Shown: positions 1 to 64,000 of the stretch, one piece after another
Numbering within the stretch: the first letter of the stretch is position 1
Layout: each line of letters begins with the position of its first letter
DNA from: Paenibacillus sp. JZ16
GTDB taxonomy: Bacteria > Bacillota > Bacilli > Paenibacillales > Paenibacillaceae
NCBI RefSeq assembly: GCF_015326965.1
Contig: NZ_CP017659.1
Location: forward strand, 2,728,001-2,792,000
DNA: 64,000 bases
Direction: 5' to 3'
Notes under the pieces: generated by a model
Databases searched by the model: none
Told to the model about the DNA's origin: nothing
Seen by the model: only the letters and a program-made list of their open reading frames with translations
Made by a program: the position numbers and the translations under genes

Positions 1-56
1 TCCATGCCTGAGCACCCGTGGGAGCGGGGCCAAGCGTACGACTCTCTTCAACGCAA

Positions 57-1787
57 TTATTCGTCGTACCCTAGAATCATTTGGTCCAGCGGCGTGCCGG
101 CAAGCACCATGGGGTATACGTTCTCATTGGTCGGGATGACGAACTCGACGAGCACAGGTCCTGTCGTCTGCAGCGCCTCAAGCCAGACCTTGGAGGCTTC
201 CGCCTTGTTCGTTGCTCTTAATCCCTTGATTCCGTATGCTTCCGCAAGCTTGACGAAGTCCGGACTGCCGGAAAGATCAATCTGGCTGTAGCGTCGTTCG
301 TACATCAATTCCTGCTGCTGCTTAACCATGCCGAGCACCTGGTTGTTCAAGACCACGATCTTAACCGGAATCTGATGAATCGCGCAGATCGCCATCTCCT
401 GCGCGCACATCTGCATGCCCCCGTCGCCGTTGATCGAGACGACGAGACGATCTGGATTTCCGACTTTAGCACCGATCGCAGCCGGGAAGCCAAAGCCCAT
501 CGTGCCAAGACCGCCCGACGTGATGAGTGAGCGAGGATGCTTAAAGCGGTAAAACTGGGCGGTCCACATTTGGTGCTGGCCTACATCGGTGGTGATGATC
601 GCATCTCCTTGCGTCGTCTCGCTAATCATCTCGAGCACATATTGCGGTTTAATGACAGTATCCGAATCGGTATATCGAAGCGGATGCTGCACCTTATACG
701 CTTGAAGCTGCTCAAGCCAGCTGCACGTCTGGGCTGCTTGCGCTTTCGTGTTCGCATAAACCAGCACGTTTTTAATATCGCCGATGCACGCGAGATCTGT
801 CTTGACGTTCTTGCCGATTTCCGCCGGATCGATATCGATATGGGCGATACGTGTGGCCTGAGGCGCAAACCCGTCCAGCTTCATCGTAACCCGGTCATCG
901 AAACGCGAGCCGATCGAAATAATGAGATCCGCATTCTGCACCGCCATGTTCGCCGCATATACGCCATGGTGTCCGAGCATGCCCAGCCACATCTCGTCAT
1001 CGCTCGGAAACCCGCCGAGGCCGAGCAGAGTCGTCGCGACCGGAATCCGCGTAGTGTGGACGAATTTGATCAGCTCCTGGGAGGAGTTCGAATAGACAAC
1101 GCCGCCGCCCGCGATAATAACCGGCTTGCGCGCTTCCGCAATCGCCTGAAGCAGCGCATCTATTTCTGCCGGATTCGGTTCCGGGGCTCCATGGTATCTG
1201 CGCAACCGAACCGTGTCCGCTGGACGATATGCCATCCGCTGATTGGTCACGTTTTTGGGAATATCGATCAAGACAGGACCTTTGCGGCCCGTATTCGCGA
1301 TATAGAACGCTTCATGAATGATGCGAGGAAGGTCGTGTACATCGCGAACCGTGTAGCTGTGCTTCGTAATCGGCATCGTGATGCTAATAATGTCCGCTTC
1401 CTGAAAAGCATCCGTGCCCATGACATTCGTAGATACGTTCCCCGTTATGACCACCAGCGGCACCGAATCCATATAGGCGGTTGCGATGCCGGTCACCAGA
1501 TTTGTTGCTCCTGGACCGGATGTCGCGATGCATACCCCAACCTTCCCCGTCGACCTGGCATAGCCGTCCGCCGCGTGAATCGCGCCTTGCTCGTGCCGGG
1601 TCAAGATATGCTTGAAGTCAGGCTGATGTACCATCGCGTCGTAAATGTAGAGCACATTTCCTCCCGGATAGCCGAATACGCACTCCACGCCCTCCTGCAG
1701 CAAGCCGCGTAAGAGTACCTCCGAACCGGTGATATATTCCTCTGATGACGTCGTTGTTTCATTCGTCATTCCTAATTGCTGTTCCAT
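57..1787 (-). CDS. ilvB: Acetolactate synthase, large (catalytic) subunit
   Basis: ThDP-dependent enzyme that condenses two pyruvates to acetolactate, or pyruvate with 2-ketobutyrate, as the first common step of valine, leucine and isoleucine synthesis in the cytoplasm. The 576 residues match the usual length. Seen: N-terminal pyrimidine-binding domain with catalytic Glu66 in RHEQGAIHAADGYAR, a central FAD/Rossmann domain (about 200-350), and the C-terminal ThDP domain with the GDG...NN cofactor motif (SINGDGG through VVLNNQ). The start is fixed by an AGGAGG ribosome binding site about 6 bases upstream. Two T-box leaders precede it, so expression should follow uncharged tRNA. The small subunit gene ilvN would be expected just off the left edge; no start is visible in bases 1-56. 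Confidence is high. Confidence 0.97.
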   Translation of the reverse strand: MEQQLGMTNETTTSSEEYITGSEVLLRGLLQEGVECVFGYPGGNVLYIYDAMVHQPDFKHILTRHEQGAIHAADGYARSTGKVGVCIATSGPGATNLVTGIATAYMDSVPLVVITGNVSTNVMGTDAFQEADIISITMPITKHSYTVRDVHDLPRIIHEAFYIANTGRKGPVLIDIPKNVTNQRMAYRPADTVRLRRYHGAPEPNPAEIDALLQAIAEARKPVIIAGGGVVYSNSSQELIKFVHTTRIPVATTLLGLGGFPSDDEMWLGMLGHHGVYAANMAVQNADLIISIGSRFDDRVTMKLDGFAPQATRIAHIDIDPAEIGKNVKTDLACIGDIKNVLVYANTKAQAAQTCSWLEQLQAYKVQHPLRYTDSDTVIKPQYVLEMISETTQGDAIITTDVGQHQMWTAQFYRFKHPRSLITSGGLGTMGFGFPAAIGAKVGNPDRLVVSINGDGGMQMCAQEMAICAIHQIPVKIVVLNNQVLGMVKQQQELMYERRYSQIDLSGSPDFVKLAEAYGIKGLRATNKAEASKVWLEALQTTGPVLVEFVIPTNENVYPMVLAGTPLDQMILGYDE

Positions 1788-1805
1788 TGGGTAGCCTCCT
1801 TCGTT

Positions 1806-2125
1806 AAAATAAAATCCCCTCTCCTCCTAAGCAAGCTGACAGCAGTCAGCTCATACAGGGACGAAAGGGGATTTTTTCGCGGTACCACCCAAGTTTGCTG
1901 CCACCCTCGCGAATGCAGCCTCATGAGGTAAGGCCGATGCCTTACCTGCGGCGCGTTAACGAGCACCATTTCGGTTAAGCCTACTTTCGGGCATGGCATG
2001 AGACCAGCCGCTTTCGGTTAACAGCTCCGAGACGACACCATACAAGGGGTTAAGGCAAAGGTTTCAGCGTTTCCTCTGCTCTCTGGGCATAAGCGCCATT
2101 GTCGGCTTTCTCTTCATCGCCTGCT
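1806..2125 (-). promoter_or_regulatory. T-box riboswitch, proximal of two, upstream of ilvB
   Basis: Minus-strand leader directly before ilvB. The invariant T-box core GGGTGGTACCGCG lies at about 1878-1890, followed by a G+C-rich terminator (CCCCTTTCGTCC arm pairing with the GGAGAGGGG arm, then TTTTATTTT, about 1806-1871). Stem I elements are visible upstream: a GAAGAG segment near 2106-2120, the AGAGAGC apical motif near 2080 and a CGTCTCGGAGC specifier-side segment at 2021-2038. My manual fold puts a GUC (valine) triplet in the specifier loop. That assignment is tentative and should be checked by a covariance-model fold. Confidence 0.9.
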
Positions 2126-2136
2126 GGTATTAAACA

Positions 2137-2445
2137 AATAACCCCTTCCTTCCCAAGGCTCATAGCAGCTGCTAGAAGCCTTGGGACGAAAGGGGAATCG
2201 CGGTACCACCCAAGTTTACTGCAACCTCGCAATTGCAGTCTCATGAGGTAAAGCCGATGCTTTACCTGCAGCATGTTAACGGATGCCAGGTCGGTTGATC
2301 CTACTTGCGGGCGTGTTATCACGCCTTCTACGTTCAGTCAACAGCTCCGAGACGACACTATACATGCGTTACGACGGAGGTTTCAGCAATCCCTCTGCTC
2401 TCTGGACATAAACGCTATTGCATAGCCTTCTCTTCTTCGCTATAT
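2137..2445 (-). promoter_or_regulatory. T-box riboswitch, distal of two, upstream of ilvB
   Basis: A second complete T-box leader lies immediately 5' of the first in transcript order. Its core GGGTGGTACCGCG is at about 2199-2211. Its terminator pairs CCCCTTTCGTCCCAAGGC with GCCTTGGGAAGGAAGGGG, then TTATTTGTTT (about 2137-2196). It has the same AGAGAGC and CGTCTCGGAGCTGT landmarks (2341-2358) as the proximal leader, and the same candidate GUC specifier. Two serial leaders should tighten repression and require readthrough at both terminators. The shared segments suggest duplication, but the terminator stems have diverged. Confidence 0.88.
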
Positions 2446-2654
2446 TTGGATTTTTCTGATAATAGCACAGACTCGATTTTTTTTCAAACCGAATGATTTA
2501 TCTCACCTCAAAGCGAGGCAACAGCAACTAGATCAAGTAATCCTGCCCATAAGCAGAGCGAGGTCGCCGATCGATCCACTGTAACCTCCTCATGTTATAT
2601 TTATTGAGTTCTTGTACCCGTTAAGTTTAACCTCTTCATGCTCCAGATGAGTAT

Positions 2655-3266
2655 TCAAGGTTTCGAAAAATATAAAATTGCCGGCAACGCCACATGATCA
2701 ACAATCTCTTCCAATTTCTGATGCGACACCCATCCATTTTCAAGCAAAAACGTATAACGAATTTGCTCAAAAAGAATGAGTTTGGTCGCTTTAGGTGGGA
2801 GCTTTGTGATTTCTCCCCGTTGTACGGCCTGTTGAAGAACGTAATCCATAATCTTAATATTGGAAGCCGTTGCTTCGGCCAACATCTGGCTTGTCCGTTC
2901 TCGCTCCTGCTGGTTAATCATCTCGGAAAACAGCATTTTAAATAATCTAAACGGTCCTTGGTCGGACTCCAAAATAAAATGCTGACCAACAGATACTAAA
3001 TGATCACGGAGACTGCCTTCGTCAAAATCCAAATTCTTGAATTTCTCTTCCGATTGTTGCATCCGTTGTTGGACAGCTGCAAACACTAAATCAAACGGAG
3101 TATCCCAATAACGATAAACCACCGAACGACTGGTATTCGCCTCACGAGCAATACGCGCAAAATTAATCGCGCTGTACCCTTCCGTCTCCAGCAGACGATA
3201 CGTTGCTGCATAAATATCATTTTGTAGTTGGTCGCCGCGGCGGCGGCTTTTATTTGATTCCGTCAT
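2655..3266 (-). CDS. TetR/AcrR-family transcriptional repressor
   Basis: DNA-binding repressor of about 203 residues. The N-terminal helix-turn-helix lies in residues ~12-60 (QNDIYAATYRLLETEGYSAI, then ARIAREANTSRSVVYRYW), followed by a divergent all-helical ligand domain. A longer in-frame start exists at 3329, but it would run through the operator region. The ATG at 3266 follows an AAGGAGAG ribosome binding site and gives a normal TetR start (MTESNKSRRRGD). It is divergent from the NADH-oxidase-like gene at 3417, and three inverted repeats lie between them, so it probably represses itself and that gene. The ligand is unknown. Confidence 0.85.
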   Translation of the reverse strand: MTESNKSRRRGDQLQNDIYAATYRLLETEGYSAINFARIAREANTSRSVVYRYWDTPFDLVFAAVQQRMQQSEEKFKNLDFDEGSLRDHLVSVGQHFILESDQGPFRLFKMLFSEMINQQERERTSQMLAEATASNIKIMDYVLQQAVQRGEITKLPPKATKLILFEQIRYTFLLENGWVSHQKLEEIVDHVALPAILYFSKP

Positions 3267-3293
3267 CACTCTTTCTCTCCTTGTACGTTCATT

Positions 3294-3400
3294 ATACAGC
3301 AAACTGTATCTTAAATAAATAAGATCCATGTATGTATCTAATTGACTTTTTAAGATACACTACTGTATCCTAATAATAAAATTAGATACAGTGATGTATT
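3294..3400. promoter_or_regulatory. Triple inverted-repeat operator between tetR and the oxidase gene
   Basis: Three related inverted repeats: ATACAG-CAAA-CTGTAT (3294-3309), GATACA-CTAC-TGTATC (3354-3369) and GATACA-GTGA-TGTATT (3385-3400). A rightward -35-like TTGACT sits at 3342-3347, so the middle repeat covers the -10 area and the last covers the early transcript. The first lies next to the tetR start. These are the likely TetR binding sites for divergent control. Confidence 0.75.
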
Positions 3401-3416
3401 TAAAGGAGAGGTAATC

Positions 3417-4709
3417 ATGAAAGTTATTGTTTTAGGAGCATCGCACGGGGGTATTGAAGCGGTTGAAGCGTTACGATTGATGTGTCCGAAAGCGAACGTT
3501 CAATGGTATGACAAAGGAGACTTCTCCTCCACTTCGGCCAAGGAGCTTGAATCCATTCAACAACAAGGAGTATCCATCTTCGGCAACACTGAAATAACTA
3601 AAGTAGAACCTGGCAAACATCAAGTGGAAATATTCAATCATGCGACAGGGGAGACACGAAAGGAGGATTATGACAAGTTAATTTTAAGTCCAGGTGCAAA
3701 GCCATTTATTCTTCCTGTCCTTGGACATCATTTTAAAAACATCGGTACGATGAGCAGTCGACAAGACATATTCAATATGAGAAAACACGCTGCAGATCCA
3801 GATATCAAGAACGTTGTTATTGTTGGCGCAGGATACATTGGGACTGGAGCAGCTTCATTATTTGCCGAATCAGGGAAAAAAGTTACGTTAATGGACATCA
3901 ACAATCGTCCTTTAAGCTCCTATTTAGATCAAGAATTTACGGATGTACTTGAAAAAGAAATGAAAGATCGAGATGTGGAAATGGCACTAGGCAACTCGAT
4001 CATCGAGTTTGTCGGTGATGAAAATGATAGAGTCATCGAGGTTGTAACTGCAAAAGGCACCTATTCAGCTGACCTGGTCATCTTGTCTGCAGGCAATCGT
4101 CCCAACACAGAATGGTTGCGAGGCGCAGTGGAATTATTGCCGGATGGCAGAATTAAAACAGATGAATACATGCGTACAAGTGATCCCGATATTTTTGCCA
4201 TTGGGGATGCAACAACGGTTTGGTACAATCCCGGGAAAATGCGGATGAATGTTTCATTAGGAACCAACGCGCGTCGTCAAGCACATTATGCAGTAAAAAA
4301 CTTATTCGAAGCCATTCATCCGCTTCCTGGTGTTCAAGGCTCTTCAGGTGCGCATATTTTCGATTATTATTTCGCTACAGTTGGTTTGAATGATAAAACG
4401 GCAAAAAAGCTTGGCATTGAAATAAAATCCGTCTACTTGGAACAAGAAACAGCCCTGTTTTCTCCGGAGTCGACCGTTATGTTCAAACTGGTTTACGATC
4501 CAACAACTTTAGAGATTTTAGGGGGACAAATCATGTCTGAAGTTGATTTGACTGCTAATATCAATACGGTCTCCCTTGCGATTCAAACCGGATGCACATT
4601 AGAACAATTGGCCTATGCCGACTTCTTCTTTCAGCCAGAATTAAACACACCATGGAATGTAATAAATACAGCAGGATTAAAAGCATTACTACAAGAGAAT
4701 TTTATGTAA
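3417..4709 (+). CDS. FAD/NAD(P)-dependent oxidoreductase of the NADH oxidase / CoA-disulfide reductase family, active-site loop missing
   Basis: A 430-residue pyridine-nucleotide-disulfide oxidoreductase. Seen: N-terminal FAD motif (VLGASHGG), NAD motif VVIVGAGYIGTG near residue 137, second FAD motif IFAIGDATTV near residue 260, and a C-terminal dimerisation domain. Close relatives, recalled from memory, carry an SFLSCG segment with the redox cysteine about 42 residues in, followed by roughly 20 more residues. Here WYDKGDFSS runs straight into TSAKELES, so the cysteine and its loop are absent while the frame stays open. It may therefore lack water-forming NADH oxidase activity, or may do something else with FAD and NAD. 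The ribosome binding site AAGGAGAGG supports the start. It is controlled by the divergent TetR. Confidence 0.85.
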   Translation: MKVIVLGASHGGIEAVEALRLMCPKANVQWYDKGDFSSTSAKELESIQQQGVSIFGNTEITKVEPGKHQVEIFNHATGETRKEDYDKLILSPGAKPFILPVLGHHFKNIGTMSSRQDIFNMRKHAADPDIKNVVIVGAGYIGTGAASLFAESGKKVTLMDINNRPLSSYLDQEFTDVLEKEMKDRDVEMALGNSIIEFVGDENDRVIEVVTAKGTYSADLVILSAGNRPNTEWLRGAVELLPDGRIKTDEYMRTSDPDIFAIGDATTVWYNPGKMRMNVSLGTNARRQAHYAVKNLFEAIHPLPGVQGSSGAHIFDYYFATVGLNDKTAKKLGIEIKSVYLEQETALFSPESTVMFKLVYDPTTLEILGGQIMSEVDLTANINTVSLAIQTGCTLEQLAYADFFFQPELNTPWNVINTAGLKALLQENFM

Positions 4710-4780
4710 CAGACTTTCATTTCACACCAATGAGAATGTAAAAAGGGATGTTCAAATATAAGGAAAATCTCTCAGATTGC

Positions 4781-4826
4781 AGACAAACTCCTTTGTTCCG
4801 AATAGAACTCAGGAGTTTGTCTTGTT
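4781..4826 (+). terminator. Rho-independent terminator after the oxidase gene
   Basis: A perfect 12-bp stem, AGACAAACTCCT (4781-4792) with AGGAGTTTGTCT (4811-4822), is followed by TGTTTT. It also borders the IS1182-type scar. Confidence 0.7.
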
Positions 4827-4841
4827 TTGAAAGCTATGAAA

Positions 4842-5060
4842 AGAAAATTCCATTGAACCGCCGGCCTTGGCCACCTGACTTCCAGAGCCAGGTGGCTAAC
4901 TTTTTGAGGTTCATGCAAGCAAAAACGAGCATGGCATGCGTTGAGAGTAAATTCGTTTGTTCTGTTCCGTACGGCGGAGGTGGTCTGCCTCCTCCAAGTA
5001 ATCAGCCCAGACGTGGTGACTAATTTGCTTCGTAAAGTATTTTTTTCGCTGAAGATCATC
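4842..5060 (-). pseudogene. Decayed C-terminal end of an IS1182-type transposase
   Basis: Two reading frames on the minus strand carry transposase-like sequence. The first reads ISHHVWADYLEEADHLRR and on to KRIYSQR. The other reads MLVFACMNLKKLATWLWKSG to a stop at about 4842. From memory, IS1182-family (DDE) transposases carry these segments in this order, with about 25 residues between them (ETIERVFADLKEKHG...) that are missing here. So this is an internally deleted, frame-broken remnant with no active product. It abuts the 3' end of the tetR gene that stops at 5087. Confidence 0.75.
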
Positions 5061-5086
5061 CAGATTATAAACTGCATCAAACCCCT

Positions 5087-5689
5087 TTAAATGAATGTTG
5101 AGCAAAGGTGTTCCAAAATTTCATCGGGTGAATAGCCACGAACATCCCTTTGATAAAAATATGAATCAATACTTATGGCGATCAGCAGCATATCTGCTTT
5201 GAATATACTATTTGGGCTTGGATGATCCGCAGTTGCCATCTCATCGAATAACTCGACTGCGATTTGATGCATTTTGTTATAGAGCGGATTCTGTGATTGA
5301 TACGGAAGTCGCTTAGCTGACGCGGATCCCTTGCCTCCTGTTAACAGTTGTGCTTTCTTCTCAATGAAAGGCATGTAAATTTTGAGAATTCCTTTTAACC
5401 GTTGATCCGGCGGCTCTTGCTGATGCTGTAATAGATACTGCTCAATATCTTCGAAGAACCGAAGGACACTGTCTTTTATTAAATCCAAACACAATTCACC
5501 TTTATTGGCATAACGACGATATAGGGTGCCCGGACCTATCTGGGCTTCCGCTGCGATCTGGTTCATACTTACCTGGTCCACGCCGTTCTGCTCAAAAAGT
5601 TTATGGGCTGCGACCAATATTCGTTGACGATTCTCGGCGGCATCACGTCGTTCAATTCGCGACTGGATTACCTTGATTTCCTCAGACAT
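5087..5689 (-). CDS. TetR/AcrR-family transcriptional repressor of the MFS gene
   Basis: A 200-residue repressor with a clear N-terminal helix-turn-helix (residues ~20-65: RQRILVAAHKLFEQNGVDQV, then MNQIAAEAQIGPGTLYRRYA) and a helical C-terminal domain resembling multidrug-type TetR regulators. It is divergent from the MFS transporter at 5830 across a region holding two 12-bp palindromes. It probably represses the efflux pump until a toxic ligand binds. The 3' end lies against an insertion-sequence scar, but the length is normal and I see no truncation. Confidence 0.88.
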   Translation of the reverse strand: MSEEIKVIQSRIERRDAAENRQRILVAAHKLFEQNGVDQVSMNQIAAEAQIGPGTLYRRYANKGELCLDLIKDSVLRFFEDIEQYLLQHQQEPPDQRLKGILKIYMPFIEKKAQLLTGGKGSASAKRLPYQSQNPLYNKMHQIAVELFDEMATADHPSPNSIFKADMLLIAISIDSYFYQRDVRGYSPDEILEHLCSTFI

Positions 5690-5721
5690 GTTAACACCCC
5701 TAATACTAAACTTGGTTCATA

Positions 5722-5768
5722 TTGACATGTGGAGACCTCTCCGCTTAATATAAAGAGGAGAGCTCTCC
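5722..5768 (+). promoter_or_regulatory. Sigma-A promoter of the MFS gene with two palindromic operators
   Basis: TTGACA (5722-5727) and TAATAT (5746-5751) with an 18-bp spacer. GGAGACCTCTCC (5731-5742) fills the spacer. The perfect palindrome GGAGAGCTCTCC (5757-5768) covers the start region. Their centres are 26 bp apart. Repression by the adjacent TetR is the natural reading. Confidence 0.8.
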
Positions 5769-5829
5769 GTTTAATGTTAATCTAAATTTAGTGCAATTTC
5801 AACAGAACTATGGTCGAAGGAGATTGAGG

Positions 5830-7173
5830 ATGGATTCTATCGCAAAACCTATAAACGAAAAAGCATTACTGGCCCTATTATTAATTGCCTCATCATTGGC
5901 CACGATGAATGTCTATATGTTCAATATTGCTGTTCCATTTATTATTAAAGACTTGCATCTGTCCACTTCCGAAAGCAGTCTGGTAACGACGCTGTATGCA
6001 GTTGTACTAGCAGCAGGTTCGGGTACGTATGGAAAGCTTACCGACCGTTTCTCTGCACGGTCATTAATACTAATAGGGATAGCCCTTTTCACTCTGGGTT
6101 CGCTAATGGGGGTTTTTTCGAGCTCTTTTCCGGCCGTTGTAACCGCAAGAATTATTCAAGCAGCTGGTGCTGCGGCTATTCCCTCCCTAGCGTATGTAGT
6201 TCCGCCTAAATATTTCAAACCCGAGAACAGAGGCAAAGCATTAAGCCTTGTGTCTACTACTTTCGCGCTGATGGGCGGAGTAGCCCCGGTCCTCAGTGGA
6301 TTTATTATTCAACTGTTTGGTTGGCACGGTCTTTTTGTTGTTTCTCTCTTGATCGTATTTATTATCCCATTTGTTGTGAAACACTTCCCTACTAATGTTG
6401 CACAAGGGGAGAAATTCGATGTCTTAGGAGCTATATTATTCTCCTTGGCAGTAGGCATTCTGGTACTAGGTATCAGCCTAAATCCTTATCTTTTAATAAT
6501 TGCTGTCCTGATGCTTATTGCGTTTTCATTCCACATACGCGGGAAGAACGCACCTTTTATCACCATCTCTTTACTCGCTAACAAAAACTACAGAAATTCC
6601 TTGCTCTCTGTATTTGCAGGCACATCTGCATATCCGGCCGCTTTATTTTTATTGCCCTTGGTTCTAAAACAGGGCGGTAACTTGCAAGCAAGCCTGATCG
6701 GCATCGTCATGTTCCCAGGCGCACTGATTGGTTCGTTGTTCGGCCCTTACATGGGAGCACTTTCTCGCAAGTACAATGGCAGGATCATTATCCTAGCTGG
6801 TCATGGTTTTATGATTCTGGGAGCACTGCTTATGGCGGTTTTGCAAGACATGCCCATCGGCATTGGGATCGTCATGTTCATCTTTGCGCTCGGCTATACC
6901 ACATTAGTATCGTCCGCTGCCAATGTTGTGCCATCGACCTTGAAAAAGACGGAGATTGGTATCGGGATGGGACTCTTCACGCTTTTAAGTATTTTAGGAG
7001 GTGCATTTGGTCCTTCTATTTTAAGTCGATTTTTATCCTTCAATACTAACTTTACAATCTCCTTTATCATTGTCATCGTTATGTCAGTTATCGGCATTTT
7101 TCTAATACTCGCAACGCGAGCAGATAATTCCCAAGATGATCTGAACAGGCATCCGGCCAATGGCTTAAGGTGA
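5830..7173 (+). CDS. Major facilitator superfamily drug-efflux transporter
   Basis: An integral membrane antiporter of about 447 residues with at least 12 hydrophobic segments. The MFS motif A region (YGKLTDRFSARSLILIG) follows TM2 and a motif C-like stretch (ALMGGVAPVLSGFI) lies near residue 160. It resembles the drug:H+ antiporters of Firmicutes, including tetracycline-type pumps; the substrate cannot be read. The start chosen is ATG 5830, preceded by GAAGGAG. An upstream in-frame ATG at 5791 lacks a ribosome binding site and lies close to the operator. It is likely induced when its TetR repressor is released. Confidence 0.88.
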   Translation: MDSIAKPINEKALLALLLIASSLATMNVYMFNIAVPFIIKDLHLSTSESSLVTTLYAVVLAAGSGTYGKLTDRFSARSLILIGIALFTLGSLMGVFSSSFPAVVTARIIQAAGAAAIPSLAYVVPPKYFKPENRGKALSLVSTTFALMGGVAPVLSGFIIQLFGWHGLFVVSLLIVFIIPFVVKHFPTNVAQGEKFDVLGAILFSLAVGILVLGISLNPYLLIIAVLMLIAFSFHIRGKNAPFITISLLANKNYRNSLLSVFAGTSAYPAALFLLPLVLKQGGNLQASLIGIVMFPGALIGSLFGPYMGALSRKYNGRIIILAGHGFMILGALLMAVLQDMPIGIGIVMFIFALGYTTLVSSAANVVPSTLKKTEIGIGMGLFTLLSILGGAFGPSILSRFLSFNTNFTISFIIVIVMSVIGIFLILATRADNSQDDLNRHPANGLR

Positions 7174-7199
7174 ATTTAGGGATATCCCAGTGTAGGTAG

Positions 7200-7325
7200 G
7201 AACGTATCAAAAAGGCCTTCCCGCAGCGCAAGACCCTAATGCACCTGATCGTGAAGAGGATCACGCTGGACGACAGGAAGCACATCGGCAGCGTCGAGCT
7301 CGCCTTCAACGAGGAGACCGAATAG
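7200..7325 (+). pseudogene. Tail of a large serine recombinase
   Basis: An open stretch of about 41 codons (ERIKKAFPQRKTLMHLIVKR through SVELAFNEETE) ends at TAG 7323-7325 and opens straight after an in-frame TAG at 7197. It reads like the extreme C-terminus of a phage-type serine recombinase, from memory of RKxLxxLIVKRIT-type endings. The rest of the gene is gone. It is markedly more GC-rich than the flanking MFS gene, which suggests a foreign origin. Confidence 0.6.
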
Positions 7326-7341
7326 CATTTTTTAAGCTTAA

Positions 7342-7376
7342 CCCCTTCCGCTGAACCAATAGCGCAAGGGGCTTTT
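7342..7376. terminator. Hairpin terminator between converging units
   Basis: CCCCTTCCGCT (7342-7352) pairs with AGCGCAAGGGG (7361-7371) apart from one C/C mismatch, and is followed by CTTTT. The rest of the 7377-7538 gap shows no gene. Confidence 0.6.
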
Positions 7377-7538
7377 CCTTTATCCGACACTTTGAGCATT
7401 CTGTTACCCTGCACTATGGACAATGTCATACTCTGGCTGATTCGCACCTTACTGTACAGATACATCAAAGTCACACCATGCAAACAATATTACCGCTAAA
7501 TTCGTTTTACTGTAGATCCTCAAAAGAACCGGATCCCG

Positions 7539-8339
7539 CTATCCGTGTCTTTTTGGCCTTGACATGCGTTCCATGAACAAGGCTACCCTGCGCCTGCTCA
7601 AAAATCGAATCATTTGACCCATAAGGTAATTGTTACGGCCATCGATGATATAGCTGCGTCCTTGATCAATCCCGCGAAATCCGGCCTGTACAACCTTCTC
7701 CGGGGTCGAGAGCTTTTGGCCCGCCCCCATTTCCTCACTGCCGACCGCATCGAAAAACCCCGTCTCGGTTGCACCTGGACACAGTGCGAGCACGCGAACG
7801 CCTCTCACGCGCGTTTCCGCCCATAGCGCCTCGGAGAAGGACAATACAAATGCTTTGGTAGCCCCATAAACGGCTGAATAAGCACAAGGCATGAACGCGG
7901 CCATCGATGCCACGTTAACGATGACGCCGTCCTTTCTCCTCAGCATATCGGGCAGCAACCGATGCGTAAGATCGACTAACGCAGCCGTGTTCAGCATGAT
8001 CTCCTCCTGCTCGCGCTCCGGGTCTATTTCTTCGAAACGGCCATAGGTGCCAACGCCTGCGTTGTTGATGAGAATATCCACGGACAAGCCCCATTCGGAA
8101 ATTTGTTCAGCCAGTTGGCGCGGGGCGTTCGCTTTGGACAAATCGCAAGCGAGTGCATAAGTCTGTACGCCATACTGACGGTTGATTTCCTTGGCCATTG
8201 AATCCAGTTTGTCCTTGGAGCGCGCTGCCAGAACAACATGACAGCCTTGTGCCGCCAGTTCGTTGGCATACGCTTTCCCAATTCCGGATGAAGCACCGGT
8301 GACTACTGCTAGCTTGTTACGATAAGTATACCTGTTCAA
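7539..8339 (-). CDS. Short-chain dehydrogenase/reductase
   Basis: NAD(P)-dependent oxidoreductase of 266 residues. Rossmann motif TGASSGIG (residues 14-21), NNAG near 93, and the catalytic YxxxK (YGATK) near 158 preceded by a serine. The C-terminal extension (SRRRVALFMERMSRPKR) resembles membrane-associated SDRs of the DltE/YqjQ type. Translation starts at TTG 8339, with AGGAGG nine bases upstream. It is divergent from an XRE-family regulator gene across a ~240-bp gap (8340-8582) in which I see no further gene. The substrate is unknown. Confidence 0.87.
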   Translation of the reverse strand: MNRYTYRNKLAVVTGASSGIGKAYANELAAQGCHVVLAARSKDKLDSMAKEINRQYGVQTYALACDLSKANAPRQLAEQISEWGLSVDILINNAGVGTYGRFEEIDPEREQEEIMLNTAALVDLTHRLLPDMLRRKDGVIVNVASMAAFMPCAYSAVYGATKAFVLSFSEALWAETRVRGVRVLALCPGATETGFFDAVGSEEMGAGQKLSTPEKVVQAGFRGIDQGRSYIIDGRNNYLMGQMIRFLSRRRVALFMERMSRPKRHG

Positions 8340-8582
8340 GAAAAAAACCTCCTATTTAGCACTTCTCTGACATAAATTATCTTCATCTTACTGTCGATAG
8401 GCATGGGTTAACCACATCATGTTTATACTATTAGCGGGATTAATAGCTTCAGTACTCGTTATCGTTCTCTTTTGTAGAAACGGCATTCAACAGAGACTAT
8501 AATAATCATGTATAGAGTGCTTTTGGTCTATTGGGTTAATAGCGATATCTATCTTCCATATGATTAATTAGAGGTGACCCAC

Positions 8583-9440
8583 TTGAAAATGAATAATTCC
8601 TCATCCGCATTAGGCGACTTCCTTAAATCTCGCAGAGAACGGTTGCAGCCTTCAGAGGTAGGGATTCAGCCGCTGCCCGGACGAAGACGCACACCGGGAC
8701 TTCGAAGAGAAGAAGTCTCTTATCTTGCCAATATAAGCGTGACTTACTATGCCTGGCTGGAGCAAGGCAAGGAGGTTAATCCTTCGCCGGAAGTGCTGCT
8801 AAGTATCAGCAAAGCGCTTCAACTTGACGAAGACGAGCAGAAGCATCTATTCGATCTGGCCAATGTAGATGTGGCGAGCGTCGTCGTCACAGTGCCAAAT
8901 AACGGTGGGCCGGATACGGGAGTTCTGCAGAAAATCGTAAATCAACTGCATTATCCTTCTTTTATCACAGACGAAGGTACGGATGTTATCGTCTGGAATC
9001 GGGCGGCTGAACTGATCGTAGCCGATTTCGGCAGTCTGCCGGACAAGGAACGGAATATGATGGACATTATGTTTTTAAAGCCGGATTACCGCAACAGACT
9101 GGTGAATTGGGAAGGCGCTGCCCGTTACGCTGTAGCCGTTCTGCGGGCAAGCTTCGATCTTTACAAGAACAACCCGTTATATATGGAACGGTTTGAACGC
9201 TTGACGCGGGAAAGCGTGGAGTTCGTACATTTCTGGGAGCTATATGAAATCAAACAAAAACGCGTAGCTACTGCTTTATTCCATGTTCCTGACGCGCAGG
9301 AGATGGAGTTCGAGCTCCATTCCGCGGCTGTAATCGATAATGACCCGGGACTGCACTGGTGTTTCTTTGTTCCGGTGCCCGGTTCAGGCACGGAGGAGAG
9401 ATTATTGCGTTTACTTGAGCAGGACAGGCAGCTCCCGTAG
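8583..9440 (+). CDS. XRE-family regulator with MmyB-like ligand domain
   Basis: About 285 residues. The N-terminal helix-turn-helix (residues ~8-70) contains GRRRTPGLRREEVSYLANIS and YYAWLEQGK, the hallmark of the MmyB/YlbF-type XRE group. A PAS-like MmyB domain (residues ~100-265) starts at VLQKIVNQLHYPSFITDEG. The TTG at 8583 lies six bases after GAGGTG and is the likely start; GTG 8574 overlaps the ribosome binding site and ATG 8589 is also possible. The SDR gene at 9537 follows on the same strand. Such regulators commonly sit beside one SDR or other oxidoreductase gene that they control. Confidence 0.85.
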   Translation: MKMNNSSSALGDFLKSRRERLQPSEVGIQPLPGRRRTPGLRREEVSYLANISVTYYAWLEQGKEVNPSPEVLLSISKALQLDEDEQKHLFDLANVDVASVVVTVPNNGGPDTGVLQKIVNQLHYPSFITDEGTDVIVWNRAAELIVADFGSLPDKERNMMDIMFLKPDYRNRLVNWEGAARYAVAVLRASFDLYKNNPLYMERFERLTRESVEFVHFWELYEIKQKRVATALFHVPDAQEMEFELHSAAVIDNDPGLHWCFFVPVPGSGTEERLLRLLEQDRQLP

Positions 9441-9536
9441 ACTGTTACTCCCATTAATAGAATAGACATGCTGTGGCTAGCTCCCTCCAGTTGCTTGTAT
9501 GATTCCGTGGAAGACAACGATTGGAGGGTATTTATC

Positions 9537-10409
9537 ATGCAAACATGGTTCATTACAGGAGCGTCAGGAGGCTTGGCTTCAAGTATAACTCGCCGGTTGC
9601 TTGATAGAGGGGACCGTGTAGCCGCAACGGTACGCAAGCCGGGGGTGCTGGATGATCTGCAGGCACAGTATGGCTCTAGGCTATGGCAGGCTAATTTAGA
9701 TCTGACAAACCCTCAGCAAATTGCTGAAGTCGTGGAACGTGCATTTTCAGAACTGGGCACGATCGATGTGTTTGTCAATAATGCAGCCTATGGCTTGTAT
9801 GGCGCAGTGGAAGAAGCAAGCGACAAGCAAATTGAACACCAGTTTATGACCAATGTGCTTGGCTCCCTGCGTGCAGCGCGTGCAGCCCTGCCCTTTTTCC
9901 GCAAGCAGGGTGGCGGTCACATCGTACAGATTTCGAGTATGGCGGGGCATTATTCGATTCCGGGTATGGGACTATACTGCTCTTCGAAATGGGCGGTCGA
10001 AGGAGCCTTTGAAGCGCTAGCTAAGGAAGTGGCTCCGTTCAATATTAAGACCACGATGGTGGAGCCCGGCGGAATCCGAACGAACTTCCTTACAAGTAAT
10101 GCCGTATTCGGCGAGCGGATGGACGAATACCGGGATACGGAGGCGGGCCAATTCGTTAGCCTGATGAAGGCAGAACTGCCTGGTATAGATATGAGCATGT
10201 TCAATCAAATGGTTGTCGGCGACCCGGATAAAATGGCGCAGCAGATTATCCGTCGTGTCGACCAGGGAGAGGGTCCGATACGTATGGCGTTGGGCAGTGA
10301 CGCCTATGAGCAAATCCGGGCTGCCCTGCTGGACAGACTGGCCGCTCTGGAAGCACAGAAAGAGCTGGCTTACTCCACTGATTCAGATGATGTGGTAAAA
10401 CCATTTTAA
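9537..10409 (+). CDS. Short-chain dehydrogenase/reductase
   Basis: An SDR of about 290 residues with TGASGGLA near the N-terminus, NNAAYG near residue 82 and YCSSK as the YxxxK catalytic motif. The variant glycine motif (TGxxGGL) and the long C-terminus match a group of classical SDRs with unassigned substrates. ATG 9537 has GGAGGG about nine bases upstream; the reading frame opens earlier, at 9468, without support. The gene probably belongs to the unit headed by the MmyB-type regulator at 8583. Confidence 0.87.
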   Translation: MQTWFITGASGGLASSITRRLLDRGDRVAATVRKPGVLDDLQAQYGSRLWQANLDLTNPQQIAEVVERAFSELGTIDVFVNNAAYGLYGAVEEASDKQIEHQFMTNVLGSLRAARAALPFFRKQGGGHIVQISSMAGHYSIPGMGLYCSSKWAVEGAFEALAKEVAPFNIKTTMVEPGGIRTNFLTSNAVFGERMDEYRDTEAGQFVSLMKAELPGIDMSMFNQMVVGDPDKMAQQIIRRVDQGEGPIRMALGSDAYEQIRAALLDRLAALEAQKELAYSTDSDDVVKPF

Positions 10410-10444
10410 AGGATAACAAAGAATTCGACATCCACGGCAACTGA

Positions 10445-10506
10445 TATGCTCCTCTGAAGTAGTCGGTTTATTTATTAAACCTGCTTACTTAAAGGGGAGC
10501 ATTTTT
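10445..10506 (+). terminator. Terminator after the SDR gene
   Basis: A long imperfect hairpin with outer arms ATGCTCC (10445-10451) and GGAGCAT (10496-10502) and an inner GGTTTATTTATTAAACC stem-loop, followed by TTTTT. Confidence 0.7.
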
Positions 10507-10559
10507 AAAACTTGCCGTTACTTATGATACAGTTCTCCGTTTCACCTATAGAACAAGAT

Positions 10560-10584
10560 TAAAAGACATCCGCTCGGATGTCTT
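10560..10584 (-). terminator. Terminator after the minus-strand XRE gene
   Basis: AAGACATCC (10563-10571) pairs with GGATGTCTT (10576-10584). The T-run lies on the minus strand, just past the stop of the gene ending at 10623. Confidence 0.6.
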
Positions 10585-10622
10585 GATTCATGCCGAATAA
10601 GACTTCTGATTGCCTTCCTATA

Positions 10623-11501
10623 CTAAACTCTTCGAGAAGATTCAAGCTCCTCTGAATGCTGGCTTCGATAATCGATTAACAGTTGCTGCATCTTATCCAC
10701 CGTGCCATCTGGATGAGGAACATGAATGGAAACGGTCAAATTAGAATCGTTCAAGTAATGAAACGAAACCAGATCAAAATTCAAGATTCCGAGATTCGGA
10801 CAATGCAGCGTCTTAGGAGCATCCATAGCATCGAGAACCTCGTGGGAATCCCAAAATTCTCGAAACTCCCTGCTAGCCTGTGAAAGCGCCTCGAACTGCT
10901 CGGACCACCAAGGATCGTCGACGTGACGGGCATACCCGGCATGGAAATTGGCAACGATTCGCCGAGCATGCAGTTCCCATTGGTCTCCCTTTGCATAGCG
11001 GAAACGGGGAGAAGTAAACGTCATCCAGACCAAATTCCGCTCCCTATCCGACATCACCGTGAGATTCCCATTTAATGCGCAGTAGGCCTCATTCCAGGCA
11101 ATGATGTTCATGCGCGCATCCATGACATTCGCAGGGGAAAGGTTCTGGCTATCCAAAAAACGTTGAAGTTCCGGTGTTACCTTAGAGGGTTGCTTCGTAC
11201 CGGCCAAGGGAAATTGTTTACGGGCAAGATGGTACAGATGCCTGCGTTCAGATTCATCTAACCGAAGCACTTTCGCTATTCGATCAAGCACCTCAGCGGA
11301 TACGTTGATATGACGCCCTTGTTCCAAATAGGTGTACCAATCCAATCCCACATCTGCCAGCAGAGCTACCTCGCTGCGACGAAGTCCGGGTGTTCGTCTG
11401 CGTCCGGAATCCGGCAAACCTGCTTGCTCTGGGGTTATTCGTTCACGGCGTGAACGCAAAAAACGGGACAATTCCTCATAACGGTCCAATCTGTCTTCCA
11501 T
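10623..11501 (-). CDS. XRE-family regulator with MmyB-like ligand domain (second copy type)
   Basis: About 292 residues, with the same architecture as the regulator at 8583: a helix-turn-helix with GRRRTPGLRRSEVALLADVG and WYTYLEQGR, then an MmyB-like PAS domain (residues ~105-275). The first ATG (11510) lies only one base after AGGAGG. The second, at 11501, has ideal spacing and is preferred. It is divergent from the FMN-reductase gene at 11695. Two inverted repeats in between (11531-11551, 11602-11616) are candidate operators. It is paralogous in type to, but clearly different in sequence from, the 8583 gene. Confidence 0.85.
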   Translation of the reverse strand: MEDRLDRYEELSRFLRSRRERITPEQAGLPDSGRRRTPGLRRSEVALLADVGLDWYTYLEQGRHINVSAEVLDRIAKVLRLDESERRHLYHLARKQFPLAGTKQPSKVTPELQRFLDSQNLSPANVMDARMNIIAWNEAYCALNGNLTVMSDRERNLVWMTFTSPRFRYAKGDQWELHARRIVANFHAGYARHVDDPWWSEQFEALSQASREFREFWDSHEVLDAMDAPKTLHCPNLGILNFDLVSFHYLNDSNLTVSIHVPHPDGTVDKMQQLLIDYRSQHSEELESSRRV

Positions 11502-11530
11502 GTCCTCCATACCTCCTACCTATTCATGAA

Positions 11531-11616
11531 CGTAGGATTTCCAATCCTACGATAACTAGATCTCTTCCTAGCCTCTTCGTGTCCATTTAGACTAGTTTAT
11601 GTCCTCCTTAGGAGGA
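11531..11616. promoter_or_regulatory. Two inverted repeats, candidate operators
   Basis: CGTAGGAT-TTCCA-ATCCTACG (11531-11551) is a perfect 8-bp-arm repeat. TCCTCCT-T-AGGAGGA (11602-11616) is a perfect 7-bp-arm repeat. Both lie between the divergent XRE regulator and the FMN reductase gene. The second could instead be a fortuitous ribosome-binding-site-like sequence. Confidence 0.45.
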
Positions 11617-11694
11617 ATAGCAAGAATGGATAGACAGTGATGATCGGTCCCACCTGTTCAACTCCATTCAGACCCTATCATTGAGGTGATGAAA

Positions 11695-12264
11695 ATGAAA
11701 GTAGCCGCCATAGTCGGAAGCATTCGCAAAGATTCATACAACCTGAAGCTGGCCCGTTATATTCAAAACCGTTATCAGCATCTTTTTCAGTTGGATGTGC
11801 TGAACATTCGGGATCTCCCCTTTTACGATCAGGATATCGAGTCTGTTCCGCCCCAGCCGGTTATCGATTTTAAGGCGAACGTCGCTGCTGCCGACGCGGT
11901 GTTATGGATCACTCCGGAATATAATTCGACCATTCCCGGCGTCATGGCGAACGCGATTGACTGGTTATCCCGCGTGGATCGAGTCATGATCGGAAAGCCC
12001 TCATGGATCGTCGGATCTTCCATGGGATTGTTGGGATCGGTCAAAGCGCAGGGCCATCTGCGTGACATTCTGTTCGCATCCGGTATTTCCTCGCCTCTGT
12101 TGCCTGGAAATGAAGTGTACATTGGTCTTGTTCATGAGAAGTTTAACGAGAAGGGTGAGCTGACAGATGAACCTACCATTCAGTACCTTGATCTTGTAAC
12201 CGACAATTTCGTGAAATGGATGAAAGAGCTCTCCCAATTGAAGCAGCTCCAAAGTCAAAAATAA
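11695..12264 (+). CDS. NADPH-dependent FMN reductase / flavodoxin-like quinone reductase
   Basis: About 189 residues with a flavodoxin-like fold. The N-terminal phosphate-binding loop is GSIRKDSYN (after VAAIVG), and the central PEYNSTIPGVMANAIDWLSR is typical of the NADPH-dependent FMN reductase family (azoreductase or chromate-reductase-like proteins). Cytoplasmic reduction of quinones, azo dyes or flavin is the expected role. ATG 11695 is six bases after GAGGTG; the GTG at 11686 is part of that ribosome binding site. It is followed closely by the Dabb gene, suggesting an operon. Confidence 0.88.
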   Translation: MKVAAIVGSIRKDSYNLKLARYIQNRYQHLFQLDVLNIRDLPFYDQDIESVPPQPVIDFKANVAAADAVLWITPEYNSTIPGVMANAIDWLSRVDRVMIGKPSWIVGSSMGLLGSVKAQGHLRDILFASGISSPLLPGNEVYIGLVHEKFNEKGELTDEPTIQYLDLVTDNFVKWMKELSQLKQLQSQK

Positions 12265-12291
12265 ACAGAAAGAAAACTAGGAGTGAGTAAG

Positions 12292-12594
12292 ATGTTTGAG
12301 CATATCGTGCTATTGAAATTCAAGCCCGATGTTTCTATTGAAGTAAAAGAAAGTGCAATAAAGCGCGCATATGACTTTAAAGGGAATATTCCGGGGATCG
12401 TGGAGCTTAGCGCCGGGATTAACGTTACGGAGGAAATAGAGCATATGCAGGGGTTTAGGCTGGGAATCAGAGTCACTTTCGAGAATCAACAGGCTTGCCG
12501 GGAGTATATTCAGCACCCCCTGCATCAAGGATTATTGCAATCCATCGGCCCGTTTGTTGAAGGAATCGTCGTTATGGATTACCCGTTTGCTTAA
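12292..12594 (+). CDS. Dabb (stress-responsive A/B barrel) domain protein
   Basis: A small 100-residue protein covering one dimeric alpha/beta barrel: MFEHIVLLKFKPDV at the start, the PGIVELSAGINVTEE centre, and the HPLHQGLLQSIGPFVEGIVV end. Dabb proteins act as dimers and are either small enzymes or stress proteins; no specific reaction can be read. The ATG at 12292 follows TAGGAG with 8-base spacing. It lies 27 bp after the FMN reductase, probably in the same transcript. Confidence 0.87.
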   Translation: MFEHIVLLKFKPDVSIEVKESAIKRAYDFKGNIPGIVELSAGINVTEEIEHMQGFRLGIRVTFENQQACREYIQHPLHQGLLQSIGPFVEGIVVMDYPFA

Positions 12595-12635
12595 TGCTCC
12601 CCTTTAAAACACTTTAGAAAGGAGAGATTGCTGAA

Positions 12636-12833
12636 ATGGATGAGAAGCTTGCCGGCAAAGTTGCCCTGGTCACTGGAGCATCCAGAGGAATCGGCAGAAC
12701 CATTGCCGAGTATTTAGCGAATCATGGCGCCAAGGCGGTTATCAATTTTGCGAATCGTTCAGCGATGTTACGGAAGCGGATTACGACCAGCTATTTGCGA
12801 TTGCGGCATGGCATTCACCTGCAAATAGTATAG
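12636..12833 (+). pseudogene. Short-chain dehydrogenase with an internal deletion
   Basis: It begins as an intact SDR with a good ribosome binding site (GAAAGGAG): GKVALVTGASRGIGRTIAEY. After VINFAN the open frame becomes nonsense. In the next frame, from about 12762, FSDVTEADYDQLFAI appears, which is the mid-SDR helix that should lie ~70 residues later. So roughly 200 bases were lost, joining the two parts out of frame. The NNAG and YxxxK motifs are missing, and no active enzyme is expected. Confidence 0.75.
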
Positions 12834-12915
12834 TTAAAAATTTCATTTATGCCAGTGTACCACACCAGCTTGAGGGATATAATGACGATGTATTAAGAAG
12901 AGGAGGGAAGTCATT

Positions 12916-14070
12916 TTGACTATTGAACGTTTTCAAATTCAGGTCTCTGATGAAATCCTGAACGATCTGCAATACAGAATCCATCATATCCGCTGGCCGG
13001 ATCAATTGGAAAATGCGAATTGGGAACGGGGCACGGAATTAAATTACTTAAAATCGCTAGTTTCGTATTGGAGGGACCATTATGATTGGCGCGCACAAGA
13101 AGCCAAGTTGAACCGCTTCTCCCAGTTTCGCTGCAAGATCGATGGGATCGACGTGCACTTCGTACATGAACGCGGTAAAGGTCCTAACCCTTTGCCCCTG
13201 ATTCTAAATCACGGATGGCCCGACAGTTACCTGCGTTACCAAAAAATCATTCCGCTGCTTACGGATCCGGCCAGCCATGGCGGCAACCCCGAGGACGCTT
13301 TTGACGTAATCGTCCCTTCATTACCTGGCTTTGGATTCTCCAGCCGTCCTAAACATCCCGGGGTCAACAATTTTCGTGTCGCCGAAATGTGGGTTAAGCT
13401 CATGACCGAAGAATTAGGCTACAGTAAATTCGCTGCCGCCGGTGGGGATATGGGCTCCGGTGTGACCAGATACCTGGCGGCAAACCATCCCGAACGGTTA
13501 TACGGAATCCATCTGACCGATATCGGGATTATCCGAGATCTCATAGCTTCATCTGATCAGGCCACGCTTTCGGAAGAAGAGCGGCAATACCAAAATAATG
13601 CTTCGGCATGGATGGCTCAGGAGGGCGGCTATATGTCCATTCAATCGACGCGCCCCCAAACCCTTGCATATGGACTTTCCGACTCGCCCGTAGGTTTGGC
13701 CGGTTGGATGACGGAGAAATTCCGATCATGGAGCGATTGTAACGGCGATCTTGCGCAAAAATTCAGCGAGGATGAACTCCTTACGCATATCATGATATAT
13801 TGGGTGACGAACACCATAGGATCGACAGCGCATATGTATTATGATAATGCGCATTCTTTGCCGCCAATCGGCTACATCGAGGTTCCGACTGGCCTTGCCC
13901 TATTCCCGGCGGATATCCTGTTGCCGCCCAAGGAATGGGCCATGCGCAACCTGAATGTAACCCGCTGGACTTCGATGCCCCGCGGCGGACATTTTACCGC
14001 TCTGGAGGAACCAGAGCTTTTTGCCGATGACATTCGCGCATTCTTCAGACCTTTTAGAACGAAAAGCTAG
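12916..14070 (+). CDS. Epoxide hydrolase (alpha/beta fold, EHN domain)
   Basis: A 384-residue microsomal-type epoxide hydrolase. EHN N-terminal domain (residues 3-110), oxyanion motif HGWP at 99-102, nucleophile Asp178 in GGDMGSG, and catalytic His359 in GGHFTALEEPE. It opens epoxides to diols by way of a covalent ester on Asp178, in the cytoplasm. Start TTG 12916, with GGAGGG eight bases upstream. It lies downstream of the FMN reductase, Dabb gene and broken SDR on the same strand. This fits a detoxification unit, though the natural substrate is unknown. Confidence 0.92.
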   Translation: MTIERFQIQVSDEILNDLQYRIHHIRWPDQLENANWERGTELNYLKSLVSYWRDHYDWRAQEAKLNRFSQFRCKIDGIDVHFVHERGKGPNPLPLILNHGWPDSYLRYQKIIPLLTDPASHGGNPEDAFDVIVPSLPGFGFSSRPKHPGVNNFRVAEMWVKLMTEELGYSKFAAAGGDMGSGVTRYLAANHPERLYGIHLTDIGIIRDLIASSDQATLSEEERQYQNNASAWMAQEGGYMSIQSTRPQTLAYGLSDSPVGLAGWMTEKFRSWSDCNGDLAQKFSEDELLTHIMIYWVTNTIGSTAHMYYDNAHSLPPIGYIEVPTGLALFPADILLPPKEWAMRNLNVTRWTSMPRGGHFTALEEPELFADDIRAFFRPFRTKS

Positions 14071-14168
14071 TGAATCAGAACCGTTTCGAAATAATTCTAA
14101 ATACACTGTCTAGTAGATAATAAGAAAAGTAGACGGACCGTGGTCATCCCCTGACCCTGCATCATGTT

Positions 14169-14209
14169 GCCGCTCAGTTCCCCTGTCGGGAAACGAGCGG
14201 CTTTCTCTT
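14169..14209 (+). terminator. Terminator after the epoxide hydrolase
   Basis: GCCGCTC (14169-14175) pairs with GAGCGGC (14195-14201), with an inner TTCCC/GGGAA pairing, followed by TTTCTCTT. Confidence 0.75.
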
Positions 14210-14284
14210 GACCTTGAAGGCACCTTTGACCGGATTAATTGACAATCCTTATCAACCACGGTTTTGTTACAAAAGTTATTTACT

Positions 14285-14449
14285 TTAATTAAATACCTTT
14301 TTAACAAAGTCAATAAGCTTAGACTTTAAGGCATCACCGTGCTCTCCCTTATGGTACATATCTGTTCCGTGATAACCACTCTCATCCACAATTAGCTCTT
14401 TATCCGTGGCTCCGGATGCTTGATATAATTTGCGCATATCAGTTGACCG
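14285..14449 (-). pseudogene. C-terminal fragment of an alpha/beta hydrolase
   Basis: An open minus-strand stretch reads MRKLYQASGATDKELIVDES, then GYHGTDMYHKGEHGDALKSK to a TAA at 14285. This is the typical ending of a small alpha/beta hydrolase, including the GYHGTDM segment that carries the catalytic histidine. Everything upstream (nucleophile elbow, oxyanion loop) is absent. The fragment ends where the plus-strand fragment begins. Confidence 0.65.
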
Positions 14450-14724
14450 TTCGCGGGCCGGATTGGATGACCGACCCTTACTTCCTCAGCCCGGGAGCAG
14501 AAAGCCTGCTCACCCTTTTTGGCGCAGAACACTCACTTGGAGGGATCGCTGGTTACGAGGTTAAAGAAACAACAGATGAAAACCCAGAACGAGTTGCCCT
14601 GATCCAAAAGGTTACATGGGCTTACCTTCGACATGTACTCGATATTGAGCAGACCAATTGGTCGGCCGTGAAACAGACTTTGTCCGAGACGACCTATTCA
14701 ATTGGTCGAATTGAATCCAAATAA
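14446..14724 (+). pseudogene. C-terminal fragment of a second alpha/beta hydrolase (chlorophyllase-like)
   Basis: About 92 codons from GPDWMTDPYFLSPGAESLLT to LGRIESK-like SIGRIESK. The FGAEHSLGGI stretch carries a likely catalytic histidine, and VTWAYLRHVLD is a typical C-terminal helix of hydrolases recalled from actinobacterial and Bacillota genomes. The N-terminal two thirds are missing. An upstream ATG at 14416 is read from the opposite-strand fragment, so it is not a genuine start. Confidence 0.65.
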
Positions 14725-14740
14725 AGCTCTAGAGAAAGAC

Positions 14741-14792
14741 AGCGAGCTCCCCCCGCCGGCCCAATGCCTGTGAGGGAGCTCGCTCTCTTTTT
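14741..14792. terminator. Strong bidirectional terminator
   Basis: AGCGAGCTCCC (14741-14751) pairs with GGGAGCTCGCT (14774-14784), flanked by GAGAAAGAC on one side and CTCTTTTT on the other. It separates the hydrolase scar from the converging MarR gene. Confidence 0.8.
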
Positions 14793-14810
14793 CTGGTTTC
14801 TTGAGGTACG

Positions 14811-15293
14811 TCAGCGATAGAAGTCAACCATATTTCCAAACAGCCGTTTAATAAATTCGAGCTCGCTTTCGTTATAACTTTCCAAAAATTCGTACATTCT
14901 TTGCCTTTCCTTCGCATGAAGCTCATGATGAGCAGCAAATAGCTTTTTGCCGACAGGCGTTAACCGAAAATACACTTCCTTTTTGTTATCGTTGAGCTGG
15001 GCTTTTCGCACCCAACCTGCCTTTAGTAATTTATTTGCGATCTTGGAGGTATTTCCTTTGCTTAAATTTATTCTCTCCGCGATGGAAGTGAGATTGATCG
15101 GCTCCTGCTCTCCGATGCACGCAATGGTGTGCAGTTCCGTCATATTCAAGCTGAATTCCGATTCAATATGCTTCCGGATATCCTCCAGGTATGTGGCAGT
15201 TATTCGGGTTTCATATTGCTCTTTTTGCTCAAGAAACTGAACGAAAAATTCATGAATGGCGGTTTTGGTTTTGTTCTTACTGGCAGTTTCCAT
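14811..15293 (-). CDS. MarR-family transcriptional regulator
   Basis: A 160-residue winged-helix regulator. The recognition region is INLTSIAERINLSKGNTSKI, then ANKLLKAGWVRK; the wing is LNDNKKEVYFRLTPVGKKL, followed by dimerisation helices. The ribosome binding site GAGGGAGT lies upstream. It is divergent from ridA and the FAD monooxygenase, across a region with two palindromes. It likely represses both directions and responds to a small phenolic or oxidant ligand; the ligand is not readable. Confidence 0.88.
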   Translation of the reverse strand: METASKNKTKTAIHEFFVQFLEQKEQYETRITATYLEDIRKHIESEFSLNMTELHTIACIGEQEPINLTSIAERINLSKGNTSKIANKLLKAGWVRKAQLNDNKKEVYFRLTPVGKKLFAAHHELHAKERQRMYEFLESYNESELEFIKRLFGNMVDFYR

Positions 15294-15337
15294 GATTATG
15301 CTGACTCCCTCGACTTATTTGTTTATTATATCATAGA

Positions 15338-15434
15338 TTGTTTCCTGAGAAACAAACGATCATACTCATATTAAGATTGGTGTTGACAGGATAAAGAATA
15401 AATAAGTACAATTATATTGTTTCATATGAAACAA
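15338..15434. promoter_or_regulatory. MarR operators and rightward promoter
   Basis: TTGTTTC-CTGA-GAAACAA (15338-15355) and the perfect 18-bp palindrome TTGTTTCATATGAAACAA (15417-15434) share identical 7-bp arms. A rightward sigma-A promoter, TTGACA (15383-15388) and TACAAT (15407-15412) with an 18-bp spacer, lies between them. The second palindrome covers the start of transcription toward ridA; the first lies next to the marR start. Confidence 0.85.
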
Positions 15435-15526
15435 AAATTATATATAATTTTTATCATACCCTTTTTAACAAGCAATAAAAAGATTCTACCGAAACAATAA
15501 TTAATGAAGGAGGTGCATACCTACCA

Positions 15527-15928
15527 ATGGAACTCGTGAATCCGAAGACATTGACGGATAAGGTTACATCTGTAATTTCTCATGTCGTGGTAACTACTGC
15601 CTCCAAACTGGCCTTCATCTCAGGTCAGGTTTCTGTAGATGAAACAGGAGCATTGGTCGGTTCAGGGGACTATTACGCGCAAGCGGTTCAAGTGTTCACC
15701 AATCTTAAGTATGCATTGGAAGCCGTGCGAGCGGATCCATTGTACATTGGAAAGATGAATATCTTTGTGGTAAACCACAACCCGGAATTGATTTCGATTA
15801 TTTTTGATGCAGGATTTTATGTGTTTGGCCCTAACTGGCCGAAGACAGCAAGTACCTATATAGGCGTTCAAGCACTAGCCGATCCTGAATGGCTTATCGA
15901 AATAGACGCTATCGTGATCTTCCCATAA
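15527..15928 (+). CDS. RidA-family (YjgF/YER057c/UK114) protein
   Basis: A 133-residue RidA-like protein (chorismate-mutase-like trimer fold). Family landmarks: KLAFISGQVSVDETGALVG, the QAVQVFTNLKYALEAV helix, and a WPKTASTYIGVQALADPEWL-like segment. The canonical arginine of true imine deaminases (usually in an RxxV segment near residue 105) is replaced by TASTYIGV here. It may thus belong to a RidA subfamily with another role, perhaps linked to the adjacent monooxygenase. It sits 24 bp before that gene, clearly in one operon. Confidence 0.88.
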   Translation: MELVNPKTLTDKVTSVISHVVVTTASKLAFISGQVSVDETGALVGSGDYYAQAVQVFTNLKYALEAVRADPLYIGKMNIFVVNHNPELISIIFDAGFYVFGPNWPKTASTYIGVQALADPEWLIEIDAIVIFP

Positions 15929-15952
15929 TGTTTAAGAAAAGAGGTTATTTAT

Positions 15953-17449
15953 ATGAAATATGAAGTCATCCTTATCGGTGGCGGACCTGTCGGCATGATG
16001 TTGGCTGGGGAATTGGCATTAGCCGGTGTAAAGGTCTGCGTCATTGAACGATTAAAAGAGACAACTCCATATTCACGTGCGCTTACCGTCCATCCACGAA
16101 CCCTTGAAATATTAGATATGCGTGGAGTGAAATCACAATTAATCAGTCAAGGCCGCTTACTTTCGAGAGGACATTTTGCCGGATTAGAAACCCCCTTGGA
16201 TTTCTCGGTGTTGGATTCTTCTTCCAATCACACCCTCTTTTTACCGCAGAGTGAGACGGAGAAGGTGCTGGAGGAATGGGCGCTTAGCCTTGGCGCAGAG
16301 GTCCGGAGAGAGGTTGAGGCTCTATCTGTGCACCAGGATGAGGATGGGGTTGACGTTAAGATCGCGGGACCTCATGGAGAAACAACGTTAAGATCAGCTT
16401 ATGTGGTAGGTACGGATGGAGCTAGAAGTTTGGTTCGCAAGCATGCAAACATATCATTTGAAGGTACAGATGCGACCTTCACGGCTATTCTGGGGGATGC
16501 CGTTCTATCTGAATTGGCTCCTATGAGTGTCATATCCCGGATTACAGAAAAAGGATTGGTCAGCATCATGCCAATCAATGATCATATCTACCGAGTCTTG
16601 ATGATCGATATGGAGAGACGTAACATCTCTAAGGATGAGAAGGTTACATTGGAAGAGTTTCGTTCATCGCTCATCCGTACGACCGGAAGCGACTTGGGAT
16701 TGAACGATGTGATATGGATGTCCCGTTTCGGAAATGCGACGCGGCAAGCGGGACGCTATCGGAATGGTCGATTGTTTTTGGCCGGAGATTCGGCGCACAT
16801 TCATTTTCCGGCTGGTGGACAGGGAATGAACGTCGGCTTACAAGAAGCGATGAACTTAGGCTGGAAGCTTGCAGGAGCAATCAAAGGCTGGGCTCCGGAC
16901 TGGCTATTGGACAGTTATCATACCGAACGTTTCCCATGGAATACAGCCTTGCTCCGGAATACCGAGGTCCAAACCCTGCTTCTGGACGTGACTCCTCCCA
17001 TCACGGAACTGCGAAGCATGTTGGCTGATCTGATTCAAATACCGGAGGCTAATTATCAAATCGCCGCACAAGTTTCCGCAATGGATGTACATTATGCACC
17101 CGATGCCGAAGCGCCTTCCCATCCTTTAAATGGGAAACGGTTCAAGGATCTCAGCTTAAAGCTGAAAGACGGGCAATTGATTAACACCTATCCGCTCCTG
17201 CACAAAGGTACTTTTCTTCTGTTGCATTTCCATTCTAATGAACAGAATAGCGGCCAATGGGAAACGTATAGCCATCTTCAAGTTGTACATGCCTCTTTGG
17301 CTGAGGCTGATGCGGATTGGAATGACGTCCACACGGCACTTATTCGGCCGGATGGACATATTGCCTGGGCGATTTCTCTATCCGATCCGAATCCCATGCA
17401 AACCATAAATGAAGGAATCACTCGCTGGTGCGGAAACATTACGGATTAG
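15953..17449 (+). CDS. FAD-dependent aromatic monooxygenase (PHBH-type)
   Basis: A 498-residue group A flavoprotein hydroxylase. GGGPVG Rossmann motif at the N-terminus, the DG motif (VVGTDGARSLVRK) near 160, and the GD motif AGDSAHIHFPAGGQGMN near 280. A C-terminal thioredoxin-like extension (~390-498) is typical of the phenol or polyketide/rifampicin-type hydroxylases. It uses NAD(P)H and O2 to hydroxylate an aromatic ring. Located just after ridA and under a MarR palindrome, it fits inducible degradation or inactivation of an aromatic compound or antibiotic. The precise substrate is unknown. Confidence 0.9.
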   Translation: MKYEVILIGGGPVGMMLAGELALAGVKVCVIERLKETTPYSRALTVHPRTLEILDMRGVKSQLISQGRLLSRGHFAGLETPLDFSVLDSSSNHTLFLPQSETEKVLEEWALSLGAEVRREVEALSVHQDEDGVDVKIAGPHGETTLRSAYVVGTDGARSLVRKHANISFEGTDATFTAILGDAVLSELAPMSVISRITEKGLVSIMPINDHIYRVLMIDMERRNISKDEKVTLEEFRSSLIRTTGSDLGLNDVIWMSRFGNATRQAGRYRNGRLFLAGDSAHIHFPAGGQGMNVGLQEAMNLGWKLAGAIKGWAPDWLLDSYHTERFPWNTALLRNTEVQTLLLDVTPPITELRSMLADLIQIPEANYQIAAQVSAMDVHYAPDAEAPSHPLNGKRFKDLSLKLKDGQLINTYPLLHKGTFLLLHFHSNEQNSGQWETYSHLQVVHASLAEADADWNDVHTALIRPDGHIAWAISLSDPNPMQTINEGITRWCGNITD

Positions 17450-17533
17450 TAATTCGTTTGAGGTGTGTGACCGCCTCCCCCTGACCCAGTAAGGTCTGTA
17501 GATGATTGAACAAGCACCGTCCTTTATGTCAAT

Positions 17534-17577
17534 GGAATCAAGTTCTTATCCTCAGGTTGGGATAAAACTTGATTCCT
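17534..17577 (+). terminator. Hairpin after the FAD monooxygenase
   Basis: GGAATCAAGTT (17534-17544) pairs perfectly with AACTTGATTCC (17567-17577), with a further ATCC/GGGAT pairing inside, but only a weak T-run follows. The rest of 17450-17772 shows a second small hairpin (about 17704-17731, CCACCGA/TCGGTG arms) and no gene. Confidence 0.5.
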
Positions 17578-17772
17578 TAAATCCCTCTCCCCAATTCTGC
17601 AGAACGCATCATCACAGCCTTGATCCAGGCGCTTTACCACTATTTGTGGTACGGTTCAACTTAACGCACCCGGTCCAGAAGCTATAATCAAACAACATGC
17701 ACAGCAGGCCACCGAAGAAATCGGTGACCTGATCTGATATTATTTGTTCAACTTATATAGAAGCCTGGTTTT

Positions 17773-18957
17773 TCAAACTTCCGCATTGCCGGTTACGCCC
17801 GCAGCTGCAGATCGGCGACGCATGGATAATGAAATAATAGCCGGGATGAGTCCAATGGCAACGAAAGCTCCGCCAAGCAAACCAACGGATGCTAGCGAGA
17901 TGCTTTCTACAACAATGCCACCGATTACAGCCCCTACAGCCATGCCCAACTGCACAATAGAATTATTCAAACTCAGGATAATCCCCGAAGCCTGAGGAGC
18001 CATGCCGATTAAATAAACTTGTTGAACCGGCCCCGTCGACCAGGCGAAAAAGGACCATAACATAAGCAAAGGCAACACGATCATGGACGAGTGGGAGAAC
18101 GCCGTCAGTAATAATAATATTCCCGAGTGAAAGAGCAAGCCTCCAATCATCGTACGGGGGATACCCCATTTATCTGCACCGTAACCGCCAACTTGGGACC
18201 CTATGAGACTGGCCAGCCCAAACGCAAACAACCCGATGTTTACCATCCCTTCGCTCATCCCCGTAATGTCCAGAAGAAACGGCGTTATATAGGTGTACAG
18301 CATCGTATAGCCCAATATCCAGAAAAAACTGATGGAAAGCGCGACCGTGATTCGTGGGCTTTTTAATAAGGCAAGCTGTTCCCGAATAGGTACGGGAGCC
18401 TCTCCTTCCGATCTCGGAATCGCCAGCAAAAGGACCAGCATCGCGATTAAGCTCAGGGCACCGACTCCCGTAAAGATGATTTTCCAATCATGTGAGCCCG
18501 CAATGATTCTCCCAAGCGGAACCCCTAGAATAAGTGCGAGATTAAAGCCCACTAGAACCGTGGCGATTGCGCTGCCCTGTTTTCCTGGATGAGATATTTT
18601 AGCGGCAACCGTCAGGGCGACGACCATAAATACCCCCGTGCTGATCGCCAAGATAATTCTTGCTCCAAGCAGCATGCCGTAGCCTGTAGTTGTGACCGTG
18701 ATCAAGTTCCCTACGAAAAATAATCCCAAAGCCGACAGCATAAGCTTTCTTCGATCCATTTTTGCCGTGAGCGCAATTAGGATCGGGGTGCCGATGGCAT
18801 AAGCAAGCGAGTAGACCGTAATCAACTGCCCGGCCGCCGCTACCGACACTCCAAAATCACTTGCAAGCATATCCAAGATGCCGGCAATCACGAACTCTGA
18901 AGTTCCAACTAAAAAGCTGACAATGGCTAAAATATAAATTTTCCATGAATTTCTCAT
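17773..18957 (-). CDS. MFS transporter, DHA1 (AraJ/YdhP-like) family
   Basis: A 394-residue membrane transporter with 12 predicted hydrophobic helices. Motif A variant ALTAKMDRRKLML follows TM2, and the N-terminus FLVGTSEFVIAGILDMLASD is the signature of the AraJ/Cml/YdhP efflux group. Export of sugars or drugs is usual for the family; the substrate is unknown. The ribosome binding site GAGGAG is seven bases upstream. A sequence shared with the arsR upstream region lies at ~18992-19003, suggesting control by the ArsR at 20306. Confidence 0.88.
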   Translation of the reverse strand: MRNSWKIYILAIVSFLVGTSEFVIAGILDMLASDFGVSVAAAGQLITVYSLAYAIGTPILIALTAKMDRRKLMLSALGLFFVGNLITVTTTGYGMLLGARIILAISTGVFMVVALTVAAKISHPGKQGSAIATVLVGFNLALILGVPLGRIIAGSHDWKIIFTGVGALSLIAMLVLLLAIPRSEGEAPVPIREQLALLKSPRITVALSISFFWILGYTMLYTYITPFLLDITGMSEGMVNIGLFAFGLASLIGSQVGGYGADKWGIPRTMIGGLLFHSGILLLLTAFSHSSMIVLPLLMLWSFFAWSTGPVQQVYLIGMAPQASGIILSLNNSIVQLGMAVGAVIGGIVVESISLASVGLLGGAFVAIGLIPAIISLSMRRRSAAAGVTGNAEV

Positions 18958-18989
18958 CTATTTCTCCTCTTTTCATTTCAACAGATCTA

Positions 18990-19003
18990 AATCTATAGAA
19001 ATC
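18990..19003. promoter_or_regulatory. Candidate ArsR site upstream of the MFS gene
   Basis: The CTATAGAAATCA segment matches CTATCGAAATCA at 20629-20640, upstream of arsR, in 11 of 12 positions. A half-site reading TTCTATAG is also present in the inverted repeat at 20260-20295. Confidence 0.4.
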
Positions 19004-19086
19004 ATATTTAATAAAAAATGCTCACTTCGCCGACTTCACTTCTCGGCCCAATCAAGCCTCCTCGTTCCCAGCGTTCGTGGTCTGCT

Positions 19087-20154
19087 TTAAGCGTTATGGC
19101 CAGATGTCTGACGTGCCAGCTCCTTACGGACAATCGGCGCTACTTTGGTCCCGAGAAGCTCAATCGTCTGCAGCAAATCGCGATGCGGCAAGGAACTGAA
19201 ATCGTTGTACATCATGAAGCGAGTCAAGCCAAGATACTTATGCAGCAGCACGATTTTTTCTGCGACGTATTCGGGATCACCGACGTATAGAGCGCCATGA
19301 AGGTTGCGGGCTGAATCGTACGAGTCACGTGTATAGGTAGACCAGCCTCGTTCCCGTCCAATGTGGTTCATTTGGCCAGCCATGACAGGGTAATACCGCT
19401 TAGCAGCCTCTTGTGCCGTATTCGAAATAAAGCCATGCGAATGTGTAGCAATTTGCAGCTTATTCGGATCGTGACCAGCTTTCACGGCGGCTTCTTTATA
19501 AAGCTTCACTAAGGGTGCGAATCTTTGCGGCTCCCCTCCCAGGATTGAGAAGGCAATAGGAAGTCCCAGCAAGCCGGCCCGAACAGCTGATTCCGGATTG
19601 CCGCCCGTACCGATCCAGACAGGCAAAGGCTCCTGCAGTGCACGAGGATAGACGCCCATGTTGTCAATCGCCGGGCGATGACCGCCACGCCAGGTGACCT
19701 TTTCGGAAGCGCGAATCTTCAACAGCAGTTCCAGTTTCTCTTCATACAATTCCTCGTAATCTTTCAGGTCATAGCCGAATAGCGGGAACGATTCAATGAA
19801 CGACCCCCGTCCGGCCATGATCTCCGCTCGCCCGTTCGACAGACCGTCCAACGTTGCAAAGTCCTGATATATCCGCACCGGATCGTCCGAAGATAGCACC
19901 GTCACTGCGCTCGAGAGCCGGATCCGCTTCGTTGTAGCTGCAGCTGCGGCCAGAATGACAGCTGGCGAGGAGCTTGTGTATTCGATGCGATGATGCTCGC
20001 CGATGGCATAGACGTCAAGGCCGACCTGATCTGCCAATTGGATTTCTTCGATCGCCTGGCGCAGCCTCTGGGCATGCGAGACACCGCCATTTCCGGGATT
20101 TGCATGAAGGAAGGTGCTCATTCCAATCTCCATCGTATTCGTTTGACCGCTCAT
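19087..20154 (-). CDS. Luciferase-like (LLM-class) flavin-dependent oxidoreductase
   Basis: A 355-residue TIM-barrel flavin monooxygenase. The family motif YAIGEHHRIEYTSSSPAVIL lies near residue 50, and IRLSSAVTVLSSDDPVRIYQ and LSNGRAEIMAGRGSF follow in canonical order. It uses reduced FMN supplied by a separate reductase and O2. The ribosome binding site GAAGGAGAG lies upstream. It is preceded on the same strand by arsR, with a 13-bp-arm inverted repeat between them. Substrates for this subgroup are generally unknown. Confidence 0.9.
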   Translation of the reverse strand: MSGQTNTMEIGMSTFLHANPGNGGVSHAQRLRQAIEEIQLADQVGLDVYAIGEHHRIEYTSSSPAVILAAAAATTKRIRLSSAVTVLSSDDPVRIYQDFATLDGLSNGRAEIMAGRGSFIESFPLFGYDLKDYEELYEEKLELLLKIRASEKVTWRGGHRPAIDNMGVYPRALQEPLPVWIGTGGNPESAVRAGLLGLPIAFSILGGEPQRFAPLVKLYKEAAVKAGHDPNKLQIATHSHGFISNTAQEAAKRYYPVMAGQMNHIGRERGWSTYTRDSYDSARNLHGALYVGDPEYVAEKIVLLHKYLGLTRFMMYNDFSSLPHRDLLQTIELLGTKVAPIVRKELARQTSGHNA

Positions 20155-20259
20155 AGTATTCTCTCCTTCTTAATATGGAATAGGGGGGATTAGTAAAAAA
20201 CTGTTGAATAATCATTCCAAATCGACTCGTTCGTTAAAATCCGTTTAAGTATAAACCCC

Positions 20260-20295
20260 AATCAATTCTATAGTTCTAAACTTATAGAATTGATT
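20260..20295. promoter_or_regulatory. Perfect 13-bp-arm inverted repeat between arsR and the LLM gene
   Basis: AATCAATTCTATA (20260-20272) and TATAGAATTGATT (20283-20295), with a 10-base loop. It could be an operator for the small ArsR protein or an attenuator after arsR. The TTCTATA core recurs upstream of arsR (20622-20628). Confidence 0.6.
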
Positions 20296-20305
20296 TTCGA
20301 AAAAA

Positions 20306-20596
20306 TTACGCCAACAAAAAGGGCGCAAATTTTTCCGCTATTTCTCGATTGACGTTATAGTGAATAAACGATCCATTCTTGCGAGAATCAATCAAGCCAG
20401 AGTCCGTCAATTGCTTTAAATGATGCGATAGCGTCGAGCCTGCAACCGACTCAAGCCTTTCACCGACGGCAGTGAAGCATAAGTTGCTTTCTTTCGCGAG
20501 CAGTAAAGCGATTTTCAACCGGGTTGGTTCCCCCAAAGCTTTATACACTTTAACCGCTTGCCCGATATCTTCTTGATTTTCTCCCACTGATTCCAT
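20306..20596 (-). CDS. ArsR-family winged-helix repressor
   Basis: A 96-residue regulator: YKALGEPTRLKIALLL helix, recognition segment GSTLSHHLKQLTDSGLI, wing SRKNGSFIHYNVN. The metal-binding ELCVCDL motif of true arsenic or cadmium sensors is absent; SNLCFTAVGERLESV stands in its place with a single cysteine. It may therefore sense redox state or an organic ligand. The ribosome binding site GGGGAGGTG is close to the ATG. Its likely targets are itself, the LLM oxidoreductase and possibly the MFS gene. Confidence 0.88.
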   Translation of the reverse strand: MESVGENQEDIGQAVKVYKALGEPTRLKIALLLAKESNLCFTAVGERLESVAGSTLSHHLKQLTDSGLIDSRKNGSFIHYNVNREIAEKFAPFLLA

Positions 20597-20621
20597 CCAC
20601 CTCCCCGCGCATCTTCTGCAG

Positions 20622-20640
20622 TTCTATAACTATCGAAATC
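20622..20640. promoter_or_regulatory. Candidate ArsR operator upstream of arsR
   Basis: TTCTATA-AC-TATCGAA is an imperfect inverted repeat (one mismatch per arm) about 25 bases before the arsR start, sharing TTCTATA with the 20260-20295 repeat. Confidence 0.5.
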
Positions 20641-20709
20641 AAGTTTAGCACCATGTCGTTCAAATGTAAAGGGCAGAGCTGAACCCTGCTCCCTCTACCC
20701 TCGTTAATT

Positions 20710-21315
20710 TTATTCCTCGACGGCGATGCCGGCAGCTCTTAAATGCCCGTAGGCAACGATTCTGCTAAACTGAGATGAAACTTCATCTGCAGGAAGGGGT
20801 TTATCGTTTTTAATCCACCAAATTACAATCCCCATGAATGACGATCCGAGGTATTCGATCAGTAATTCCTTGGATATCGCTAATGGGGAGTTTCCCTGAG
20901 CAGGTTTCCACCCCTCAATTAATTTATCTTTAATGATATTTTCCATTTTCGCTTGAAACTGATAGATTCTATTCTCATCTATTAACATAGAATGATAAAA
21001 GGTCAAATTTTGGGAAATATGCTCCAGTACAGTTTGCATGACTGTCTCGAGTAGAGAAATACTGAAAGGATCCATGCTGATGGGACAAAGAACGACCGCA
21101 TCCTTTAATTCGCTCAACAATTCATTCATACATGTATCTAGTAAATCAGGCTTGTTTTGGTAGTGGAGATAAAATGTGTTTCGATTGATCATAGCCCGAT
21201 CGGCAATATCCTGGATCGTTATGGATTCATATCCCTTTTCCTGAATAAGCTCATAAAACGCCTTTCGAATCGATTGTTTCGTGCGCAGTATTCTTAGGTC
21301 GGTTTTCTTGTTCAT
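20710..21315 (-). CDS. TetR-family regulator with TetR_C-type lipid/acyl-like C-domain
   Basis: 201 residues. HTH in residues 8-55 (RTKQSIRKAFYELIQEKGYE, then TIQDIADRAMINRNTFYLHY). The C-terminal domain ends with FMGIVIWWIKNDKP, a segment typical of the DhaS/YbiH-like TetR subgroup of Firmicutes. The ribosome binding site is GGGGGAA. It is divergent from the SnoaL-domain gene at 21511; I see no convincing palindrome in the 195-bp gap, though a TATAAT lies at about 21429. Confidence 0.87.
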   Translation of the reverse strand: MNKKTDLRILRTKQSIRKAFYELIQEKGYESITIQDIADRAMINRNTFYLHYQNKPDLLDTCMNELLSELKDAVVLCPISMDPFSISLLETVMQTVLEHISQNLTFYHSMLIDENRIYQFQAKMENIIKDKLIEGWKPAQGNSPLAISKELLIEYLGSSFMGIVIWWIKNDKPLPADEVSSQFSRIVAYGHLRAAGIAVEE

Positions 21316-21510
21316 TGTTTTCGTTCCCCCTACATTTATTTAGGTCGTTAAGCGACAAAGTTATATGAGTTGTCTGTTATCCATCATAACTAAAAATATT
21401 GAATATTGAGTGTTATATTAGCCTCTATTATAATGAGCAAGAGATAAATAAACAACGTGATGTTCATTATTTATCTAATGACTAAAAAGAATTCCAAGGA
21501 GGACATTCCA

Positions 21511-22290
21511 ATGACATCCAATCATCAACATGAGCTTGTTCGTAAGGCAGTCGCCGTACTGGAAAGTTTTGAGAGCGGCAATCCCGAAGCGATTACGGCT
21601 TACGTTCATCCAGATCAATATATTCAGCATAACCAGGCCTTACTCGATGGTCGTGAAACCATGCTTGGTGCTCTAGATCATTTAAAGGAAATTGGTACAA
21701 AGGTAAGCATTAAGCGGGCTTTAGTTGACGGAAATTATGTGGCACTTCATTCTGTATATCATTTTCACGGCCCTAAAATCGTATTTGATATCTTCCGTTT
21801 TGAGAATGGACTAATCGTTGAGCACTGGGATAATTTGCAAGAGATGGTGGAGAAGACACCAAGCAATCATACAATGATTGACGGACCGGTTACGATTAAG
21901 GATATCGACAAAACGGATGCCAACAAGGCATTTGTCAGAAGCTATGTTGAGAACATCTTGCTCGGGAAGAACCCTGACCTGCTTGCCTCTTACTTTGATG
22001 GAGATCACTACATTCAGCATAGTCCGCATATTGCAGACGGCCTTTCAGGTCTTCACGCTGCTTTGCAGGCTCTGAAGGAGAAAAATGTTGAGTTTCAATA
22101 TACTCATGTCCATCAAGTTATCGGTCAAGGCGACTTTGTTCTTACAATGAGTGAAGGTCTGTTTGATGGTCGGCATACCGCTTTCTACGATTTGTTCCGC
22201 GTAGAGGATGAAAAGATCGCTGAGCATTGGGACGTAATCGAGGCCATCTTGCCGGCAGAAAAACGAAAAAATTCGAACAGTAGATTTTGA
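21511..22290 (+). CDS. Tandem SnoaL/NTF2-like protein
   Basis: About 259 residues with two homologous NTF2-like domains, residues ~8-130 and ~140-255. Both contain the YIQHN/YIQHS motif followed by DG, a central Y/F...DxFRxExxxIxEHWD ending (FDIFRFENGLIVEHWD and YDLFRVEDEKIAEHWD). SnoaL-like domains are small hydrophobic cups; many are isomerases, cyclases or dehydratases, and many have no known activity. Internal duplication is uncommon, since single-domain forms act as dimers. ATG 21511 is nine bases after AAGGAGG; the frame opens earlier without support. Confidence 0.85.
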   Translation: MTSNHQHELVRKAVAVLESFESGNPEAITAYVHPDQYIQHNQALLDGRETMLGALDHLKEIGTKVSIKRALVDGNYVALHSVYHFHGPKIVFDIFRFENGLIVEHWDNLQEMVEKTPSNHTMIDGPVTIKDIDKTDANKAFVRSYVENILLGKNPDLLASYFDGDHYIQHSPHIADGLSGLHAALQALKEKNVEFQYTHVHQVIGQGDFVLTMSEGLFDGRHTAFYDLFRVEDEKIAEHWDVIEAILPAEKRKNSNSRF

Positions 22291-22313
22291 AGTTTGTGTG
22301 GCTGAATCGCAAG

Positions 22314-22356
22314 AAAGACATCGCCGAAATTTAAGTGCGGTGATGTCTTTCGATTT
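22314..22356 (+). terminator. Terminator after the SnoaL gene
   Basis: AAAGACATC (22314-22322) pairs with GATGTCTTT (22342-22350), with an inner CCG/CGG, then CGATTTT. Confidence 0.75.
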
Positions 22357-22402
22357 TACGAATGTACTTGAGTGATCATTTTTTTAATGAAATGGATACA
22401 GA

Positions 22403-22429
22403 AGCGTTGCTGCAGCAACGCTATTTTTG
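22403..22429. terminator. Second hairpin terminator
   Basis: The perfect 20-bp palindrome AGCGTTGCTGCAGCAACGCT (22403-22422) is followed by ATTTTTG. Confidence 0.7.
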
Positions 22430-22548
22430 TTCATTGCCATGAAGTGACCGTGTGATGCAGCCATATTATATGGTGGTCCTTTCACAATGAACATTGCCGT
22501 TGATAATCAACCATATGTTCATTATAAAGAGACGAGGAGTAGTGGATC

Positions 22549-23730
22549 GTGAAAATGCCGACACAAAAAATGATGTGGCTGGGAATGGTGCTCGTCCTGA
22601 TCGTATTGACCGTATTCGGGGTAGCGATGATGGGATCGGTGCTTGGATCGAAGCCAAAGGAGGTCCCGGTGGCCCTCGTTATCCTTGACCAGCCAGCGGA
22701 GCTGCCGACTGGAGGAACGTTTGCGATAGGGGAAATGATCCGGGAAAAGTTGCTGTCTAGCCCGGCAATGCCGTTCGTCTGGCATGTCGTGGATTCCGAG
22801 GAAAAGGCCCGGGAAGGACTGGATAAACGCGAATATTACGGAGCGATGGTGATTCCGGCGGATCTGAGCAGCGGTTTACTCTCGCTAGCAACACACTCGC
22901 CGATTCACCCTAATGTGAGAATCATCTCCAATGAGGGTATGAACACCCAAGCCTCGATGGTCGTAAGACAGGCAATGGGGCAAGCGATGAAAATGATCAA
23001 CGGGGAACTGTTGCAGCAGCTGCTTGGGCAGATCGGACAGCAAACGGAGCAAATTTCGGTTGAGACGGCTAAAGCTTTAATGACGCCGGTGAACGTTCAG
23101 GAGGAAGTCGTGCATCCACCGGGAGCGAATAATGCGGCGGGGAATGCGCCGGGTTTGTTGACCCAGATTATATGGATCGGCAGCATGGTGACCGGAGTCG
23201 TCTTGTTCCTGGCTAGCCAGAAGGCGGTCGCCGCGGGTTCAAGGAGATGGACAGTCAGCGCGCTGCAAGCTATCGGGGGGCTTGCGATCGTCGGCATAGC
23301 CTCGTGCTACACCATATGGATGGCTTCGTCGTGGTACGGTATGGAACTGGCGAACGCGGGGGAGACGTGGTTGTTCTTATGGTTGGCTGGATCGGCGTTC
23401 TTCTTGTTGCAATCTTCCTTGCTGAATTGGATCGGATTCCGGGCAATACCGCTTCTCGTACTGCTGATGTTCTTCTCCATGCCGCTGCTGAACATGGCTC
23501 CGGAGTTCTTGTCGCAGACGACGCGAGATTGGATCTATTCGTGGACGCCACTGCGATTCGCGGCAGGAGGGCTACGGGAAGTAATGTACTTCGGCGGACT
23601 GGACGCAGCTTACTCAAACGCCTTGATTTTGTGGGGCGTCGCCGGTGGATTTTTGGTCTTGCTGCTCACTTCCGTATTTAGGGCTAATCGAGCGACGGAT
23701 GCCGCTCCTACTTCTGTTACAAGCAATTAA
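22549..23730 (+). CDS. YhgE/Pip-like ABC-2-type membrane protein
   Basis: 393 residues. One N-terminal transmembrane helix (residues ~7-30) is followed by a ~170-residue extracytoplasmic domain (VALVILDQPAELPTGG..., ADLSSGLL), then four to five C-terminal helices from about 205. This is the layout of the YhgE/Pip and ABC-2 permease group, used for export of peptides, lipids or drugs, or as phage receptors. No ATPase gene is adjacent, so its partner is unknown. GTG 22549 follows GAGGAG; ATG 22555 is also possible. GC content is higher than in the neighbouring genes. Confidence 0.75.
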   Translation: MKMPTQKMMWLGMVLVLIVLTVFGVAMMGSVLGSKPKEVPVALVILDQPAELPTGGTFAIGEMIREKLLSSPAMPFVWHVVDSEEKAREGLDKREYYGAMVIPADLSSGLLSLATHSPIHPNVRIISNEGMNTQASMVVRQAMGQAMKMINGELLQQLLGQIGQQTEQISVETAKALMTPVNVQEEVVHPPGANNAAGNAPGLLTQIIWIGSMVTGVVLFLASQKAVAAGSRRWTVSALQAIGGLAIVGIASCYTIWMASSWYGMELANAGETWLFLWLAGSAFFLLQSSLLNWIGFRAIPLLVLLMFFSMPLLNMAPEFLSQTTRDWIYSWTPLRFAAGGLREVMYFGGLDAAYSNALILWGVAGGFLVLLLTSVFRANRATDAAPTSVTSN

Positions 23731-24018
23731 AATAAAGTAAGAACAAACAACGATGCGTTGTACTTCCTTTTTCACGCTCATGTTATAATTAGATTGCGTT
23801 TAATGTACGTTTAATGTAATCCCTTTTTATCTCTATGTTAAGAAATTGAATTTTAAACACCGTTAATCTTGATTCCAACGAGTTTTATTTTGTATATATC
23901 AGAATTAAAAAGACGAGGCAGGCATTTCAGGGGGTATTATACGGATAATGAGCGTTAGTTTCCTTGAAGTCATGCCACCCAATCCAATGGATTCGGCACT
24001 AGGTAGGGGTAAAAGAAA
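23731..24018. other. Intergenic stretch without a recognisable gene
   Basis: AT-rich between 23,740 and 23,940. At about 23,985-24,018 the minus strand reads AGTGCCGAAT and flanking bases that recur at about 25,672-25,690 next to the orphan toxin module. It probably marks the far edge of the toxin-module array. Confidence 0.4.
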
Positions 24019-24047
24019 GACCTTGAGGATTGCCGCCCCAAGGCCAA
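24012..24047 (-). terminator. Terminator after the last immunity-like gene
   Basis: On the minus strand GGCCTTGG pairs with TCAAGGTC around 24019-24045 and is followed by TTTCTTTT. It is the same type of hairpin as at 24631 and 25699. Confidence 0.65.
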
Positions 24048-24062
24048 GTTTAAAATTACTAT

Positions 24063-24443
24063 TCAATTATAAATATTATATTTTTTAGCAATTACCCATC
24101 CATTAAGACCATATGAAGCTGAAATTACATAATAGTTATACTTTTCATTTTGTAAATGTTCAAACAAATCTTCAATCTTTTCATAATGCATCGGCCATCC
24201 GTAATTCTTCTGTTTCTTTAACAATTCTTTATTATGTTTGAGAAATCGGCTTACATCGTATTTGCTAATATCAAGAATAATACTTCCCTGTAGCTGTGTT
24301 TCAAACATATGCGCCAGGACATCAATGAACTCGATAGTAGTGGTAACTGAATCTCCATTACCACCTAAAGTGTGCAATGTAATTCTAGATTTTTGAAAAT
24401 CAACTTCATAGGAAACAATTTCATTGTCATGAATACTACGCAT
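24063..24443 (-). CDS. Putative immunity protein (third in the array), no adjacent toxin
   Basis: About 126 residues, from ATG 24443 with AGGAGGTG upstream: MRSIHDNEIVSYEVDFQKSR..., SIILDISKYDVSRFLKHNKE, ..., YYVISASYGLNGWVIAKKYN. There is no signal peptide or membrane segment. I recall small proteins with this MxSIHDNxxxSYxVD opening next to polymorphic toxins, so an immunity role is inferred from context and memory; no named domain is claimed. It lies downstream of the orphan toxin module and its immunity gene, separated by a terminator. The matching toxin tip is not present. Confidence 0.6.
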   Translation of the reverse strand: MRSIHDNEIVSYEVDFQKSRITLHTLGGNGDSVTTTIEFIDVLAHMFETQLQGSIILDISKYDVSRFLKHNKELLKKQKNYGWPMHYEKIEDLFEHLQNEKYNYYVISASYGLNGWVIAKKYNIYN

Positions 24444-24627
24444 TTTTCTCCCACCTCCTATCATAAAAAGCAAGGTATTATTTGCTTCTTTTTGGAGAAC
24501 CACTTTATGGCTATTGTCTCACACTACTACGGTTTATGGAGGACGCGCCCTTTGTACTTGAAGCTTGGCTCCTTCCGCGACCGGACTCTCACTGGCTAGA
24601 AGATTAGCTGGGTACGTGGGATACAAA

Positions 24628-24664
24628 TAAGACCTTGAAGGTAGATACCTTCAAGGTCTTTAGT
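24628..24664. terminator. Terminator between immunity genes
   Basis: GACCTTGAAGGT (24631-24642) pairs perfectly with ACCTTCAAGGTC (24647-24658) across a four-base loop, with T-rich flanks on both strands. It ends the unit whose last gene stops at 24673. The 24444-24627 gap shows no gene. Confidence 0.8.
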
Positions 24665-24672
24665 TAGATTGC

Positions 24673-25110
24673 TTATAAATCCTTTCTATCAATAAATTCG
24701 GCTTCAATTACTTCATATTCTTTATTTACAGGATTCCCTCCATACTTCTTGAGAATCTTAATGATAACGTTATAAAAGGCAAATTCCGGAGTTGCTCCTT
24801 TAGAGGAGTACTCTATTTCATTGTTATCACTAACGATTAGTTTATAACCTGTTCCAATATAAGATAGATTGAATTTGCAATCATTGTCCTCTAGCCAGGA
24901 CATTAAATCGAGAATACTCGGTATCCATACTCCCTTTTTATAAATCTCTTCATCGCAGAGAAATCCCGTTGATGGTAGAACCCTTCCTCCTACAACCCAA
25001 ACGGAATCTTGATATTCAAAAATGTCCTGTGGATATACCTTATCTGCATATAACGGCCTCTGAAATCCTAATTCGAACAGCTTTATTGCCTCTGTTTTTG
25101 ATATAGACAT
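24673..25110 (-). CDS. Putative immunity protein for the orphan toxin tip
   Basis: 145 residues, acidic and soluble, starting MSISKTEAIKLFELGFQRPL and ending EVIEAEFIDRKDL. No domain is recognised with certainty. It starts 16 bp after the stop of the orphan toxin module, which is the usual place for the cognate immunity gene, so its role is inferred from position. The ribosome binding site GAGGT is modest. Confidence 0.6.
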   Translation of the reverse strand: MSISKTEAIKLFELGFQRPLYADKVYPQDIFEYQDSVWVVGGRVLPSTGFLCDEEIYKKGVWIPSILDLMSWLEDNDCKFNLSYIGTGYKLIVSDNNEIEYSSKGATPEFAFYNVIIKILKKYGGNPVNKEYEVIEAEFIDRKDL

Positions 25111-25126
25111 ATCTCATACCTCAAAT

Positions 25127-25780
25127 CTACTTAATTTTTATTACTGTACCAGTAGAACTCTTGTGTTTGCCATCAATAAAATTACCATATTTGTCTGAAT
25201 CAGCAACCCAATGAAGTTCCTTACCGCCTTTCGCTTCCTTAAATACTTTGTAGGCAGAATCTGCATGTCCGGTTGTATCCTTCGCCCACCATAACCCAGT
25301 TTTAGGGTCACGATAAGCAGTAACGGTATCTCCTTTAAATTTATAAGTAATTTTTTTGTCAGCACCTGTTTTAATGTCCCATAAAACTTTGGTGTTCTTA
25401 GTACTCTTGTTACCGGCACCGTTAGCAGGTAAAAATCCCATAGCAAGCAACGCAATATATTCTGCCTCTTTTGAAACCTGGTACTCATCTAATAACTGAG
25501 CTCTTGCCCAAGACGAAATGCCTGCATTATTAGTGTAAGGGCTTGTTCCCGTTAACAAGTCGAATAAGTAATTATAACGGTTTTCTCCCATGATAGATAC
25601 AAAGTCGTACCGATCCCGTATGAAATCCTTGATGAGGGTTAAGTTCTTTCGAGATGCATCGACCGATTCATTCGGCACTGGGTGGTGAAGTAAAGAAAGA
25701 CCTTGAAGGAATTGTTCCCCCAAGGTCAATAATAATGCTTTATTATTACACTTTTTCGACAAACACTCCCATTCTTTCAA
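25127..25780 (-). CDS. Orphan Rhs C-terminal toxin module
   Basis: 217 codons without the Rhs shell. Residues ~50-130 (DFIRDRYDFVSIMGENRYNY ... ANGAGNKSTK) are identical or nearly so to residues 1409-1487 of the full Rhs protein. The next ~87 residues are a different tip: NTKVLWDIKTGADKKITYKF, then WWAKDTTGHADSAYKVFKEA and HWVADSDKYGNFIDGKHKS. From memory the TGH...AYKVFKE...ADxDKYGNFIxGKHK pattern is a recurrent toxin domain, but I cannot name it safely. It lacks a secretion signal and a convincing ribosome binding site, and its ATG 25780 overlaps the end of the upstream immunity gene. Probably it is a silent cassette that can replace the expressed tip by recombination. Confidence 0.75.
   Translation of the reverse strand: MKEWECLSKKCNNKALLLTLGEQFLQGLSLLHHPVPNESVDASRKNLTLIKDFIRDRYDFVSIMGENRYNYLFDLLTGTSPYTNNAGISSWARAQLLDEYQVSKEAEYIALLAMGFLPANGAGNKSTKNTKVLWDIKTGADKKITYKFKGDTVTAYRDPKTGLWWAKDTTGHADSAYKVFKEAKGGKELHWVADSDKYGNFIDGKHKSSTGTVIKIK
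25397..25631 (-). repeat. 235-bp direct repeat, copy in the orphan module
   Basis: Matches 26536-26770 over all 235 bases; the one difference I found by eye is at ...TATATTCTGCC versus ...TATATTCCGCC. It encodes the pre-toxin segment. Confidence 0.95.
25692..25729 (-). terminator. Terminator between the first immunity gene and the orphan module
   Basis: GACCTTG (minus strand, 25721-25727 arm) pairs with CAAGGTC (25699-25705 arm), then TTTCTTTAC. It lies just past the immunity gene stop and inside the reading frame of the orphan module, which supports that module being silent. Confidence 0.7.
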
Positions 25781-26267
25781 TATCGAGAACTATTGATTCG
25801 ATGGGTTGGGCTGTATGAATTCCCATTAGATAATCGTATCCAATAAAAACTCTCATCACATTCTCGCAATACACATCAGCTCCGATATCTTCCCTCAGCA
25901 ACAGTCTCACCACAGGTCCAATTTCTTGAGCAGATAGTTTCGTGTTGTCAACAAGATTGTAATATGCATCTCTTATCTCGTTATTGTTATATAGCGGTTG
26001 ATATTTCGTAACAACTTTTTCGAATTCTTCTTCATTCGAACCTTTTCTAATATTACTTACTGTAAGATGAGATACATTCAAATAATTCATAATTGTTCTT
26101 ACGGTATTTACATAGTTATCTTCAACTGACTTGTAAAGTTCAACCGTAAGTAACTGGCCATCAAAGGTTTTTCCTATATCGCTTATCGCCGTCCAATCTT
26201 CTTTCGAATATCTGCCAGTACTTCCCCTAAAAATAGGGTTGTACTTTGAAATACGATACTTATTCAT
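25746..26267 (-). CDS. Immunity protein of the expressed Rhs toxin
   Basis: About 173 residues: MNKYRISKYNPIFRGSTGRY, then SKEDWTAISDIGKTFDGQ and a helical middle (NNEIRDAYYNLVDNTKLSAQ). The ATG at 26267 begins one base after the rhs stop (TAAAATG), with AGGTGAT inside the rhs end as ribosome binding site, so translation is coupled. I recall proteins with the NKYRISKYNPxxR opening and a DWTSxSDIGK segment as partners of Ntox21-type toxins. It should bind and neutralise the tip in the cytoplasm. Confidence 0.78.
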   Translation of the reverse strand: MNKYRISKYNPIFRGSTGRYSKEDWTAISDIGKTFDGQLLTVELYKSVEDNYVNTVRTIMNYLNVSHLTVSNIRKGSNEEEFEKVVTKYQPLYNNNEIRDAYYNLVDNTKLSAQEIGPVVRLLLREDIGADVYCENVMRVFIGYDYLMGIHTAQPIESIVLDIERMGVFVEKV

Positions 26268-26268
26268 T

Positions 26269-29200
26269 TTAATCACCTATTCTTTCCAAGTTTCCATCAT
26301 ACGTGCCCATCCGTGTATCCTTCTTATTCAATGCCTCAGGTGATTTTGCCATTTTCCATACCCCCCCATTATGAGGACCACTACCATCACCACTGCCAAT
26401 ATCCTGACTGATATAGGTTTTAGTTTTCTTATTATAGTATATCCTTTCACCATTTTTAGCAGTGTAGTTCGTCGGTTCATAACCTAATTTCTTAGCCGCA
26501 TCAGTAGATTGTTTTGTAGTCATCCGAACCCAAGCCTTAGTACTCTTGTTACCGGCACCGTTAGCAGGTAAAAATCCCATAGCAAGCAACGCAATATATT
26601 CCGCCTCTTTTGAAACCTGGTACTCATCTAATAACTGAGCTCTTGCCCAAGACGAAATGCCTGCATTATTAGTGTAAGGGCTTGTTCCCGTTAACAAGTC
26701 GAATAAGTAATTATAACGGTTTTCTCCCATGATAGATACAAAGTCGTACCGATCCCGTATGAAATCCTTGTATATCTTATAGTATTTGTTTTTTCTGTTG
26801 GATTTCGATTTTTCCTTGGCTTCATCGAGTAAATTTTTCAGTTCTACTTTATCCGAGGTTTCAAATGCAAAATGCCCACTCGGGTCAATATACCTCAACG
26901 GATTATTATGCACATACGTATATAGATTTTGGCTCAGTGGATTCGTCAAAGTCCCTTCATACGTATCCTCGCCCATAAACCGTGCCGTTCCCGGATCGTA
27001 CCAGCGGGCACGCAGGTACTGCAGGCCCGTCGTATCATCCCAATACTCGCCGGCGTAGCGCATCACGTTCGGAACGGTTTCCTTGGTTTCAACTGGGCCA
27101 CCCCAAATATCATAGGAGTAACTGTTTAGCTGCTTACCCTGCTCATCCACCAGACCGACAACATCGCCGTGACCGTTGAATTCGTAGTACTGCAGTTTGC
27201 CAGTTGCTCTATCTTGCCTTGCGGTTAACTGACCGTACAAGTCGTAGACATAGGCATAGGTAAGGGTAACATGGCTTCCGGTGACTTCCGCTTCTGCAAT
27301 CAGTTTAGCTTCCTCGTCAAAGTAATAACGCGTCGTATCCGTGCCTTCCTTACGTTCATACAGCAATCCGTCGCCGTTGTAAGTGTAGCTGACTTCCTTG
27401 CCTTCTCCTGCGACCTGCGTTAAACGGTTCTGGCTGTCGAACGTATAATCTGCTTCCTTCAGGCCGAAAATCTTGCCGCTTCCCTGCTCCAGCCGGTTCC
27501 CGTTAGCGTCATACGTATAACTTAAATTCTTGTCACCTGATGTTTCCGTCTGAATCCGGTTCAGCGGATCGTAGGTGAATTGTCCTGACGTTCCGTTCTC
27601 CGTGCGGGAGATGATATTTTTGTTCGGGTCATAGCTATATCCGAATTCGTGCACGGATGTGCTTCCCTGCTGAACGGTTACGCCTGACAAGTCATATCCG
27701 TCATAGCTAAAACCGGTACTGAGCCCACTATCAAAGCTTCGGCGCTCCAGCAAACTGTTAGCCCCATATTCAAAGGTCATTCGATCCAGCGGAGAAGCTG
27801 ACATCAAGGAAGGGCCACTGCTTCCTGTGCTGATATCCATCGCCGAGACCCGATTCATTTCATCAAGCTTAGAAGATATGCGAATGGATGCTCCGGCAGC
27901 GTCCGTCAGGATATATCCTATTTTCGACTGCGTATTATATTCATACGATACCCTGGTTCCGTCCGGAAACTCCAGTTCCTTCAGCGTCCCATCCTCAGGA
28001 TTGTAAGAATACGTCGTCTTACCTGTTGGATCGGTCATACTGGTCCGGCGGCCTGCATCATCATAGGTGTAATTCACCGAGAAATCCGGTCCGCTCTTTG
28101 AAATAAGCTGATTCTCGGAGTCATAACCAAAGTTATAGATTTGGTTCTTACGGTCCACCACTTGCGTTACGTTGCTTCGGTTGTCGTACTGGTAGACCGT
28201 GGTTTGATTGGCCATATCAGTCTGGCTGATCAGGCGGCCCATCTCGTCATACGTCTTCGTTACTTTCTGTTGGTCGGGCAGCACAACCTGAACCAGATCA
28301 CCAGCCAGACTATAAATATAGCGGGTAACCTCTCCCTTCGGATCCTTCACCGAGGTCAAGCGGCCCAGCACGTCGTACGTATACTCGGTGCGCTGCTGTT
28401 TGCCGTCAATGGATGCCGTCACCTGACCGAGCAGATCGTATTCCAGATGCTGAAGCGGCGTAAACCCTCCATTTTTCCACTCTTGCGTTGATATTGTTCT
28501 TCCCAGTACATCATAGGTTTCACGCTGTTTGTTTCCAGCAGCGTCGCTATACGTGGTTGTCCGTTCCACGACCTGATAATCCGTGCTGCTGCTGGTTCCA
28601 TCAGCGTATACCGTTTTCGTGTTTCTTCCAAAAGCATCATACGTCAGGCTCGTTGTGTTGCCTTCGGCATCGGTCACTTCCGTCATGTTGCCTTCATCAT
28701 CATATTCATACTCGTATAACGCATCATGCGTTTTTTCCTGCACCAGCAGCCCAAACGGATCATACTGCTCTGTCGTAATCACGCCGTCCGGTGCTGTCTG
28801 AGTGACGCGATTCAATGCGTCATCGAAACGAATGGTCGAAAGCGTGCCGTCACTGTATTCAAGCTGGGTGATTCTACCCCATTTATCATAAGTGTACGTT
28901 TGCACGTTTCCGTCGCTATCTCTCTGGCTTTTGAGCTGTCCTGTCGGCCAATATGAATAGTCCGTCGTAATTACGGATGACTGTGAGGCAGCGTCCTTCA
29001 CGACCATGCTTTGGTTTGTCAGCAGATGACGTCCATACTCGGACTCGTATTTATACGTCTGTTCAATAAATCGTGAATCGTCCCTGACTTTGGTTTTTGT
29101 CCGGTTTCCATAAGTGTCGTACTCATACTCGGATTGAGCAAGCGGTGTTCCGCCCATTCCTTGCGACACGACCTCTTTCGTTACACTGCCCTGCACGTCA

Positions 29201-30996
29201 TATTCCAGATGTGTAATCTGAGACTGCGTGTCGTTCATTTTGACGGTTACCTTGGAAGGTTTCTTCCACTCTGCTGTACCCGTCATATGCTGGTATTCAT
29301 AGCTTGTTTCCTGGCCGGTGCTTGATCTCTCCGATGTGATTAGACCATATTCATCATAGGTATACGACGTGGAAACAGGCTCGGAAGCTGCACCATTTTG
29401 AATATATCGTTCTTGGATCTGCTGCGGTGCATTTCGTTTGTTCGTCTCATCGTAGGTATACTCTTCGATATAACTAACCGAATCTCCCGATTGGCGATAA
29501 TCCTGCAAGTAGTGAAGCGCCGGACTGGAGCTTCCTTCAAAGGTACTGCTCAGCTTGTACGTTTCGGCCCATTTACTGCTGCTTACGGTCGTGGTCCAGT
29601 TCACATCTCGTCCGTAACGATTCAGGTCTTCACCCGTATACTCAAAGCTGCGGGAACCCAGTATTTTTTCACCCGATGTCGAACTGAATGTATCCTTGCG
29701 GGAGCTGACCTTAAACACATGCCTGGTGGCAAAATCTCCGATCTGTTTCAATGAGGCTTCATATTGAATATCGGTGATCCGGGATGTTGGGTATACGATA
29801 CGAGTCAACAGAACCGTCCCGTCAGCTTCATGCTGTTCTGACTGGCCCACCAGCCCGGATAGGAAATTAAAACTCGACACCGGATGGTTGTACACATAAG
29901 TCGTACTTCGCGACATGGAGTCAATAACCTCTGCCAGAAGCGTGTAGCCTTCCTTCTGAACCTTGCGATATTCCACGCTTTGGTCCGTTCCCTCCAAAAC
30001 CACAGAAAGACTCAATGTATGATGGCTGAATTGGAGAGTATTTCCTTCACTATTCGAAATCTGCTTTAATACAAGCCCCTCAGGCAGCTGATCGTATAAA
30101 AAGCTCACCGTGTTGTTATAGTGGTCTTTGATTTGTAGCAGATAACCTTGAGCATCAAAGTAGTAAACATAATCATTGAGAACTGTCAGTTTGTATTCAC
30201 TTGGTTGTCCATTTACGGTTACGCTTTGATCCGTTCTCAGAGCCATGTCATTCCAGTTATACCCTACAATGTCTAATGAATCAGACAAGGCGTAGGAGCC
30301 GGCTCCAGGAAAATACAAATAACGTTTACCACCATGCTCTTCAATATGGGGGAGATCCCATCTCCAGCCCCGACCAATGCCGTAAGATGACTCTTCTCTT
30401 CGCATGCTAGTGTCATTCACGGCCTGTCCAGTTACCTCATCCTGTCGGATTCCGATCTCTTCGTTCGCCTTCGAGCTGTCGTATACCCGTGTTAATGAAA
30501 ACGGGATCATACCCGGAAGCTCCAAATCCACGCTCGCATAATTTAAATCACCGGTAGCCATAGAGACCGAATCTTGACCGTAGCTGTTGAAGTAGGCCGA
30601 CGAGTCGTCATGGATTCGTACCTGCTCAAGAGCCGCCTCGTCCACGCCGTTTGAATCTTCAGCCAAGCTTTTTAATGATGACACCACAGCCTTCTCATCA
30701 TATTGCACAACATCCGGTACCTGTATATTGGCCAGAACGGTATCGGCTGCTTTTGAGCTCTTCTTGCCGCCCAGAGATGAGTATATCTGATACAAGGTAT
30801 ATCCATCCGCGATCTTTTCTTGAACCCAAGCGGTGTCTACACCATACTGCTGAGCCAACATCGGAATCGTAATCGCAGATGAAGAAATCTCTCTTGAATT
30901 GGCTGTTACCTTGCCGCTGTCTCCATATACCAGAGAGCCCATATTTCCCAATAGTAAACTTATACATAAAACAGTTATAAATCCTCTTTTGAACAC
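26269..30996 (-). CDS. Secreted Rhs/YD-repeat polymorphic toxin with Ntox21-like tip
   Basis: 1575 residues. Sec signal peptide 1-26 (ITVLCISLLLGNMGSLVYG); a DUF6531-type segment near 145 (SMATGDLNYASVDLELPG); about twenty YD repeats (YxYDxxGRL pattern) from ~480 to ~1300 that should form the Rhs cocoon; the RHS core at 1311-1375 (LQYLRARWYDPGTARFMGED ... NPLRYIDPSGH). A pre-toxin linker lies at 1409-1487. The final 88 residues contain AAKKLGYEPTNY, DIGSGDGSGPHNGGVWKMA and TRMGTYDGNLERIGD, which resemble the Ntox21 family as I remember it, a predicted RNase. GTG start with GAGGTGA upstream. It follows the repeat protein gene by 30 bp and is coupled to its immunity gene. The likely role is contact-dependent killing of rivals. 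Confidence 0.92.
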   Translation of the reverse strand: MFKRGFITVLCISLLLGNMGSLVYGDSGKVTANSREISSSAITIPMLAQQYGVDTAWVQEKIADGYTLYQIYSSLGGKKSSKAADTVLANIQVPDVVQYDEKAVVSSLKSLAEDSNGVDEAALEQVRIHDDSSAYFNSYGQDSVSMATGDLNYASVDLELPGMIPFSLTRVYDSSKANEEIGIRQDEVTGQAVNDTSMRREESSYGIGRGWRWDLPHIEEHGGKRYLYFPGAGSYALSDSLDIVGYNWNDMALRTDQSVTVNGQPSEYKLTVLNDYVYYFDAQGYLLQIKDHYNNTVSFLYDQLPEGLVLKQISNSEGNTLQFSHHTLSLSVVLEGTDQSVEYRKVQKEGYTLLAEVIDSMSRSTTYVYNHPVSSFNFLSGLVGQSEQHEADGTVLLTRIVYPTSRITDIQYEASLKQIGDFATRHVFKVSSRKDTFSSTSGEKILGSRSFEYTGEDLNRYGRDVNWTTTVSSSKWAETYKLSSTFEGSSSPALHYLQDYRQSGDSVSYIEEYTYDETNKRNAPQQIQERYIQNGAASEPVSTSYTYDEYGLITSERSSTGQETSYEYQHMTGTAEWKKPSKVTVKMNDTQSQITHLEYDVQGSVTKEVVSQGMGGTPLAQSEYEYDTYGNRTKTKVRDDSRFIEQTYKYESEYGRHLLTNQSMVVKDAASQSSVITTDYSYWPTGQLKSQRDSDGNVQTYTYDKWGRITQLEYSDGTLSTIRFDDALNRVTQTAPDGVITTEQYDPFGLLVQEKTHDALYEYEYDDEGNMTEVTDAEGNTTSLTYDAFGRNTKTVYADGTSSSTDYQVVERTTTYSDAAGNKQRETYDVLGRTISTQEWKNGGFTPLQHLEYDLLGQVTASIDGKQQRTEYTYDVLGRLTSVKDPKGEVTRYIYSLAGDLVQVVLPDQQKVTKTYDEMGRLISQTDMANQTTVYQYDNRSNVTQVVDRKNQIYNFGYDSENQLISKSGPDFSVNYTYDDAGRRTSMTDPTGKTTYSYNPEDGTLKELEFPDGTRVSYEYNTQSKIGYILTDAAGASIRISSKLDEMNRVSAMDISTGSSGPSLMSASPLDRMTFEYGANSLLERRSFDSGLSTGFSYDGYDLSGVTVQQGSTSVHEFGYSYDPNKNIISRTENGTSGQFTYDPLNRIQTETSGDKNLSYTYDANGNRLEQGSGKIFGLKEADYTFDSQNRLTQVAGEGKEVSYTYNGDGLLYERKEGTDTTRYYFDEEAKLIAEAEVTGSHVTLTYAYVYDLYGQLTARQDRATGKLQYYEFNGHGDVVGLVDEQGKQLNSYSYDIWGGPVETKETVPNVMRYAGEYWDDTTGLQYLRARWYDPGTARFMGEDTYEGTLTNPLSQNLYTYVHNNPLRYIDPSGHFAFETSDKVELKNLLDEAKEKSKSNRKNKYYKIYKDFIRDRYDFVSIMGENRYNYLFDLLTGTSPYTNNAGISSWARAQLLDEYQVSKEAEYIALLAMGFLPANGAGNKSTKAWVRMTTKQSTDAAKKLGYEPTNYTAKNGERIYYNKKTKTYISQDIGSGDGSGPHNGGVWKMAKSPEALNKKDTRMGTYDGNLERIGD
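26536..26770 (-). repeat. 235-bp direct repeat, copy inside rhs
   Basis: Encodes residues ~1409-1487 of the Rhs toxin, just before the tip. The second copy is at 25397-25631, in the same orientation and 1139 bp away. Recombination between them would delete the present tip plus its immunity gene and install the orphan tip in frame. Confidence 0.95.
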
Positions 30997-31026
30997 ATCG
31001 TCACCTCTATCGCATCTGATCTCGCA

Positions 31027-34000
31027 TTAGAATGGAAATACCTTTTTGCTTCGCTTCGTTACATTGCCATTGTTGTCGTATTCATATAGAATCTCATCTC
31101 CCGTACGGAGAATCACTTTAGAAAGACGGTTATTTGAGCCATAGTGATACTTGTTTTCCGCGGCTAGAATCATTAGAGCAGAATTGATCACCCCTTCAAG
31201 AGCGGTTCCATCTTTCTCTATTAGCTTTAAATAGTAAACCTGGCCCGCTTTGAGCTCCCATTCCAAGACGGTGTAATCCCAACCATGCTCTCTCACCTGA
31301 TCAACAGTCGTAGCCAGTTCATCAGTCAGTCCAGCATCAGCGTACAATGTCACTTGAGGCTCCTTCTCGAAATTCTTGCTCTCCTTGACAACAAATCGGT
31401 ATAATCCATCCGCCTCCGGTTTAAATCGATAGTAGTTCTCTTGCTTCTCTTTTAGATCGATGTCCTCTGCTCTCCGTTCCACCAGGTCGATGAACTTGTC
31501 CGTCATTTCAGTAAAAATAAAGCTTCTGGATGGTCCTGCAAAAAGTACGCCTTGAGGTGAAGACACGGTCACTTCCAGACTTGCACCATTAGGCACGACT
31601 TGTTCCTCATCCGTTCCGGTTGCCTCCCTCAGAACGTTTCCGCTCGCGTCCAGCAGCCGATAATCATAATACCGGTCTGAGACAACAGATGCATCCGTCA
31701 GCAGCTTCGCCTCAAATTGGCCCGTATTCGTAAAGCTTCCCAGCTCTCCAGCAGCAAGTTCCTTCTTAAGTAACGCCTTCTCATCGCTGGCCTCTGCAGT
31801 AACTGGTATCGAATACTCATAGATAATGGACTCCGCTGAGGTTACAGTTACCACAACCACACCGCCCCCAGGAATGATAATCTCCTGATCAACGGAATTG
31901 ATTTGAGCTTGTTCCGGTTTATTCCCCGGGCTGTATACTACATAATCGTAAAAGCTCTTTCCTTCAAGAGCGTTCGACTTCATCCGTTGACTGGTTGTTC
32001 CCGTGTTGGTAAAGATAACGCTCTCATGCTGTCTTACGGTTATCTTTTCTCCCACCGGCTCCTTAGCAGGTTCTGCCTGGAATAGTCGATATACGGCCCC
32101 AAACAAAACTTGACTGTCCGAAGAAACGGTCACGATCACCTTATTTCCAGGCGCAACGACAGGCTCAATGCTGGTACCTGTTCGACGATCGATTTCCTCG
32201 CCGGATCCATCATAGAGAACATAATCGAACGTACGGCCACCATTTACAGCCTTACTCACGATTGCCTTGTCGATCGTACTGATATTCGTAAATTGATAGC
32301 TCTGTCTCTGATTCAGTGTAGCTCTGTGGAATGCGGGTTCTGTGCTTGCTTCAACGGTAACATCGCCTGAGTACTCATAAAGAATCGGAACAGAAGAAGG
32401 ATTCGTGATCACGATATAAGACTGAGACGTGACTTCAAGTTTCGAGGAAATGTTAAATCCGTCCGAGAGAAGCGTTCCATTAGAACGATACAGGGCATAA
32501 TCCATAGAACCGCCCACGGTATCCGCATTGTGGCGAAGCTCAACATCAGGTCCATTGTTATAAAGAACATAGGATTCATTTGGATAGATTGTGAGATGCT
32601 CGACTACCTCGCCCGGATCATCTTGTCCGCGGAATACACGGTATAGACCACCGAAACTGACAGGTTCGTCTGAAGCCGTCGTTACGACTGCTTTATAGCC
32701 TGGAGGCACCTTAGGCTCCACCGTTACCCCCGTTCTTCGTGACTGTTCTGCTCCCGTTGCATCATAGATGATGTAGTCAAAGGTACGACCACCCGCCAAG
32801 GAAGCTGTACTGTCCAAATACTCGCTTTCCGTGCTGACATTGGTGAATGAGAAGCTTTCTCCCTTGGACAAGGTTACGCGCAGATAAGCAGGCTCTGTAC
32901 TTGGCTCCACCGTAAAATCGTCCGTATAATCAAATACGATAGGCTGGGTACCGGCTACAGTGACGGTAGCATAACCTTGTTTCGGTACCTGGGGACTGGA
33001 GCTCCGGTTAAAGGCGTCCGAAGATCGACTGCCATCCGCTTTATACATGACGTAATCAAATATCCCGTTTACTTTACTGGCATTATTCATAATGGGATTA
33101 GACAATGTCCCATGGTTACGGAATATATAGGACTCCCCGGGATTGAGGGTAATCTGACTGATCGCCTCGTTAGGCCTACCACCGCCTTGGAACACGGTAT
33201 AGATGGCACCAAAAGTCACCGGGTTATCCGACACTGCGGTTACAACTGCCTTGTTATTTGGATACACTTTGGGTTCAACGCTTGTCGCTAGTCCTCGCGA
33301 ACGTTCAGTCCCATCTTCGTAATAAGTAACATAATCAAATAACCGACCGGACGAAGAGGAAGCGTCGCTGTCCAAATATTCGAGACTGCTACTAATATTC
33401 GTAAACTCGTAACTCTCCCCTCGATATAGAGTCACCCTTTCAAATGCAGGCTCCGCACTTCCTTCAACCGCAAAATCATCGGTATAATCAAACACGATGG
33501 GTGTATTTCCGATGTTCGAGACAATCGCGTATCCCAATGAAGGAATGCTCGGGCTCCCTTTTTGATTAAATCCACTTCTGTATATGGTATCGTCGGGATT
33601 ATAAATGACATAATCAAATAAGCCGCCGACGTTACTTGCATCATTCCGGATGGGATTCGTAAGCGATCCATTATTATAAAAAACATACGTATCTCCCGGA
33701 TAAACGGTTATCCGGCTAATGGCACTTCCTCCTGTGGGCCGTACATCAAACGTTCGGTATGGGACGCCGAATGTAACAGGTGTCGCCGTAACCATCGTAA
33801 GTACTGCGGTACGTCCTGCTGCAACACTAGGTTTATTTGACGTATTCGTTCCTCTTGAGTACTCAGTTCCATCCGGTAAATAAACCACATAATCGAAACG
33901 ATCACTGGACTTGCCGTCACTTTCCAGCGTATCCGTCTTCGTGCTCACATTCGTAAATTGATAGCTTTGTCCTTGATTCATTATGATCCTCGTATACGCC

Positions 34001-34752
34001 GGTTCCGCACTGTACTCCCCGTTAAACATATCGTATGGAAACCCCACGGTAACCGGGTTGATCGTAGCCCCGGTAATAATGATTTCATTCCCTTCGCCTA
34101 CCGCCGGCTTTGAGACACTGTTAAAATCAGAGCTGTCTAGTGTGCCGTCCGGAGTATATTCAGCATAATCGTAACGCTTCTCCTGGCTGCTGGAAGCATC
34201 GCTTTGCAGATTAAGGGACTGATTCCCCTCATTCGTAAAAATATAGCTTTCTCCCTGATGAAGTGTAATACGATGGAGTGCTGGTGTCGAGGATAAGGAA
34301 TACGTCACTTCAGGAAAAATGGAGAACGTAACTGGGAACATCCCCGAGACCGTAATGATGGTGGTAGCTCCCTTTGTCTGAGAAACATTCCCGCCGTGAT
34401 TCATATCCTCACCCGTAATTCTGCCATCTGCATTAAAAGTTACATAGTCAAACACAATTCCCTTTGAAGTTGACCCATTATTTGTAATGGACTTGGTTAA
34501 GGTGGACGTATTATAAAATCTGTAAGATTCGCCTGGGTATAAAGTTACCTCTCTTTTTTCTGCAAGCAATTCTACATTTGAATTATGATATACAGCATCC
34601 GTAACACTGGGCGGCGCCACTACTTCCGGTACCATCTCTTCTTCGTTAGGTTGCTGAACTCCCTCAGCTATTGATATGGACGGATTCCATCCGTTAAGAC
34701 ATAATGCAAATACCAACAGCCATGGAATCATTCGGTTTCTCTTAGACTTCAC
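31027..34752 (-). CDS. Large secreted repeat protein with a terminal YD repeat
   Basis: About 1241 residues from GTG 34752, chosen because AGAGGAGG lies eight bases upstream; an ATG at 34779 precedes that site. Signal peptide ~1-31 (MIPWLLVFALCLNGWNPSIS). Eleven tandem ~92-residue units follow (residues ~69-1085), each with an ITLxxGESYxFTN opening, DYVxYxxDG in the middle and a VTFG/IVFDY end. Units alternate between two subtypes, so the true period is about 185 residues. Next comes a beta-sandwich-like region (ENYYRFKPEADGLYRFVVKE ... VYYLKLIEKDG) resembling bacterial pre-peptidase C domains, then a single YD repeat (ILYEYDNNGNVTKRSKK). It is cotranscribed with rhs. Function unknown; a surface stalk or partner for the Rhs toxin is my inference. 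Confidence 0.82.
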   Translation of the reverse strand: MKSKRNRMIPWLLVFALCLNGWNPSISIAEGVQQPNEEEMVPEVVAPPSVTDAVYHNSNVELLAEKREVTLYPGESYRFYNTSTLTKSITNNGSTSKGIVFDYVTFNADGRITGEDMNHGGNVSQTKGATTIITVSGMFPVTFSIFPEVTYSLSSTPALHRITLHQGESYIFTNEGNQSLNLQSDASSSQEKRYDYAEYTPDGTLDSSDFNSVSKPAVGEGNEIIITGATINPVTVGFPYDMFNGEYSAEPAYTRIIMNQGQSYQFTNVSTKTDTLESDGKSSDRFDYVVYLPDGTEYSRGTNTSNKPSVAAGRTAVLTMVTATPVTFGVPYRTFDVRPTGGSAISRITVYPGDTYVFYNNGSLTNPIRNDASNVGGLFDYVIYNPDDTIYRSGFNQKGSPSIPSLGYAIVSNIGNTPIVFDYTDDFAVEGSAEPAFERVTLYRGESYEFTNISSSLEYLDSDASSSSGRLFDYVTYYEDGTERSRGLATSVEPKVYPNNKAVVTAVSDNPVTFGAIYTVFQGGGRPNEAISQITLNPGESYIFRNHGTLSNPIMNNASKVNGIFDYVMYKADGSRSSDAFNRSSSPQVPKQGYATVTVAGTQPIVFDYTDDFTVEPSTEPAYLRVTLSKGESFSFTNVSTESEYLDSTASLAGGRTFDYIIYDATGAEQSRRTGVTVEPKVPPGYKAVVTTASDEPVSFGGLYRVFRGQDDPGEVVEHLTIYPNESYVLYNNGPDVELRHNADTVGGSMDYALYRSNGTLLSDGFNISSKLEVTSQSYIVITNPSSVPILYEYSGDVTVEASTEPAFHRATLNQRQSYQFTNISTIDKAIVSKAVNGGRTFDYVLYDGSGEEIDRRTGTSIEPVVAPGNKVIVTVSSDSQVLFGAVYRLFQAEPAKEPVGEKITVRQHESVIFTNTGTTSQRMKSNALEGKSFYDYVVYSPGNKPEQAQINSVDQEIIIPGGGVVVVTVTSAESIIYEYSIPVTAEASDEKALLKKELAAGELGSFTNTGQFEAKLLTDASVVSDRYYDYRLLDASGNVLREATGTDEEQVVPNGASLEVTVSSPQGVLFAGPSRSFIFTEMTDKFIDLVERRAEDIDLKEKQENYYRFKPEADGLYRFVVKESKNFEKEPQVTLYADAGLTDELATTVDQVREHGWDYTVLEWELKAGQVYYLKLIEKDGTALEGVINSALMILAAENKYHYGSNNRLSKVILRTGDEILYEYDNNGNVTKRSKKVFPF
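31500..34548 (-). repeat. Eleven tandem ~92-codon repeats
   Basis: Unit openings on the protein: VTLYPGESYRF, ITLHQGESYIF, IIMNQGQSYQF, ITVYPGDTYVF, VTLYRGESYEF, ITLNPGESYIF, VTLSKGESFSF, LTIYPNESYVL, ATLNQRQSYQF, ITVRQHESVIF, KELAAGELGSF. The sequences are well diverged, so this is an old expansion. The last two units are the most degenerate. Confidence 0.88.
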
Positions 34753-34916
34753 GTTCTCTGCCTCCTCTAGCAATATCATGAATCAGCCGCAGGAATTTTC
34801 CGTACCCCCTTCCACTACCTGGGACATCTTATAAATATCGGTATACTATATAGGCAGCTGAATAGGAATAATGGCTCTATCGCTCGACAAATTACGAGGT
34901 GGATCATGTCGATATT

Positions 34917-34963
34917 TGTAAAAAAAGCGCCCCCGGATCTGTTTCCAGACGCCGGGGGCGCTT
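34917..34963 (-). terminator. Strong minus-strand terminator
   Basis: AAGCGCCCCCGG (34925-34936) pairs with CCGGGGGCGCTT (34952-34963), with eight or more T on the minus strand. It follows a short open stretch (GTG at about 35094 to TAA at about 34981; ENQLNELLEDTEIYVVDEHT ... FKVFEHME) that may be a remnant or a tiny gene of unknown nature. Between 34753 and 34916 I see no gene, only the presumed promoter region of the repeat protein. Confidence 0.8.
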
Positions 34964-35089
34964 ATCGTTCATCCATTTATTCCATGTGTTCAAATACTTT
35001 GAATCTTCGGACATCCTGCAACGCCAACAACGTATGTTCATCGACTACATAGATTTCCGTGTCTTCCAACAGCTCGTTCAACTGATTTT

Positions 35090-35335
35090 CCACCCCTGTA
35101 CCTTCTCGAGCTTTAATGTATATTCAGGCACTTTACCTTAGCTGTATTGTTTTACCGACAGGCTGCTCCAGACGGTTCCATTTGCCACTACAAAACCATC
35201 TCATCCAGCTCTCCACTTGTGTCTTATTACGTATGTTCAGTTGGTTCATGACTTTTTTTCACTGGAATGCCATCCAACTTCATTTCAATGGCTTTCTTCT
35301 TCATTTCTACCGGACAGCTGACTCTTGCTGCCAAC
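35090..35335 (-). pseudogene. Decayed IS3-family orfA
   Basis: On the minus strand, pieces of an IS3-type orfA appear in three successive frames: VEMKKKAIEMKLDGIPVKK, then VMNQLNIRNKTQVESWMRWF with KWNRLEQPVGK, then GKVPEYTLKLEKVQ. The first frame break is at an A7 run near 35255; the second follows a stop near 35135. There is no orfB (DDE) part nearby, so the element is dead. Confidence 0.65.
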
Positions 35336-35336
35336 G

Positions 35337-35400
35337 AAAAACACCTCCAAGGTTGTCTCCATATCTTACGACATGGTTGCATTCTCTTGAAGGTGTTTTT
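35337..35400. repeat. 15-bp inverted repeat beside the IS3 remnant
   Basis: AAAAACACCTCCAAG (35337-35351) and CTTGAAGGTGTTTTT (35386-35400) pair with one mismatch around a 34-base centre. It may be a bidirectional terminator or an insertion-element end. Confidence 0.55.
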
Positions 35401-35693
35401 AATTTGTCTCACGCTATGGGGGCAGACTCAAAAGACTTGTGGGACGCTTTTTCTTTTTTTTCCAGGCAAATTCTCCCCGGATAAAGTTTCTGATACTTTA
35501 GACCTCAAGAACAGGCTTCTCGCCTGTAACCGGGGAAATCGCTACTGACCGTTGAAACTGCTGTTAAATCATAAGTAAAACGAACTGGCATGAAAACACA
35601 TTAGAAATCGGAATAACAATTTAATTTTTCTGTTACGATACAACTTTCGAACGGTGCAGCCTTACTGAACCCCAGATCAGTCCGTTTGAACGA

Positions 35694-35726
35694 GTCAAAA
35701 AAACAGCGCCTCGAACCCCGACGCTG
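35694..35726 (-). terminator. Minus-strand hairpin with T-run
   Basis: ACAGCG (35702-35707) pairs with CGCTGT (35721-35726), followed on the minus strand by TTTTTTT. It sits past a degenerate stretch (35735-35825) whose minus-strand frame (NGLGDELGTNIEHNENGQ) recalls the ends of tRNA-integrating tyrosine recombinases. That reading is weak. The 35401-35693 stretch shows nothing else recognisable. Confidence 0.5.
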
Positions 35727-35836
35727 TAGGTGCTCATGACATAAAATGATTGCCCATTTTCATTATGTTCAATATTCGTCCCCAATTCGTCCCCAAGACC
35801 ATTTATGGACAGTACTAAATACGTATTAAAAAAGCA

Positions 35837-35862
35837 AAAAACCCTTGAATATCAAGGGTTTT
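35837..35862 (-). terminator. Terminator of the tRNA gene
   Basis: AAAACCCTTG (35838-35847) pairs with CAAGGGTTTT (35853-35862); the minus-strand T-run continues into TTTGCTTTTTT. Confidence 0.8.
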
Positions 35863-35869
35863 CTTATTA

Positions 35870-35942
35870 TGGAGCCTAGGGGGATCGAACCCCTGACCTC
35901 ATCGCTGCCAGCGATGCGCTCTCCCAGCTGAGCTAAGGCCCC
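35870..35942 (-). tRNA. tRNA-Ala (GGC anticodon)
   Basis: A full cloverleaf read on the minus strand: acceptor GGGGCCT/AGGCTCC, D-arm GCTC...GAGC, anticodon stem CATCG/CGATG with loop CTGGCAG (anticodon GGC), T-arm AGGGG-TTCGATC-CCCCT, discriminator A. The 3' CCA is not encoded (TAA follows), as in many Bacillota tRNAs. A single tRNA standing alone is a common integration target, and possible integrase debris lies just downstream. Confidence 0.95.
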
Positions 35943-36118
35943 GTAAGCGACTTCTATATCATATAAAAAATCAGCAGGCATGTCAACAGGTTTTTCACAT
36001 TTTTTGATGACGTGCTGTATCCCTTTTACTTCTCTATATAATGTCACTTATCGATGATGAGGATGGGCTCCTTGAGAGCACCGGAAGAGCACCTGGATCA
36101 CGCAGAACCCTGGTGCTC

Positions 36119-36592
36119 TTACAGCTCCTGACCGTCCGTATCCTTGGACAGTAGGCTTTTCAGTTCCTTCATAAACATATTGATATCCTTGAACTGCCGA
36201 TACACGGACGCAAACCGGACGTACGCTACCTCATCGACCGGATACAGCCGTTCCATCAGAAGCTCCCCGATCTGGCGGCTCTCCACCTCTGCTGCTGCGG
36301 TATTGCGCAGTGCCTTCTCGACATCCGATACGATCATATCCAGCTGATCCACGGATACCGGACGCTTCTCGCATGCCCGGATCAAACCGCGGAGTACCTT
36401 CTCCCGGCTGAATTCTTCTCGGCTTCCATCCTTCTTCACAACAATCAGCGGCGTTTCCTCCACCATCTCAAAGGTTGTGAATCTCTTGCTGCACTGCTCG
36501 CATTCCCTGCGGCGGCGGATGGATTTATTCTCGTTGGCAGGCCTGGAATCCAGCACTTTCGTTCCGGCATAACTGCAATATGGACACTTCAT
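36119..36592 (-). CDS. nrdR: Transcriptional repressor NrdR
   Basis: About 157 residues. N-terminal zinc ribbon with two CxxC pairs (MKCPYCS and ECEQCSKRF), then an ATP-cone domain ([20 protein letters not shown]). It represses ribonucleotide reductase genes according to ATP/dATP state. The start is at ATG 36592 (MKCPYC), the invariant NrdR start; the frame opens 24 codons earlier without support. A weak AAGGAAGTGA ribosome binding site precedes it. It lies in its usual neighbourhood next to coaE, mutM and polA. Confidence is high. Confidence 0.95.
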
Positions 36593-36681
36593 AAAGTTAT
36601 CTTCACTTCCTTTGTTTTCAGCGTATTTTAGCCTTAATGGCCCTAATGAAAAATTTACCAGCAAAACTTTTTTCTTTTATG

Positions 36682-36711
36682 TTATGAAAATGCGAAACCC
36701 GAGACATAATA
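36682..36711 (+). promoter_or_regulatory. Forespore (sigma-G-type) promoter of the SASP gene
   Basis: A TTATGA -35 (36682-36687, matching the nATGR core) and a CATAATA -10 (36705-36711) with a 17-bp spacer, close to the sigma-G consensus CATnnTA. No sigma-A hexamers of comparable quality are seen. Confidence 0.6.
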
Positions 36712-36741
36712 CTTTTACCAACCCAAGGAGGTGAACTTAAC

Positions 36742-36969
36742 ATGGCACAAAGCAACAACAACTCCAACAACCTGGTTGTTCCTCGCGCAAACGCTGCTCT
36801 TGAGCAATTGAAGTACGAGGTAGCTCAAGAACTTGGTATCTCCATTCCACAAGACGGATACCAAGGTAACATGACTTCCTACGAGAACGGTTCGATCGGG
36901 GGATACATCACAAAGCGTCTTGTAACCCTGGCCGAGCAACAATTGGCTGGTCAATTCTCCGGTCAATAA
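36742..36969 (+). CDS. Small acid-soluble spore protein, alpha/beta type
   Basis: 75 residues. It binds and protects DNA in dormant spores. The family signature is complete: LVVPRANAALEQLKYEVAQELG, where the Glu within the KYE(V/I)A germination-protease site is present, then NGSIGGYITKRLVTLAEQQL. A perfect AAGGAGGTGA ribosome binding site and a sigma-G-like promoter suggest strong forespore expression. It proves that the organism forms endospores. Confidence 0.96.
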   Translation: MAQSNNNSNNLVVPRANAALEQLKYEVAQELGISIPQDGYQGNMTSYENGSIGGYITKRLVTLAEQQLAGQFSGQ

Positions 36970-36982
36970 TTGATTCTTCCTT

Positions 36983-37036
36983 AAAAAAGGAGTGTTGGAC
37001 GGCTCGATGTAAGAGCCTGTCCAGCGCTCTTTTTTC
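36983..37036. terminator. Bidirectional terminator between SASP and the transglycosylase gene
   Basis: AAAAAAGGAG...TTGGAC pairs with GTCCAGC...CTCTTTTTT around an inner GGCTC/GAGCC hairpin; T-runs lie on both strands. Confidence 0.8.
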
Positions 37037-37037
37037 G

Positions 37038-37604
37038 TTAAAAGCCGTCCTTATACACATCCGTATATTGATTATAATAATAAATCACGCGCTGTACATA
37101 GTGGCGGGTTTCCCCGATGGGAATACTCTTCACATTCTCGTAGGTTCCATCCCACATGCCCTTGTTGATCCAATTCTTGACGTTCCCGGGGCCTGCATTA
37201 TAGGCGGCGATGGCGGCAATCGGGTTGCCGTCCATTTCCTTGTGCAGGTTCTGAATATACCAGGTGCCCAGCTGGATATTCGCATCCACTTCATTCTTTA
37301 CGTTCAGCAGGTTTACCGATGGCAGCTTGGCCATTTCCATCGCCCAATTCGCCGTATCCGGCATCAGCTGCATAATGCCCAGGGCGCCTTTCTTGGACTC
37401 CTTACCCGGCTTGAAGTTCGTTTCCACACGAATGATGGATGCCACCAGGAACGGATCGACCTCATAGTATGCGGCATGCTTCCGTATTTCATCTTTATAA
37501 TGAATCGGATACAGCAAGGTCATCCAGTTCGAGCTCAGATACAGAAGCGCTACAAAAGAGACAAACAGCAGAAGCAGCACTCTTTTTTTACGGAGCCACT
37601 TCAT
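37038..37604 (-). CDS. Lytic transglycosylase (SLT domain), membrane-anchored
   Basis: 188 residues. One N-terminal membrane anchor (residues 8-28), then a Slt70-type catalytic domain with catalytic Glu61 in SIIRVETNF, GALGIMQLMPDTA near 75, and AIAAYNAGPGNVKNW near 132. It cleaves peptidoglycan glycan strands outside the membrane. Its ATG overlaps the coaE stop (ATGA), so the two are translationally coupled. This coaE-transglycosylase pairing is common in Bacillota. Confidence 0.93.
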   Translation of the reverse strand: MKWLRKKRVLLLLFVSFVALLYLSSNWMTLLYPIHYKDEIRKHAAYYEVDPFLVASIIRVETNFKPGKESKKGALGIMQLMPDTANWAMEMAKLPSVNLLNVKNEVDANIQLGTWYIQNLHKEMDGNPIAAIAAYNAGPGNVKNWINKGMWDGTYENVKSIPIGETRHYVQRVIYYYNQYTDVYKDGF

Positions 37605-38200
37605 AGACTAACCAACCTGCCCCACAGGTTGTCCACCTGCTGCTGTGTTTCGGCCAATGTTCCGCTGTTATCGATGAGGATATCCGCCAGACGCTTCTTC
37701 TCCTCGATATCCATCTGACTGTTTAAACGCGCTTCTGCCGCTTCCCTGTTAAGATCATCGCGTACCATCAGACGCTCAAGCTGCAGCTCTCGCGGTACAT
37801 AAACAACAGCGATCTGGTCAAGATAAGAATAATGCTCCTTGGCCTCAAGCAGCAGCGGAATATCCGCTACCACCAGCCGGTCGGGATACTGCCGCTCATA
37901 CGCTTCCGTCCGTTCCCGGATTTCCTGCCGGATCGCCGGATGCGTGATCTCATTCAATACCGTTCTCTGCTCGGGATGATGGAAGATCACTTCCCCGAGT
38001 TTTTTTCGATTCAGCGTACCGTCCTCAAACAGGATCGCTTGTCCAAAATGTTCGGTCACTTTACCCAGCACCGGATGACCCGGGAGCATGACTTCCCGGG
38101 CGATGAGATCCGCATCGACGAGAAGTGCTCCCTTCATGGCCAACATGGAGGACACGGTGCTCTTGCCAGTTGCAATTCCTCCGGTTAAACCGATATTCAT
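37601..38200 (-). CDS. coaE: Dephospho-CoA kinase
   Basis: 199 residues. It catalyses the last step of CoA synthesis, ATP-dependent phosphorylation of dephospho-CoA. P-loop GLTGGIATGKST at 4-15, DADLIARE near 30, and the lid segment around RDDLNREAAEARLNSQM near 148. Family length and start are normal. It follows ytaF by 9 bp and overlaps the transglycosylase gene. Confidence 0.96.
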   Translation of the reverse strand: MNIGLTGGIATGKSTVSSMLAMKGALLVDADLIAREVMLPGHPVLGKVTEHFGQAILFEDGTLNRKKLGEVIFHHPEQRTVLNEITHPAIRQEIRERTEAYERQYPDRLVVADIPLLLEAKEHYSYLDQIAVVYVPRELQLERLMVRDDLNREAAEARLNSQMDIEEKKRLADILIDNSGTLAETQQQVDNLWGRLVSL

Positions 38201-38209
38201 GACTTCACC

Positions 38210-38950
38210 TCATAACAGCTTCATTATACCCATGACGATTAACAAAAAAGCAGGCAAATAAGAGATAAAACGCATGCCGCCCTTGGATGCAAAACGTAAA
38301 CCAACCCTCATGCCCAGCACCAGGAATATCCCGCTAAACAAGGAAACAACAGCCGCGGTACCTAACGGTGAGAAGCCCAGCATGGCGGCGCCAAGCCCTG
38401 CGCCGAACGCATCGAGCGATAACGCGATCCCGAGCCACATCGCCTCCCACGGGGAGATGCTGCCGGAGTCGTCCAGATCCGCCTTCGAGGGACTGCGGAG
38501 AATTTGAATGACAACCCCGGCCTTCGGAATCTCAAGAGAGAATACCGCCCGCTGAAGATGCACTTGACCTGCCGTGTTAACCTCACGTCTTGATTTCACT
38601 TGATGGTCAGATGCCTTCGTTTCCATAAGAGACTTCGAAATATCCTTACTGGAAACCGGCTGCACATCTGACTCGTTTTTTCTGCGAACTTGCTGATATA
38701 GAGACCATAAGCCCAGCAGAATCAAAATGGCGGCTCCGATCACAGACGCCACGGATGGGGATAAGAACCGCTGTAACAGCGCGCCCGCCTGCATGGAGGC
38801 GCCAAGCACCAAGCCGGAACATAGCGAGATGATCAATACAGACAGCAGCGGTATCCTTGTTTTGCGCAGACCGTATGTAACCCCCGCACCGAATCCGTCC
38901 AGGCTTAATGCCATGGCCAGCAGCGCAGACGAGAAAATATGACTGAGCAC
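38210..38950 (-). CDS. ytaF: Sporulation membrane protein YtaF (MntP-like)
   Basis: About 246 residues from GTG 38950, seven bases after GAGGAGGG; an ATG at 38989 precedes the ribosome binding site and is less likely. Two homologous halves carry the repeated ALSLDGFGAG and ALSLDAFGAGLG signatures in membrane helices, joined by a ~75-residue hydrophilic loop (RRKNESDVQPVSSK...). It is related to the manganese exporter MntP; in Bacillus it is part of the mother-cell/sporulation set. The transported ion is unproven. Confidence 0.9.
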   Translation of the reverse strand: MLSHIFSSALLAMALSLDGFGAGVTYGLRKTRIPLLSVLIISLCSGLVLGASMQAGALLQRFLSPSVASVIGAAILILLGLWSLYQQVRRKNESDVQPVSSKDISKSLMETKASDHQVKSRREVNTAGQVHLQRAVFSLEIPKAGVVIQILRSPSKADLDDSGSISPWEAMWLGIALSLDAFGAGLGAAMLGFSPLGTAAVVSLFSGIFLVLGMRVGLRFASKGGMRFISYLPAFLLIVMGIMKLL

Positions 38951-39072
38951 CCTTTTCCCTCCTCGTAAGCTCCACATCAAGCGGCTCATTCATGAAGAAG
39001 AGCAGCTCCATGCGCTCCACATATGTTCCACATTATATGTGTAGGGATAGGAATGGGTGCACGCCTATTGGA

Positions 39073-39906
39073 TTACTTCTTAACCGGCTGACACTTCGGG
39101 CAGAAGTGGGTCCCCCGTCCGCCAACCACGATCTTATGAATCGGTCCACCGCATGTATGACACGGCTTGTCCTTCCGTCCGTAAATCTGATGACTATGCT
39201 GGAACATCCCCATTTCACCCTGTCCATTGACATAGGATTTAATGGAGGAACCACCCGCTTCTACGGCTTCGGACAGTGTATCCACAATGGCATGATACAA
39301 TCGCTTGAGCTCAGCATCCTTCAGGCTGTTGGCGTTACGCTCCGGATGAATCTTGGCTCGAAACAATGCCTCATCGACATATATATTGCCGATGCCGACC
39401 ACATATGCCTGATTCAGCAGCACCGCTTTAATCTTCGTTTTTTTGCTGCCGATGACTTCCTTGAAAGTTCCGAACGTAAACGTATCATCCAGCGGCTCAT
39501 ACCCCAGCTTGGCAAGAGGAGCATGCTGAAACTCTTCCCCCGTTGCAAAGAGATGCATCGTTCCGAATTGGCGTACGTCCTTATAACGCAGCTCCGTCCC
39601 GTCCGAGAAATGGAATATAACATGAGTGTGCTTCTCCACCGGCTCCTCGGCAGAGTACAACCCGTAACGCCCTTCCATCCGCAGATGCGAGACGAGCACC
39701 AGTCCGTCCAGCAATATCCTTAAAAATTTCCCGCGGCGCTCTACACCTTCCACGGTATGATCCTTCAACATAAACGCAAATGCCTCAATATCATCAGGAC
39801 GCTGAATAATCCGCGGCAGATGTACGGATACATGATCTATATGCTTACCTTTAATCAATTGGTTAAGTGTTCGTTTCACCGTTTCTACTTCCGGCAATTC
39901 CGGCAT
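39073..39906 (-). CDS. mutM: Formamidopyrimidine-DNA glycosylase
   Basis: 277 residues. It removes 8-oxoguanine and other oxidised purines, then cleaves the abasic strand. The N-terminus is MPELPEVETV with catalytic Pro2 and Glu3. The helix-two-turn-helix GIGNIYVDEALFRAKIHPER is near 170, and the zinc finger CHTCGG...CPKC closes the C-terminus. The ribosome binding site is GAGGTGA. It lies downstream of polA, the standard Bacillota repair pair. Confidence 0.97.
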   Translation of the reverse strand: MPELPEVETVKRTLNQLIKGKHIDHVSVHLPRIIQRPDDIEAFAFMLKDHTVEGVERRGKFLRILLDGLVLVSHLRMEGRYGLYSAEEPVEKHTHVIFHFSDGTELRYKDVRQFGTMHLFATGEEFQHAPLAKLGYEPLDDTFTFGTFKEVIGSKKTKIKAVLLNQAYVVGIGNIYVDEALFRAKIHPERNANSLKDAELKRLYHAIVDTLSEAVEAGGSSIKSYVNGQGEMGMFQHSHQIYGRKDKPCHTCGGPIHKIVVGGRGTHFCPKCQPVKK

Positions 39907-40052
39907 AATGACTTCACCTCATCTCCCATTATACCGGAAGTTAGGACAGAGCGGGACCATGGTTTTGTGGAAAGGTATGGTGCATAATGCGCCCCTCTTC
40001 ACGCCATGATCCCTATAAACGATTCTCTATCGGCTAACCATATTGTATAACT

Positions 40053-42713
40053 TTACTTCGCTTCGTACCAGTTCTCGCCATAGCTGACTTCCGATTTCAG
40101 CGGTACCGACAGCTTCAGCGCTTGACTCATCACTTCCGGCACCAATTCCTTCATGATCTCCAGCTCATCCTCCGGCACCTCGAACACCAATTCATCGTGC
40201 ACCTGAAGCAGCATGCGGCTCTTCAATTGACGATCATGCAGCGCCTTGTCCATATGGACCATGGCCAGCTTGATAATGTCCGCCGCGGTTCCCTGAATCG
40301 GCGTATTCATTGCTGTCCGCTCGGCAAAAGACCGCAGGTTGAAGTTGCTGGCGTTAATCTCCGGCAGGTAGCGTCTGCGTTCAAGCAATGTCTTCACATA
40401 GCCGTCTTGTTTCGCCTGCTTGACGATCACGTCCATATAACGCCGGACGCCCTGGAACACCTCGAAATACTGGTCAATGAAGGCCGCGGCTTCCTTCCGG
40501 GTAATATTCAGGTTCTGGGACAAGCCATAGTCGCTGATTCCATACACGATGCCGAAGTTAACCGCCTTGGCGGATCGGCGCATATTGGAGTCCACCTCAT
40601 CCACGCCGACTCCGAACACGTCCATTGCGGTCTTCGTGTGGATATCCATATCGTGGACGAAGGCTTCCTTCAGCCGTTCATCATCCGAGATATGCGCAAG
40701 CACGCGCAGCTCGATCTGGGAGTAGTCCGCCGCCAAAATGCTCCAGCCCGGCTCGGACGGAACGAAGACCTTGCGCAGCTTGCGGCCCTCCTCCAGACGG
40801 ATCGGAATGTTCTGCAAATTCGGATATTGGCTGCTCAGACGGCCCGTCGCGGCAATCGTCTGACGATAGTACGTGTGCACTTTGCCCGTTTGTGACGAAA
40901 TCTCCTTCAGAAGACCTTCCACATAAGTGGATTGCAGCTTGGCCAAGGTACGATACTTCAGAATCAAGCGGACAATATCGTGATAAGGCGCCAGCTTCTC
41001 GAGCACCTCGGCATCGGTGGAATAACCGGTTTTGGTCTTCTTGATGACCGGAAGCTCCAGCTTCACAAACAGAATCTCGCCCAGCTGTTTAGGCGAATTA
41101 AGATTGAATTCCGTTCCGGCGATCTCATATATCTCATGAACTAGCTTCTCGATCTGTCCTTCAAACTCGCGACCCAGCTCCTTCAAATCCTCCGCATTCA
41201 CGGCAATTCCCTGCTTCTCCATATCGGCCAGTATGCGGGACAGCGGCATCTCCAGCTCATGGAACAGCGGCAGCATTTCATTGGCAGCCAGCTCCTTCTC
41301 CTGAACGGGAACCAGTTCGGATACAGCCAGGCATTTTCTGGCCATGTGCTCGCTGAGCTTCTCCATATCGGGAACCTTGTACTTTGCCCCTTTACCGAAA
41401 ACATCCTCATCGGCTTGAAGATACGCAAGCCCGTATTTGGAGGCCAGACCGCTAAGACTTTGATTCGATTCGGTTGGGTCCAGCAGGTAGGCAGCCAGAT
41501 GAACGTCAAATGCCGCGCCGGCAAAAGCAATGCCCTGCCAGTGGAGGGCCAGATCAATGCGGTGCAGATCATATCCGCGTTTAGGGATCCCGCTATCGGC
41601 AAGCCAAGCTCGAACAGGCTCGGCCTCTTCCGACTTCAGAACCTCAAACGGAATGAAGTACTGCCGTTCCTCCGTAGCGAGTGCGAGCCCGATCACCTCG
41701 GCATGATGGGGATTGTCCCCATGCGTCTCTACATGGAGTATGGTGACGTGGGCCAGGTTATCCGCAACCTCCTTAAGCCCCTTCGTGTCTACAAGGGTCA
41801 CTTCAATCTTCGCTTCGGGCTTCGACTCAGCCGCATCCCCGCCCACTCCGCTTGTGCTCAGGTTTAACCGTTCAATGAGCGATTTAAACTCCAGCTTCGC
41901 CAGTGCGGGCCCTGCCGTCTCTTCATTCAAGCCTGTAAACGCCATGTCATCCAGCGACTGCTCCAGCGGAACTTCGCGAAAGATCGTAGCCAGCTTCTTG
42001 CTGAGTATGGCGGAATCCGCATGCTCTTCAATTTTCTCTTTCATCTTGCCTTTCAGCTCGTCGGTGCGTGACACCACGGCTTCAACGGATCCAAATTCAT
42101 GAAGCAGCTTCAGAGCCGTCTTCTCACCCACTCCTGGAACGCCGGGGATGTTATCGGAAGCATCGCCCATCAGTCCCTTAAGGTCGATAATCTGATCAGG
42201 CGTCAGGTCATATCGCTCCTTAATTTGTTCCGGTCCGTAATACTCGATGTCGGTAACGCCCTTGCGGACCATGGCGATCGTGGTATGCTCCGAAGCCAGC
42301 TGCAGCATATCCTTATCCCCGGATACAACCATCACCTTCCGGCCAGCTTCATCAGCCTGACGGGTAATGGTCCCGATAATGTCATCGGCCTCATAACCGC
42401 CGATTTCAAATTGGGAGACGCCAAGGCCTTTCAACAGCTCTTTCAGCAGCGGGAATTGTCCGGAGAGCTCGGGAGGCGTTTTCTGGCGGCCACCCTTGTA
42501 ATCCTGAAAATCCGCATGCCGAAATGTTTCCTTGCCTGCATCGAATGCGACCATCATATGGGTCGGTTTGTGTTCCTCAATCAAGCGAAGCAGCATCGTC
42601 GTAAAGCCGTAAACCGCATTCGTCTGCTGTCCGCTGGCATTGGTCAGCGGCGGCATCGCGAAGAATGCCCGGTAAATGATATTATTTCCATCAATTAAAA
42701 TCAGCTTGTCCAT
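40053..42713 (-). CDS. polA: DNA polymerase I
   Basis: 886 residues from ATG 42713 (MDKLILIDGNNIIYRAFFAM); the frame opens earlier, but GCGAGGTG supports this start. Domains: 5'-3' flap exonuclease 1-290 (GDASDNIPGVPGVGEKTA), a degenerate 3'-5' exonuclease domain ~300-480 in which the usual DxE is HVE (ILHVETHGD), and the polymerase domain ~510-886 with motif A ADYSQIELRVLAHIS, motif B RRSAKAVNFGIVYGISDYG and motif C QVHDELVFEVP. It fills gaps and removes RNA primers. Proofreading is expected to be absent, as in Bacillus-type Pol I. Confidence 0.97.
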   Translation of the reverse strand: MDKLILIDGNNIIYRAFFAMPPLTNASGQQTNAVYGFTTMLLRLIEEHKPTHMMVAFDAGKETFRHADFQDYKGGRQKTPPELSGQFPLLKELLKGLGVSQFEIGGYEADDIIGTITRQADEAGRKVMVVSGDKDMLQLASEHTTIAMVRKGVTDIEYYGPEQIKERYDLTPDQIIDLKGLMGDASDNIPGVPGVGEKTALKLLHEFGSVEAVVSRTDELKGKMKEKIEEHADSAILSKKLATIFREVPLEQSLDDMAFTGLNEETAGPALAKLEFKSLIERLNLSTSGVGGDAAESKPEAKIEVTLVDTKGLKEVADNLAHVTILHVETHGDNPHHAEVIGLALATEERQYFIPFEVLKSEEAEPVRAWLADSGIPKRGYDLHRIDLALHWQGIAFAGAAFDVHLAAYLLDPTESNQSLSGLASKYGLAYLQADEDVFGKGAKYKVPDMEKLSEHMARKCLAVSELVPVQEKELAANEMLPLFHELEMPLSRILADMEKQGIAVNAEDLKELGREFEGQIEKLVHEIYEIAGTEFNLNSPKQLGEILFVKLELPVIKKTKTGYSTDAEVLEKLAPYHDIVRLILKYRTLAKLQSTYVEGLLKEISSQTGKVHTYYRQTIAATGRLSSQYPNLQNIPIRLEEGRKLRKVFVPSEPGWSILAADYSQIELRVLAHISDDERLKEAFVHDMDIHTKTAMDVFGVGVDEVDSNMRRSAKAVNFGIVYGISDYGLSQNLNITRKEAAAFIDQYFEVFQGVRRYMDVIVKQAKQDGYVKTLLERRRYLPEINASNFNLRSFAERTAMNTPIQGTAADIIKLAMVHMDKALHDRQLKSRMLLQVHDELVFEVPEDELEIMKELVPEVMSQALKLSVPLKSEVSYGENWYEAK

Positions 42714-42941
42714 AGAACACCTCGCACCAATATTACTTCCTTTCCACATGATAACATAGGTTACCGCCAATTCCGAACAATCCGTTCGATTAACGGTGAA
42801 TTCCTAAGAATACGCAAAATATCCCCACAAAGTGGGGCCTGCGCTTCGATGCTTATTCCAAATACTTTGCGGGGGCCCCCAATATATAAATGCGATTAAA
42901 GAATTGCTTCCGCTTCGCTGGAGCTTTCTAAATTCTCGCAA

Positions 42942-42968
42942 AAAAACGCCAGCTTTCGCCAGCGTTTG
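42942..42968 (-). terminator. Terminator of the pst-phoU operon
   Basis: AACGCTGGC-GAAA-GCTGGCGTT (with two G-U pairs) is followed by TTTTTTT on the minus strand, right after the phoU stop. A second hairpin (CCCCAC/GTGGGG, about 42823-42838) lies further on. Confidence 0.75.
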
Positions 42969-42981
42969 ACTTATCATTATG

Positions 42982-43641
42982 CTATTGATTGAGGTCGGGA
43001 CGATGACCCGTTACGAGGTACACCGTGCTCTCGCCAATGTTGGTTGCATGGTCGGCGATCCGTTCGATGTAACGTCCCACCATGATCAGCAGCATCGCCT
43101 GATTGGCCGAATCCGGATCGGAGGTCAGATGCGCATACAGGTCCTGCAAAATCACGCTGTACAAATGATCGATCTGATCATCGTCCTGGGCCATTTTATA
43201 GGCAAGATCCGTATTTTCCGTCAGATAGGATTCGATCGATTCCGAAACCATCGCGCGCACCAAATCCGACATCCGCGGAAGATCCACCAGTGGCTTGATC
43301 AGCTTCTGGCCTTGCAGACGGATCGTCACTTTAGCGACATCCCGCGCCAAGTCACCCATACGCTCCAAATCGCTTGCAATCCGGAAAGCCACTAAAATCC
43401 GGCGCAAATCCTTTGCCACAGGCTGCTGGGTCACGATCAGACGGGAGCCGATGTCCATGATTTGCTCTTCCATGTTGTTTAACTGCACATCGTTCTTGAT
43501 AACCGCCTGCGCTTTCTCCGCATCCAAGGTCTGAAGGGACTCCACGCTGTTTGCCAGTGCCTCCTCCATATGCTTGCCCATATCCTGCAGCAAACTTCTC
43601 AGCTCATCAAGCTGCTGATCAAACTCAATTCTCCGGATCAT
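42982..43641 (-). CDS. phoU: Phosphate signalling protein PhoU
   Basis: 219 residues with two three-helix PhoU repeats. The metal-binding ExxxD motifs are visible as ASDLERMGDLARDVAK and YIERIADHATNIGEST. PhoU links the PstSCAB transporter to the PhoR kinase and keeps signalling off when phosphate is ample. It is the last gene of the pstSCAB-phoU operon, 53 bp after pstB. Confidence 0.96.
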   Translation of the reverse strand: MIRRIEFDQQLDELRSLLQDMGKHMEEALANSVESLQTLDAEKAQAVIKNDVQLNNMEEQIMDIGSRLIVTQQPVAKDLRRILVAFRIASDLERMGDLARDVAKVTIRLQGQKLIKPLVDLPRMSDLVRAMVSESIESYLTENTDLAYKMAQDDDQIDHLYSVILQDLYAHLTSDPDSANQAMLLIMVGRYIERIADHATNIGESTVYLVTGHRPDLNQ

Positions 43642-43694
43642 GTGTGATGCTCCTCCTATCTACTTTTAAGAAAGATCATAGTCGTGATAATGGC

Positions 43695-44450
43695 TTAACC
43701 AAACCGGCCCGAGATATAATCCTCGGTACGTGCATCCGACGGCGTCGAGAACAGCGTATCGGTGTTTGCAGATTCAACCACTTCGCCATTCAGGAAAAAT
43801 ACGGTCTGCCCGGATACGCGTGCTGCCTGATGCATGTTATGCGTAACCATGACGATGGTGTATTTGCTCTTCAGCTCCTGCACCAGCTCTTCGATTTTCA
43901 AAGTCGAGATCGGGTCCAGCGCGGAAGTTGCTTCGTCCATCAGCAGGATATCCGGCTGTACGGCAAGTGCCCGGGCAATGCATAGGCGCTGCTGTTGGCC
44001 GCCGGACAAGCTCAGCGCGGACCGCTTGAGATAATCCTTGACTTCATCCCACAGCACGGCTTGTTTCAAGCTCTGTTCCACGATTTGGTCCAGCTCCGCT
44101 TTATTGCGGATACCGTGAAGTCGCGGCCCGTAGGCGATGTTGTCATAAATCGATTTAGGAAACGGATTCGGCTGCTGGAATACCATCCCTACCTGCTTGC
44201 GCAAGGCTTCAACGTGGACTTCCTCGCTGTAGATTTCGGTTCCTCCGATTTGCACGCTGCCTTCAATCCGAGTGGAAGGAATCATGTCATTCATGCGATT
44301 CAGCGTGCGCAGCAGCGTAGACTTACCGCAGCCCGACGGTCCGATGAACGCCGTCACCGTTTTCTCCGGAATGTCCAGATCCACGTTTTTAAGCGCATGG
44401 TACGTGTCGTAGTAAAGATTTAATTTCTTAATCTGTATGATGGATTCCAT
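43695..44450 (-). CDS. pstB: Phosphate ABC transporter, ATP-binding protein
   Basis: 251 residues. Walker [10 protein letters not shown] near 33, signature [16 protein letters not shown] near 146, Walker [14 protein letters not shown], and the H-loop [12 protein letters not shown]. It powers high-affinity phosphate uptake at the inner face of the membrane. Start ATG 44450 with AAGGAGA upstream. The EAT in Walker B replaces the more usual EPT/EPC; this is a conservative change. Confidence 0.97.
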
Positions 44451-44499
44451 ATCTTATTCATGTCTCCTTTTTCACGATTAGATCTGCTTTATGCGTCTC

Positions 44500-45375
44500 T
44501 TAGATGTTCTTCGAATACTTGTTCCGGATCCACACGGCTGCAATATTCATGATGAACAGCATGATGAGCAACAGAATAATACCCGAAGCCGCCAGCTCGT
44601 GGAAAGCCTCACTTGGTCTTGATACCCAGTTAAAGATCTGGATCGGCATGACAGTAAACGAATCAAGCAGATTTTCCGGCAAGAAGGCCACGTACGTTAA
44701 AGCACCGATCATGATCAGCGGTGCGGTTTCGCCGATCGCACGAGACAAGGCCAGGATAACCCCGGTCATAATTCCAGGAATCGCTGATGGCAGCACGGCG
44801 CTGGACACCGTTTGCCATTTCGTTGCGCCCAGCGCATAAGAAGCATCGCGCCGGTTCTTAGGCACGGCGCGAAGCGCCTCCTGAGCGGCAACGATAATAA
44901 TTGGCAGCACCAGCAGCGTCATCGTTAATACCCCGGACAACAGGCTGCGGCCAAGATTCATGCTGCGCACGAAAATCGCCAGTCCCAGGATACCATATAT
45001 AATAGAAGGAACCCCTGCAAGCGTACTGATATTCAGCTGGATCAGCCGAACCCAGCGGCTGCGGCCCGCATACTCTTCAAGAAAGATTGCCGCGCCCACG
45101 CCTAATACAAAAGACAGCGGGGCCATGAGCAGGAGCAGATAAATCGTGCCGACAATCGGCGATTTCAGGCCTGCTTTATCCGCGATACGTGACGGAAAGT
45201 TCGTGAACAGATCGGGTGAGAGTCTGTGAACGCCATCCATCACGATCGTAACAATCAAAGCCATCAAGGCTAGAATACCGATACTGGTACAAGCCAGGAA
45301 TATCATATGCAGCGTTTGGTCACCCAGACGTCTCCGGTTGATTCCTTTGCTATCCCCCAGATTCAATTGTTTCAT
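44500..45375 (-). CDS. pstA: Phosphate ABC transporter permease PstA
   Basis: 291 residues with six hydrophobic helices and the permease coupling motif (EALRAVPKNRRDASYALGATKWQTV) near 165. It forms the transmembrane channel together with PstC. It begins immediately after pstC (no intergenic bases), indicating translational coupling. Confidence 0.96.
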   Translation of the reverse strand: MKQLNLGDSKGINRRRLGDQTLHMIFLACTSIGILALMALIVTIVMDGVHRLSPDLFTNFPSRIADKAGLKSPIVGTIYLLLLMAPLSFVLGVGAAIFLEEYAGRSRWVRLIQLNISTLAGVPSIIYGILGLAIFVRSMNLGRSLLSGVLTMTLLVLPIIIVAAQEALRAVPKNRRDASYALGATKWQTVSSAVLPSAIPGIMTGVILALSRAIGETAPLIMIGALTYVAFLPENLLDSFTVMPIQIFNWVSRPSEAFHELAASGIILLLIMLFIMNIAAVWIRNKYSKNI

Positions 45376-46308
45376 CTAGTATTCCTCCCTGAAGCGGCGA
45401 GCGACCCACTGCGCCAATATATTAAGCAAGAAGGTGATGACAAACAAGGTCAGACCTACCGCAAAAATCGTGCCGTATTCAATCGTTCCTCGCGGAACGT
45501 CTCCCATGCTTACCTGAACAATATAAGAAGTCATGGTCTGAATGCTTTCCAGCGGATTCAGTGTCAGCTGCGGCGTAGCACCTGCAGCCACCGTAACGAT
45601 CATCGTCTCGCCAATCGCGCGCGAGAATGCCAATACGAAGGACGATACAACCCCCGATAAAGCGGCAGGCAGTACAATTTTCAGGGCAACCTCAAATCGG
45701 GTAGCACCCAGCGCGTATGCTCCGTGACGAAGGCTCTTAGGCACCGCACGCATCGCGTCTTCACTTAAAGACGAGATCATCGGCAGGACCATGATGCCGA
45801 CCACGAGACCCGCACTAAGCGCATTGAATATCCCCATGTCGGGAAAAATCTTTTGAAGGAATGGCGTTACCGTTTCAAGCGCAAAATATCCGTAAACAAT
45901 CGTTGGTACACCAGCCAACACTTCAAGCACTGGCTTTACAACCCCCCGAACCCGGGCAGGAGCGTATTCATTGAGATAAATAGCGCATGCCAAGCCGATA
46001 GGCACTGCGAAAATGATCGCAATGCCTGTAATCAGCAATGTGCCGCCCAGCAGGGGCAGCACGCCGAATTCTTTTGGAGGGAGAATTGGACTCCATGTCG
46101 TTCCAGTCAAGAAGGACCATACCGGCACTTCTTTGAAGAAGATCACGGATTCCTGTAGAAGTGTATATACAATACCGATGGTGGTAAACACCGAAAGCAT
46201 GGCACACAAGCCGAGCAGGATTGGAACGATTTTGTCTGAGAGGCGTGTTTTGCTTCGACGGAATGTCATGCTTTTAGTGTTTGCCGCCACGGGTGAAGTT
46301 TTGTTCAT
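45376..46308 (-). CDS. pstC: Phosphate ABC transporter permease PstC
   Basis: 310 residues with six membrane helices and the coupling loop EDAMRAVPKSLRHGAYALGA near 200. It pairs with PstA. The ribosome binding site is GGAAGAGGAG. A perfect hairpin lies between pstS and pstC, which may lower expression relative to pstS or protect the pstS end of the mRNA. Confidence 0.96.
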   Translation of the reverse strand: MNKTSPVAANTKSMTFRRSKTRLSDKIVPILLGLCAMLSVFTTIGIVYTLLQESVIFFKEVPVWSFLTGTTWSPILPPKEFGVLPLLGGTLLITGIAIIFAVPIGLACAIYLNEYAPARVRGVVKPVLEVLAGVPTIVYGYFALETVTPFLQKIFPDMGIFNALSAGLVVGIMVLPMISSLSEDAMRAVPKSLRHGAYALGATRFEVALKIVLPAALSGVVSSFVLAFSRAIGETMIVTVAAGATPQLTLNPLESIQTMTSYIVQVSMGDVPRGTIEYGTIFAVGLTLFVITFLLNILAQWVARRFREEY

Positions 46309-46332
46309 TCTCCTCTTCCCTTTCTATGGGTT

Positions 46333-46354
46333 GCCCGAAGGATCCCCTTCGGGC
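46333..46354 (-). promoter_or_regulatory. Intercistronic hairpin between pstS and pstC
   Basis: GCCCGAAGG (46333-46341) pairs perfectly with CCTTCGGGC (46346-46354) over a four-base loop, without a T-run. It is typical of processing or stabilisation sites that raise binding-protein mRNA over permease mRNA. Confidence 0.65.
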
Positions 46355-46367
46355 ATGAAGTCTTTAA

Positions 46368-47390
46368 TTATTTTGCCAACTTGTCTTTTTCTTCTTGATA
46401 TTGTTCATCTTGAAGCGGTACGAAACCAACTTCGCCAGCAAGACTAGCGGCATTATCAAGGTAGAAGTTCATGAATGCATTCACTTCCGGACGCTCAAGC
46501 TCCTTATCGTTTACATAGAGCAGCAGCGGACGGGACAATGGAGCATAACTGTTATCCTTGATCGTTTCCATGCTTGGAGCTACTGTAGCCGTACCGTTAT
46601 CGATCGGAACCAGCTTCAATTTGTCTTGGTTCTCTTCATAGAAGGAGAATCCGAAGTATCCGATGGAGTTCTTGTCGCCAGCAACCCCTTGTACGACTGC
46701 ATTTGTATCGGCACTGAACGTGATTTGGCTATCGTTTCTGCTTGCTTGAGCTTCACCGTTAATCGCTTCTGTGAAGTAGTCGAATGTTCCGTGGTCTGTA
46801 CCAGGAGAGTAAATTTTGATTTCCTCTGCCGGCCATCCTTCGCGAACGTCAGCCCATGTTTTTACAGTGCTGTTCGGCTCGTAAATTTTCTTCAGCTCAT
46901 CTACCGTTAATTTATCTACGAATTCATTGCTCGGGTTAACAACAACGGATAGTCCGTCATAAGCTACCAGAACCTCATGATAGGTAATGCCCTTGGATTT
47001 TGCTTCTTCAGCTTCACTGTCTTTAATTGGACGGGATGCATTGGAAATTGGAATCTCTCCATTATTGAAGCGTTTGAAACCGCCACCTGTTCCGCCTGTT
47101 CCAATCGGAATGCGGACATCCGGGTTCGCTGCGCCGAACTCTTCAGCGATGGCTTCAGTTAATGGATGCAATGTACTGGAACCGTCAATTTCAATCGTTC
47201 CCGACAAAGCTGTTGTTGTGCTTCCTTCATTTTGCTGTGCTGAACCGTTGTCTGTATTTTCTCCTGAAGCACCGCCGGAAGTTGTTCCTCCGCCGCATGC
47301 CGCCAAAAGCGTGCTCAGCATTAACACCAGTACGAGAATACCTGCTGGTTTACGACCCCTTCTTTTAAACAAACGAATCCACTCCTTCAA
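46368..47390 (-). CDS. pstS: Phosphate-binding lipoprotein PstS
   Basis: 340 residues. Lipoprotein signal with lipobox LLAAC and Cys32, then a glycine/serine-rich linker. The phosphate-binding domain has IEIDGSSTLHPLTEAIAEEF, IPIGTGGTGGGFKRF and the SRPI segment. It captures phosphate outside the membrane and delivers it to PstCA. It heads the operon behind PhoP-box repeats at 47442-47480. Confidence 0.97.
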   Translation of the reverse strand: MKEWIRLFKRRGRKPAGILVLVLMLSTLLAACGGGTTSGGASGENTDNGSAQQNEGSTTTALSGTIEIDGSSTLHPLTEAIAEEFGAANPDVRIPIGTGGTGGGFKRFNNGEIPISNASRPIKDSEAEEAKSKGITYHEVLVAYDGLSVVVNPSNEFVDKLTVDELKKIYEPNSTVKTWADVREGWPAEEIKIYSPGTDHGTFDYFTEAINGEAQASRNDSQITFSADTNAVVQGVAGDKNSIGYFGFSFYEENQDKLKLVPIDNGTATVAPSMETIKDNSYAPLSRPLLLYVNDKELERPEVNAFMNFYLDNAASLAGEVGFVPLQDEQYQEEKDKLAK

Positions 47391-47426
47391 AATGGTTGTT
47401 GTCTCTACTTCCTACTTACAATATTG

Positions 47427-47480
47427 ATATTAATCCCGGAATGTAATAGCAGTTTCTGAGAAATGTAAACGCAGTGTAAA
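47427..47480 (-). promoter_or_regulatory. PhoP box and promoter of pstS
   Basis: On the minus strand TTTACA (47475-47480), TTTACA (47464-47469) and ATTACA (47442-47447) keep an exact 11-bp register (one register position, 47453-47458, is degenerate). A TAATAT -10 lies at 47427-47432. This matches the PhoP direct-repeat consensus TT(A/T)ACA. Confidence 0.8.
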
Positions 47481-47500
47481 ATATTTTAATCATAGTAGAG

Positions 47501-48691
47501 TTATAGATTCGACCTATCTTCCATGATCGAAGCTTCACCGGTGTTCATTCCGGCAAGCTCATCCTTCACCCGCTTCACACGCTTCACGGTTTCCTCGGCC
47601 AGTTGATAAACCTGATTACCGGACTTCTGAACCTCTTGAACGGCATTGTCCATTTCATTAAACATTTGGGCACCTTCCGTTACATACCCCTCGCAGGATT
47701 GGATTTCCTTCAGCGACGATACAGCCCCCTTGGCTGTATCTGCTGCCAGCCCCTGGATTTGCTCGAGCAGCTGCGATATATCCCCTGACAGCTTACGCGT
47801 TTGTTTTGCTAGCGATTGTACCTCTGCCGCAACCACTTGAAATCCACGCCCATGCTCTCCGGCATGCGCTGCTTCAATCGAGGCATTCATGGCCAGCAGA
47901 CTGCTTTGGTTCGCAAGCTCGGTAATCATGCCGGTGATGGAAAATATGCGGCTGGCATCGGCTGCGAGCTCGGAGGCCTGGCCTTCACGCTTCGTCATAT
48001 CCTCTACAAGACCAAGGTACGAGGTTCGGACAAGATCCAGTTTCTCCTTCCCGGTTTGTGACCACTCCCTCATCCGTATACATTCCGAGTTTGTTCTCGC
48101 TGCTGCCGTTCGGACCTCGGTTAAAGAGGATTGAATGTTCCGGGTATGCCGGTAGCTTTCCTGCAGGATCAGTTCCCGCTTCTCTTCCGCTTCCGCTTGG
48201 AGCATACTGGACAGACTCATTAGATCCCTGACGGTAAGCACGCCTAGCAGTCGTCCTTCATCCGTGATCAGGACACAATCATAAAATTTGGAATCCGGGC
48301 GCTGCAGGGACAATTCCAGCAACGTTCCGACCTTCTCGAATATATCGACACGCGTCGGTTGATGGTCCGCAAACTGGTAGGCGGGCTTGGAATAATACAG
48401 GTCCACGGCAAACCTGCCCATCATTCGCTGGTAAAACACATCCCGCATAATCAGTCCTGCTGGTGTATCTGCCTCATCGCAATAAATAACACACGGGATA
48501 CGCTGATCCTTCGCAAACACATTCAGCACATCGAGGCAGGATTCAGATTTCGTTATAACAGGGACCCTTCTTATGTATTGCCGATATAATGCGCCTGCTT
48601 CAGGCTCGTTTGCTGCATGTCCATCAAGTACCGGCTCTACCTCCACCTTCATTCTCTCTGTCTGATTCGGTATGGTTTGAAGCAGTGTCAT
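47501..48691 (-). CDS. Cytosolic chemoreceptor-like protein with paired CBS domains
   Basis: 396 residues without a membrane helix or signal peptide. Two N-terminal CBS repeats (~35-165: VPVITKSESCLDVLNVFAKD, then VLITDEGRLLGVLTVRDLMS) are followed by a short methyl-accepting signalling coil (~170-385) with the conserved hairpin tip LANQSSLLAMNASIEAAHAG and FQVVAAEVQSLAKQT. CBS pairs usually bind adenine nucleotides. It probably passes an energy or nucleotide signal to CheA/CheW or a similar partner. Its place between phoP and pstS suggests a tie to phosphate status, which is inference. A weak PhoP-like repeat lies upstream (48766-48782). Confidence 0.85.
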   Translation of the reverse strand: MTLLQTIPNQTERMKVEVEPVLDGHAANEPEAGALYRQYIRRVPVITKSESCLDVLNVFAKDQRIPCVIYCDEADTPAGLIMRDVFYQRMMGRFAVDLYYSKPAYQFADHQPTRVDIFEKVGTLLELSLQRPDSKFYDCVLITDEGRLLGVLTVRDLMSLSSMLQAEAEEKRELILQESYRHTRNIQSSLTEVRTAAARTNSECIRMREWSQTGKEKLDLVRTSYLGLVEDMTKREGQASELAADASRIFSITGMITELANQSSLLAMNASIEAAHAGEHGRGFQVVAAEVQSLAKQTRKLSGDISQLLEQIQGLAADTAKGAVSSLKEIQSCEGYVTEGAQMFNEMDNAVQEVQKSGNQVYQLAEETVKRVKRVKDELAGMNTGEASIMEDRSNL

Positions 48692-48754
48692 GCGCCTTCA
48701 CCCCTTCTTCATCTGGTCCTTTAGACGCATCTTACCGGACAAGTATTATGGGAA

Positions 48755-48782
48755 TATACTCGAATGATTAAGGGAGTGTAAA
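48755..48782 (-). promoter_or_regulatory. Weak PhoP-box-like repeats upstream of the CBS chemoreceptor
   Basis: On the minus strand TTTACA (48777-48782) and TTAATC (48766-48771) lie in 11-bp register; the third position, AGTATA, is poor. A CATAAT -10 candidate is at 48745-48750. Confidence 0.35.
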
Positions 48783-48845
48783 CTGCGGAAGGATAATGGC
48801 GCGGAAATGAGACATTAGACATGTCAGGATCTGACCAAAGGCCCA

Positions 48846-48890
48846 AAAAAAGACTCCTCATCATTTCAAACGGAATGATGGGAGCCTTTT
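48846..48890 (-). terminator. Terminator of phoP
   Basis: CTCCCATCATT (minus strand, 48874-48883 arm) pairs with AATGATGAGGAG (48854-48865 arm), then TCTTTTTTT. The first arm lies inside the last codons of phoP. Confidence 0.8.
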
Positions 48891-49597
48891 TTCGGATTCA
48901 CTACAAGTTTATAACCAACCCCGCGAATGGAGTCAATGTGTACAGATTCAGGATCGAGCTCAAGCTTCTTGCGCAGGGAACTCACATGAACGTCCACGGT
49001 TCGCTGACCGCCGATATAATCGAAGCCCCAGACCACGTTCATCAGATCATCCCTCGTTAACACAACGCCCGGTTTTTTGGCCAGGTAGAGCAGCACCTCA
49101 AATTCTTTCGGCCGGAGATTAATGCTCTGACCGCCAAGCCGGACCTCGTATTTCTCAGGATAGATTTCCAATTCTCCAAGCGAAATGACGTTTCCCTGGT
49201 GGTCTGTCGTCTTTGCTTCATCGGCGTGACCGGAAACCCGGCGCATGACGGCTGATACACGGGCCAGCAGCTCAGATACGCCAAATGGCTTGGTAATATA
49301 GTCATCCGCCCCCATCTTCAGACCTTGAACAACTTCCTCTTCGGCGTTCTTCGCGGTCAGAATAATGATCGGCGTGGTAATTCCGTTACTTCGGAGCTTC
49401 TCTAAAATCTGAAAGCCGTTCATGCCAGGCAGCATGACATCCAGCAGAATCAGATCATATTCATGATTCGACGCTTTCTCGTAACCTGCGGTACCGTGTT
49501 CCTCTACCTCGACTTGAAAACCTTCCTGCGTCAGATTGTAGGACAACAGCCGCGATAGTGTCGGCTCATCTTCAATAACAAGCATGCGTTGCGTCAA
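48866..49597 (-). CDS. phoP: Phosphate-regulon response regulator PhoP
   Basis: 243 residues. Receiver domain with phospho-acceptor Asp53 (LILLDVMLPG), Thr in ILTAK and Lys in YITKPFG; the C-terminal OmpR-type winged helix has LRPKEFEVLLYLAKKPG and RTVDVHVSSLRKKL. It activates pst and other phosphate-starvation genes and sees TT(A/T)ACA repeats. TTG 49597 follows GGGGGT by six bases and is preferred to ATG 49585. It has its own PhoP-box promoter and lies after phoR, not before it. Confidence 0.94.
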   Translation of the reverse strand: MTQRMLVIEDEPTLSRLLSYNLTQEGFQVEVEEHGTAGYEKASNHEYDLILLDVMLPGMNGFQILEKLRSNGITTPIIILTAKNAEEEVVQGLKMGADDYITKPFGVSELLARVSAVMRRVSGHADEAKTTDHQGNVISLGELEIYPEKYEVRLGGQSINLRPKEFEVLLYLAKKPGVVLTRDDLMNVVWGFDYIGGQRTVDVHVSSLRKKLELDPESVHIDSIRGVGYKLVVNPKKGSHHSV

Positions 49598-49643
49598 TGT
49601 TACCCCCGCCCTTATCTTGATAATTGGACTGCTTATGCAAGTA

Positions 49644-49671
49644 TATCAACAGAATGTTAACGGAGTGTTAA
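49644..49671 (-). promoter_or_regulatory. PhoP box upstream of phoP
   Basis: Minus-strand TTAACA (49666-49671), TTAACA (49655-49660) and TTGATA (49644-49649), each exactly 11 bp apart. The first overlaps the phoR stop codon. CATAAG near 49632-49637 could be the -10. It implies positive autoregulation of phoP separate from phoR. Confidence 0.75.
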
Positions 49672-51482
49672 CTTCCTGTATCGTGCGTTTCCTGCAGGAT
49701 CGGAAGCTCAATGATGAAGGAGCTGCCGATTCCCAGTTCGCTCTCCACCTTGATGGTTCCGTGATGAAGATCCACCAGATGCTTTACGATCGACAGTCCA
49801 AGCCCCGTTCCGCCTGATCCGCGCGAACGGGCTTTATCCACCCGATAGAAACGTTCAAATATACGGGGAAGATCTTTCTTCGGAATGCCAATCCCGGAAT
49901 CCTTAACAAGGAACTCCACAATATCCTCGGCGTTCCTGTTACTATGCTTTTCACGAGCCGTTAATTTTACTCGTCCGCCTTCTTGCGTGTAATTGATCGC
50001 ATTCGAGAGCAGATTCATAAAAATCTGGCGGAGCTTGTCCTCGTCCCCCTCCATAAACAGCTCTTCCGGAATGTCAAGCTCCAGGCTGATCCGCTTCTTC
50101 TCCGCCACCGTGCGCATCATTTCGGATATTGTATCAAAGAATGCCGACAAATGAATCGGCGAGTAATCCATCTGAATCCGCTTGGATTCGATTTTGGACA
50201 GCTCCAGAATGTCACCGATCAGCCGATTTAGCCGTTCGGATTCGTCATAAATAATCTGGAGGAAGGAGCGCGATGTCTTCTCATCGGTCACCCCGCCGCC
50301 AAGCAGCGTTTCGGCAAACCCTTTCACCGCAGCGAGCGGAGTCTTCAGCTCGTGAGATACGTTGGCTACGAATTCGCTCCGCATGCGTTCAAGTCTGCGG
50401 ATATCACTTACATCCTGCAGCAGGAACAGCATCCCGCGATAGGACTCCTGCTCTTCCTCCTGCATCATCGCAACCCCATCCAGGCGGATGATTGATTCCA
50501 CAGGATAATAAATGTTGCGCTCTTCATGGAAGTCCTCCTTGCTCTCAAGGCCTTCCTCCATCAGTTTGGTCAATTCATAATGCTGCTTAAGCTCACGGTA
50601 CGATTTGCCTGTTATCACTTCAGCATTAATGCCGAGCATTCTCTCGGCAGCACGGTTCACAAGAATGATCTGGCCTGCCCCGCTCACCATGACAATACCG
50701 CCTGTCATATTGTTTAGAACGCTTTGCAGCAAATCTTCATTATCCCGTATCGTCCGCAGCTGGGTTTGCAGGCTGTCAGCCATTCCATTAATGGCGTGCG
50801 CCAATTGACCGATCTCGTCTTTACGGTGAATCTTTACCCTCGCATCATATTCAAGACGCGATATCCGTCTGGCTACGCGCGTGATTTTCTCAAGCGGCGA
50901 GGTCAAGCCCTTGGCGACACGATAACTCACCAAGGCAGCTAGCAGGAACAGCACCAGCAGGCCGATCCCCATCACGGTCCAGCCTTGTTTGACTCCCTGG
51001 TCCACTTCCTTGAGACTGACGGACAAGCGGACGAATCCGTCGAAATTCTCTCCGGCCTTGACCGGAAGTGCGACGTACAGCATGTCCTGCCCAAGCGTAT
51101 CACTCCGACGAATGGTACTCCCGCGCCCCGCTTTTACCGCTTGAAGCATCTCTTCACGATAAGCGTGGTTATCCATGGTTAAGGGATCACTCTCCGAATC
51201 CCCGATAACTTTACCATCCTTCAATATAAAGGTCACTCTCGCATCAGACAGTTCTTCAAGCTGCAAGGATCTTTCGGTATAATACGAAAGAGCATCCGCG
51301 CTGTCCGTATCCGGAAACTCCATCATGGTCTGCAGAAGCCGAATCTCCCGGACCATATTGTCCTCCAGCAGCTGAATATGGGACTGCTTGAATACCGTCA
51401 CCATAGCCAGTCCTGCCGCGAGCATAGATAACCCAATTAAAGTAAGCATAATCAGAGTCAAACGATTGCGATACTGCCTCAT
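49668..51482 (-). CDS. phoR: Phosphate-regulon sensor histidine kinase PhoR
   Basis: 604 residues. TM1 ~10-30, an extracytoplasmic Cache-like domain ~35-165, TM2 ~168-188, HAMP ~190-242, PAS ~250-360, HisKA with phospho-acceptor His377 (FVANVSHELKTPLAAVKG), and HATPase with N box (NLLSNAINYT), G1 (DSGIGIPKKDLPRIF) and G2 (GTGLGLSIVKHL). It senses phosphate limitation through PstSCAB-PhoU and phosphorylates PhoP. The ribosome binding site is AGAGGAGA. It begins 25 bp after the BASS transporter gene and precedes phoP, the opposite of the common Bacillota order. Confidence 0.9.
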   Translation of the reverse strand: MRQYRNRLTLIMLTLIGLSMLAAGLAMVTVFKQSHIQLLEDNMVREIRLLQTMMEFPDTDSADALSYYTERSLQLEELSDARVTFILKDGKVIGDSESDPLTMDNHAYREEMLQAVKAGRGSTIRRSDTLGQDMLYVALPVKAGENFDGFVRLSVSLKEVDQGVKQGWTVMGIGLLVLFLLAALVSYRVAKGLTSPLEKITRVARRISRLEYDARVKIHRKDEIGQLAHAINGMADSLQTQLRTIRDNEDLLQSVLNNMTGGIVMVSGAGQIILVNRAAERMLGINAEVITGKSYRELKQHYELTKLMEEGLESKEDFHEERNIYYPVESIIRLDGVAMMQEEEQESYRGMLFLLQDVSDIRRLERMRSEFVANVSHELKTPLAAVKGFAETLLGGGVTDEKTSRSFLQIIYDESERLNRLIGDILELSKIESKRIQMDYSPIHLSAFFDTISEMMRTVAEKKRISLELDIPEELFMEGDEDKLRQIFMNLLSNAINYTQEGGRVKLTAREKHSNRNAEDIVEFLVKDSGIGIPKKDLPRIFERFYRVDKARSRGSGGTGLGLSIVKHLVDLHHGTIKVESELGIGSSFIIELPILQETHDTGS

Positions 51483-51507
51483 GGTCTCTCCTCTTTCTGC
51501 CGCGTGA

Positions 51508-52479
51508 TCATTTTGGATAACTTACCGCTCGTGTGCGTCTTCGGTGGAATAACGCATGAATGATGGTTGCCGCCGGCTGCTGGAACATAATGCCCAGCAC
51601 CACCGGGATGGAAGCCTGGGGTGAGAAATACGTTGTAGCTAACACCATCCCGAGTGATATATTACGCATTCCGGACGCGTATGTAAATGTAATTTGCATT
51701 TCCTGTGTCGGTCCGAGCATCGCATAGGAGCCAAAATAGCCAAGCAAATAGCAGATCACAATCAGCGTAACGACAACCGGGATCACTACCAGCATCTCCT
51801 CCTTCATGCCTGCTGCATGGGGAGCGATGGCTGCCGCGTTCAGCATCACCACGAGCATAAAAAACAGCTTCGATATGGGCTGGGCTACAGGAGCCGACCA
51901 GTCCTTGATCCGTCCTTTGGAACCTTCATACAGCATCACCCCGATCAGAGTGGGCAATACCACCATGGTCAGCAAATCGAGAATCAGCTCAGACGCATTC
52001 CATGTGACCAGTGCATCCCCGATAAACATATCCATCAGAGCCGGTACGACTAAGGGACTGAGTATGGTATCCAGCACAACTACCGCCAGGATGAACGGAA
52101 CGCTGCCGCCGGAGCTTCCGACCCACATCACCGAGGATATCCCCAGGGGAATGATCGCGAACAGCAGCAAGCCAATCGTATAATCCGAGTGCGCACCAAA
52201 CACGGCCGAGCCCAGTCCATAGGCAAGCACCGGAGCGGCCGCATGGGCTAGAAAGAGCGTTAATATAACAGCAAAGGGGCGCTTCAGAACCCCTTGCAGA
52301 TGACGGATCCCACAGCCAAGTGCCATCACCAGTGTAATATAACCGAATAGATAAGGAATCCAGTGAACAAAGTCCACCAAAACATCCGAGAGCAGCCAGC
52401 CTAGCACCAGCGAGCCTGGAATCAAGAGAAAGGTGTACTTTTCAAACCAAGATGCAAAGGCTAGTCCAAAACTTCTCAC
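51508..52479 (-). CDS. Bile acid:Na+ symporter (BASS) family transporter
   Basis: About 323 residues and nine to ten membrane helices. Start GTG 52479 is six bases after ATAGGAGG; the frame opens 23 codons earlier without support. Family landmarks: GIRHLQGVLKRPFAV, the crossover segment IPLGISSVMWVGSSGGSVPF, and TYASGMRNISLGMVLA. BASS proteins import organic acids, pantoate, pyruvate or bile acids with sodium; the substrate here is unknown. It lies just upstream of phoR in the same direction and may drive its transcription. Confidence 0.88.
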   Translation of the reverse strand: MRSFGLAFASWFEKYTFLLIPGSLVLGWLLSDVLVDFVHWIPYLFGYITLVMALGCGIRHLQGVLKRPFAVILTLFLAHAAAPVLAYGLGSAVFGAHSDYTIGLLLFAIIPLGISSVMWVGSSGGSVPFILAVVVLDTILSPLVVPALMDMFIGDALVTWNASELILDLLTMVVLPTLIGVMLYEGSKGRIKDWSAPVAQPISKLFFMLVVMLNAAAIAPHAAGMKEEMLVVIPVVVTLIVICYLLGYFGSYAMLGPTQEMQITFTYASGMRNISLGMVLATTYFSPQASIPVVLGIMFQQPAATIIHALFHRRRTRAVSYPK

Positions 52480-52582
52480 CTGTTTCCTCCTATGACTGAA
52501 TTGACGTATTTGACTTTCATCATAAACCGGAGTGTCCGAAAACCGCAACGAAAATTCGAAATAAGGCCCCCATTCCCGTATT

Positions 52583-52630
52583 CAACAAAGAAGCATCGAC
52601 TGGCACATGAAGGCCAATCGATGCTTCTTC
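52583..52630 (-). terminator. Terminator after the fumarase gene
   Basis: AAGAAGCATCGA (52588-52599) pairs with TCGATGCTTCTT (52618-52629), with an inner TGGC/GCCA; TTTG follows on the minus strand. Confidence 0.75.
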
Positions 52631-52642
52631 AGATGCTCCGGA

Positions 52643-54196
52643 TTAGGAGAACACCGCCTCTTTAAACATGGCCAGCTTCTCTGCCGAATCCTTGCTCACG
52701 TCGGCATGCAGGCTGTTTCCGTGCGAATCCATCGTGACGATCGCGGCAAAGCCGTCAACCTCCAAATGCCACATCGCTTCCGGAATGCCAAACTCCATGA
52801 AATCCACGCCGTTTACTTTTTTGATGCATCTCGCATAATACTGGGCGGCCCCGCCAATCGCATTCAGATATACGCCGCCATGCTCCTGCAGGGCTTGAAG
52901 CGTCTTGGGACCCATGCCGCCCTTTCCGATAACCGCGCGAATGCCGAATTTTTTCAAAATATCGCCCTGGTAAGGTTCTTCTCGAATGCTGGTTGTCGGG
53001 CCTGCTGCCTTGACATGCCATCCCTCTTCATCCTGCATCATAACCGGACCGCAGTGATAAATGACGGACCCGTTCAGGTCGATAGGGGCCTCGTGATCCA
53101 TCAGATATTTATGAAGCGCATCCCGTCCGGTATGCATCTCGCCTCGGATCACCACCACATCCCCAACGCGCAGGGAACGAATTTGCTCCTCGCTGATTGG
53201 CGTCTGCAGCACCACTTCGCGGCCCTTGGAATCACTTGGACCGGAGTCTTCGACTTGGGAAACAGCCGTTTCGGAATTGGCGTTCATCTGCACCTGACTG
53301 CCTGCTTCATACAGCCATTCCGTGATCTCCCCCGTGTCCGGCTCAACCATTACGCCCTGACGGCGGAACGCCCAGCAGTTATAAGCAACCGATACAAAAA
53401 AGCTTGCCGGCAGACGGTTCATCGCACCGATTTTGCAGCCGAGCAGCGTGACTTCTCCGCCAAAGCCCATCGTGCCGATCCCGAGTTTATTTGCATTTTC
53501 CAATATGTAATCTTCGAGCTTCGCCAAATCTTCATTCGGGTTCACATCTTCGACATGACGGAACAGCTGATGTTTCGCAAGCTCATAACCTGTCGTCCGG
53601 TCGCCGCCGATGCCTACGCCGATAAATCCAGCGCTGCAGCCTTGGCCTTGAGCTTGGTACACGGCATGCATGATGCATTTGCGAATCCCGTCCAAATCAC
53701 GGCCCGCTTTCCCGAGCCCTTCAAGCTCTGCAGGAAGGCTGTACTGAATGTTTTTGTTCTCGCAGCCGCCCCCTTTCAGGATGAGACGGACGTCCACCTT
53801 ATCCTGCTCCCACTGCTCGAAATGGATGACGGGCGTGCCAGGGCCGAGATTATCCCCGCTGTTAGCGCCAGTCAACGAATCCACCGAGTTTGGACGCAGC
53901 TTGCCATCCTTCGTGGCGCGAATCACCGCAGAGTAAATCGCCTTCTTCATCTCGATTTGGTTCGCACCCACAGGTGTATGTACGATGAATGTTGGCATGC
54001 CGGTATCCTGGCAGATCGGCGATACTTCCTGCTCGGCCATCTCAATATTTTGAGCGATCGTTGCCAGTGCCAGCCCCGCTCGCGTTGCCGCATCCTCAGA
54101 CGCTCGGCCGCGGTTGACTGCTCTTCGCACATCCCCGGGCAAATTCGTGGAGGTTTCTACAATCAGTCGATACATACTCTCTTCAAATAATTTCAT
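52643..54196 (-). CDS. Fumarate hydratase, class I ([4Fe-4S])
   Basis: 517 residues, the fused alpha-beta form. It hydrates fumarate to malate in the TCA cycle. N-terminal domain cysteines for the iron-sulfur cluster: SPICQDTGMPTF, GQGCSAGFIGVGIGGD and VAYNCWAFRR. C-terminal swivelling domain (~330-517) with GKGGMGPKTLQAL. ATG 54196 follows GAGAGGAG at a somewhat long spacing of 12 bases. This class is oxygen-sensitive; it fits near the other TCA genes mdh and icd. The alternative, an L-tartrate dehydratase, is less likely given the fused length. Confidence 0.92.
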   Translation of the reverse strand: MKLFEESMYRLIVETSTNLPGDVRRAVNRGRASEDAATRAGLALATIAQNIEMAEQEVSPICQDTGMPTFIVHTPVGANQIEMKKAIYSAVIRATKDGKLRPNSVDSLTGANSGDNLGPGTPVIHFEQWEQDKVDVRLILKGGGCENKNIQYSLPAELEGLGKAGRDLDGIRKCIMHAVYQAQGQGCSAGFIGVGIGGDRTTGYELAKHQLFRHVEDVNPNEDLAKLEDYILENANKLGIGTMGFGGEVTLLGCKIGAMNRLPASFFVSVAYNCWAFRRQGVMVEPDTGEITEWLYEAGSQVQMNANSETAVSQVEDSGPSDSKGREVVLQTPISEEQIRSLRVGDVVVIRGEMHTGRDALHKYLMDHEAPIDLNGSVIYHCGPVMMQDEEGWHVKAAGPTTSIREEPYQGDILKKFGIRAVIGKGGMGPKTLQALQEHGGVYLNAIGGAAQYYARCIKKVNGVDFMEFGIPEAMWHLEVDGFAAIVTMDSHGNSLHADVSKDSAEKLAMFKEAVFS

Positions 54197-54417
54197 AACG
54201 TTGGTAAACTCCTCTCTTTCATAACCCAGACATGATAGCAAAATAAGAATCATTATAAACTGCCAATATTGTTATCATATCATATCATTTCGCACATGAA
54301 AGGGTTTACTTCAAAAAATGAAAGAGTAGAGAAAATGTGTTGATACTCCCCCCTTTTATCGACCATACCCCTTCTATTAATCTCGCATATATTGGTTAAG
54401 AAAAGGAGGTGATTGCT

Positions 54418-54792
54418 ATGATGAAAGCCTCAATCTCCCAGGTGGTCTTTCCAAGGCTTGCCCTGTTTAGAGACGAGTTCTACAACGGACGCCGGTTTAT
54501 CGTGCGCGGCAATGTAGGCATCCGTAATCTCGAGCGTACCTTCGGCGACATTGAAAGCTTGAGATTCTTCTCGACAAGCTCCAATGCCACCCTGGTCCTG
54601 TTCTCGGAGCCGAATTTCCGAGGCGCATTCAGAGTATTCCGCGGAAACACCAACATCGCTGACCTTGGCGATATCATCGGCGGCGATGAAGAACCTGAAT
54701 CCATCATCAGCACCAACCGCCGTTTGACGCTCGCCCAGATCAGAGCGATCCGGGATGCAGGCGTGCTGCCTTCCGGTTTTAGAAGCATCTGA
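54418..54792 (+). CDS. Beta/gamma-crystallin-like protein
   Basis: About 124 residues with two Greek-key-like motifs: LFRDEFYNGRRFIVRGNVGI and LFSEPNFRGAFRVFRGNTNI, each followed by a short DxG/GDI turn. Such bacterial proteins often bind calcium and are found in spores or under stress. There is no signal peptide. The ribosome binding site AAGGAGGTGA is perfect, pointing to strong expression; ATG 54418 or 54421 are both possible starts. It stands alone, divergent from fumarase. No function is assigned beyond the fold. Confidence 0.72.
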   Translation: MMKASISQVVFPRLALFRDEFYNGRRFIVRGNVGIRNLERTFGDIESLRFFSTSSNATLVLFSEPNFRGAFRVFRGNTNIADLGDIIGGDEEPESIISTNRRLTLAQIRAIRDAGVLPSGFRSI

Positions 54793-54819
54793 TTCTGCGC
54801 AAGCTGCCCCCATATTGAA

Positions 54820-54866
54820 ACAGCGGACATTCGGGCTGAAGTCCCGGATGTCCGCTGTTTTTTTCG
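54820..54866 (+). terminator. Strong terminator after the crystallin-like gene
   Basis: ACAGCGGACATTCGGG (54820-54835) pairs with CCCGGATGTCCGCTGT (54843-54858), followed by seven T. Confidence 0.88.
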
Positions 54867-54900
54867 TGAAAGGATGACCCTGTTGTTCCCTCAAAGGGCT

Positions 54901-55767
54901 TTACCCATTAATTACTTCGCCGCCATTCACGTGAATGACTTGTCCACTCACATAGGAAGAGTCCGTTGAGGCCAGATATACATAGGCTGGGGCCAGCTCT
55001 TCCGGTTGACCCGGTCGTTTCATCGGCTGGGTCGCCCCAAACTCGGCCACCTGATCCGGCGGGAATGTTGAAGGAATCAGCGGCGTCCAGATCGGTCCCG
55101 GGGCAACGGCATTTACCCGGATCCCTTGACCGACCACATTCATCGATAACGAGCGTGTAAAGGCAACGATGGCCCCCTTCGTCGATGCATAATCCAGCAG
55201 CTGCGGGCTTCCCCGGTAAGCCGTGATGGAGGTCGTATTAATAATGGAGCTGCCCTTGGACAGATGCGGCATCGCCGCCTGCGTCAGGTAGAACATACCG
55301 AAAATATTCGTACGGAAGGTCCGCTCCAATTGTTCTTTGGTAATATCCTCAATCTTCTTCTGCGGATGCTGTTCGGCTGCGTTGTTAACGAGAATATCGA
55401 GTTTACCGAGCTTCTCCACGGTTTCGGTAACCGCATCGCGACAAAAAACGTCATCACCGACGTCACCGGCGATCAACAGACATTTTCGGCCTTCCTGCTC
55501 CACCTGTCGTTTGGTCTCTTCCGCATCCTTATGCTCATTCAGGTACACAATGGATACGTCCGCGCCTTCCTTGGCGTAGTACACCGCAACCGCACGGCCG
55601 ATCCCGCTGTCGCCTCCGGTAATCAGCGCTACCTTTCCTTTTAGCTTACCGGCTGCTTTGTATTCGTTACTCTCAAACTCCGGCTTCGGGTGCATCTCCG
55701 ATTCGGTTCCGGGTCTGTGATCCTGATGCTGGGGCGGCAAGGTTTGTTTTGGTTGATCTTGTGGCAT
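54901..55767 (-). CDS. SDR-family oxidoreductase, general-stress type (YdaD/YhxC-like)
   Basis: 288 residues. It has the ~40-residue hydrophilic N-terminal extension (PPQHQDHRPGTESEMHPKP) typical of the YdaD/YhdF/YhxC group, then TGGDSGIGRA at about 49, NNAAEQHPQ near 130, and YASTK as the catalytic YxxxK. The C-terminus SGQVIHVNGGEVING is canonical. In Bacillus this group belongs to the general stress regulon; no sigma-B promoter was identified here. The ribosome binding site is GAAAGGAG. Confidence 0.9.
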   Translation of the reverse strand: MPQDQPKQTLPPQHQDHRPGTESEMHPKPEFESNEYKAAGKLKGKVALITGGDSGIGRAVAVYYAKEGADVSIVYLNEHKDAEETKRQVEQEGRKCLLIAGDVGDDVFCRDAVTETVEKLGKLDILVNNAAEQHPQKKIEDITKEQLERTFRTNIFGMFYLTQAAMPHLSKGSSIINTTSITAYRGSPQLLDYASTKGAIVAFTRSLSMNVVGQGIRVNAVAPGPIWTPLIPSTFPPDQVAEFGATQPMKRPGQPEELAPAYVYLASTDSSYVSGQVIHVNGGEVING

Positions 55768-56002
55768 ATGAACATTTCTCCTTTCAGGTCAGTATCTCAA
55801 ACTACCTCTCATAGGATGCGTTCGACGCGGCTTCTTATTCTCATAAAAAGCCCTTCGCTATTGTTTTTACCCAGATTGTACGAGATCAAACGAAAGTAAA
55901 GCTCTTTTTGCCCAACAAAAAAAGTCCCAAAAACGAGGCCTTGCTCCGAGGACCGTTCAGATCCTTGGCAAGCCCCCGGTCATTTAACAATTCTAAATGT
56001 CA

Positions 56003-56036
56003 AAAAAAAAGCCGCCCGATAAACGGAACGACTTCT
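56003..56036 (-). terminator. Terminator after the small membrane protein gene
   Basis: Minus-strand GTCGTTCCG pairs with CGGGCGGC (one wobble, one mismatch) and is followed by nine T. The 55768-56002 stretch holds the stress-SDR upstream region and no gene. Confidence 0.65.
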
Positions 56037-56055
56037 CTTTCGTATGTAGCTATTC

Positions 56056-56481
56056 TTAGATGATATGGTTGAATACCATGAAGAAGATCATAACCAAGAG
56101 CAGCAAGGCAAGAAGTGCGCTAAGCGTACCCAGCTTGCTTGTTTCTTCCTTCACTTCACGCTTCTCGCGGATCCCTGCAAGCGCAGTCTTCAATGGCTTG
56201 CTCATGATGCCTCCAATAGCAAACATCGCCAGCAGCAATAACGTTACAATGATCATCCAAGGAACCGAATACTCGCCTTGGGACATCATGTATCCGCCAG
56301 TCAATAACTGAATAACCAAGCCGTACTGAGCAAAACGGTTCGCTACTCGAATCGTATTAACGGCTCCTTCTTGAGCGCCGAGGGACAGCTTCTGAATACC
56401 GCCAACAACAAACGGCAGAATCAAGTAAAATCCTAGAGCCGCCGTACCGACCATATGCAGAAAAAATGTCACGTTCCACAT
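56056..56481 (-). CDS. Four-helix membrane protein of unknown function
   Basis: About 141 residues from ATG 56481 (MWNVTFFLHMVGTAALGFYL), eight bases after GGAGGAA; the longer frame to 56562 has no support. Four hydrophobic segments, at about 4-26, 50-70, 75-95 and 118-140, with a charged cytoplasmic stretch (GIREKREVKEETSK) before the last. No family is identified with confidence. It lies upstream of mdh's terminator and is monocistronic by appearance. Confidence 0.72.
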   Translation of the reverse strand: MWNVTFFLHMVGTAALGFYLILPFVVGGIQKLSLGAQEGAVNTIRVANRFAQYGLVIQLLTGGYMMSQGEYSVPWMIIVTLLLLAMFAIGGIMSKPLKTALAGIREKREVKEETSKLGTLSALLALLLLVMIFFMVFNHII

Positions 56482-56564
56482 AAATAATTCCTCCAAAGTC
56501 GTTAGTGTGATTTTTATTACATTAAGTTCATCGTCTCTTATTATACTGGAGAGATCATCCAAAG

Positions 56565-56603
56565 AAAAGCAATCCCGCCCCGAATCACGGGACGGGATTG
56601 CAT
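56565..56603 (-). terminator. Terminator of the icd-mdh unit
   Basis: GCAATCCCG (56569-56577) pairs with CGGGATTGC (56593-56601), with inner CCC/GGG; minus-strand TTTTCTTT follows. Confidence 0.8.
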
Positions 56604-56633
56604 TATTAGACGATTTTGTGAATCCTGATTCAA

Positions 56634-57575
56634 TTACAGGGTCACGACCGAGGTTACATTACGTACGGATTCCGCAGACTTATCGAGCGCCGCTTTCTCT
56701 TCGGCCGTCAGCTCAAGCTCGAAAATTCGCTCAATGCCGTCTCCGCCAAGAATGGCCGGTACGCCCATGAACAGATTGTCATAACCGTACTCACCCTCCA
56801 GAAGAGCAATAACCGGAATGATCCGTTTTTTGTCCTTCAGAATCGCTTCCGTCATTTGTACGAGGGAAGCAGCCGGCGCATAGTATGCGCTGCCGTTACC
56901 CAGCAGGTTCACGATTTCGCCGCCGCCAACTCGGGTACGCTGCACAATCGCTTCAATGCGCTCAGCCGGAATCAGCGTGTCGATCGGAATGCCACCCACG
57001 CTGGAGTAGCGAACGAGCGGAACCATGTCGTCGCCATGACCGCCAAGTACGAATCCGCGGACGTCCTCAACGGATACGTTCAGCTCTTGCGCGATGAAGG
57101 TGCAATAGCGGGCCGTATCCAGCACGCCGGATTGGCCGATAACGCGGTTCTTGGGAAATCCGAGCGTGTTGTATGCCACATAGGTCATGGCATCCACCGG
57201 GTTGCTCAGAATGATGACCGTGGCGTTCGGTGCGTGACTCTTCACATTCTCGCATACGGATTTCACGATCCCTGCATTGGTATTCACGAGGTCATCGCGG
57301 CTCATGCCCGGCTTGCGGGCTACACCTGCTGTAATGATTACGATATCGGAATTAGCTGCATCTTCATAGTTGGATGTACCGACTATGTTGCTGTCAAATC
57401 CTTGAACGGGACTTGCTTCGAGCATATCCAGCGCTTTACCTTTTGTCGGGTTCTCGAGCTGTGGGATATCCAGCAGCACCACATCACCCAATTCTTTTTG
57501 AGCAAGCATCAGGGCGGTAGTCGCACCTGTGAAGCCAGCACCTACTACCGTAATCTTTTTACGAGTAATTGCCAC
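56634..57575 (-). CDS. mdh: Malate dehydrogenase
   Basis: 313 residues, NAD-dependent LDH-like type. Rossmann motif [12 protein letters not shown], substrate arginines in [13 protein letters not shown], and catalytic His in [11 protein letters not shown] near 178. It oxidises malate to oxaloacetate. GTG start at 57575 with AAGGAGGAG upstream. It sits 14 bp after icd, so icd-mdh form one operon, as in Bacillus (citZ-icd-mdh). Confidence 0.96.
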
Positions 57576-57589
57576 GATGAATCTCCTCC

Positions 57590-58882
57590 TTACAGGTTTT
57601 TAATGATTTCGTCTGCGAACTCGGAGCATTTCACTTCCGTAGCGCCTTCCATCAGGCGGGCGAAGTCATACGTTACGGTTTTGTTGTTGATGGACGTTTC
57701 CATGCCTTTGTAGATCAGGTCAGCCGCTTCCTGCCATCCGAGATGCTCAAGCAGCATGACGCCGGAGAGGATAACGGAACCAGGGTTTACTACGTCTTTG
57801 TCTGCATATTTCGGAGCCGTACCGTGAGTCGCTTCGAAAATTGCATGTCCTGTTACATAGTTGATGTTAGCACCCGGAGCGATACCGATACCGCCAACTT
57901 GTGCAGCCAGCGCGTCAGACAGGTAGTCCCCGTTCAGGTTCAACGTCGCAATGACATCAAAGTCGGTTGGACGAGTCAGAACTTGCTGCAGCGCGATGTC
58001 GGCAATCGCATCTTTAACGATGATTTTGCCAGCTTCTTCAGCCGCTTTTTGAGCCGCATTAGCTGCATCTACGCCGTCTTTCTCCTTGATGATATCGTAT
58101 TGTGCCCAAGTGAACACTTTATCGCCGAATTCAGCTTCAGCCACTTCGTAACCCCAGTTTTTGAAGGCACCTTCTGTAAATTTCATGATGTTGCCTTTGT
58201 GAACCAGTGTCACGGATTTGCGGCCATGCTTGATCGCATACTCAACCGCTGCACGTACAAGACGCTTGGAACCTTCGGAGGATACAGGCTTAATCCCGAT
58301 ACCGGACGTTTCAGGGAAGCGGATTTTGTTGGCGCCCATTTCGTCTTGAAGGAACTTGATCATTTTCTTCACTTCTTCGGAGCCTTCTTTGTACTCAATA
58401 CCTGCGTAGATGTCTTCCGTGTTCTCACGGAAAATAACCATGTCAACCAGCTCAGGGCGTTTTACCGGAGACGGTACGCCGTTGAAGTAACGAACAGGGC
58501 GCAGGCAAGTGTACAGGTCCAGCTCTTGGCGAAGGGCAACGTTCAGGGAACGGATACCGCCGCCGATTGGCGTTGTAAGTGGTCCTTTGATAGCAACGAT
58601 GTACTCGCGAATCGCTTCAAGCGTATCGTTCGGGAGCCATTCACCGTATGTATTGTATGCCTTCTCACCGGCAAATACTTCATACCAGGCAATTTTCTTG
58701 GAACCGTTATATGCTTTTTCTACTGCTGCATCCAGGACGCGCTTGGAAGCTTTCCAGATGTCACGGCCTGTGCCGTCGCCTTCAATAAAAGGAATGACAG
58801 GGTTGTTAGGCACCTGCAGGGTTCCGTTATCAATCGTGATTTTCTCGCCTTCAGTTGGTAATGCGAATTTTTCCAATTTCAT
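57590..58882 (-). CDS. icd: Isocitrate dehydrogenase (NADP-dependent)
   Basis: 430 residues. It decarboxylates isocitrate to 2-oxoglutarate. Substrate-binding [20 protein letters not shown] near 110, NVKxTEG-like loop, the conserved IDN...[17 protein letters not shown] block, and nucleotide-binding [19 protein letters not shown]. The length matches the homodimeric prokaryotic NADP enzyme. The ribosome binding site is GAAGGAGGAA. Separated from citZ by ~145 bp with a weak hairpin (about 58950-58998). Confidence 0.97.
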
Positions 58883-59026
58883 GAGTATGAGTTCCTCCTT
58901 CGAATATGGTTCTTGTCTCTAGCCATTTCCAAAATACTCGCGTGAATAGGCACAGAGAAACCCGCCACCCGCGATTCACTCACGTTTGAGCGGTTCTCTA
59001 GCCTATTGTACATGATTGCCAGCCAC

Positions 59027-60139
59027 TTAGCGAAGTTCTATCGGCACATATTTTTGGTCGGTCATCCCTGTATACTCTGCGCGCGGGCGGATGATACGGT
59101 TGCCTTCATACTGCTCAAGAATATGCGCGGTCCATCCGGATACACGGCTGATGGCAAAAATCGGCGTAAACAGTTCATGCTCGATGCCGAGCTGCGTATA
59201 AACCGATGCGGAATAGAAATCAACGTTCGGCTTCAGCCCTTTTTGGTTGGTAACCGTTTCGTCGATCAGCACCGACATGTCGTACAGCGTGGTGTCGCCT
59301 TTCATTTCACCAAGCTCGCGCGACATTTTTTGGAGATGCTTCGCGCGCGGATCGCCGTTTTTGTATACGCGGTGTCCAAAGCCCATTATTTTTTCACGGT
59401 TGTCCAGCTTCTCCTGAATGTAAGCCTGGGCCCGATCGATCGAACCGACTTCGTTCAGCATCTTCATGACGGCTTCATTCGCGCCGCCGTGCAGAGGACC
59501 TTTAAGCGCGCCAATAGCGGAAGTAACACCGGAATATATGTCGGACAGCGTGGCTACGGTTACACGAGCAGCAAACGTGGATGCGTTAAGCTCGTGATCC
59601 GCGTGCAATACCAGTGCCTGGTCCAGAGCCTTGATTGAAGTCTGATCAGGATCTTCGCCTCTGAGCATATACAGGAAATTCTCCGCGATGGAGACGCCGG
59701 CTTTCGGAGCCACCGGCTCTTTGCCCTGACGAACACGGGCGATGGCAGCAATGATCGTTGGAAGCTGAGCTTGAAGTTTAACCGCTTTCTTCTCGTTCGA
59801 TTCACGGCTCATATCGTCGCCTTCGGCGTCATACAGAGCAAGCGCGGATACAGCCGAGCGAAGCGCAGCCATCGTATTGGTATCCTTCGGATACAATTTG
59901 ATCTGCTGGATAAGCTCATCCGGAATGGCAGCATAGTCGCTCAAATCTTGTTGAAGGGCCTTAAGCTCTTCGGCATTTGGAAGCTTTCCGAACCAGAGCA
60001 GATAGGCTACCTCTTCAAAACTTGCATGTTCTGCGAGATCGTCAATATCATATCCACGGTAAGTCAGAACGCCATCGACGATCGAACTAATCGCGGAGGT
60101 GGTAGCTACAATGCCTTCCAAACCCTTGGTAGCTGTCAT
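59027..60139 (-). CDS. citZ: Citrate synthase
   Basis: 370 residues from ATG 60139 (MTATKGLEGIVATTSAISSI), preceded by AAAGGAGAG; the frame opens 70 codons earlier through the promoter region and that part is not credible. Catalytic residues lie in HADHELNASTFAARV (His) and GFGHRVYKNGDPRAKHL (His), with the Asp in the C-terminal GWTAHILEQY region context. It condenses acetyl-CoA and oxaloacetate. A palindrome at 60188-60205 lies in its leader. Confidence 0.96.
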   Translation of the reverse strand: MTATKGLEGIVATTSAISSIVDGVLTYRGYDIDDLAEHASFEEVAYLLWFGKLPNAEELKALQQDLSDYAAIPDELIQQIKLYPKDTNTMAALRSAVSALALYDAEGDDMSRESNEKKAVKLQAQLPTIIAAIARVRQGKEPVAPKAGVSIAENFLYMLRGEDPDQTSIKALDQALVLHADHELNASTFAARVTVATLSDIYSGVTSAIGALKGPLHGGANEAVMKMLNEVGSIDRAQAYIQEKLDNREKIMGFGHRVYKNGDPRAKHLQKMSRELGEMKGDTTLYDMSVLIDETVTNQKGLKPNVDFYSASVYTQLGIEHELFTPIFAISRVSGWTAHILEQYEGNRIIRPRAEYTGMTDQKYVPIELR

Positions 60140-60187
60140 GCAACATCTCTCCTTTATGATCGGGATAAACTGAACTATTTTGACATT

Positions 60188-60205
60188 CATGAAAACATTT
60201 TCATG
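60188..60205. promoter_or_regulatory. Palindrome in the citZ upstream region, possible CcpA/CcpC site
   Basis: CATGAAAA-CA-TTTTCATG is a perfect 8-bp-arm inverted repeat 49 bp before citZ. It resembles a cre site (TGAAAACATTTTCA against TGWAANCGNTNNCA) apart from CA instead of CG at the centre. The remaining 60206-60515 stretch is AT-rich and shows no gene. Confidence 0.5.
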
Positions 60206-60515
60206 AAGTCGGATAAAAAAGAAAAACGCGAAAAAAATTGCTATGGTCCTAGTCACAAACCTTCTCATATCATACTGGATTTTGTCTGATATGTGAACAT
60301 GAGCAGCGACATTCGCCGCATCAAATTGTTTTATCGACACCATAAACATTTTTTTGAAATCACTTACAATTCCATTATACCTGTGATAATTCTCATTGTC
60401 GAATCATGAAGACAAGCCTTTTCCAACTCTTTATCCTTATATTGAATCTCCTTGCATACGTATAGGAATGAGCGTTTCTGCTCGTCCCTGAAGTGCTGCA
60501 AAGGAGTGTGATTGT

Positions 60516-61634
60516 TTGGAACGATTGATGCTCAAGCGTTTTGGCCGGGGAGTGTGGGTGCTGTCTTCCATCTTCGTGATCGCCTATTTGATATATGTAC
60601 TGCTGCCGCTGCTTTACCCCTTCCTCCTGTCCTGGATCATCGCTTATGCCATGAATCCTTGCGTCCGCCTGCTTCAGCGGAGTTTGAAGCTGCCGCGGTG
60701 GCTCGCTGTCATGTTGTCCCTGCTGCTGTATTTCGGAGCGGCTCTGCTGATTCTCACGGCGGCTGTCACGAGACTGGTCAAGGAGCTTATTATCCTGTCC
60801 CAGTCCTTCAATCTTCATATTGATGCCTGGATGGAATGGCTGACCGCATGGACCCAGAATGATAGCTTCCAGAATATCATCAATGAGATTAGCCGGTTCT
60901 ATCAGAACAACCCGAATTATCACGATACCATCAATCAGAACATTACCCGCACGACGCAAACGATTGGCACGGCCGTGACCGACCTCGTTACCGGTATTTT
61001 TAACGGAATTCTGCAAATTATTTATTACCTGCCCAACTTGGGCACGATTCTCATTGTGGTTTTACTGTCCACGTTCTTTCTCAGCAACAGCTGGGAGCGC
61101 CATAATCGCGCGCTTATCCGCATCCTGCCCGACGTCATTCGCAAACCCATGATCTATATTTTCACGGATCTAAAAAAAGCGTTGTTCGGATTCGCGAGGG
61201 CCCAGCTGATTCTGATCTCCATCACGGCCCTGATCGTCATGATCACGCTTTATGCGCTCGGGGTCGATTCCGCCTTCTCCATCGGTCTTCTGATCGGCTT
61301 GGTGGATCTCCTCCCCTACTTGGGCGTCGGCATCGTTCTGATCCCCTGGTCGCTGTATGCCTTTATGTCGGGCGACCTGACGCTTGGCATCGGACTAACC
61401 GTCCTGTACAGCATCATCCTGATCGTCAGACAGATTATGGAGCCCAAGGTGCTCGCCAGCAGTGTGGGACTGGACCCGCTCGCCGCCCTGCTGGGCATGT
61501 TCGTCGGGCTCAAACTGTTCGGCATTCTGGGACTGATTTTAGGTCCAGTGTCGCTTGTCATCCTGGATGCCTTTCACCGGGCCCACGTATTCAAGGACCT
61601 AAGGAATTATATTATCGGAGGCAGGTTCAGATAG
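60516..61634 (+). CDS. ytvI: AI-2E-family / sporulation membrane protein YtvI
   Basis: 372 residues and seven to eight membrane helices. The family signature is intact: the N-terminal LLYPFLLSWIIAYAMNP, the central hydrophilic segment ~85-150, and the C-terminal LVDLLPYLGVGIVLIPWSLY with RQIMEPKVLASSVGLDPLA. In Bacillus it is a sporulation-expressed transporter-like protein with no known substrate. TTG start 60516 with AAGGAG nine bases upstream. It is the only plus-strand gene in this core stretch. Confidence 0.9.
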   Translation: MERLMLKRFGRGVWVLSSIFVIAYLIYVLLPLLYPFLLSWIIAYAMNPCVRLLQRSLKLPRWLAVMLSLLLYFGAALLILTAAVTRLVKELIILSQSFNLHIDAWMEWLTAWTQNDSFQNIINEISRFYQNNPNYHDTINQNITRTTQTIGTAVTDLVTGIFNGILQIIYYLPNLGTILIVVLLSTFFLSNSWERHNRALIRILPDVIRKPMIYIFTDLKKALFGFARAQLILISITALIVMITLYALGVDSAFSIGLLIGLVDLLPYLGVGIVLIPWSLYAFMSGDLTLGIGLTVLYSIILIVRQIMEPKVLASSVGLDPLAALLGMFVGLKLFGILGLILGPVSLVILDAFHRAHVFKDLRNYIIGGRFR

Positions 61635-61741
61635 CAGTCGGACGAACTCATGGGAATTGCCGATTCCTGATATTTCCTCGTACTCCATAAATAAATAGAC
61701 CGGCCCATGATGGGCCGGTCTTATGGGTGATCCTGCTTGTA

Positions 61742-62134
61742 TTATCTGCGAAAGATCGTAATCTTGCCGTTTTTCATATTTTTCTTCATCCATTTCAACA
61801 GCAATATCCGATACAGCGGGCGAGTCAGCGGAAATATCAGCGTAAATCCGATTATGTCAGTTACAAAGCCCGGCAGAATAAGTAGCACTCCACCCGCAAA
61901 TATACATAGGCCGTCGGCCATGGAAGCACCCGGAACCATGCCTGAGTTCATTCTCTGCTTGGCATCTTCCATCGCTTTGCGACCTTCGAACCTCATCATG
62001 GCCACGCCAACCGCAGAGGTTAGCAGTGTCAATAGCAAGGTATTCATGCCGCCCACGCGATCCGCAACAAACTGAAAGCCGAATATTTCAATAGCAGGCA
62101 CGAAGATCATCGCTGCCAGCAACCATTTGAACAT
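61742..62134 (-). CDS. fxsA: FxsA family membrane protein
   Basis: 130 residues. Two or three hydrophobic helices, with the conserved opening (MFKWLLAAMIFVPAIEIFGF), the MRFEGRKAMEDAKQRMNSG amphipathic segment and the glycine-rich LPGFVTDIIGFTLIFPLTR helix. In E. coli, FxsA relieves F-plasmid exclusion of phage T7; its ordinary cellular role is unknown. It lies 4 bp after the thioesterase gene, so likely an operon. This neighbourhood with pyk is standard in Bacillota. Confidence 0.93.
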   Translation of the reverse strand: MFKWLLAAMIFVPAIEIFGFQFVADRVGGMNTLLLTLLTSAVGVAMMRFEGRKAMEDAKQRMNSGMVPGASMADGLCIFAGGVLLILPGFVTDIIGFTLIFPLTRPLYRILLLKWMKKNMKNGKITIFRR

Positions 62135-62138
62135 GAAG

Positions 62139-62648
62139 CTACTCCTTCCTCCCCCAAAGGGTGTCCCTCAATGCATCATACAGCTTTGGCGCGCATTTAT
62201 CCAGTCGGGCCGGCTTCCACTCTCTATTCAGCCATACATGACGGGTCGCGCCGGCCGTTAACAAGGAACCGGGAAGCTCGGATTCGGGAGACAGATCCAT
62301 CGCCTCCAAATCTGCCTGCTCCTGTTCGCTTAACAAACGGACCTCATATTCATAGTGTATTCGAAGCGGGGAGAAAGCAGTCATTCTGGTAAACACCGTT
62401 ACAAGATCATCATACCGCGCAGGCTGACGGTACTTGATATCAAGATCAACCACCGGGAGGAGGACACCTTCTTCTTCCATTCCGCGATACGTAAATCCCA
62501 TTTCACGGATCATTTGGGTACGTCCGATCTCGAACCAGTTTAAATAGTTCGCGTGGTATACGACACCCATTTGATCGCTTTCCTGGTAACGCACCCGAAA
62601 TGACGTCCAGAACCAGCGGCTTAGTGTCGGTACGGATGGTTTAGGCAT
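62139..62648 (-). CDS. Acyl-CoA thioesterase, YbgC type (hot-dog fold)
   Basis: About 169 residues from ATG 62648 (MPKPSVP), following AAGGGGTGAT. The hot-dog active-site motif RYQESDQMGVVYHANYLNWF, with the catalytic Asp in SDQMG, is followed by the helix EIGRTQMIREMG. It hydrolyses acyl-CoA esters; the 4-hydroxybenzoyl-CoA thioesterase label is the family name rather than a proven substrate. It lies between pyk and fxsA. Confidence 0.9.
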   Translation of the reverse strand: MPKPSVPTLSRWFWTSFRVRYQESDQMGVVYHANYLNWFEIGRTQMIREMGFTYRGMEEEGVLLPVVDLDIKYRQPARYDDLVTVFTRMTAFSPLRIHYEYEVRLLSEQEQADLEAMDLSPESELPGSLLTAGATRHVWLNREWKPARLDKCAPKLYDALRDTLWGRKE

Positions 62649-62669
62649 CAACATCACCCCTTATCTATG

Positions 62670-62710
62670 CAAAAAGCAATGGTCGACAGAATCATCGTCC
62701 ATTGCTTATA
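62670..62710 (-). terminator. Terminator of pyk
   Basis: AAGCAATGG (62674-62682) pairs with CCATTGCTT (62699-62707), with an inner TCGA segment; TTTTT follows on the minus strand. Confidence 0.8.
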
Positions 62711-62750
62711 TGCTGCTATATTCAGAATCCAACGGATTCTTGACGTTGTA

Positions 62751-64000
62751 TTACTTCTCCTGTGGAATTTGATCCACTTTCAGGAGGTTGGTCGAACCGG
62801 AACGGCCCAGTGGCACGCCTGCTGTAATCACAACAAGATCGCCTTCTTTCACGAGACCGGACTTCACGCCGCCTTGCAGCGCGTAATCAAACATCTCGTC
62901 CGTAGAAGAAGCCTGTTCGCCTTTAACCGGCGTTACGCCCCAAGTCAGTGCCAAACGTCTCAATGTTCTGTCTTGAGTCGTGACGGCGACGATAGGAGCC
63001 TCTGGACGGTATTTGGATACCATGCGAGCTGTTTGACCGGATTCCGTGGACGAAATGATGGCTTTGGCATTCAGGTCAAGTGCCGAGATCGCAACGGATT
63101 GGCTGATTGCTTCGGTAACGCTGGTATCTTGAGCAATACGCTGCTTCAAGAACATTTCACGGTAATTCAGCGCGGATTCCGCTTTCTCAGCGATACGGGA
63201 CATAGTCAATACGGATTCTACAGGGTATTTACCTGCAGCCGTTTCGCCGGACAGCATGATCGCATCGGTACCGTCAAAAATCGCATTGGCAACGTCACTT
63301 GCTTCCGCACGGGTAGGACGTGGGTTGCGCTGCATGGAATCCAGCATTTGCGTAGCCGTAATAACCGGTTTGCCAGCCAGGTTACATTTTTCGATCATGC
63401 GTTTTTGAACCAATGGAACTTCCTCTGCCGGAATCTCTACGCCGAGGTCGCCACGGGCTACCATCAAGCCGTCGGATACTTCGAGGATTTCATCCAGGTT
63501 GTCAACGCCCTGCTGGTTCTCGATTTTGGAGATGATTTGGATGTGCTCGCCATTATGCTTCTTCAGCAATTCGCGAATTTCAAGCACGTCACTTGCTTTA
63601 CGAACGAAGGAAGCGGCAATAAAATCGATGCCCTGTTCGATCCCGAAAATGATATCGTTGGCGTCTTTTTCCGTAATGCCTGGGAGAGAAATCGCGACTC
63701 CCGGTACGTTTACACCTTTTTTGCTCTTAATGGTTCCGCCATTGACGATGCGGCATCTGATTTCGGTGCCTTGAATCTCCACCACGGTCAGACCGATCAG
63801 ACCGTCATCGATCAAGATCGTGGATCCGACTTGAACATCTTGCGGCAACTCTTTATAAGTAATGGACAAACGATTCTTATCACCAAGGATTTCCTCGGTA
63901 GTAAGGGTGATATATTCATCTTGTACAAGCTCAATCGGTTCCACTTCAAGTTTGCCTGTACGGATTTCCGGTCCTTTGGTGTCAAGCAGGATCGCTACCG
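62751..64000 (-). CDS. pyk: Pyruvate kinase (5' part off the window)
   Basis: The C-terminal ~416 codons are in the window; the frame continues through the right edge ([20 protein letters not shown] at the edge is the canonical N-terminal segment). It converts phosphoenolpyruvate and ADP to pyruvate and ATP. Seen: DDGLIGL B-domain start, the active-site [10 protein letters not shown] with catalytic Lys, the [12 protein letters not shown] loop, [10 protein letters not shown], and the regulatory C-domain ending [11 protein letters not shown]. The extra ~110-residue C-terminal domain of Bacillus subtilis Pyk is absent. An in-frame ATG-like GTG at 63944 is not the start. Confidence 0.96.

What the first reader, a model, noticed from the sequence alone, without database searches (positions are those of the whole stretch)
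31027..34752. Undescribed 1241-residue repeat protein ending in a lone YD repeat, cotranscribed with the Rhs toxin
Eleven ~92-residue beta-rich repeats in an alternating two-type pattern, then a PPC-like domain and one Rhs-style YD repeat (ILYEYDNNGNVTKR). It is secreted and just 30 bp upstream of rhs, with the same RBS/GTG start style. The lone YD repeat could dock into the Rhs cocoon, making this a stalk, cap or delivery arm for a wall-crossing toxin. I know of no named family with this architecture.
Basis: partly seen in the sequence, partly recalled or inferred. Interest (0 to 1): 0.75.

Follow-up and report, generated by a model that had tools for sequence, protein, structure and literature searches.

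The report
Rhs toxin partner with docking tail
A secreted repeat protein made next to a bacterial Rhs toxin ends in one spare piece of the toxin's own shell, and relatives show unrelated surface proteins carrying this same tag near Rhs toxins, which suggests a plug-in way of fitting different front ends to one toxin shell.

Summary
On the minus strand (34752-31027, GTG, 1241 aa) lies a secreted protein with eleven 88-94-aa beta repeats (two types, alternating from R3 on), a PPC-fold domain and one terminal YD unit; rhs starts 30 bp later. No Pfam or NCBIfam model names it. The link to rhs is close to obligatory: 39 of 40 relatives that keep the YD tail lie just upstream of rhs. The exception is a truncated relic in a genome with only an Rhs-core fragment. 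In fifteen fetched loci similar repeats stand N-terminal to a giant Rhs protein, with no YD unit at the junction. The main extension: the YD tail is not specific to this protein. Proteins with unrelated ectodomains (PA14, Ig-like, FG-GAP, RCC1, dockerin, subtilase, CBM-like) end in the same unit near rhs genes in this family and one further family. In one pair the Rhs proteins are 93% identical, the partner ectodomains show no similarity, yet the tails are 84% identical; other pairs are less clean. Best reading: a two-chain Rhs toxin whose N-terminal adaptor is a separate, swappable protein docking through a single YD unit. Partnership with Rhs is strongly supported by genomics; physical docking is inferred and untested.

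The parts
31027..34752 (-). repeat protein (REP), 1241 aa, GTG start, proposed partner of Rhs
   Evidence: 74 homologs, most named ones Paenibacillus
34657..34752 (-). N-terminal signal peptide region (residues 1-32, by inspection)
   Evidence: sequence, (KSKRNRMIPWLLVFALCLNG...)
31507..34557 (-). eleven 88-94-aa beta repeats R1-R11 (residues 66-1082), two types
   Evidence: R5-R6 model pLDDT 95.5
31171..31503 (-). PPC / collagen-binding-domain fold (residues 1084-1194)
31030..31155 (-). terminal YD unit plus KRSKKVFPF end (residues 1200-1241), proposed docking tail
   Evidence: four strands in the model
30997..31026 (-). 30-bp gap between REP stop and rhs start; holds the likely rhs ribosome-binding site, no terminator-like site
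26269..30996 (-). rhs, 1575 aa, signal-like N-terminus, DUF6531, YD core, Rhs-associated core
26272..26502 (-). Ntox21 toxin domain of Rhs (residues 1499-1575)
   Evidence: E 7.7e-24
25746..26276 (-). 176-aa ORF overlapping the rhs stop by 8 bases, likely cognate immunity gene
   Evidence: position only; no Pfam family over cut-off

Best explanation
The gene encodes the detached front end of a two-chain Rhs toxin. Both chains have Sec-type signal peptides (seen by inspection) and are probably co-transcribed (inferred: 30-bp gap, no terminator). Outside the cell, the terminal YD unit of the repeat protein adds its strands to the Rhs shell (inferred). This tethers a long rod of about eleven jelly-roll-like repeats plus a PPC domain to the toxin-filled cocoon, so the rod can hold the toxin on a surface or bring it to a target (inferred). 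The YD unit acts as a standard plug: in this family and one further family the ectodomain in front of it differs widely, and in the clearest pair it has been exchanged while plug and rhs stayed (shown as sequence pattern). Where similar repeats are fused to Rhs, no YD plug is found at the junction, and a separate small protein with one YD unit lies upstream (shown as sequence pattern).
For: (1) 39 of 40 REP ORFs that keep the tail lie just upstream of rhs on the same strand; 36 have gaps of 14-72 bp, median 31. (2) The one exception, L140, is a truncated relic whose genome has only a 90-aa-frame Rhs-core fragment. (3) In 15 of 15 fetched fusion-type loci similar repeats precede the Rhs part in one chain (L154 in pieces); the tail profile finds no YD unit between the last repeat and the DUF6531 motif in any of the 15, and 14 have a YD-bearing ORF as the next gene upstream (L154 one gene further). 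(4) The one fetched REP copy without tail (L114) has no rhs in 12.3 kb. (5) Unrelated ectodomains share the tail: 29 of 38 non-REP tail loci have an Rhs-like ORF downstream on the same strand, 17 of them adjacent; 0 of 20 arbitrary regions hold one. (6) Swap: L206 and L196 have Rhs 92.6% identical over 1450 aa, ectodomains without a BLAST hit, tails 84% identical; DNA identity is 91-94% from rhs to 100 bp upstream and 53-61% beyond 200 bp. (7) The tail (mean pairwise identity 0.58) is better kept than the PPC (0.45) and R10/R11 (0.39) next to it.
Against: No complex was modelled or measured. R3 (0.61) is as conserved as the tail, R4-R5 (0.57, 0.54) nearly so. Not all pairs show the swap: of 32 pairs with related Rhs (of 105 compared), 13 have unrelated ectodomains, with tail identities from 43% to 84%; in others the ectodomain is better kept than tail and Rhs (L170/L179: ectodomain 78%, tail 64%, Rhs 45%; L182/L178: 79%, 64%, 56%). 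7 of 38 non-REP tail loci have no Rhs downstream with at least 8 kb seen, and 2 had too little sequence; five of the 7 have an Rhs core within about 14 kb on the other side or strand, two run into contig ends. RHS repeats have been proposed to bind carbohydrate (PMC3482391, passage), which could give the tail another job. Linked genes share history, so the 40 loci are not independent events.
Confidence: 0.65

Rival explanations
1. REP and the other YD-tailed proteins are functional partners of Rhs, but the YD tail binds cell-wall or surface carbohydrate rather than the Rhs shell; the partner is a co-expressed adhesin that works beside the toxin.
For: RHS repeats have been proposed to bind carbohydrate (PMC3482391, passage seen); several ectodomains are CBM- or PA14-like; in some pairs the ectodomain is better kept than the tail.
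Against: In L206/L196 the tail stays with its rhs gene while the ectodomain is swapped. No YD unit is found at the junction where repeats are fused to Rhs. The own genome has no other YD unit.
Confidence: 0.17
2. The YD tail is a fossil: rhs loci recombine often, and the tail is a scrap of rhs coding sequence left at the end of a neighbouring gene.
For: Rhs loci are recombination hotspots (recalled); an orphan C-terminal cassette lies next door.
Against: Tail conserved at 0.58 mean pairwise identity over 24 non-redundant proteins, above its flanks, with Y, D, G and N columns near invariant; most REP proteins end in KK[VI][FY]PF within a few residues; the tail recurs on unrelated proteins in two families.
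Confidence: 0.06
3. REP is a folding or secretion helper (chaperone-like lid) for Rhs: the single YD unit templates or seals the shell during folding outside the cell, and the repeats are only a spacer.
For: One YD unit lies on a neighbouring gene in the REP loci and in the fusion loci, at a C-terminus or an N-terminus of the partner; ectodomains need not be conserved.
Against: The long repeat arrays and binding-type ectodomains are far larger than a lid needs; repeat arrays also carry HNH-, HINT- or lipase-type ends.
Confidence: 0.12

Closest known systems
Tc toxin B-C subcomplex (TcB + TcC, two-chain Rhs cocoon)
   Same: Two chains from neighbouring genes, the upstream one ending in YD sequence; some YD-tailed partners have FG-GAP repeats and a TcdB_toxin_midN match as TcB does. 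That TcB and TcC build one shell together is recalled; a passage of PMC7020563 names the TcdB2-TccC3 subcomplex.
   Different: Here the upstream chain carries one YD unit rather than a large share of the shell, and its ectodomains are of many unrelated kinds; the window protein has no SpvB, FG-GAP or TcB match.
WapA-type Gram-positive Rhs toxins
   Same: Secreted Rhs with a C-terminal toxin and downstream immunity (WapA recalled; Streptococcus suis WapA seen in search listings only).
   Different: WapA carries its wall-binding part in the same chain (recalled); here the front end is a separate protein.
T6SS Rhs effectors with PAAR/VgrG adaptors (RhsA, Tse5, Tse15)
   Same: Rhs cocoon with toxin and a modular N-terminal adaptor (recalled and from search listings); the window Rhs matches solved Rhs structures incl. 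Tse5 and Tse15.
   Different: Those adaptors are not single YD units and the delivery machine is a T6SS of Gram-negatives (recalled).
PPC / bacterial collagenase collagen-binding domain
   Different: No Pfam PPC match at sequence level; ligand unknown.
Bacterial teneurin-like proteins (PMC13018210)
   Same: YD shell with toxin and immunity genes.
   Different: Single chain; the outline and passages I saw describe no separate YD-tagged partner.

Membership tests
RHS/YD repeat (PF05593) | match over the Pfam cut-off of 22 bits | tested here: not met
   14.5 bits at residues 1206-1234. Tails of some other partners do pass, e.g. 27.8, 34.6, 37.3 bits
RHS/YD repeat (PF05593) | sequence profile shared with Rhs or teneurin shells | tested here: met
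   profile of 21 tails incl. this one hits 8h8a E 1.2e-28, 8r54 E 4.2e-12
Tc toxin TcB | SpvB domain, FG-GAP propeller and many YD repeats in one chain (features recalled) | tested here: not met
   only a sub-threshold RHS_repeat match is listed for the window protein at E up to 1
PPC domain (pre-peptidase C-terminal) | PPC fold | tested here: met
PPC domain (pre-peptidase C-terminal) | Pfam PPC sequence match | tested here: not met
   not listed at E up to 1
Rhs polymorphic toxin (the neighbour gene) | DUF6531, YD core, Rhs-associated core, C-terminal toxin | tested here: met
   DUF6531 33.2 bits, PF05593 201.2 bits, TIGR03696 71.7 bits, Ntox21 84.3 bits
known beta-repeat families (Ig, fn3, CARDB, cupin, CBM) | sequence or fold match of one repeat | tested here: inconclusive
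two-chain Rhs toxin with YD-docked adaptor (proposed) | physical binding of tail to Rhs shell | not testable with these tools
   no complex prediction available

The most novel reading that the evidence does not exclude
A single YD unit is a universal plug: Rhs shells in these bacteria accept secreted proteins of many kinds that bear it, by strand addition at a shell edge. Cells exchange the front end by recombination just upstream of the plug, mirroring the known exchange of toxin tips at the other end, so that surface, target or enzymatic equipment (adhesins, propellers, a subtilase) is combinatorial in trans.
Probability: 0.38. Interest if true: 0.9.

Novelty: new variant of a known kind. 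Interest (0 to 1): 0.8.

Why it matters
How secreted Rhs toxins of Gram-positive bacteria are held at the surface and aimed is, as far as I recall, poorly understood. This gives a concrete testable answer: a separate adaptor joined by one YD unit. If true, it would explain a large set of 'hypothetical' Paenibacillus proteins, add a front-end exchange to the well-known toxin-tip exchange, offer a bacterial two-chain relative of the Tc B-C shell, and define a small natural tag (about 40 residues) that might bind Rhs shells.

Tried and rejected
Naming the repeats: Pfam, NCBIfam and PDB sequence searches gave nothing (the NCBIfam StpK7 hit of 21.4 bits is far below its cut-off of 900). The R5-R6 model gives only marginal jelly-roll/cupin or GOLD-type matches. 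A motif for the Rhs core alone missed some Rhs ORFs, so I widened the definition (one search replaced); under the wide rule one locus counted as adjacent (L198) rests on a 1047-aa ORF. One search listed a 2852-aa frame for REP in G170, which I first took for a REP-tail-Rhs fusion; the sequence shows two ORFs 15 bp apart (L121). Genome-level co-occurrence (tail-profile hit in 113 of 151 Rhs-bearing genomes against 0 of the 20 Rhs-less genomes that were listed, of 46) is partly trivial because the profile also hits Rhs itself; I do not lean on it.

I considered REP as an immunity protein or regulator and dropped it: both chains look secreted and the immunity candidate lies downstream of rhs. A complex prediction of tail with Rhs core was not possible (single chains only, two jobs). 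Prior art: searches listed no paper that I could recognise as describing single-YD-tagged partners of Rhs. I read the outline and passages of PMC13018210 and passages of PMC3482391 and PMC7020563; all others only as search listings. Most subscription papers and all preprints lie outside that library.

Dropped before counts: L114 (no tail) and L133 (REP gene interrupted) from the 40; L207 and L209 (no lone tail of 40 bits or more) from the 38. Sets L002-L030 and L099-L140 overlap in genomes and must not be added. The 40 non-REP loci were chosen from the best hits that one search listed, not all. Some of my notes are superseded: entry 3 says 25 of 25 (recounted: 26 of 29 loci), entry 6 says 40 of 40 and 13 fusions (recounted: 39 of 40, 15).
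Full report
THE OBJECT. The gene lies on the minus strand, 34752-31027. It starts with GTG behind GAGGAGG and has 1241 codons. By inspection it has a signal peptide, then eleven repeats from residue 66 to 1082, a PPC-fold domain (1084-1194) and a terminal YD unit (1200-1241). Repeat starts are 91-94 residues apart and the last repeat is about 88 aa. Two types alternate from R3 on: like types share 37-55% among R3-R9, unlike types 17-41%; R1 and R2 break the pattern. The neighbour rhs (30996-26269) starts 30 bp after the stop and carries DUF6531, YD repeats, the Rhs-associated core and an Ntox21 toxin tip. There is no terminator-like site in the gap, so co-transcription is likely but inferred. 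In the whole 7.42-Mb genome, the only matches at E 0.001 to the tail profile and to PF05593 are in these two adjacent genes.

LINKAGE TO RHS. Of 29 loci found in named genomes, 26 have rhs directly downstream on the same strand. The other three are a contig end (L014), a truncated relic (L029) and an edge fragment (L030). From 394 genomes of the family I fetched 42 REP loci (L099-L140). Leaving out L114 (no tail) and L133 (gene interrupted, tail half still next to rhs), 39 of 40 have rhs downstream: 38 by core motif and L106 by BLAST match. Gaps are 14-72 bp, median 31, in 36; L106 overlaps by 4 bases; L124 and L137 have broken rhs genes. The exception, L140, is a truncated relic (the same genome as L029); that genome's only Rhs-core match over the cut-off is in a 90-aa frame, so stalk and toxin seem to have decayed together. 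The two sets overlap in genomes.

TAIL AND RHS GO TOGETHER. Of 74 homologs, 64 end in the YD unit. Of the 10 that do not, five are truncated, shifted or partial, three share an HNH-type end (two are named so by their source), one is HINT-type and one lipase-type. The one locus of this HNH-type end that I could see (L114; end like P0060, no Pfam match) has no rhs in 12.3 kb. That is a single case.

FUSIONS. In 15 of 15 fetched fusion-type loci (L064, L065, L143-L154, L158) similar repeats (8-15 per chain over the threshold) stand N-terminal to an Rhs part. In 14 this is one chain (cut by a contig end or missing an N-terminal piece in some); in L154 the gene is in pieces. In none of the 15 does the tail profile find a YD unit between the last repeat and the DUF6531 motif. 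A PPC is absent from the two junctions I read (L064, L065); in the others 108-295 residues lie between the last detected repeat and the motif, and I did not test them for a PPC fold. In 14 of 15 the next gene upstream has a YD unit near its N-terminus (15-38 bits; 238-265 aa, 593 aa in L150); in L154 a repeat fragment intervenes before a 315-aa one. Most have signal-like N-termini by eye.

THE TAIL IS A SHARED TAG. The tail profile finds hits in 228 of 394 family genomes at E 1e-6 (this includes YD units inside Rhs). Most of the best listed hits lie in frames too short for Rhs. Their ectodomains are unrelated: PA14, Ig-like N_BRCA1_IG, FG-GAP with a TcdB_toxin_midN match, RCC1 propeller plus fn3, dockerin, subtilase, CBM-like and several without Pfam match. 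I fetched 40 such loci; 38 have a lone tail of 40 bits or more. In 29 of 38 an Rhs-like ORF lies downstream on the same strand: 17 adjacent, 6 with only YD-bearing genes between, 6 with other genes between. In 7 none is seen within at least 8 kb and 2 had too little sequence. Of the 7, five (L174, L175, L176, L197, L201) have an Rhs core within about 14 kb on the other side or strand; L177 and L181 run into contig ends. Control: 0 of 20 arbitrary 18-kb regions from 19 such genomes hold an Rhs-like ORF and 0 of 342 ORFs match the tail profile. Outside the family, 20 stretches were fetched from hits with shorter frames. Twelve have lone-tail proteins, all in one further, unnamed family (f23; scores 29-36 bits); in eight of the twelve a long Rhs (1731-1897 aa) follows within 0-327 bp, in four none was seen adjacent. 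The other eight stretches hold Rhs pieces. That the window's family is Paenibacillaceae is inferred from the names of homologs.

A NATURAL SWAP. L206 and L196 have Rhs proteins 92.6% identical over 1450 aa. Their adjacent partners (496 aa with RCC1 and fn3; 241 aa with no named ectodomain) show no BLAST similarity outside the first 40 and last 50 residues, but the last 45 residues are 84% identical. DNA identity is 91-94% from rhs back to 100 bp upstream, 74-78% from 100 to 200 bp, and 53-61% beyond, about the level of unrelated sequence in this alignment. L205/L196 and L204/L196 show the same with weaker tails (70%, 59%). This is not universal: of 105 pairs, 32 have related Rhs; 13 of these have unrelated ectodomains, with tail identities of 43-84%; and in L170/L179 and L182/L178 the ectodomain (78-79%) is better kept than tail (64%) and Rhs (45-56%). 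So exchange in front of the tail is shown in the L206/L196 case and suggested in others; whole-partner inheritance also occurs.

CONSERVATION. Over 24 non-redundant REP proteins (of 42) the tail has mean pairwise identity 0.58, the PPC 0.45, R10 and R11 0.39, the signal region 0.31; R3-R5 are also high (0.54-0.61).

READING. Partnership with Rhs is as firm as genomics can make it (about 0.9). That the YD unit is the joint is the best explanation (0.65; lowered by 0.01 and the novel reading by 0.02 after rechecking, because of the pairs that do not show the swap). That it joins by strand addition to the shell is inference from how YD repeats build shells and from Tc B-C pairs (recalled; one passage). 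What the repeats bind is unknown.

NOVELTY. Six searches of the open full-text library listed no paper that I recognised as describing single-YD-tagged partners. I rate it a new variant of a known kind (two-chain or adaptor-fitted Rhs toxins) rather than a new kind.

Noticed in passing
window 25127-25780 (-): Orphan Rhs C-terminal cassette: repeats 79 residues of the pre-toxin region of the window's rhs, then ends in a different, unnamed toxin-like tip; further immunity-like ORFs follow at 24673-25110 and 24063-24503.
   Followed up: partly
window 25727-25699, 24660-24629, 24045-24019 (-): Three strong terminator-like hairpins, two of them close in sequence (CCTTGGGG...CAAGGTC TTTCTTT), spaced among the toxin/immunity cassettes; could mark cassette junctions.
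   Followed up: no
L143-L154, L158, L064, L065: Small proteins with a YD unit soon after a signal-like N-terminus, some with CBM-like matches, precede the fetched repeat-Rhs fusion genes.
   Followed up: partly
L068, L071, L171-L173, L181, L186: Clusters of several different YD-tailed and YD-headed proteins in a row, most of them beside an rhs gene (none seen in the L181 stretch), as if one toxin had many alternative partners.
   Followed up: partly
L155:11804-14392 (-): A subtilase (S8) with a YD tail 56 bp upstream of a 2183-aa Rhs: an enzyme, not an adhesin, on the tag.
   Followed up: no
L133:1411-6023: REP gene interrupted inside the PPC region by about 1.2 kb; the tail half remains open next to rhs.
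   Followed up: no
L061:4606-5499, L062:3640-4533: A 297-aa protein, alike by eye in both loci, lies between a YD-tailed protein and rhs in a second locus type; the L061 copy has no Pfam match.
   Followed up: no
L066:5649-11177, L067:4778-10303: 1841/1842-aa proteins match the PPC region twice and carry a HINT-like segment (by inspection), in another toxin-like locus.
   Followed up: no
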